A DNA stretch of 22,116 bases from a virus. The translations under genes and the position numbers were made by a program. Shown piece by piece: positions 1-22,116 of this stretch. The first letter of the stretch is position 1, and every line of letters begins with the position of its first letter. The notes beneath the pieces are model-generated. The model was given only the letters and a program-made list of their open reading frames with translations. It searched no databases and was not told the DNA's origin. The stretch is from IMG/VR virus record IMGVR_UViG_3300021964_000609, positions 1 to 22,116 of that record. The stretch is one strand, 5' to 3'.

Positions 1-2
1 AA

Positions 3-2951
3 TCTTACAGTGCTAATGAAAAGTTTATTGAAACTGAAACATTTACAGGTACCGGTAGAATAACTACATTTGATTTAAAATATCCTAGCACACTAGATAA
101 GAGCTCAATAACAGTTCTAGTCGATAGCGAACAAAAGTTTGCTAGTGATTATACAATTACTTTGTATACAAAACTTATAAATGGTATCACAGTACTAAAA
201 GGTAGATTAACTCTACTAACTGCAGCACCGGCAGACTCAGTAATCACAATTAAGTATGAAAAGAATGATGAAATTCTTGACAGTCTAAATAGAATTGACA
301 AATACTATAAGCCAACTGACGGAATGCTTGGTGTTGATAAAGAAGTTCCAGATAATGGTGGCGCAATAACCACTGACTATTCTCAATTAGTAACAGGTAT
401 TGATTACGGTGGCGTTATTGTACAAGGCGCAACATTTGATGTTGGCGCAGGCTGGGACGCTTTGCCTTGGTTTACTGAAGGTTGGGACACAGCAGAAAGT
501 AATACAAAAGATTTTTATATTGCGGCTGATGATAGCACACACGAGTTTGTGTTACCAGAAGTTCCAGAATCAGGCAAAGTTTATAATATCTATATCAGAA
601 GAAAAGGCGACTCTAATTCTACTAGATTAGATGATCCAAATTTTGGAACACCGCAACAAACGAATGATAATGCTATTATGCCAACATTTATTGGAGATGG
701 TAGCACAAATGTTATTACAATTCCAATACCAGACGAAGGAATTTATGTTAATGACGGTGATGTATTAATCTTCCGTCCAATTGACAGTGATGGCGCTATT
801 GATATTCAAACACCTGGCTATTTAGATGCTGAAGTAAGCGGCGGCACATTGCTTGGCGCAACGCCTTATTCGACAGCGACTGGAATAACACCAGAAGAAA
901 TTGTTATCGACGGTGAGAAGTTTATTAGTCCTGATCAAGTACCTGCTCCAGAAGAAAACATTCCAGGGCAAGTTCTTGAATCATTAAGTATTAAAGTATT
1001 CCATTCAGATAGATTTGGAGCACCTGCTGTACTTTCAAGAATTTATACAGGCGATAATACAACCGATAGATTTAGTATTGATCAACATATTTTAGAAAAT
1101 TCAAGTTTATTAGTGTATGTAAACAAGCAATTACAAGTTGATCAAGTTGATTATGTTATTGACTATCAGAATAACGAAGTTAGATTTATTAATGCTCCCG
1201 GAACTAGCGAAATAATTGAAATATTCTCACTAGGTGTAGGCGGTGTTGAATTACTTGATGTTAGAGAATTTGACGGTGACGGCAACACAAGATACTTCTT
1301 AACAGGAGCACCTTTTGTTGATACCGGAAGAGTATTTGCTACAATAAATGGAGTTCAAACAAAAGTTGGATTTATTAACAGTAATGGCGTAGTTAATGAA
1401 TCTAATAACACTTTAGTTGAGTTTGGTATTCCGCCTAGAGCAAATGACTTAATACAGATTGTAGTGTTGTCACAAGAAAGCGGGCAGTCAGAAAGTCTTG
1501 TGAGAATTAATCAAGAAAGAATATCACTAACACCTGGAACTTATGAGTATCCTATATCATTCTTTGATCAGTTAGGTAGCAGTGATACTTCAAATGTTAT
1601 TGTTGAATATAACGGGCTGTTGCTAAGATCTGTAGATAGTACATATAAAGTATATGACGGAAATACGATTATAAAAATTAACAGCGATCCTGTGCTATTA
1701 TCAGGTACAATCATTCCTACACAGATTAAAGTTTTTGTTAATAAAGAACCACTTAATAATGCGTTAGACTATGTATTTGATGGAGCAAATAATGAAGTTG
1801 AAATTATCAAAGATATTAATATAGGTGATGAAGTTTTAATTGAAAATTATTACAATAGTAATTACGAAATTACAGACGGTAAAGTTAAATTTTCACCGAT
1901 TTATCCAATTAATACTAATGACTATATTGATGTAATTTGGTTTACAAAATATACTGAAGTTGACATTATAAAAGATGTATATCAAGGAAATCAAAACAGT
2001 TATAAACTACAAAGAAGTGTTAGAGATATTTCAAATGTGTGGACCTATCTAAATGGTGTTAGATTAACACCGGGTACAGATTTTTATGTAGGCGGTGCTA
2101 ATAATGCTGTTTTCTTAAAAACCAGCACAGTTAAATCAGACATTATTGAAACAATTACATACAGTAATAAGATTTATAATACTCCTTTGAGTTATGAGAT
2201 TTATAGAGATGTATTAAATCAAAACAGGTATAGCAGATATCAGTTGATTAATACTGTACTAGAAGAAGATTTAAACTATTATGATACTGTTATTAAGGTT
2301 AATGACGCTTCTAAACTTCCAACACCGGCAATTGGACAACCAGGTATTGTAACAATTAACGGTGAGAAAATACAGTACCTAACTAAAAATGGCAACGAGT
2401 TACAAAATTTAAGACGTGGAGTGTATGGTACAAGTATTAGAACAATACACGAAGCAGGCAATGATGTTATTGATACTGGATTTACTGAAGAAGTTCCTTA
2501 CAAAGATGAACAAGAAAAGATAGATTTTGTGTCAGACGGTTCTAGTTTATTAGTAGGACCATTAGAGTTTGTTCCTGTAAAAGGAGGAGATTTTAATTTC
2601 ACAAACAGCGACATTCCAGACGGGTACGGAAGGTGTGACAACATTGAAGTATTTGTTGGAGGACGTAGATTACGTAAAGATTCGTTTAAATTATACAATG
2701 AAACACTAGCGGCTTACAGTCCAGACGGTGATGTCCAGTACGACGCTGAATTTAGCGTAGATGGAATAAATGAGTATGTAAGGTTAACTGATCCTGTATC
2801 ACCAGGAACACGTATTACGATTATTAGGAGAACAGGTAGAACTTGGTATGATAGAGGAAATACTACTGTTTCAGACGGTGTTTCACTTAGTGAAGCAACA
2901 ACAGCAGTAGCAAGATTCTTACAAAATAGTAGCACAGAACTACCCGAATAA
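3..2951 (+). CDS. Large repetitive virion structural protein, 5'-truncated by window edge
   Basis: The reading frame is open from position 3, so the gene starts before the window; a TTG at 162 is internal and not a convincing start. About 982 residues are visible. They contain a series of roughly 70-100 residue beta-rich units with the pattern GDGxTxxF, then VNG or LNG, then a DY or DF step and an IxF strand. Examples lie near 1039-1245, 1264-1480 and 1990-2170. A different module at about 2245-2480 carries DTVIKVNDASKLP, a VTINGEKIQY stretch and LRRGVYGT. The last 150 residues end in a GRCDNIEVFVGGRRLRKD stretch, then RTWYDRG and STELP. I recognise these modules from very large structural proteins of T4-like marine phages, where they probably form part of the tail or baseplate periphery. 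The exact virion location is not shown by the sequence. No catalytic motif is visible. The late-promoter-like element of the next gene overlaps its stop codon. Confidence 0.8.
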   Translation, partial: SYSANEKFIETETFTGTGRITTFDLKYPSTLDKSSITVLVDSEQKFASDYTITLYTKLINGITVLKGRLTLLTAAPADSVITIKYEKNDEILDSLNRIDKYYKPTDGMLGVDKEVPDNGGAITTDYSQLVTGIDYGGVIVQGATFDVGAGWDALPWFTEGWDTAESNTKDFYIAADDSTHEFVLPEVPESGKVYNIYIRRKGDSNSTRLDDPNFGTPQQTNDNAIMPTFIGDGSTNVITIPIPDEGIYVNDGDVLIFRPIDSDGAIDIQTPGYLDAEVSGGTLLGATPYSTATGITPEEIVIDGEKFISPDQVPAPEENIPGQVLESLSIKVFHSDRFGAPAVLSRIYTGDNTTDRFSIDQHILENSSLLVYVNKQLQVDQVDYVIDYQNNEVRFINAPGTSEIIEIFSLGVGGVELLDVREFDGDGNTRYFLTGAPFVDTGRVFATINGVQTKVGFINSNGVVNESNNTLVEFGIPPRANDLIQIVVLSQESGQSESLVRINQERISLTPGTYEYPISFFDQLGSSDTSNVIVEYNGLLLRSVDSTYKVYDGNTIIKINSDPVLLSGTIIPTQIKVFVNKEPLNNALDYVFDGANNEVEIIKDINIGDEVLIENYYNSNYEITDGKVKFSPIYPINTNDYIDVIWFTKYTEVDIIKDVYQGNQNSYKLQRSVRDISNVWTYLNGVRLTPGTDFYVGGANNAVFLKTSTVKSDIIETITYSNKIYNTPLSYEIYRDVLNQNRYSRYQLINTVLEEDLNYYDTVIKVNDASKLPTPAIGQPGIVTINGEKIQYLTKNGNELQNLRRGVYGTSIRTIHEAGNDVIDTGFTEEVPYKDEQEKIDFVSDGSSLLVGPLEFVPVKGGDFNFTNSDIPDGYGRCDNIEVFVGGRRLRKDSFKLYNETLAAYSPDGDVQYDAEFSVDGINEYVRLTDPVSPGTRITIIRRTGRTWYDRGNTTVSDGVSLSEATTAVARFLQNSSTELPE

Positions 2952-2954
2952 ATA
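2947..2954 (+). promoter_or_regulatory. Putative T4-type late promoter (AATAAATA)
   Basis: The octamer AATAAATA matches the NATAAATA form of the T4-like late promoter used by phage-encoded late sigma factors. It overlaps the TAA stop of the upstream large gene and lies 33 bases before the favoured start at 2987. That spacing fits initiation about ten bases downstream of the element. In AT-rich DNA such octamers can occur by chance. The main support is that near-identical elements lie at the same place, over a stop codon and ahead of a structural gene, at 12591 and 14419. Confidence 0.5.
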
Positions 2955-2986
2955 CAATGAGAGATAACAAACTCAAAGAGACGGAT

Positions 2987-3616
2987 ATGGCAGAAAACAC
3001 ACAAAATCAAACAGATAATAAAAAGCCCGACGAGACAGGCGGGTTTCATATTGAAGGGCATATTAAGATATTTGACCCTCAAACTAAAGAAGTTTACGTT
3101 GATAAGCGTAATGCTATACACTATGAGAACATTAGTGTTGCTATGGCACAGAGTTTATCAAATCAAGGAGTTGGATGGATTTCCGAAATGTCATTTGGCA
3201 ATGGCGGAACAGTAGTAGATCCTACAGGGCTTATTACATATCTTACTCCAAACACAAACGGAACGGATTCAAGTTTGTATAATCAAACATATACTAAGGT
3301 TGTTGATCAAAACTCTGCCACAAATACAGACAACACTAGAAACAAAATGGAAGTCCGTCATGTAACAGGAGCAACATACAGTGATATTGTTGTTTCGTGT
3401 TTGTTAGATTATGGTGAGCCAGAAGGACAAGAAGCATTTGACAATTCGGTTGATATGGATGGCGAATATGTTTTTGACGAACTTGGACTAAAGGCGTCTA
3501 CAGGAAAGTTATTAACACACGTTGTTTTCCACCCTGTACAAAAATCACTAAACAGATTAATCCAAATTGATTACACAGTTAGAGTACAGAGTCTAACTGG
3601 ATTTACTGAGGTATAA
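2987..3616 (+). CDS. Virion-associated protein (conserved, function unknown)
   Basis: The favoured ATG at 2987 gives 209 residues. An in-frame ATG at 2957 would add ten residues, but it has no purine-rich site and sits almost on top of the putative late promoter. The ATG at 2987 follows AAAGAGACGGA. The protein starts with a polar, low-complexity stretch rich in N, Q and D. It continues with a folded domain containing the segments GGFHIEGHIKIFDPQT, YENISVAMAQSL and ISEMSFGNGGTVVDPTG, and ends in a beta-rich part (HVVFHPVQKSLNRLIQIDYTV). I recall similar proteins beside tail and baseplate genes in T4-like marine phages, where they are usually called virion structural protein. There is no signal peptide, membrane segment or enzyme motif. 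It lies 3 bases before the first fibre gene, so the two are probably translated together. Confidence 0.7.
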   Translation: MAENTQNQTDNKKPDETGGFHIEGHIKIFDPQTKEVYVDKRNAIHYENISVAMAQSLSNQGVGWISEMSFGNGGTVVDPTGLITYLTPNTNGTDSSLYNQTYTKVVDQNSATNTDNTRNKMEVRHVTGATYSDIVVSCLLDYGEPEGQEAFDNSVDMDGEYVFDELGLKASTGKLLTHVVFHPVQKSLNRLIQIDYTVRVQSLTGFTEV

Positions 3617-3618
3617 CA

Positions 3619-5814
3619 ATGTCGTACAAAGTTTATTTTACAGATGATACACTACATCCAGAGCCGTTAGAGATATTTGATAATACCTCAAACGTTGACA
3701 CTAGTGTTACTATTCCAGGTCGTAATCAAACTGGTTACGGAAAAATTATTGCTGAAAACTTTTTACACTTACTAGAAAACTTTGCTAGTGATGTAGCACC
3801 TAGCGACTCACAAGCAGTTACTGGACAGTTATGGTTTAATAGTGTTGAAAATAAACTTTTTGTATTTGATGGTATTAGTTGGAAAACAACTTCTAATATT
3901 AGAACAGGTGTTGATGAACCACAAGGCGCAGCCATTGGCGACCTTTGGGTAAACACTTCAACACAGCAACTTTATTTGTGGTCAGGCGTTACTTGGGTAT
4001 TAGTAGGACCACAGTTTAGTGAAGGTACTAAATCAGGACCGCTAGTTGAAAATTTATTTGATATTGACAATATCTCTAGAACAGTTATTATATTTTATTC
4101 ACAAGATGTTCCAGTTACAATTATTTCAAAAGACAGCTTTATTCCTAAAGTTGTTATTCAAGGATTTAACAGTATTGAAGCTGGTATTAATATTACAGCT
4201 AGAACTGATATTTCGGAAGAGCAAGTATTTCCAAAATTAATTGGAACTGCTTCGGCGGCAGACGGCCTAGTCGTTGCTGGTGTTACAATTCCGTCAACAA
4301 GTTTTATTAGAACTGATGTTATTGGTACAATACAGAAACAACTTAATGTAAGAGATGATGCCGGCCTATTTATTGGTACTAACGGTAACATGAACGTACG
4401 AGTACAAAATGCTAACGCAGTGGTTTATAATAGTACACCTGGTGCTAGTATTGATCTACAATCAAGTAGAACAGGATCGTTTGGTGTTCCATCTACAGTA
4501 TTAAGAGTTATTGAAACAAAAGTAGGTATTAATAATCTTAATCCAAGTGAAACATTAGACATTGTTGGTACTGTGAAAGCAACTGGTGATTTAATTGTAA
4601 CATCAGAAACTCAAAGTACAAATTTACAAAACGGTAGTATTAGAACCGAAGGTGGACTAAGTGTAAGTAAAAATGTAAACATTGGCGGCGACTTAAAAAT
4701 GTCAGCAGGCTCGCTGATTACTAAGTCAATTAGACCGTTAACAAGTTCTGAAACTATTGGTGAAGCAAATAACAAGTATAGTACTATCTATGCTAACAAG
4801 ATTATTGCTAATACAGTTGAAGGTACGCTAAGTGGTGACATTGATGGTAACTCCAACTCAGCAACATCGTTAAAATCAGCAACCAATTTTAAATTAGAAG
4901 GCGATGTGTCTTCTAACGTTATATCATTTAATGGTACAGGCAACCTTAATAAAACTTTCCAAACTGAACTAACATCGGACATTATTTCAAATAAACCAAG
5001 TGCGGGTAGTGTTAGTTTAAATGACGAAATTATTTTTTACAGTAGAACAGCAGGCTTAAGAAAAGCAACTAGAGAAGTTTTCTTAGGTGATGCTAGTGTT
5101 CCAATTGGTACCGTAGTTCCGTTTGCTGGTCCAGGCACATCTGTGCCCGATGGATATCTTCTATGTGATGGAACAGAATACGAACAGTATAGATATAGAG
5201 AACTTTATGATGTAATTGGCGACACTTACAACGATATTCCAGGTAAGGGAAGTTTACAATCAACAATTGATAGTACTATCCAACCATCATTTAGAGTTCC
5301 AGATATGAGAGGACGTTTTCCATTAGGTAAACAGAATATGAATAGCGGACAAAAAATTCCGCATCCTACTGGACAATATGATGCTATTCAAGATCTAGCA
5401 ACAGCTAGAGTTGACCAGGCCGAAGCAAGTTTGCTTGGTGCTTATAGCGGCGATGATGCGTATGTTATTGAACAGTATAACGTTCCAGATCATGATCATG
5501 ATATGAAAGGACGTACAACTACTAACACAGTTAGTGGTGCTCAGTTTTATGCGATAAATGAAACGTCAACAGCACCTAATGATTTTGCTCCTACAACACA
5601 GATTGGTGGTACAGGTATAGCAAATACAAGAAGACCGGTTGGTACAGTTACAAACGGTGGACAGAAAATGGCGTCAAGTGGTTTGGTAAGAATCGCTAAT
5701 GAAAACAAACGTACACCTGGGCAAGCAGATTCACTTGTTGGAAGACCATTTGGTGTAATGAATCCATATCTTACATTAAACTATATTATTAGAAGTGGAC
5801 TACCAAGGGTATAA
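3619..5814 (+). CDS. Fibre-like protein A with tail collar domain
   Basis: 731 residues; ATG preceded by GAGGT. It is the first of five paralogues. The shared N-terminal module covers residues 1-135: TGYGKIIAENFLHLLENFAS, then two W-containing units, GQLWFNSVENKLFVFDG and GDLWVNTSTQQLYLWSG, ending in LVGPQ. A second shared module follows with a GTASAADGLVVAG stretch and FIRTD near residues 215-240. A third lies near 376-410 with NKYSTIYANKI and GTLSGDIDG. Only this paralogue ends in a phage tail collar domain (residues about 495-570: GTVVPFAGPG, PDGYLLCDGTEY, FRVPDMRGRFPLGK). An H-D-H-D motif follows at 625-628, reminiscent of the metal-binding histidines in the T4 short tail fibre gp12 tip. 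That suggests a trimeric receptor-binding fibre at the baseplate. The family role is known; the receptor is not. It is longer than the other four and has the most divergent N-terminus (MSYKVYFTDDT). Confidence 0.85.
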   Translation: MSYKVYFTDDTLHPEPLEIFDNTSNVDTSVTIPGRNQTGYGKIIAENFLHLLENFASDVAPSDSQAVTGQLWFNSVENKLFVFDGISWKTTSNIRTGVDEPQGAAIGDLWVNTSTQQLYLWSGVTWVLVGPQFSEGTKSGPLVENLFDIDNISRTVIIFYSQDVPVTIISKDSFIPKVVIQGFNSIEAGINITARTDISEEQVFPKLIGTASAADGLVVAGVTIPSTSFIRTDVIGTIQKQLNVRDDAGLFIGTNGNMNVRVQNANAVVYNSTPGASIDLQSSRTGSFGVPSTVLRVIETKVGINNLNPSETLDIVGTVKATGDLIVTSETQSTNLQNGSIRTEGGLSVSKNVNIGGDLKMSAGSLITKSIRPLTSSETIGEANNKYSTIYANKIIANTVEGTLSGDIDGNSNSATSLKSATNFKLEGDVSSNVISFNGTGNLNKTFQTELTSDIISNKPSAGSVSLNDEIIFYSRTAGLRKATREVFLGDASVPIGTVVPFAGPGTSVPDGYLLCDGTEYEQYRYRELYDVIGDTYNDIPGKGSLQSTIDSTIQPSFRVPDMRGRFPLGKQNMNSGQKIPHPTGQYDAIQDLATARVDQAEASLLGAYSGDDAYVIEQYNVPDHDHDMKGRTTTNTVSGAQFYAINETSTAPNDFAPTTQIGGTGIANTRRPVGTVTNGGQKMASSGLVRIANENKRTPGQADSLVGRPFGVMNPYLTLNYIIRSGLPRV

Positions 5815-5829
5815 CGGAGCAAAGTATAA

Positions 5830-7836
5830 ATGGCATATACAATTAATAGAACAGATGGAACAGCAATAGCAACAGTCGCAGACGGTCAAATAGATCAAGC
5901 ATCGACAGACATAACACTGGTTGGTAAAAACTTCAGCGGTTATGGAGAGTACATCAACGAGAATCTTGTTAAAATGCTTGAACACTTTGCTGGTGATGCG
6001 CAACCAACTGCTCCACTAACTGGGCAACTTTGGTTTGATATTACAGAAGCAAGGATTAAAGTTTATTCAGGAACAGAATGGAAAGCAGTTGGAACATCGG
6101 CGTTAGCATCAGAAAGACCATTAGATATTAGCTCTGGTGATTTTTGGTTTAACATTGTAACGAGACAATTATACTTCTTTGATGGTACTGCTGATTACTT
6201 AATTGGCCCGGATTATAAAATTTCACAAGGTGTAAGTGGTATACTAGTTGAAGAAATTGAAGATTCAAACGGAACTAACAGAACAATTACTACTGTTTAT
6301 GTTGGAGGCGATAGAGTAGGCTTTTACAGTAAACAAGAATTTTCACCAAGAATTGCTATTCCTAACTTTGATCAATCATCAGTTAAGATTGGTTATAATC
6401 CTATTAAGCAAACTCACAAATTTTTAGGCGTTGCTACCAACGCTGAAGCACTAGGTGGACTTAGTGCTGATGTTTTTGCTAAAAAGAATCAGTCAAATGT
6501 GTTTACAGAAGTACTAACAATTCAAAATGCCAGCGGGTTGAGATTTGGCGAGGCAACTAATGGACAACTTGGTTCAGAAGGTGGCGGCGATATATTTGTA
6601 CTAAACACTACTAACAATCAAAAGATAAGCATAAGAGGCAGAAAAGCCGGTGCTAATCTTGACTTTGTTGTAGCAACACCTACTGATCCAGACGAATCAG
6701 GAAAAGACACACTTAAAATATTAAAAGACTATCCTAGTAGTTTAACAGTTATTGGCGGTGACTTACAAGTCAACGGAAACTTTGTTGTATCAGGATCTGT
6801 CTTAGAAGTTCAATCAACTAATGTACAAGTTGAAGACAAACTAATTGAATTAGCAGTTCCGAGCGCAGGATCACCAACTGATATTTTAGCAGACGGTGGC
6901 GGTATTGCTCTTAAAGGTAATACTGATCATACAATAATATGGGACAACGCTACAGATAGTTGGAACTTTTCAGAAAATATTAATATTCCAGCACTAAAAG
7001 GTTTACAAATTGCCGGAGCAAACGTATTATTTGACACCGGCGCAGGCATTGAACTAGCGGCGGCAGTGACCAGTGCTCCTGGACTAACATCATTTGGTAA
7101 TCAGGTTGAAATTACTGCTGATAACATTACTCTTAATGATAACATTATTTCTAATAACGGTGTAAGTGCTCCATATTCAAATGGTGACCCAGCACATCCA
7201 GCAAATTTAAAAATTGAACCTAGAGGAAATGTAGAACTAGTAGGTGCTACACCACCTAAAATTACTGGATTAGGAACAACTAACCAAACTAATATTGTAC
7301 AAACAGCTGAAGCATATGACAATTTAAGTGTTACTGAGCGTTCAGAAGCGACAACTAAAACGTATGTTACAAATTATGTAAGAACAAGAAGCATTCCGTT
7401 TAACATGAACATTACTGGTTATTATCCAAACGAAAATGACCCGATGACAGCAAGTGAAATTGCTACAGAGTTATTAAGAATGTGTCCTCCATCAGAATAT
7501 GAAGCTGGAACAAAGATGCGAATTAGTACATTTAGACAAATTTTAAGTAACATTGATTCAGTATCACCAACATTAACTACTACTACACTTTATGATGTTG
7601 TAGGTAGCGAAACACCTAGTGGTCCAACAGGAACATATGGCGTTATTAGAGAAGTTGATGCCGACAGCATTGGTACTAAAGCACCTCCTAGGATTTATAC
7701 AATTAGAGGTATTACTACATACGAGCTAAACGTAACAAAAAATGCTTGGGTAGTCAGCGCCGGCGGAGCTCTAGTTGAAGATCAAACTAATCCAACAGAC
7801 CCATTAACAGGGCTAGTAAACTTTATAAGGCCATAA
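5830..7836 (+). CDS. Fibre-like protein B (tail fibre paralogue)
   Basis: 668 residues; ATG with GGAG ten bases upstream, in a leader (TAACGGAGCAAAG) nearly identical to that of paralogue D. The N-terminal module (residues 1-130) reads MAYTINRTDGT, then VGKNFSGYGEYINENLVKML, GQLWFD, GDFWFN and LIGPDY. The middle has an EALGGLSADVF segment. Around residues 315-385 there is a module known from marine fibres: DLQVNGNFVVSGS, VQVEDKLIEL, GGGIALKG and IIWDNATDSWNF. A TKTYVTNYV segment at about 510 precedes the C-terminal tip, as in many trimeric fibres. The tip (518-668, starting RSIPFNMNITGYY) resembles that of paralogue D: SEYEAGTKMRISTFRQ aligns with SNFEVGARAHVASTRQ. There is no collar domain. 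It is likely a virion fibre or adhesin subunit, with receptor unknown. Confidence 0.8.
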   Translation: MAYTINRTDGTAIATVADGQIDQASTDITLVGKNFSGYGEYINENLVKMLEHFAGDAQPTAPLTGQLWFDITEARIKVYSGTEWKAVGTSALASERPLDISSGDFWFNIVTRQLYFFDGTADYLIGPDYKISQGVSGILVEEIEDSNGTNRTITTVYVGGDRVGFYSKQEFSPRIAIPNFDQSSVKIGYNPIKQTHKFLGVATNAEALGGLSADVFAKKNQSNVFTEVLTIQNASGLRFGEATNGQLGSEGGGDIFVLNTTNNQKISIRGRKAGANLDFVVATPTDPDESGKDTLKILKDYPSSLTVIGGDLQVNGNFVVSGSVLEVQSTNVQVEDKLIELAVPSAGSPTDILADGGGIALKGNTDHTIIWDNATDSWNFSENINIPALKGLQIAGANVLFDTGAGIELAAAVTSAPGLTSFGNQVEITADNITLNDNIISNNGVSAPYSNGDPAHPANLKIEPRGNVELVGATPPKITGLGTTNQTNIVQTAEAYDNLSVTERSEATTKTYVTNYVRTRSIPFNMNITGYYPNENDPMTASEIATELLRMCPPSEYEAGTKMRISTFRQILSNIDSVSPTLTTTTLYDVVGSETPSGPTGTYGVIREVDADSIGTKAPPRIYTIRGITTYELNVTKNAWVVSAGGALVEDQTNPTDPLTGLVNFIRP

Positions 7837-7839
7837 TAC

Positions 7840-7847
7840 GGTAAATA
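7840..7847 (+). promoter_or_regulatory. Weak late-promoter-like element (GGTAAATA)
   Basis: One mismatch from NATAAATA. It lies in the 32-base gap between fibre genes B and C, 21 bases before the C start, a spacing close to that at 12591 and 14419. A TATAAT hexamer at 7851-7856 is an alternative sigma-70-type minus-10, but no convincing minus-35 is visible. It could easily be a chance match in AT-rich DNA. Confidence 0.25.
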
Positions 7848-7868
7848 TGATATAATGGAAGAAAAAAC

Positions 7869-9491
7869 ATGCCATACCAGATAAACAAATTTAACGGAGA
7901 CCAATTAGTTGTACTACAAGATGGTACACTAGACTCAACTACAAGTATAGGACTTGTCGGTAAAAACTTTGCTGGCTACGGTGAAATACAAAACGAAAAC
8001 TTCCTTTGGATGCTTGAAAATTTTGCTGGGGTAGGAGCACCTCCCAAAGCACTAGTAGGTCAGATTTGGTATGATCGCAATGTTAACAGTATTAAAGTAT
8101 ACAATGGAACCGGCTGGGACGTAGTTGGCGGCACAGCCATATCATCTACAGCACCTACTAATCCTTCCCCTGGCGATACATGGTATGATACTACAAATAA
8201 AAGATTAAGTGTATGGGACGGAAGTCAGTTTTCTTTTGTAGGTCCAGAAGACGTTCAAGGATTTAACGGAACAACTAGAACTTTAAGTCAAGCAATTACA
8301 GATGATCAAGGTACAGATCATCCGGTAATGAAATTAACAGTTAATGGTACTACTATTGCTATTGTAACAGATAGTCCGTTCACCGTTAACAATATTCCAG
8401 GATTTACAAGTTTAGATGCTGGCATTAATTTAAATGCTTCAACTTATTTTAGAGGCGATATTCATGGTAATGCTGATACAGCAAGTGCTTTAAATATACC
8501 AAGAAACATTAATGGCGTAGCATTTGACGGCTCGACTAACATTACAATTAAATCAAGTACTACTAATTCGATAGTTGCTGGAAATTATATAACAGGTAAT
8601 AACTTTGATGGTACAAATCAAACTACCTGGTCTGTAGACGCTACAGCAAATGATGTAAGTGACAAAGTAGTTGCTAGAGATGCCGCAGGTAACTTTAGTG
8701 CTAACACTATTACTGCTGACTTATCAGGAAACACTACAGGAACACACAACGGACCGGTAGTAGGAAATGTAACAGGTAATGTTATAGGTACACACACTGG
8801 TCCAGTAGTAGGTAATGTTACTGGTAACGTTTCAGGAAATGTTACAGGGTTTGTAACAGGTAATGTTACAGGTACACTTGTAGGTAGTATACAAAATACT
8901 GACAACAGCGTTGCGTATGATGAAGTAACAAGAGTGTTTACTGGTTCACTAACAGGCAACGCATCTTCAGCAAATAAACTAACATCACCAACAACTATTA
9001 ATAATGTTCCGTTTGACGGCAGTGGTCCTATTACAGTTGCTGATATAACAAAGTTGCCTTTAAGTGGAGGCATCCTTACAGGAACATTAGTATTACACCA
9101 AGATCCTACACAAAATTTACAAGCTGCAACAAAGCAGTATGTTGATGCTAGAGATACAGCAAACGCACAAAGCATTATTGCTCAAATACCGGCACAATAT
9201 ACAATTACTTACGGTAATACACAGTATAGTACAACTGGTTATACAAACCAAGTAGGTAGTTTTAATAATAGTAGAAACAATTTCGATGTTTTTCCTCCAG
9301 CAGGAAAAACAATGGCCGATCTAAAAGCATTTATACCTAGTATTGCTATGGTACACTATGCTGGCGGAGTTGATGGTAATGACAGTATCAGATGCGTTTG
9401 GTCTAGTTTAAGTGATAGGATTAGAGTATGGGTACAAAACACAGAACAGCGAAGCACACCAGCCGCAAACTGGTTAGCAATTTGGAGTTAA
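7869..9491 (+). CDS. Fibre-like protein C with glycine-tetrad repeats
   Basis: 540 residues; ATG with GGAAG about seven bases upstream. The shared N-terminal module spans residues 1-130 (MPYQINKFNG, VGKNFAGYGEIQNENFLWML, GQIWYD, GDTWYD, FVGPED). It lacks the second shared module (FVRTD type) seen in A, B, D and E. Instead, a glycine-every-fourth-residue tract occupies residues about 287-340, with G-N-V-T as the commonest unit. NNVPFDGSGPITV and an ATKQYVDARDTANAQS segment follow, the usual lead-in to a trimeric tip. The tip (about 472-540: DVFPPAGKTMADLKAFIPS, VDGNDSIRC, NTEQRSTPAANWLAIWS) is unlike those of the other four and resembles C-terminal domains I know from other phage tail fibres. 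The next gene starts 1 base after the stop and is probably its assembly helper. Confidence 0.83.
   Translation: MPYQINKFNGDQLVVLQDGTLDSTTSIGLVGKNFAGYGEIQNENFLWMLENFAGVGAPPKALVGQIWYDRNVNSIKVYNGTGWDVVGGTAISSTAPTNPSPGDTWYDTTNKRLSVWDGSQFSFVGPEDVQGFNGTTRTLSQAITDDQGTDHPVMKLTVNGTTIAIVTDSPFTVNNIPGFTSLDAGINLNASTYFRGDIHGNADTASALNIPRNINGVAFDGSTNITIKSSTTNSIVAGNYITGNNFDGTNQTTWSVDATANDVSDKVVARDAAGNFSANTITADLSGNTTGTHNGPVVGNVTGNVIGTHTGPVVGNVTGNVSGNVTGFVTGNVTGTLVGSIQNTDNSVAYDEVTRVFTGSLTGNASSANKLTSPTTINNVPFDGSGPITVADITKLPLSGGILTGTLVLHQDPTQNLQAATKQYVDARDTANAQSIIAQIPAQYTITYGNTQYSTTGYTNQVGSFNNSRNNFDVFPPAGKTMADLKAFIPSIAMVHYAGGVDGNDSIRCVWSSLSDRIRVWVQNTEQRSTPAANWLAIWS
8739..8882 (+). repeat. In-gene 48-base tandem repeat (16-residue units)
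   Basis: Two adjacent 48-base units, 8739-8786 and 8787-8834, encode GTHNGPVVGNVTGNVI and GTHTGPVVGNVTGNVS. A third, degenerate unit follows (GNVTGFVTGNVTGTLV). At a finer scale the tract is a four-residue repeat with glycine at position 1 and mostly V at position 3. This pattern suggests a regular beta-helical or spiral shaft. The units differ at several synonymous positions, so the duplication is not recent. Confidence 0.8.
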
Positions 9492-9492
9492 T

Positions 9493-9849
9493 ATGTATTA
9501 CGTTTGTATAGAAGATAACACAGTAGCAAGTATTTTAAACTACAGGCCTAATGTTCCTGCTAGTATTGAAGTTATTGAAATAACTGATGTTAATATGGCT
9601 GATATTGAAAATGATACACATTACTTTAATGTTGACACTAAATCTGTAACACCACATTCAAATTCTGTAATAACACAAAAAAATATTGATGAACAAAATA
9701 CTGAACACCAAGAATTTTTAAGAAGTACTGATTGGAAAGTACTTCGTCACACAAGAGAAAAAGCACTAGGTATTAATACCAGTCTAACTGAAGATGAATA
9801 TCTAGCACTAGAACAAGAAAGAGAAAATGCCGCTAAGGCAATTAAGTAA
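9493..9849 (+). CDS. Probable tail-fibre assembly chaperone
   Basis: 118 residues; ATG one base after the stop of fibre C, with GGAG six bases upstream, so probably translationally coupled. The first 60 residues form a small domain (MYYVCIEDNTVASI, DTHYFNVDTKSVTP). Residues 75-117 are helical and contain EFLRSTDWKVLRHTREKALG, then SLTEDEYLALEQERENAA. This TDW-x-x-x-RH pattern near the C-terminus, in a small protein just downstream of a fibre gene, is typical of phage tail (fibre) assembly chaperones of the Phage_tail_APC type. The family assignment is by pattern recognition and position only. It could instead be a small tip-binding adhesin. There is no signal peptide or membrane segment. Confidence 0.55.
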   Translation: MYYVCIEDNTVASILNYRPNVPASIEVIEITDVNMADIENDTHYFNVDTKSVTPHSNSVITQKNIDEQNTEHQEFLRSTDWKVLRHTREKALGINTSLTEDEYLALEQERENAAKAIK

Positions 9850-9860
9850 CGGAGCGAAGG

Positions 9861-11645
9861 ATGCCATATAACGTAAACAGATATAACGGTGTACTACAAA
9901 CAACAGTACCAGATCAAACAGTTGATAGTTCGTCGACTGATTTAAGATTTGTAGGTAAGAATTACGCTGGATATGGTGAAATCCTAAACGAAAACTTTCT
10001 TGCTTTACTAGAACACTTTAGAGGTGACACACAACCACGTAAAAGTATTCCAGGACAACTTTGGTATGACGATTTAAACAACAAAATTAAATTTAGAAGC
10101 ACTGATAGCCAGTGGAGATCATTAGCTATTGCTGACGTTAGTGCTATTCCGCCAACAGGATTACAAAGTAAGGATGTTGGTAATTTTTGGTTTAATACAG
10201 ACGCCGGTCAGATCAGTATATGGAACGGAACAGATTTTGAACTCATTGGTCCAGAAAGAGCAACCGGCTTTGGCGAAAGCAAATTAACATCAGTCACTGT
10301 TAGAGATGATAGTAATATTTCTCATGCTATTGTAAAGATAACATTAGATGATACAGTAATTGGTGTAATTTCAGATGACGCTTTTCCAATTGGTGTAATT
10401 GATAGCATCACAGGATTTACAAGCATTAAGAAAGGTATTAACTTAGTTAATACTGATGCTAACGGAATTACAACAGGCGATCATAGATTTTGGGGTACTG
10501 CTAGTGACTCAACAAGATTCACAGGCCTTGATATTAGCAACTTTGTACTTAGATCACCTGGCGGCTCAACATACGACGACGCCGGACTAACCATTGGAAC
10601 AGACGGCGACTTAAGAATTGCTGTTGACAATGGTAATGAAGGTGTTATTGAAAATTCATTAGGTAATACACTAAGAATAAGAATTAAAACAGGTAGTGTA
10701 CTTGACGATGTTGCTATCTTTTCTAATGTAGGTATTTTACCAAACGATAATAATAGATTTAATATTGGTGCGTCTACTAAAAGGTATAGAGAAATTCATG
10801 CTAGAGAAATCTACGCAGACAGTATCGAAGGCACACTAACCGGAAACGTTGTATCCGACAGCGGGTTAACATTAGTTGATAAGTTGACTAATGAACTTAA
10901 TGGAACATTAATTGGTAAATTAAAAGGCGACATTGTTGATAGTGCTAACAATTATGTTTATGAAGCAAGTACTAAAACATTCACAGGTGTTAACGCAACA
11001 ATTACAAACATTGATACAAACACACTTACTGTTATTAACAGAGTAATCGGTGACTTTAAAGGAGATATCTTTGCTACTGATGACAGTATTGCTTACAATG
11101 GTAATACAAAAGATTGGTATGGCTCATTTAATGGTAACGCAGATACTGCTTCAAAATTAGCAGGCACAGCACAAATAAATGGAGTTGTTTTTGATGGAAG
11201 TCAGAATGTTACTATAATTGATAGTAGTAGAGTTGCTAAAACTGGTGACACTATGGTAGGTAATTTAACTATTACTGCTACTCCATCTCTAAATGATCAT
11301 GCTGCAACAGTTGGTTATGTAAACAAAGCGATTAGAAGTAGAACAATATTTTTTAGTTTAGATACAAGAGGATTAGACGAAACTGCTAGTGGTCCTGGAT
11401 CGGTAGCGTACATGCTTAATACTTTAGCACCTGTAAGTAATTTTGAGGTTGGCGCTAGAGCACACGTAGCAAGTACAAGACAAAATGTAACTACAGCAGT
11501 AAGCGCACCGAGGAGTAGTTGGATTGGTAGATCGTTTGTATCTAGTGTAAGTGTTACAACAACAGTTCAAGATCCAACAAGAAACAATAATTTAATTTAT
11601 GAAGTTAACCAAGCGGGGAATAGTTGGGTTTATGTCTCAGGTTAG
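9861..11645 (+). CDS. Fibre-like protein D (tail fibre paralogue)
   Basis: 594 residues; ATG with GGAG six bases upstream in a leader (TAACGGAGCGAAGG) that matches the leader of paralogue B. The N-terminal module (1-130) has MPYNVNRYNG, VGKNYAGYGEILNENFLALL, GQLWYD, GNFWFN and LIGPER. The second module has LDISNFVLRS followed by DDAGLTIGTDGDLRIAV. The third has NRFNIGASTKRYREIHAREI and IEGTLTGNVV, closely parallel to the same region of A and E. An ATVGYVNKAIRSRT segment leads into a tip of about 100 residues (492-594, ending IYEVNQAGNSWVYVSG) that resembles the tip of B but is shorter. The stop codon lies inside the start of the oxygenase gene (14-base overlap). The protein is likely a virion fibre subunit. 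Confidence 0.82.
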   Translation: MPYNVNRYNGVLQTTVPDQTVDSSSTDLRFVGKNYAGYGEILNENFLALLEHFRGDTQPRKSIPGQLWYDDLNNKIKFRSTDSQWRSLAIADVSAIPPTGLQSKDVGNFWFNTDAGQISIWNGTDFELIGPERATGFGESKLTSVTVRDDSNISHAIVKITLDDTVIGVISDDAFPIGVIDSITGFTSIKKGINLVNTDANGITTGDHRFWGTASDSTRFTGLDISNFVLRSPGGSTYDDAGLTIGTDGDLRIAVDNGNEGVIENSLGNTLRIRIKTGSVLDDVAIFSNVGILPNDNNRFNIGASTKRYREIHAREIYADSIEGTLTGNVVSDSGLTLVDKLTNELNGTLIGKLKGDIVDSANNYVYEASTKTFTGVNATITNIDTNTLTVINRVIGDFKGDIFATDDSIAYNGNTKDWYGSFNGNADTASKLAGTAQINGVVFDGSQNVTIIDSSRVAKTGDTMVGNLTITATPSLNDHAATVGYVNKAIRSRTIFFSLDTRGLDETASGPGSVAYMLNTLAPVSNFEVGARAHVASTRQNVTTAVSAPRSSWIGRSFVSSVSVTTTVQDPTRNNNLIYEVNQAGNSWVYVSG

Positions 11646-12123
11646 TCTTACAGAAAATTATTGCTCTAACGCAAATGAAATAGTTAAATTAGCTGAAAAA
11701 TATTCAGACAGATTTTCAATGCGTTCAGACGGTGATGCTTTTGAATTCAAAACAAAGTACGGCATAAGCAATATGAAAAGTATGTTCCATACAAGTATGC
11801 CAGAAGAATTAATAGACGCAATATGGAAAACTATTCCAGAAGATAAAACTTTTGTAGAAAGCATTACACTTAATAGATATGACCCGGGTGATTCTTTACC
11901 AAGACATAAAGATTCAATTGGAAGTTATTGGAAATTTAAATTAGTGTTTTTACAAAGTGATAAGCCTCATTTCAAATGGTATGACGAAAACGGAAAAGGA
12001 CATCTAGTAGATGAAGTACCTGGTGCTGTTGTTAATATGCCAATTGATTTAGAACACGAAGTAACAGAAATAGGACAAGACGAAAAACCAAAGTACAGCT
12101 TAGTACTAGCATGGGGAGTATAA
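11632..12123 (+). CDS. 2OG-Fe(II) oxygenase superfamily protein
   Basis: An ATG at 11599 lies further inside fibre D. I prefer the ATG at 11632, which gives 163 residues and a 14-base overlap. The double-stranded beta-helix signature is complete: H92-x-D94 (RHKDSIGSYWKFKLVFL), the distal H142 (LEHEVTEIG), and K154 with S156 (KPKYSLVLAWGV) in the place where the 2-oxoglutarate carboxylate is usually bound. The metal triad is therefore intact and the protein is probably active. Small phage oxygenases of this type are common in T4-like marine phages. Their substrates are mostly unknown; candidates are protein side chains, such as fibre residues, or nucleobases. The next gene starts 1 base after the stop. 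Its place among fibre genes suggests virion modification or co-transfer with the fibres. Confidence 0.8.
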   Translation: MSQVSLTENYCSNANEIVKLAEKYSDRFSMRSDGDAFEFKTKYGISNMKSMFHTSMPEELIDAIWKTIPEDKTFVESITLNRYDPGDSLPRHKDSIGSYWKFKLVFLQSDKPHFKWYDENGKGHLVDEVPGAVVNMPIDLEHEVTEIGQDEKPKYSLVLAWGV

Positions 12124-12124
12124 T

Positions 12125-12595
12125 ATGGCGACAGAAACTAAAAAATTAATCTTTATGAAATCTAATGGTGTTCTAGTTGCCATGATGGATAAAGATCAAG
12201 ACACATCATATATCGATACTGAAAAATTTAATATTAGAACAGTTGATATGGATACCGATAACGGAGATTATTGGCATGGCGATTACGATAGCGGTAGCAT
12301 TCAAAGTAAGCAAGCTAAGCCATTAGTTGTTGAATCAACTCTTAAGTTTAATACAAACGTAAAAATACTTGAAGAATATCCAATACACAAACAACTAAAC
12401 ATTATTATTGAAATGTTAGACGCATCTGATGTGCCTAACACAGAAGCATTTACAACAATGAAAGCATTTATCGATGCCGCAAAAGCAGACTTAGGCGAAA
12501 AGGTAACAGCATATTCTACAAACAGTAGTGCTTATACATTTGTATCAGAAGCTGATGACAAAGCACAAGCTGATGCGTTAAAGACATTTGAATAA
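12125..12595 (+). CDS. Small fibre-associated protein, function unknown
   Basis: 156 residues; ATG with GGGGAG six bases upstream, overlapping the end of the oxygenase gene. I do not recognise the family with confidence. The N-terminal 80 residues look like a small beta domain (KKLIFMKSNGVLVAMMDKDQ). Residues 83-98 contain EYPIHKQLNIIIEMLD, recalling the YP-x-x-x-QL motif of small phage proteins encoded next to tail fibres. The C-terminal part is helical and alanine-rich and ends in AQADALKTFE. It lies between an oxygenase and fibre E, so a role as assembly helper for a neighbouring fibre is plausible but inferred from context. The stop codon overlaps a late-promoter-like octamer at 12591. 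Confidence 0.6.
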   Translation: MATETKKLIFMKSNGVLVAMMDKDQDTSYIDTEKFNIRTVDMDTDNGDYWHGDYDSGSIQSKQAKPLVVESTLKFNTNVKILEEYPIHKQLNIIIEMLDASDVPNTEAFTTMKAFIDAAKADLGEKVTAYSTNSSAYTFVSEADDKAQADALKTFE

Positions 12596-12598
12596 ATA
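12591..12598 (+). promoter_or_regulatory. Putative T4-type late promoter (AATAAATA)
   Basis: The same octamer as at 2947, again overlapping the TAA stop of the preceding gene. It ends 20 bases before the ATG of fibre E, leaving a short leader with a GCGGGA ribosome-binding sequence. The repeated arrangement supports a real late promoter; no experimental evidence is available here. Confidence 0.5.
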
Positions 12599-12617
12599 CG
12601 TATAGAGCGGGAAAAAC

Positions 12618-14423
12618 ATGGCATATCAAGTAGACAAATATAACGGAACATTTTTAGTAAGCGTCGCAGACGGAACTATCGATACTACAACTGATATTAA
12701 GTTAGTTGGTAGAAATTATAGCGGCTACGGCGAAGTCCAAAACGAAAACTTTTTACATCTACTTGAAAGTTTTGCTAATAGTGTTGAACCTGAAAAACCA
12801 ATATCAGGCCAAGTTTGGTTTGATACTAACAATTTAAAACTTAAATTTTATGATGGTAACCGTTTTAGAACAGCTAGTGGAGCTGAAATAGGAGCTAGTC
12901 CTCCAGTAGGTTTATCACAAGGTGATCTTTGGTTTGATAGTCAAACTAACCAGCTAAGTGCTTGGAACGGTTCTAACTTTGTTTTGATTGGACCACAAAG
13001 CGCACCAGGGTTTGGTACTTCTCAAATTGTTACTGAAGTAGTAAAAGACTTGAATAACACTTCGCATGTTATATTACGTGCGGTTGTTGGCGGAATTACT
13101 ACAGCAGTGTTTAGTAATGACGATGATTTCACACTTAGTAATGATAACACACTAGCAGGATTTAGTGAAACTGGGCGTCAAATCAAAAAAGGTATTACAC
13201 TAAACAGTGTTAACGGAACAACTGGTATTAGTGATAGTGCTGGATTTAGATTTTTTGGTACTGCTTCTAACGCAGAAAAGTTAGGTGGGTTAGACCAAAC
13301 TAGATTTGTTAGAACAGACGGAACAGAAGGGTTTACAACAGCTCAATCGTTTGCTGATGTTGGCTTTACAGTTGGTAATCCTGTTAAAGCTCTTAAAATT
13401 TATATTAACAGTGATCAAAACCCAGCACTTGAAAATCAAGTTAATGGTAAAATTACTATTTCATCAAGTAACCCAAGCCAACCGACAGATAAATTAGATT
13501 TCTTAACATTTAGTAGAGAGCAAGCATTTGCTTCAGACGCAGATAGTTTTAACACAATCTATCCTGGCTCAACTGGATTAGTTAATTTAGGTCTTGAATC
13601 ACGTAAATTTAAAAATGTTTGGTCAGAAAATTTAAAAGGTGAACTTGTAGGTAATGTTCACGGTGATGTAATTGGTGATGTTACCGGTGACTTATATGCT
13701 CAGACCAGTCCATCAACTTCGATAAAAGTTTTTGATCAAGCAACGAGAGAATTTACAGCACAGAAGTTTATTGGACAGTTTTCAGGATCATTAGATGGAC
13801 TTGCTAGAGAAGCAATTTCAGCAAACAAAGTAACTAACTTAGATCCTAGCACTACTCATGTTCCGGGGTTTTCTACAATTCCAATTAGATCAAGCACAGG
13901 CACAATTAGTGCTGTGTTGTTTGATGGCCAATCTACAGATACACAGAGTGTAAACGGTAAGATTCTAGATGTTAATAAAACTCCTAATACTATTGTTCTA
14001 CGTAGTGGCGGAGGCGATGTTGATGCTAGATTCTTTAACGGAACAGCAACTTCGGCAAGATATGCCGACCTAGCTGAAAAATACACAACGGGTGAAAGTT
14101 ATCCAATTGGAACTGTAATGATGATCGGAACAGATGAGAATGAAGCCGAAGCATGTATTGAAGCTGGGTTCCCAATTGGAGTTATATCAGCAGAGCCAGC
14201 ATACTTAATGAATAGCGATATTGACGGTCAAGCGATAGGACTTAAAGGGCGTGTGCCTGTACGTGTTATTGGACCAGTAAGTAAAGGACAGGCTGTTTAT
14301 GTAGCAGGCAACGGCGTAGCAAAATATTCATCAGTTCTATTACACTATCAAATGGTAGGAATAGCACTTGAAACAGATTTAAATGAAAACGAAAAATTAG
14401 TTGAGTGCGTACTTAAGGTATAA
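12618..14423 (+). CDS. Fibre-like protein E with YADLAEKY-type C-terminal domain
   Basis: 601 residues; the ATG follows a GGGAAAAAC leader. The N-terminal module (1-130) has MAYQVDKYNG, VGRNYSGYGEVQNENFLHLL, GQVWFD, GDLWFD and LIGPQS. The second module contains AEKLGGLDQTRFVRTDG. The third (around 320-360) has NLGLESRKFKNVWSENLKG and a short glycine-tetrad tract, GNVHGDVIGDVTGDL. The C-terminal domain (about 474-601) starts with a YADLAEKY motif at 482-489, followed by YPIGTVMMIG, FPIGVIS, LKGRVPVRVIGPVSKGQAVY and HYQMVGIALE. I know this domain from the C-termini of many phage fibre and neck-appendage-like proteins, where some members act as processing or chaperone domains. Cleavage cannot be shown from the sequence. 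It is likely a virion adhesin. Confidence 0.82.
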   Translation: MAYQVDKYNGTFLVSVADGTIDTTTDIKLVGRNYSGYGEVQNENFLHLLESFANSVEPEKPISGQVWFDTNNLKLKFYDGNRFRTASGAEIGASPPVGLSQGDLWFDSQTNQLSAWNGSNFVLIGPQSAPGFGTSQIVTEVVKDLNNTSHVILRAVVGGITTAVFSNDDDFTLSNDNTLAGFSETGRQIKKGITLNSVNGTTGISDSAGFRFFGTASNAEKLGGLDQTRFVRTDGTEGFTTAQSFADVGFTVGNPVKALKIYINSDQNPALENQVNGKITISSSNPSQPTDKLDFLTFSREQAFASDADSFNTIYPGSTGLVNLGLESRKFKNVWSENLKGELVGNVHGDVIGDVTGDLYAQTSPSTSIKVFDQATREFTAQKFIGQFSGSLDGLAREAISANKVTNLDPSTTHVPGFSTIPIRSSTGTISAVLFDGQSTDTQSVNGKILDVNKTPNTIVLRSGGGDVDARFFNGTATSARYADLAEKYTTGESYPIGTVMMIGTDENEAEACIEAGFPIGVISAEPAYLMNSDIDGQAIGLKGRVPVRVIGPVSKGQAVYVAGNGVAKYSSVLLHYQMVGIALETDLNENEKLVECVLKV

Positions 14424-14426
14424 ATA
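14419..14426 (+). promoter_or_regulatory. Putative T4-type late promoter (TATAAATA)
   Basis: An exact match to the classical T4 late-promoter octamer, overlapping the TAA stop of fibre E and ending 23 bases before the next start codon. This is the best match in the window and the third such element over a stop codon. Confidence 0.6.
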
Positions 14427-14449
14427 TACGCATATAACGAGGAAATTAG

Positions 14450-15700
14450 ATGGCCGCACAATTTGATCCAATACTTTATTCAGACTGGGATTCTATACAG
14501 ACTGTAATCTACGAGCAGGTAGGACCGATCCAAGAGGTCGCCGGATCTCCTGGTGTGTATGTCGAAGGCGTAGGATATGGACTAGCACAAAGTCAATTAT
14601 CTAGTAGACCATATCCATTTACAAGAAATATTGTTTTAATTAGTTCAGAATCACAAGCTACCGTTGAGTTTGATGGTCCTCATAAATTAGTTGTTGATGA
14701 AGTTATTTTCTTTACAAACTTTAGTAACTCATGGGGCGGCTTAGGTATTCAAAATAACTTTGCTAAAGTTACTTCGGTCACTAGTAGTACAAGAGTTATT
14801 GTAGATTTTAATACATTTAGTTATCCACCTTGGAACTTTGGTGAAACTGCTGAAGCACAGCAATATTTTATTAGTGCTAATCAGTTTGCTAATCTTAGAG
14901 CAGATCTAGCATTAGCAGTACAGCATATTACCGGAGCAGTTCCAGCATTAGGTAATAACTTTCCAGGAGGAGAGTCTTCAGTATTACCTGTTCCTCTAAA
15001 AGGTGACATCATTTATCATAGTGTATATGATCCTTATTATGTTGTAGCAACAGCATGTGACACATACAGATATGTTAACAACGAAAACACTACACTACAA
15101 GCAACTATGCCGTCTTCGGCAACAGCTACAGGCGTATGGGATGGTTTAACACAGTACGAAATAAAAATTACATGGCCTAATACTGATGGTTTTGATTTTG
15201 TACAGTTCTTTAATACTGGCGGATTGATTAAGATTGATATGGGTAACGTCTCAGCATCAAATCCAGCATCAGATCCACCAAATACTGCCGCGCTGAACGA
15301 CTCGTGGGAAGCATTATTGAATGGTTCTTTTCCTGTGTTTATGGGAGCAAAAGGAAAAACTCAAATGGGGCTTGGATCAGATCCAAGATCAATTGCTACA
15401 ACAGGAGCATATGACCTAACTGGCTCGCCAGTAGAAGTATTTTACAAATCTAATAGTGGCAACCCTTATAGTACAGCATACGATGATCACTATGTACGAG
15501 TTGAAGCATTTCAGCAAGTTTTCCAGCGTGACATGAATATTATTGTTACACTAAACGATTCATCAAGCGGCAACACTTATGCGTCAAGTGTATCAATTGA
15601 TAGAAAACTTATTGTATCATTTGTTTACTCGATAGGGGCAGTTCCACTATCTGAAAACCCAAACCAGTATGTAATCCAAAGAGTTATTGGCTGGACCTAA
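14450..15700 (+). CDS. Putative virion structural protein, 416 residues
   Basis: The ATG is preceded by GAGGA at six bases and by a TATAAATA late-promoter-like octamer. I do not recognise a named family. The protein starts MAAQFDPILYSDWDSIQTVI and is rich in beta-forming residues, aromatic residues and glycine. Segments include PGVYVEGVGYGLAQSQL, ANLRADLALAVQHITGAVPA (a predicted helix near residues 150-170), and a C-terminal region with DMNIIVTLNDSSSG and RKLIVSFVYSIGAVPLSE that ends in VIQRVIGWT. There is no signal peptide, transmembrane segment or catalytic motif. Its own late-promoter-like element and its place directly after the fibre array suggest a virion component, perhaps of baseplate or fibre attachment. 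This is inference from context. It lacks the GYGExxNENF module of the five fibres. Confidence 0.65.
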   Translation: MAAQFDPILYSDWDSIQTVIYEQVGPIQEVAGSPGVYVEGVGYGLAQSQLSSRPYPFTRNIVLISSESQATVEFDGPHKLVVDEVIFFTNFSNSWGGLGIQNNFAKVTSVTSSTRVIVDFNTFSYPPWNFGETAEAQQYFISANQFANLRADLALAVQHITGAVPALGNNFPGGESSVLPVPLKGDIIYHSVYDPYYVVATACDTYRYVNNENTTLQATMPSSATATGVWDGLTQYEIKITWPNTDGFDFVQFFNTGGLIKIDMGNVSASNPASDPPNTAALNDSWEALLNGSFPVFMGAKGKTQMGLGSDPRSIATTGAYDLTGSPVEVFYKSNSGNPYSTAYDDHYVRVEAFQQVFQRDMNIIVTLNDSSSGNTYASSVSIDRKLIVSFVYSIGAVPLSENPNQYVIQRVIGWT

Positions 15701-15726
15701 GCCACATATCATAATAGTAGCATATT

Positions 15727-15754
15727 TTTAGCATAATTAATAGTATATGCTAAA
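15727..15754. repeat. Inverted repeat in the gap before the glycosyltransferase cassette
   Basis: TTTAGCATA at 15727-15735 is the exact reverse complement of TATGCTAAA at 15746-15754, giving a 9-base stem with a 10-base loop. A further direct copy of TAGCATA lies at 15718-15724. The right arm runs into the AAAGGA ribosome-binding site of the gene at 15766, and a T5 run follows at 15761-15765. It could be an operator, a weak terminator ending the late structural unit, or a hairpin that masks the start of the next gene. The stem is AT-rich, so it is weak as an intrinsic terminator. Confidence 0.5.
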
Positions 15755-15765
15755 GGACTATTTTT

Positions 15766-16128
15766 ATGGATAAAGATTCTGTACAACAAATAATAGATGT
15801 TTCTGATAAGTTAACCGTTCTAAACACTCAAAAACTTAGAGCAAAAGAAAAGTTTGAATCAAATACCATTGTTGGGTTTAATGGCGGCCTGTTCAAAGTT
15901 AATGAGTCGTTACTGGTTTATGTGTCGTATCTTTTACAAAACGGAAAGCAAGCCGACACAGTAGTTTTAGATCATAACCAAAATCCAATTTTATTAAAAA
16001 GTGTTAGAGATTTTAATAACACGATCCAAGACGCTTATTATTCTGCTCTTGACATATATCATAACGACATTAAAGAACTTGACAGATTAAAAAATAGTGT
16101 AACAAGATATTTTGATCTGGAGTCATAA
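15766..16128 (+). CDS. Small protein of unknown function, first gene of cassette
   Basis: 120 residues; ATG with AAAGGA eight bases upstream, part of which lies in the right arm of an inverted repeat. No family is recognised. The protein is mostly helical by composition. It has an N-terminal charged helix (residues 1-32), a middle segment VGFNGGLFKVNESLLVYVSY that might form a short beta hairpin, and a C-terminal helix rich in K, D and L (NDIKELDRLKNSVTRYFDLE) that could be a coiled coil. No membrane segment or signal peptide is visible. Its stop overlaps the start of the next gene by one base (TAATG), so it is probably in one operon with the glycosyltransferase-like genes. Function is not inferable. 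Confidence 0.6.
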   Translation: MDKDSVQQIIDVSDKLTVLNTQKLRAKEKFESNTIVGFNGGLFKVNESLLVYVSYLLQNGKQADTVVLDHNQNPILLKSVRDFNNTIQDAYYSALDIYHNDIKELDRLKNSVTRYFDLES

Positions 16129-16889
16129 TGTCTAAGGGTATTTTAATATTTGCTCATAATAATGGTGAGATTGATTATCTAAGGTTAGCATCAATTTGTG
16201 CTAAACGAATTAAGAAGTATTTAGACAAGCCAGTTGCTTTGGTAACAAACCAACATGTTAAAGCAACTGAATTTGATTACATAATTGAAACTGAAATTGA
16301 TACTTCTAACACTAGAACGCTGAATAATAAAATTCAACCGTTTTTTAATACTTCAAGACTAAACGCATTTAGACTTTCTCCATTTAACGAAACTATTGTA
16401 ATAGATGTTGATTACATTGTTAGCAGTAATCTGTTGAATCAATTTTTTGAATCTAAAGAAAGTTTTCTAATGGCAAGCGGTGTAAAGAATTTACACGATT
16501 CTGAGATGGAATACGAAATGCTTGGATTAAAAATGAAATGGGCAACAACTTTATATTTCAAAAAAGACAAAGTTGCTGAAACTATTTTTAAACAAGCAAA
16601 GTTAGTAGAAGAAAATTACTTTTATTATAAAGATCTTTACAGGTTTAACGTTAGTAGTTTTAGAAATGATTATGCTTTCACAATAGCAGAACACATTGTA
16701 AAGGGGTTAGCAAAATCGGAATCTATGCCAGAAATTAATTTTCTTACATTGGCACAGGATGAAATATTATCAGTATCGGGTAATAAGTTCTTATGTTTGG
16801 TTAATAATAAGCCTTGTCTGTTTAATGGTGTTGATTTACATTTTTTTAACAAACAAACTATTTTAGATTTTGAAGAGGCATTATCGTGA
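16128..16889 (+). CDS. GT8-like glycosyltransferase (DVD motif), copy 1
   Basis: 253 residues; the ATG overlaps the previous stop by one base and has GGAG at about six bases. The N-terminus (GILIFAHNNGEIDYLRLASICAKRIK) resembles the opening beta-strand and helix of GT-A nucleotide-sugar transferases. The metal-binding DxD motif is D93-V94-D95 in ETIVIDVDYIV. Downstream, TTLYFKKDK (140-148) and NDYAFTIAEHI (180-190) align with the next gene's YSGFTYFNKSS and TDEAFSIAAKI, in the place of the acceptor-region Asp or Glu of GT8-type enzymes. A VDLHFFNK segment near the end recalls the C-terminal histidine motif of GT8. The likely reaction is sugar transfer from a nucleotide sugar; donor and acceptor are unknown. 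The family call rests on motif spacing and fold pattern only. Confidence 0.6.
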   Translation: MSKGILIFAHNNGEIDYLRLASICAKRIKKYLDKPVALVTNQHVKATEFDYIIETEIDTSNTRTLNNKIQPFFNTSRLNAFRLSPFNETIVIDVDYIVSSNLLNQFFESKESFLMASGVKNLHDSEMEYEMLGLKMKWATTLYFKKDKVAETIFKQAKLVEENYFYYKDLYRFNVSSFRNDYAFTIAEHIVKGLAKSESMPEINFLTLAQDEILSVSGNKFLCLVNNKPCLFNGVDLHFFNKQTILDFEEALS

Positions 16890-17734
16890 GAGACTTCGGA
16901 TATCTACTGATAGTAAACAATGATAAAGATGGCAAATATATGGCTATGGCCCATTTATTGGCTTCTAGTATAAAAAGAACACAGCCAACAGGATACGATA
17001 AAGTTTGTTTAATTATTGATGATAATGCTTACGCTAAGAACAAAGACATAATGTTTGATAAGATTATTATTAAGAAAGATAACTTTGTTGGCTGGGATCA
17101 AAGAAACTTTATGATAGATTATTCACCTTACACACATACAGTTTGTTTAGATGTTGATATGTTCTTTACAAGAGATATTAGCCATTGGATTGATTATTTT
17201 GTTAATAAATCTAAAGGACTAGTAGTTACTAGCAATGTATTAAAGTTTAATAATGAACCTATTACAAATTTAAAATGCCGTCCTGGGTATAAAGAAAATA
17301 ACTTGCCAGTCTTGTACAGTGGCTTTACATATTTTAATAAAAGTTCGGCTATAGCACAAAACTTTTTTAAAGTAGTTAAGGCAATAACAAAACAAAAAGA
17401 TATTTTTAAACGTTTATATATGAGTAAAAAATATCCTCCGGAAATTGGAACAGATGAAGCATTCAGTATTGCCGCTAAAATTCTAGGTGTAGAAAAAGAT
17501 ATATCAGGAAACACAAGTTTTCCAAAGTTTGTTCATTTGAAATCTGAACTTCAAGATGTTAACATAGATTCTATTGGTGTTGATTTAGGATATTATATTG
17601 ACAAGAATATCAATATTACCATAGGCACTTTTACTCAAAACGAAATTATTCATTACAGTGAAAAGGATCTACCTATGTATGATTTAGCTGTTAAGTTTAA
17701 ATCTTTAATGTTAGAAGGAATAAAGAATGTATAA
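16886..17734 (+). CDS. GT8-like glycosyltransferase (DVD motif), copy 2
   Basis: 282 residues with a GTG start that overlaps the previous TGA stop by four bases (GTGA); GAGG lies seven bases upstream. It is a distant paralogue of the preceding gene. The order is an N-terminal Rossmann-like strand (GYLLIVNNDKDGKYMAMAHL), a second strand (DKVCLIIDDNAYAKNKD), the DxD motif D89-V90-D91 in THTVCLDVDMFF, a YSGFTYFNKSS strand (144-154), and GTDEAFSIAAKILG (188-201) with a likely acceptor-site Asp and Glu. The length and motif order fit a GT-A fold of the GT8-like type. The acceptor is unknown; tail fibres, other virion proteins and host glycans are all possible. The next gene overlaps its 3' end by eight bases, indicating a polycistronic unit. 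Confidence 0.62.
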   Translation: MRDFGYLLIVNNDKDGKYMAMAHLLASSIKRTQPTGYDKVCLIIDDNAYAKNKDIMFDKIIIKKDNFVGWDQRNFMIDYSPYTHTVCLDVDMFFTRDISHWIDYFVNKSKGLVVTSNVLKFNNEPITNLKCRPGYKENNLPVLYSGFTYFNKSSAIAQNFFKVVKAITKQKDIFKRLYMSKKYPPEIGTDEAFSIAAKILGVEKDISGNTSFPKFVHLKSELQDVNIDSIGVDLGYYIDKNINITIGTFTQNEIIHYSEKDLPMYDLAVKFKSLMLEGIKNV

Positions 17735-18257
17735 AATACTTTATGACAACGTAGGAAACATTGTAGAATTTACAAAAGTAATGAGTCATGAAATAAAAGG
17801 TCTTAACTCTGCTGTGGTTCCGGAACAGTTTACTCCTATGTTAGTTTCAGTTGATAGTGGCAATAGACCGTTAGATGAGTTTAAAGTAGATATTAATAGT
17901 AAAGATACTGTAATAATTGATACACGTAAGCCTGTAGTTTATCTAGATAAACAAATAAACAAAATAGTACAAATTTTTCCAAAGCAAACTGATAAAATTG
18001 ATTTAGATATTGTAATACAAACAATTGATAGCAGACCTCATATTGTAGTAACATCTAAACATGAAGTGGATCGAAAATTTTCAATTTATCTAACAAAAAA
18101 AGAAAATGTGAATTACCTATATCAATGTTTTAATTGTGAAACAAATTCAACAAATGTATTTGAAGTAGATCAAATAGATTATAGAAAATTATTTAATAAC
18201 GAATTTTCTTTATATTACAGAAAGATATTTAATAAATCAGGATACAGCATACAATGA
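17727..18257 (+). CDS. Unknown 176-residue cassette protein
   Basis: ATG with AAGGA about eight bases upstream, overlapping the previous gene by eight bases. I do not recognise a family. The protein has no signal peptide or membrane segment. It appears beta-rich, with repeated short strands (VVYLDKQINKIVQIFP, DLDIVIQTIDSRPHIVVTS, KFSIYLTKKENVNYLYQ), a CFNCETNSTNVF segment with two cysteines, and a basic, aromatic C-terminus (LFNNEFSLYYRKIFNKSGY). The two cysteines alone are not enough to call a zinc site. It lies between two pairs of transferase-like genes with overlaps on both sides. It is therefore presumably needed with them, perhaps as an acceptor, scaffold or adaptor; this is inference. 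Confidence 0.6.
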   Translation: MYKILYDNVGNIVEFTKVMSHEIKGLNSAVVPEQFTPMLVSVDSGNRPLDEFKVDINSKDTVIIDTRKPVVYLDKQINKIVQIFPKQTDKIDLDIVIQTIDSRPHIVVTSKHEVDRKFSIYLTKKENVNYLYQCFNCETNSTNVFEVDQIDYRKLFNNEFSLYYRKIFNKSGYSIQ

Positions 18258-19162
18258 AAATACAAGACTTAGATATTATTTTTATAAGTTATGACGAGCC
18301 CAATGCTGAAGAAAACTGGGCAAACTTAAAAAATATTGTTCCTTGGGCAAAGCGTGTTCACGGAGTAAAAGGTAGCGACAATGCTCACAAAGAAGCTGCA
18401 AAATTAAGCGATACTGATTGGTTTGTTGGAGTTGACGGCGATAATATAATTGATCCAGAGTTTTTAAAAATTACAATAAAAGACATTCCTAGAGTAAATT
18501 GTTATAGCTGGTGCGGAAAGAATAATATTAACAATCTTGTGTATGGAAATGGTGGATTAAAAATTTGGAAAAAAGATTTTGTTCTTAATATGAAAACGCA
18601 TGAAGCCGCTGATACTGATGTAGCACAAGTAGATTTCTGTTGGGAAGACGGCTATCAAAATTTTCCACAATCTTTTAGTACAACAGTTATTAACAAAACA
18701 CCACACCAGGCGTGGCGAGCAGGGTTTAGGGAAGGTGTTAAGATGCTAACAGTTAAAGGAATCTTACCACCAGTAGATACTCTTAAACAAACAACCCACT
18801 GGCAAAACTTACATAGACTTAGAGTATGGAGTTCTATTGGTAGTCACGTTGAAAATGGCAATTATGCTATACTTGGAGCAAGGATGGGAACATTAATGAG
18901 TTACAGTGATTGGAATTACATTAATGTGCGTGATTTTACAGAATTGGATAATATTTTTGATCGAGAAGTTAAAAGTTTATCAGAGTACGATGTTTTAGAA
19001 AAGATAACAAGTTTAGGAAAGAGAATTAAACAAGAAGTTGGATTACATTGGGCGTACTTTGATGTTGATCAAAGTTTACACATGATCGAATTATATCATG
19101 AAGCAATTCAATTAGGAAATACGTATTATAACAAGGAACAAATATGGACAAGTGGTTCTTAA
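18254..19162 (+). CDS. GT-A-like transferase with DGD motif
   Basis: 302 residues; ATG overlaps the previous stop by four bases (ATGA). The N-terminal half resembles a GT-A fold. It has LDIIFISYDEPNAEENW (residues 6-22), then a strand to WAKRVHGVKGSDNAHKEAA (31-49), then DWFVGVDGDNII with the candidate metal-binding D61-G62-D63. VYGNGGLKIWKKD follows at 97-108 and HQAWRAGFREGVKML at 151-165. These blocks recur in the next gene, so the two are paralogues. I recall proteins of this type as predicted glycosyltransferases in marine T4-like phages. The C-terminal 100 residues are helical and have no recognised motif. The reaction is probably nucleotide-sugar-dependent transfer; substrate unknown. 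Confidence 0.6.
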   Translation: MKIQDLDIIFISYDEPNAEENWANLKNIVPWAKRVHGVKGSDNAHKEAAKLSDTDWFVGVDGDNIIDPEFLKITIKDIPRVNCYSWCGKNNINNLVYGNGGLKIWKKDFVLNMKTHEAADTDVAQVDFCWEDGYQNFPQSFSTTVINKTPHQAWRAGFREGVKMLTVKGILPPVDTLKQTTHWQNLHRLRVWSSIGSHVENGNYAILGARMGTLMSYSDWNYINVRDFTELDNIFDREVKSLSEYDVLEKITSLGKRIKQEVGLHWAYFDVDQSLHMIELYHEAIQLGNTYYNKEQIWTSGS

Positions 19163-19803
19163 TATACGACGATCCATTAGCTGATAGAAACTTTAAAAAA
19201 GCAAAACAAAAGTTAGATACTCTCAGCGAAATAGTAACAGGAACCGGCATACATGACAGCCATCGTGCTTGTGCGTTGAAAAGCCTTACAGACAGATTCC
19301 TAGTACTTGATGCCGATTGTGAAATTTTAGATGACTTTAATTACACTACCTTTTTAGAACATCTAACAAGCGAAAAAAAAGTTTTTGTTTACAGAGCAAT
19401 TAATCCTGTAAACAACTTAGTATACGGCCACGGTGGAATTAAAGTATTTGATCGCAGACTGTTTAACAACAATAATGCTGTTGACATGACTACAGCGTTT
19501 GATATTGTACCGGTAGATTACATTACTAATATTCATAAGTTTAACTCTACAGCTTACCATACATGGCGTACAGCCTTTAGAGAATGTGTTAAACTAGCAA
19601 GTGGTACAGTAAAATTAAGAAATAAAAAAGATGACGAATATAGACTAACAACTTGGTGCGAAGTTTTTAACGATGTAGACTTTGCTGAATTTGCTAAACA
19701 AGGAGCATTAGCAGGACGAGAATACGGCTATAAAAACGAAGAACTTAGTAATATAAACAACTTTAAGTGGCTTAAATCAAAATTTAAGGATATAGTAAAA
19801 TAA
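19144..19803 (+). CDS. GT-A-like transferase with DAD motif (paralogue of preceding gene)
   Basis: 219 residues; ATG with AAGGA six bases upstream, inside the last 19 bases of the preceding gene. The same blocks occur in the same order as in that gene: KWFLIYDDPLADRNF, IHDSHRACALKSLTDRFLVL leading to D56-A57-D58, NLVYGHGGIKVFDRR (91-105), and AYHTWRTAFRECVKL (137-151). The glycine of DGD is replaced by alanine, but both aspartates are kept. It is about 80 residues shorter than its neighbour, mainly through loss of the middle and C-terminal segments. It may be a tandem duplicate specialised for a second acceptor or a partner subunit. The stop overlaps the next start by one base (TAATG). Confidence 0.6.
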   Translation: MDKWFLIYDDPLADRNFKKAKQKLDTLSEIVTGTGIHDSHRACALKSLTDRFLVLDADCEILDDFNYTTFLEHLTSEKKVFVYRAINPVNNLVYGHGGIKVFDRRLFNNNNAVDMTTAFDIVPVDYITNIHKFNSTAYHTWRTAFRECVKLASGTVKLRNKKDDEYRLTTWCEVFNDVDFAEFAKQGALAGREYGYKNEELSNINNFKWLKSKFKDIVK

Positions 19804-21200
19804 TGTTTTGGAAACCAGATCCGAATAAAAAGTATAAAAAGATCGCATCTCAAATTGGCAAGGGGTTTTGTACAGCGAAGTGGAATCATGTAAGTATACA
19901 TCTCCACACAGGTGATAACCATAGTTGTTACCATCCCGGTATGCACAAAGTTAGTTTAGAAGAACTAAAAGAAAATCCTAGTGCTTTACATAATAGCAAG
20001 TTTAAAAAAGAACAAAGAAAATTAATGCTTGAAGATGAGCGACCAAATGAATGTAGTTATTGCTGGGCATTAGAAGATGTCGGCGAACTTAGTGATAGAC
20101 ATTTTCGAAGTGCTGAATTTGAACAAATAGAAAAAGGAACTATAGATAAAATAAAATCTATGCCTTGGGATGCTGATGTTATGCCTAAGTATTTAGAAGT
20201 AAACTTTGGTAATGAATGTCAGATGAAATGTAGTTATTGTACTCCTAGTATCAGCAGTGCTTGGGAGAATGAATTTAATAAATTTGGCGACTATCCTTTG
20301 GATCAAAATGTAAACCGCCGACAGTATCACGCAAACAATAAAAACCGAGAACATTGGATTTATAAAGAAAAAGAAAATCCTTACATTGAAGCATTTTGGA
20401 AATGGTTTCCTGAAGTATATAAACAACTTCATACTTTGCGTATCACAGGCGGAGAACCACTGTTAAGTAGTAATGTTTTTAAAGTTATGGAATACATGGA
20501 GCAGAACCCTAATCCAAACTTAGAGTTTAGCGTTAATACTAATATGTGTGTTCCTCAACGTAATCTTAATAAATTTATTGACAAGGTTACTGTGTTAACA
20601 CAGCATAAAAAGATAGATCGTTTTCAATTGTTTACAAGTATTGATACTTGGGGAGAACAAGCAGAGTACATTAGAGATCCTATGAACATTGAACTTTGGG
20701 AAAAGAACGTCGATACATTTATGAATGCTGTTCCTAAAGCACAATGCGGACTTATGATCACCGTTAATTTCATGTCTGTGCACCGTTTTAAGGGTCTACT
20801 AGCAAAGATCTTAGAGTGGAAGCGTAAATATAACACCTTAACACATAACCGCTTTACAATGGATACTCCGTACTTAATAGAGCCTCCTCATCTTAGTTTA
20901 CAAATATTGGATGACGAGCATTTGGATGTTATGTATGACTGTTTAGAATTTATGAAACAGAATACTAAAAATTGGAATTTTAATTATTTCAGTGACACAG
21001 ATGTTACTAAATGGGAGCGTGTTATTAAATGGGCAGAAAGCAATAGATTTAAAGACTCAAAATTGATAGCACACCAATCTGATTTTATTAAATTTGTTAA
21101 TGAATACGATAAGAGACGAGGAACGAATTTTTTAAAAACGTTCCCCGAATTGACAGATTTTTATAATAAATGTGCTACTCGACTAGAGAGGAAGCCATAG
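19803..21200 (+). CDS. Radical SAM protein with N-terminal twitch-like Fe-S region
   Basis: 465 residues. The canonical radical SAM motif C139-x3-C143-x2-C146 (NECQMKCSYCTP) binds the SAM-activating 4Fe-4S cluster, and RITGGEPLL (213-221) supplies the SAM-binding GGE motif. SIDTWGEQAEYIR (279-291) is typical of the barrel. Before the core, C23, C42 (SCYHPG), C84 and C87 (ECSYCWALEDVG) form a twitch-like set of auxiliary-cluster cysteines. This matches the family named twitch domain-containing radical SAM protein (N-terminal twitch), known from marine phages and bacteria. Members of radical SAM families with auxiliary clusters often modify peptides, sugars or nucleosides; the substrate here is unknown. 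It is the last gene of the overlapping cassette. Its 3' end overlaps the convergent thyX by 26 bases. Confidence 0.88.
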   Translation: MFWKPDPNKKYKKIASQIGKGFCTAKWNHVSIHLHTGDNHSCYHPGMHKVSLEELKENPSALHNSKFKKEQRKLMLEDERPNECSYCWALEDVGELSDRHFRSAEFEQIEKGTIDKIKSMPWDADVMPKYLEVNFGNECQMKCSYCTPSISSAWENEFNKFGDYPLDQNVNRRQYHANNKNREHWIYKEKENPYIEAFWKWFPEVYKQLHTLRITGGEPLLSSNVFKVMEYMEQNPNPNLEFSVNTNMCVPQRNLNKFIDKVTVLTQHKKIDRFQLFTSIDTWGEQAEYIRDPMNIELWEKNVDTFMNAVPKAQCGLMITVNFMSVHRFKGLLAKILEWKRKYNTLTHNRFTMDTPYLIEPPHLSLQILDDEHLDVMYDCLEFMKQNTKNWNFNYFSDTDVTKWERVIKWAESNRFKDSKLIAHQSDFIKFVNEYDKRRGTNFLKTFPELTDFYNKCATRLERKP

Positions 21201-21846
21201 GAAAAATTTTAGCAATAACTTGGGCACAAGCATGTGCTATTTCCATGTGTTCTTTTTGTGTTCCATTAGCACCACGCAATTCAATATAATGAATCCAACT
21301 ACGTAAAGAACCATTCATATACAATCGTGTTTTAGTACAACCTTCTGGTAGTACAGCACGAGCTTGCTCTTTAGCAATCCCGTTATCAATAGCCCACTCG
21401 TATGCTTTTTTAGCGGCATTGATAACATCACGCTGTTGGTTCTCCCATCGAGCGTGTAAATCTATATCGTCAGTTTCAATTGAATTTTGTCGATTCTTTT
21501 CGTCTTGTAGTCGTGCTTCACGAATAACAAATTGGTCACCAAACTCTTTTGGATCAGCATAACGCTGACTAAACTCTTGAAAACTAAAACTACGATGTCG
21601 CACAACTTGATGAGCAATATCCCTAGTTGTTTCAATTTCTAAGCAAGCACTTACCATTTCAAACGGTGACCAGTGTTTGTGCTTGGCAAGATAATTTAAT
21701 AACTTAGTGCTTGTTTCGGAATTAATTTGATTTGCCGGATTCGATACTCGGGCGCAGTAAGCAATAAGATCCTGAACGTCTTCAACGCCTTCTGCTTTAA
21801 AATCTTCATCGGGTTTTGAATAACTGATTAGTTTAACTTGTGTCAT
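21175..21846 (-). CDS. thyX: Flavin-dependent thymidylate synthase ThyX
   Basis: 223 residues, close to the normal length of the family. The ThyX signature RHR-x7-S is present as RHRSFSFQEFSQRY, residues 83-96, with S93 and R95. Upstream is KHWSPFEM (57-64), in place of the usual HxSxxEH, so the second histidine is methionine here. The C-terminal substrate-binding region has NGSLRSWIHYIELRG (178-192) with R182 and R191. The enzyme makes dTMP from dUMP using FAD, NADPH and methylenetetrahydrofolate, supplying thymidine for phage DNA synthesis. The start overlaps the upstream gene by four bases (ATGA). It is transcribed opposite to everything else in the window, and its last 26 bases overlap the radical SAM gene. 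Confidence 0.95.
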   Translation of the reverse strand: MTQVKLISYSKPDEDFKAEGVEDVQDLIAYCARVSNPANQINSETSTKLLNYLAKHKHWSPFEMVSACLEIETTRDIAHQVVRHRSFSFQEFSQRYADPKEFGDQFVIREARLQDEKNRQNSIETDDIDLHARWENQQRDVINAAKKAYEWAIDNGIAKEQARAVLPEGCTKTRLYMNGSLRSWIHYIELRGANGTQKEHMEIAHACAQVIAKIFPMASSLVE

Positions 21847-22116
21847 TTATCTCTCATTATGTTTTTTGTCTGATCTTCAACTTCTGATTTGAGCTTGGCA
21901 ATGTTAATATTAAAATTAACAGACTTAACATCTTTAGCCCATTCTTTCAACGCTGACATTAACTTAGCAACTACTTCGTCTTCATTAGCAAAAGGCAGTT
22001 GCTCAGTTATATCAACTTCCCATATACGACCGTCGTTGAATTTGATTTCAACTCCGTGAATATACCTAATAGGCATACTGCTCATATAGATGTGTTCGAA
22101 AACTTCCGGCCAGTGC
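21843..22116 (-). CDS. Conserved small protein upstream of thyX, probably partial at window edge
   Basis: A first ATG at 22085 gives 80 residues (MSSMPIRYIHGVEIKFNDGR onwards). However, the frame stays open to the window edge and reads HWPEVFEHIY before that ATG, and there is no ribosome-binding sequence in the usual place before 22085 or the next ATG at 22076. I therefore think the true start is outside the window and the gene is partial. The protein has a small beta segment (HGVEIKFNDGRIWEVDI, residues 10-26), an acidic LPFANEDEVVAKLMSALKEW helix and a charged C-terminus. Family unknown. The ATGA overlap with thyX shows the two genes form an operon. Confidence 0.6.
   Translation of the reverse strand, partial: HWPEVFEHIYMSSMPIRYIHGVEIKFNDGRIWEVDITEQLPFANEDEVVAKLMSALKEWAKDVKSVNFNINIAKLKSEVEDQTKNIMRDK

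Follow-up and report, generated by a model that had tools for sequence, protein, structure and literature searches.

The window analysed here, meaning the whole stretch of DNA, is a 22.1-kb virus record that is itself a genome fragment. It carries seven open reading frames (G1 to G7) in a row on the plus strand. All of them were confirmed at the positions given in an initial annotation, which had described seven overlapping genes joined by 1-19 bases, and the successive junctions from G1 to G7 indeed overlap by 1, 4, 8, 4, 19 and 1 base. Upstream of G1 lie several fibre genes in a row and the gene for a 416-residue adhesin-like protein, and ThyX is encoded downstream on the opposite strand, its end overlapping G7 by 26 bases. 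The features are as follows:

12618..14423, plus strand: fibre gene, located 5' of the adhesin gene and the module in relatives, with homologues in Phosso and PA5oct
14419..14426, plus strand: exact TATAAATA box, 24 bases 5' of the adhesin gene (pattern search)
14450..15700, plus strand: adhesin-like gene, 416 aa, directly 5' of the module; proposed acceptor
15718..15757, plus strand: hairpin before G1, pairing with the ribosome-binding AAGG of G1 (fold z -2.36)
15766..16128, plus strand: G1, 120 aa, opening the module; ORF conserved in relatives
16128..16889, plus strand: G2, 253 aa, glycosyltransferase-like (GT8-like as a lead), paralogue of G3
16886..17734, plus strand: G3, 282 aa, GTG start, glycosyltransferase-like, paralogue of G2
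17727..18257, plus strand: G4, 176 aa, beta-rich by model, fast-evolving
18254..19162, plus strand: G5, 302 aa, predicted GT-A-fold glycosyltransferase, the most conserved protein of the module
19144..19803, plus strand: G6, 219 aa, GT-A-like, paralogue of G5
19803..21200, plus strand: G7, 465 aa, N-terminal-twitch radical SAM protein, exchangeable accessory

A membrane-segment scan of G1 to G7 found a hydrophobic segment above threshold in none of the module proteins.

Both G5 and G3 have more than 500 relatives in IMG/VR, and collapsing the G5 proteins at 95% identity gave 136 non-redundant loci from uncultured viruses. Throughout these loci the order G1-G2-G3-G4-G5 is near-invariant, G4 being recognised in place in 125/135, G3 in 131/134, G2 in 128/132 and G1 in 115/121. 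Several departures from this order correspond to divergent forms of G4 or to one inserted ORF. The gene that follows G5 is G6 in 107 of 129 loci and G7 in 22, and G6 is in turn followed by G7 in 87 of 93. Recruitment by G5, by G3, by the fibre gene or by G7 gave the same arrangement in each case. Among the 77 loci recruited with the fibre gene, 61 extend at least 5 kb downstream of it, and the module lies behind the fibre gene in 59 of these; the two exceptions (L238 and L280) have very long ORFs after the fibre gene. The adhesin gene keeps its position directly 5' of the module in relatives, and 12 large records, of 123-364 kb, hold one G5/G6 pair each. Since both the gene order and the short overlaps at every junction recur in relatives, the arrangement is not due to chance; the module genes stay together and are not scattered independently. 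The unit moreover exceeds seven genes, being tied to the upstream fibre and adhesin genes and to the hairpin before G1. Behind it, relatives carry genes for GDP-mannose-dehydratase-like, UDP-sugar dehydrogenase, DegT, sulfotransferase, FkbM and hexapeptide-transferase proteins, as well as methyltransferase genes. The sugar genes fit the building and decoration of a glycan and do not specify its acceptor.

Pairwise distances were compared across the 55 loci that contain all the genes. Those of the fibre protein, the adhesin and G1 to G5 correlate with one another at 0.70-0.88, whereas the correlation of G7 with the same proteins is just 0.11-0.23. When the analysis was repeated on 82 loci with only high-scoring G7 proteins and the C-terminal domain of G6, G6 tracked the core at 0.69-0.77 and G7 at 0.26-0.43. 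After removal of overall divergence, the adhesin still tracks G5 (0.40), the fibre protein (0.34), G4 (0.25) and G2 (0.22) in the 55 loci. Based on these correlations, and because G7-type proteins are found in other gene neighbourhoods too, the fibre gene, the adhesin gene and G1 to G6 form one unit with a common history, G7 having a separate one. Such co-evolution is no proof of physical contact, since linked genes share their history through linkage anyway.

The module contains two pairs of glycosyltransferase-like paralogues, G2/G3 (hhalign probability 98.7%, E 1.8e-16) and G5/G6 (hhalign E 2.8e-41), and profile comparison of G2 with G5 detected no relationship between them. The DxD aspartates are kept in all four proteins in alignments of relatives: the motif is invariant in G2 and conserved in G3, and the invariant residues D61/D63 of G5 and D56/D58 of G6 correspond to the DxD metal-binding motif. 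Pfam, PHROGs and NCBIfam returned nothing useful for G1 to G6, and PDB sequence-profile searches with G3, G4 and G6 gave no match. The model of G5 (pLDDT 90.6) matches GT-A enzymes in Foldseek, with E about 1e-4 and probability about 0.99. The peptide S-glycosyltransferases SunS and ThuS come on top, followed by RmlT, a mannosyltransferase and cellulose and hyaluronan synthases, the global TM-scores to GT-A enzymes being low (0.3-0.37). G5 is thus predicted to be a GT-A glycosyltransferase, and its homology to G6 supports the same assignment for the latter, so that the two paralogous GT-A-like proteins proposed from the sequence alone stand, one by predicted fold and the other by homology. The initial annotation had also called G2 and G3 GT8-like. 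The two proved, in addition, to be a paralogous pair, but the family label itself is weak: no GT8 match was found in Pfam for either protein, and because glycogenins, at E 0.04, were the sole matches of the G2 profile in the PDB, GT8 may serve as a lead and not as a result. The N-terminus of G6 is enlarged in many relatives, and distant G6-like proteins of actinobacteria adjoin other glycosyltransferase genes.

G1 is conserved among relatives and present as a single copy in 12/12 large records; Pfam, profile and tblastn searches found no known family or relative for it. The model of G4 is confident (pLDDT 92.5) and beta-rich, has no fold match in the PDB and matches only two uncharacterised proteins in a viral structure library. 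With a mean column identity of 42%, G4 evolves as fast as the adhesin. Profile comparison rejected a relationship to the 118-aa and 156-aa proteins of the fibre region. The earlier proposal of this 176-residue protein as an acceptor gained no positive support, and a role as adaptor or specificity factor is suggested instead.

The reading of G7 as a radical SAM enzyme with an N-terminal auxiliary cluster region was borne out, as it matches N_Twi_rSAM (NF033640) with 321.9 bits against a curated cut-off of 170. Across 28 sequences, the cysteines of the CX3CX2C motif (C139, C143, C146) and of the N-terminal twitch (C23, C42, C84, C87) are fully or almost fully conserved. G5 or G6 is present in 72 of 80 loci recruited with G7, and relatives carry extra radical SAM paralogues. 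Its weak distance correlations and its occurrence in other neighbourhoods mark G7 as a loosely coupled, exchangeable add-on and not a core member. The enzyme pairs and the radical SAM gene beside fibre genes are therefore conserved together, as first described, but not as seven equal partners, G7 having a history of its own. We also rejected the adhesins as carriers of Cys-rich peptide targets for G7; they have few cysteines and no motif was seen.

Expression signals were examined in the leaders of the module genes. Of 115 loci, 88 have a TAAATA box in the 65 bases immediately 5' of G1, compared with 17.7 (sd 3.4) in shuffles, and it lies mostly 31-35 nt upstream of the start codon. None of the leaders of G2 to G6 in relatives contains it; upstream of fibre and adhesin genes it is found in 33-43% of cases, there without such a hairpin. 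The G1 leader folds far better than shuffled sequences (mean z -3.2), the equivalent stretches before G3 and G5 scoring about 0. The two arms native to a locus pair with a mean of -14.7 kcal/mol, and exchanging 5' and 3' arms between loci lowers this to -9.2. Where a ribosome-binding motif is recognisable (68 loci), base-pairing covers it in 50. In most relatives, the hairpin encloses the T4-type late promoter box, and RNA beginning after the box is weakly structured, with one exception among 12 examples listed. In a few loci, this leader could also be read as a host sigma-70 extended -10 element. The window has the hairpin, which covers the AAGG, but its TAAATA box is degenerate, leaving no exact late box, so that late control of this copy would follow only from its relatives. 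A pattern search across the window showed no enrichment of TAAATA boxes, and we do not take such boxes by themselves to prove late promoters; for this reason, the exact TATAAATA box before the adhesin gene is only suggestive, and the argument for a late promoter rests on box position together with the hairpin in relatives. By analogy, this organisation predicts that the module is made late in infection only.

No tblastn match was found in 50,697 cultured-phage records for G3 to G6 of the window, nor for G1, G3 and G7 of more central relatives, and G7 of the window gave 22.7% matches to two Vibrio phages and nothing else. The phages that carry the module can nevertheless be placed through their other genes. 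A T4 gp23-type capsid protein is encoded in 11 of the 12 large records, the one compared being 68-73% identical to those of Vibrio phage 2.275.O, Phosso, PA5oct and the GAP32 group, and each of the 12 has one match to the late sigma factor gp55 of T4 (E 1e-5 to 8e-8). The fibre gene of the window has matches in Phosso and PA5oct; G3 and G5 are not detectable in Vibrio phage 2.275.O, Phosso or PA5oct. On these markers, the carriers are T4-like jumbo phages that form an uncultured clade with Phosso, PA5oct and GAP32 among its relatives, and none of the cultured phages searched carries the module.

Our best explanation, held with evenly balanced confidence, is a stepwise glycosylation of the phage's own adhesin. 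A late transcript would start inside the hairpin 5' of G1, which would free the ribosome site and allow coupled translation of G1 to G7 as a single unit. The G2/G3 and G5/G6 pairs would then add sugars stepwise, in the cytosol, to newly made adhesin or fibre. G1 and G4 may serve as adaptors or specificity factors, and in phages that have it, G7 would edit the sugar or the acceptor through radical chemistry. The DxD motifs conserved in all four glycosyltransferase-like proteins, the gp55-like late sigma factor of the 12 large records and the sugar-nucleotide and decoration genes downstream in relatives count in favour of this explanation. We favour this late modification of adhesin or fibre because of the linkage and shared history with the adhesin and the predicted late-only synthesis, because the module has neither membrane segments nor a lipid-carrier step, and because peptide glycosyltransferases are among the top fold matches of G5 and a peptide-maturase-like cluster occupies the same place in Phosso. 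A more ambitious version appears doubtful to us: that this is a clade-wide core machine, gated late, in which four glycosyltransferases and a G4 adaptor build a defined oligosaccharide on receptor-binding adhesins, an exchangeable radical SAM enzyme diversifying it by editing sugar or acceptor.

Late in infection, the enzymes could instead remodel a glycan of the host surface (LPS or capsule), which would keep rival phages out or stop progeny from re-adsorbing to debris and to cells already infected. We regard this, the main rival reading, as possible but unlikely. The clustered GT8 and other glycosyltransferase genes of pelagimyophages and jumbo cyanophages have been read in this way (PMC7029224, PMC7824862), and the sugar-nucleotide, sulfotransferase and methyltransferase genes downstream in relatives would suit a surface polysaccharide too. 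The module, however, has no membrane segment in any of its proteins and no lipid carrier, flippase or membrane glycosyltransferase, nor do its proteins include the membrane glycosyltransferase or flippase of a GtrABC-like O-antigen conversion. Late-only expression would come late for superinfection exclusion, and near-invariance sets the module apart from the clusters reported to modify the host surface, which are sporadic and polymorphic. The late gating and the tie to the adhesin lead us to favour the virion over the host surface as target, without regarding the matter as settled. Glycosylation of the adhesin has points against it as well: late synthesis equally suits a late change of the host surface, the TM-scores of G5 are low, the box of the window is degenerate, and earlier authors preferred the host surface (PMC7029224, PMC7824862).

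Two other readings seem improbable. Glycosylation of hypermodified DNA bases, as by the alpha- and beta-glucosyltransferases of T4, is a common job of phage glycosyltransferases and ThyX adjoins the module. We consider it very improbable since the thymidylate-synthase-type hydroxymethylase (PF00303) is absent from the 12 large records, which may be fragments, with controls positive; a Tet/JBP search, run without a positive control, was also empty, and late gating and adhesin linkage fit such a function poorly. Little more credit is due to a product set free at lysis, whether a small molecule or a modified free peptide. Radical SAM enzymes and glycosyltransferases are frequent in natural-product pathways, and relatives hold extra radical SAM paralogues and sugar genes, but the strict linkage and common history with fibre and adhesin genes speak against it, as does a module devoid of scaffold-building enzyme or precursor peptide. 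Overall, the interpretation first given, a stepwise modification of virion or host surface, is partly supported, and the observation behind it is confirmed and stronger than stated.

Similar clusters in fibre regions have precedent (PMC7029224, PMC7824862), and glycosyltransferase-rich fibre regions, radical SAM cassettes within them and virion glycosylation are already known. Open-licence papers yielded no description of a module in this fixed form, of its hairpin or of how nearly constant it is in the clade, and no paper combining radical SAM, jumbo phage and glycosyltransferase; the conserved, late-gated module thus appears undescribed so far. The usual view of glycosyltransferase and radical SAM genes in fibre regions is that they are auxiliary, variable and serve to change the host surface. 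A near-invariant, single-copy, adhesin-tied and late-gated module suggests that virion glycosylation could be core to particle making in this large clade.

The closest parallels come from several phage groups. The host-recognition clusters of pelagimyophages, which are T4-like marine phages, likewise place glycosyltransferases (GT8 most often) and radical SAM cassettes within the tail-fibre region, but this region is described as hypervariable, whereas order and content are near-invariant in the present module (PMC7029224). Jumbo cyanophages also combine paralogous glycosyltransferases with sugar-nucleotide genes, in sporadic and polymorphic clusters read as O-antigen or capsule modification (PMC7824862); the present module differs from these in its ties to adhesins and to a late hairpin. 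In Sinorhizobium phage Phosso, a radical SAM/SPASM cluster occupies the same place, directly 3' of the homologous fibre gene, and its enzymes best match peptide maturases. We rejected it as a homologue of the module, no G1-G7 homologue being found among the genes tested. Phage-encoded glycosylation of virion proteins, as proposed here, has been reported for the C-termini of mycobacteriophage capsid and tail-tube proteins (Freeman et al. 2023, as cited in PMC12619734); compared with that cited account, our module differs in its four glycosyltransferase-like proteins and radical SAM enzyme and in the adhesin as candidate acceptor. Finally, the leader recalls T4 e, soc, 49 and I-TevI, in which a hairpin hides the ribosome site and holds a TATAAATA-type late promoter in its 5' part, read-through RNA being poorly translated and late RNA translated (PMC3014915, PMC2988022). 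In contrast to these genes, the predicted hairpin described here is proposed to gate a whole multigene modification unit.

The complete or partial module (the gene set G1-G7) was found in ten GTDB MAG contigs (L091-L098, L100 and L102), which are probably phage contigs and whose bins are assigned to Neomarinimicrobiota, Rickettsiales, Gammaproteobacteria and others. Proteins resembling G6, the GT-A-like paralogue of the predicted glycosyltransferase G5, are also encoded by Parvibaculum and actinobacterial genomes (L101, L108 and L109) with about 30% identity, and constitute a cellular branch of the family; the actinobacterial genes adjoin glycosyltransferase genes. At the G6 position of four other loci (L022, L056, L073 and L088), the proteins reach 750-884 aa, enlarged by N-terminal additions in which partial GT-A-like halves are present.

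Genes of the G7 type (N-terminal-twitch radical SAM protein) also occur in another gene neighbourhood, at loci without G5 or G6 (L303, L308, L330 and L373), where the neighbouring genes, judged by eye, look like those of ligase-, MazG-like and membrane proteins.

Three other genes of the window were considered, the first two named by eye from their appearance:

9493-9849, tail-fibre-assembly-like protein, 118 aa
11599-12123, 2-oxoglutarate-oxygenase-like protein, 174 aa
21175-21846, strand opposite to G7, ThyX, overlapping the G7 end by 26 bases

The 118-aa protein recurs between fibre genes in relatives. The gene of the 174-aa protein, which overlaps a fibre gene end, is kept in close relatives, where the convergent ThyX/G7 arrangement is found too.

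Finally, in the radical SAM/SPASM cluster of Sinorhizobium phage Phosso, a 306-aa protein (L190:18679-19599) ends in a Cys/His-rich tail, CHTSCHASCHSS, with the look of a peptide-maturase substrate.
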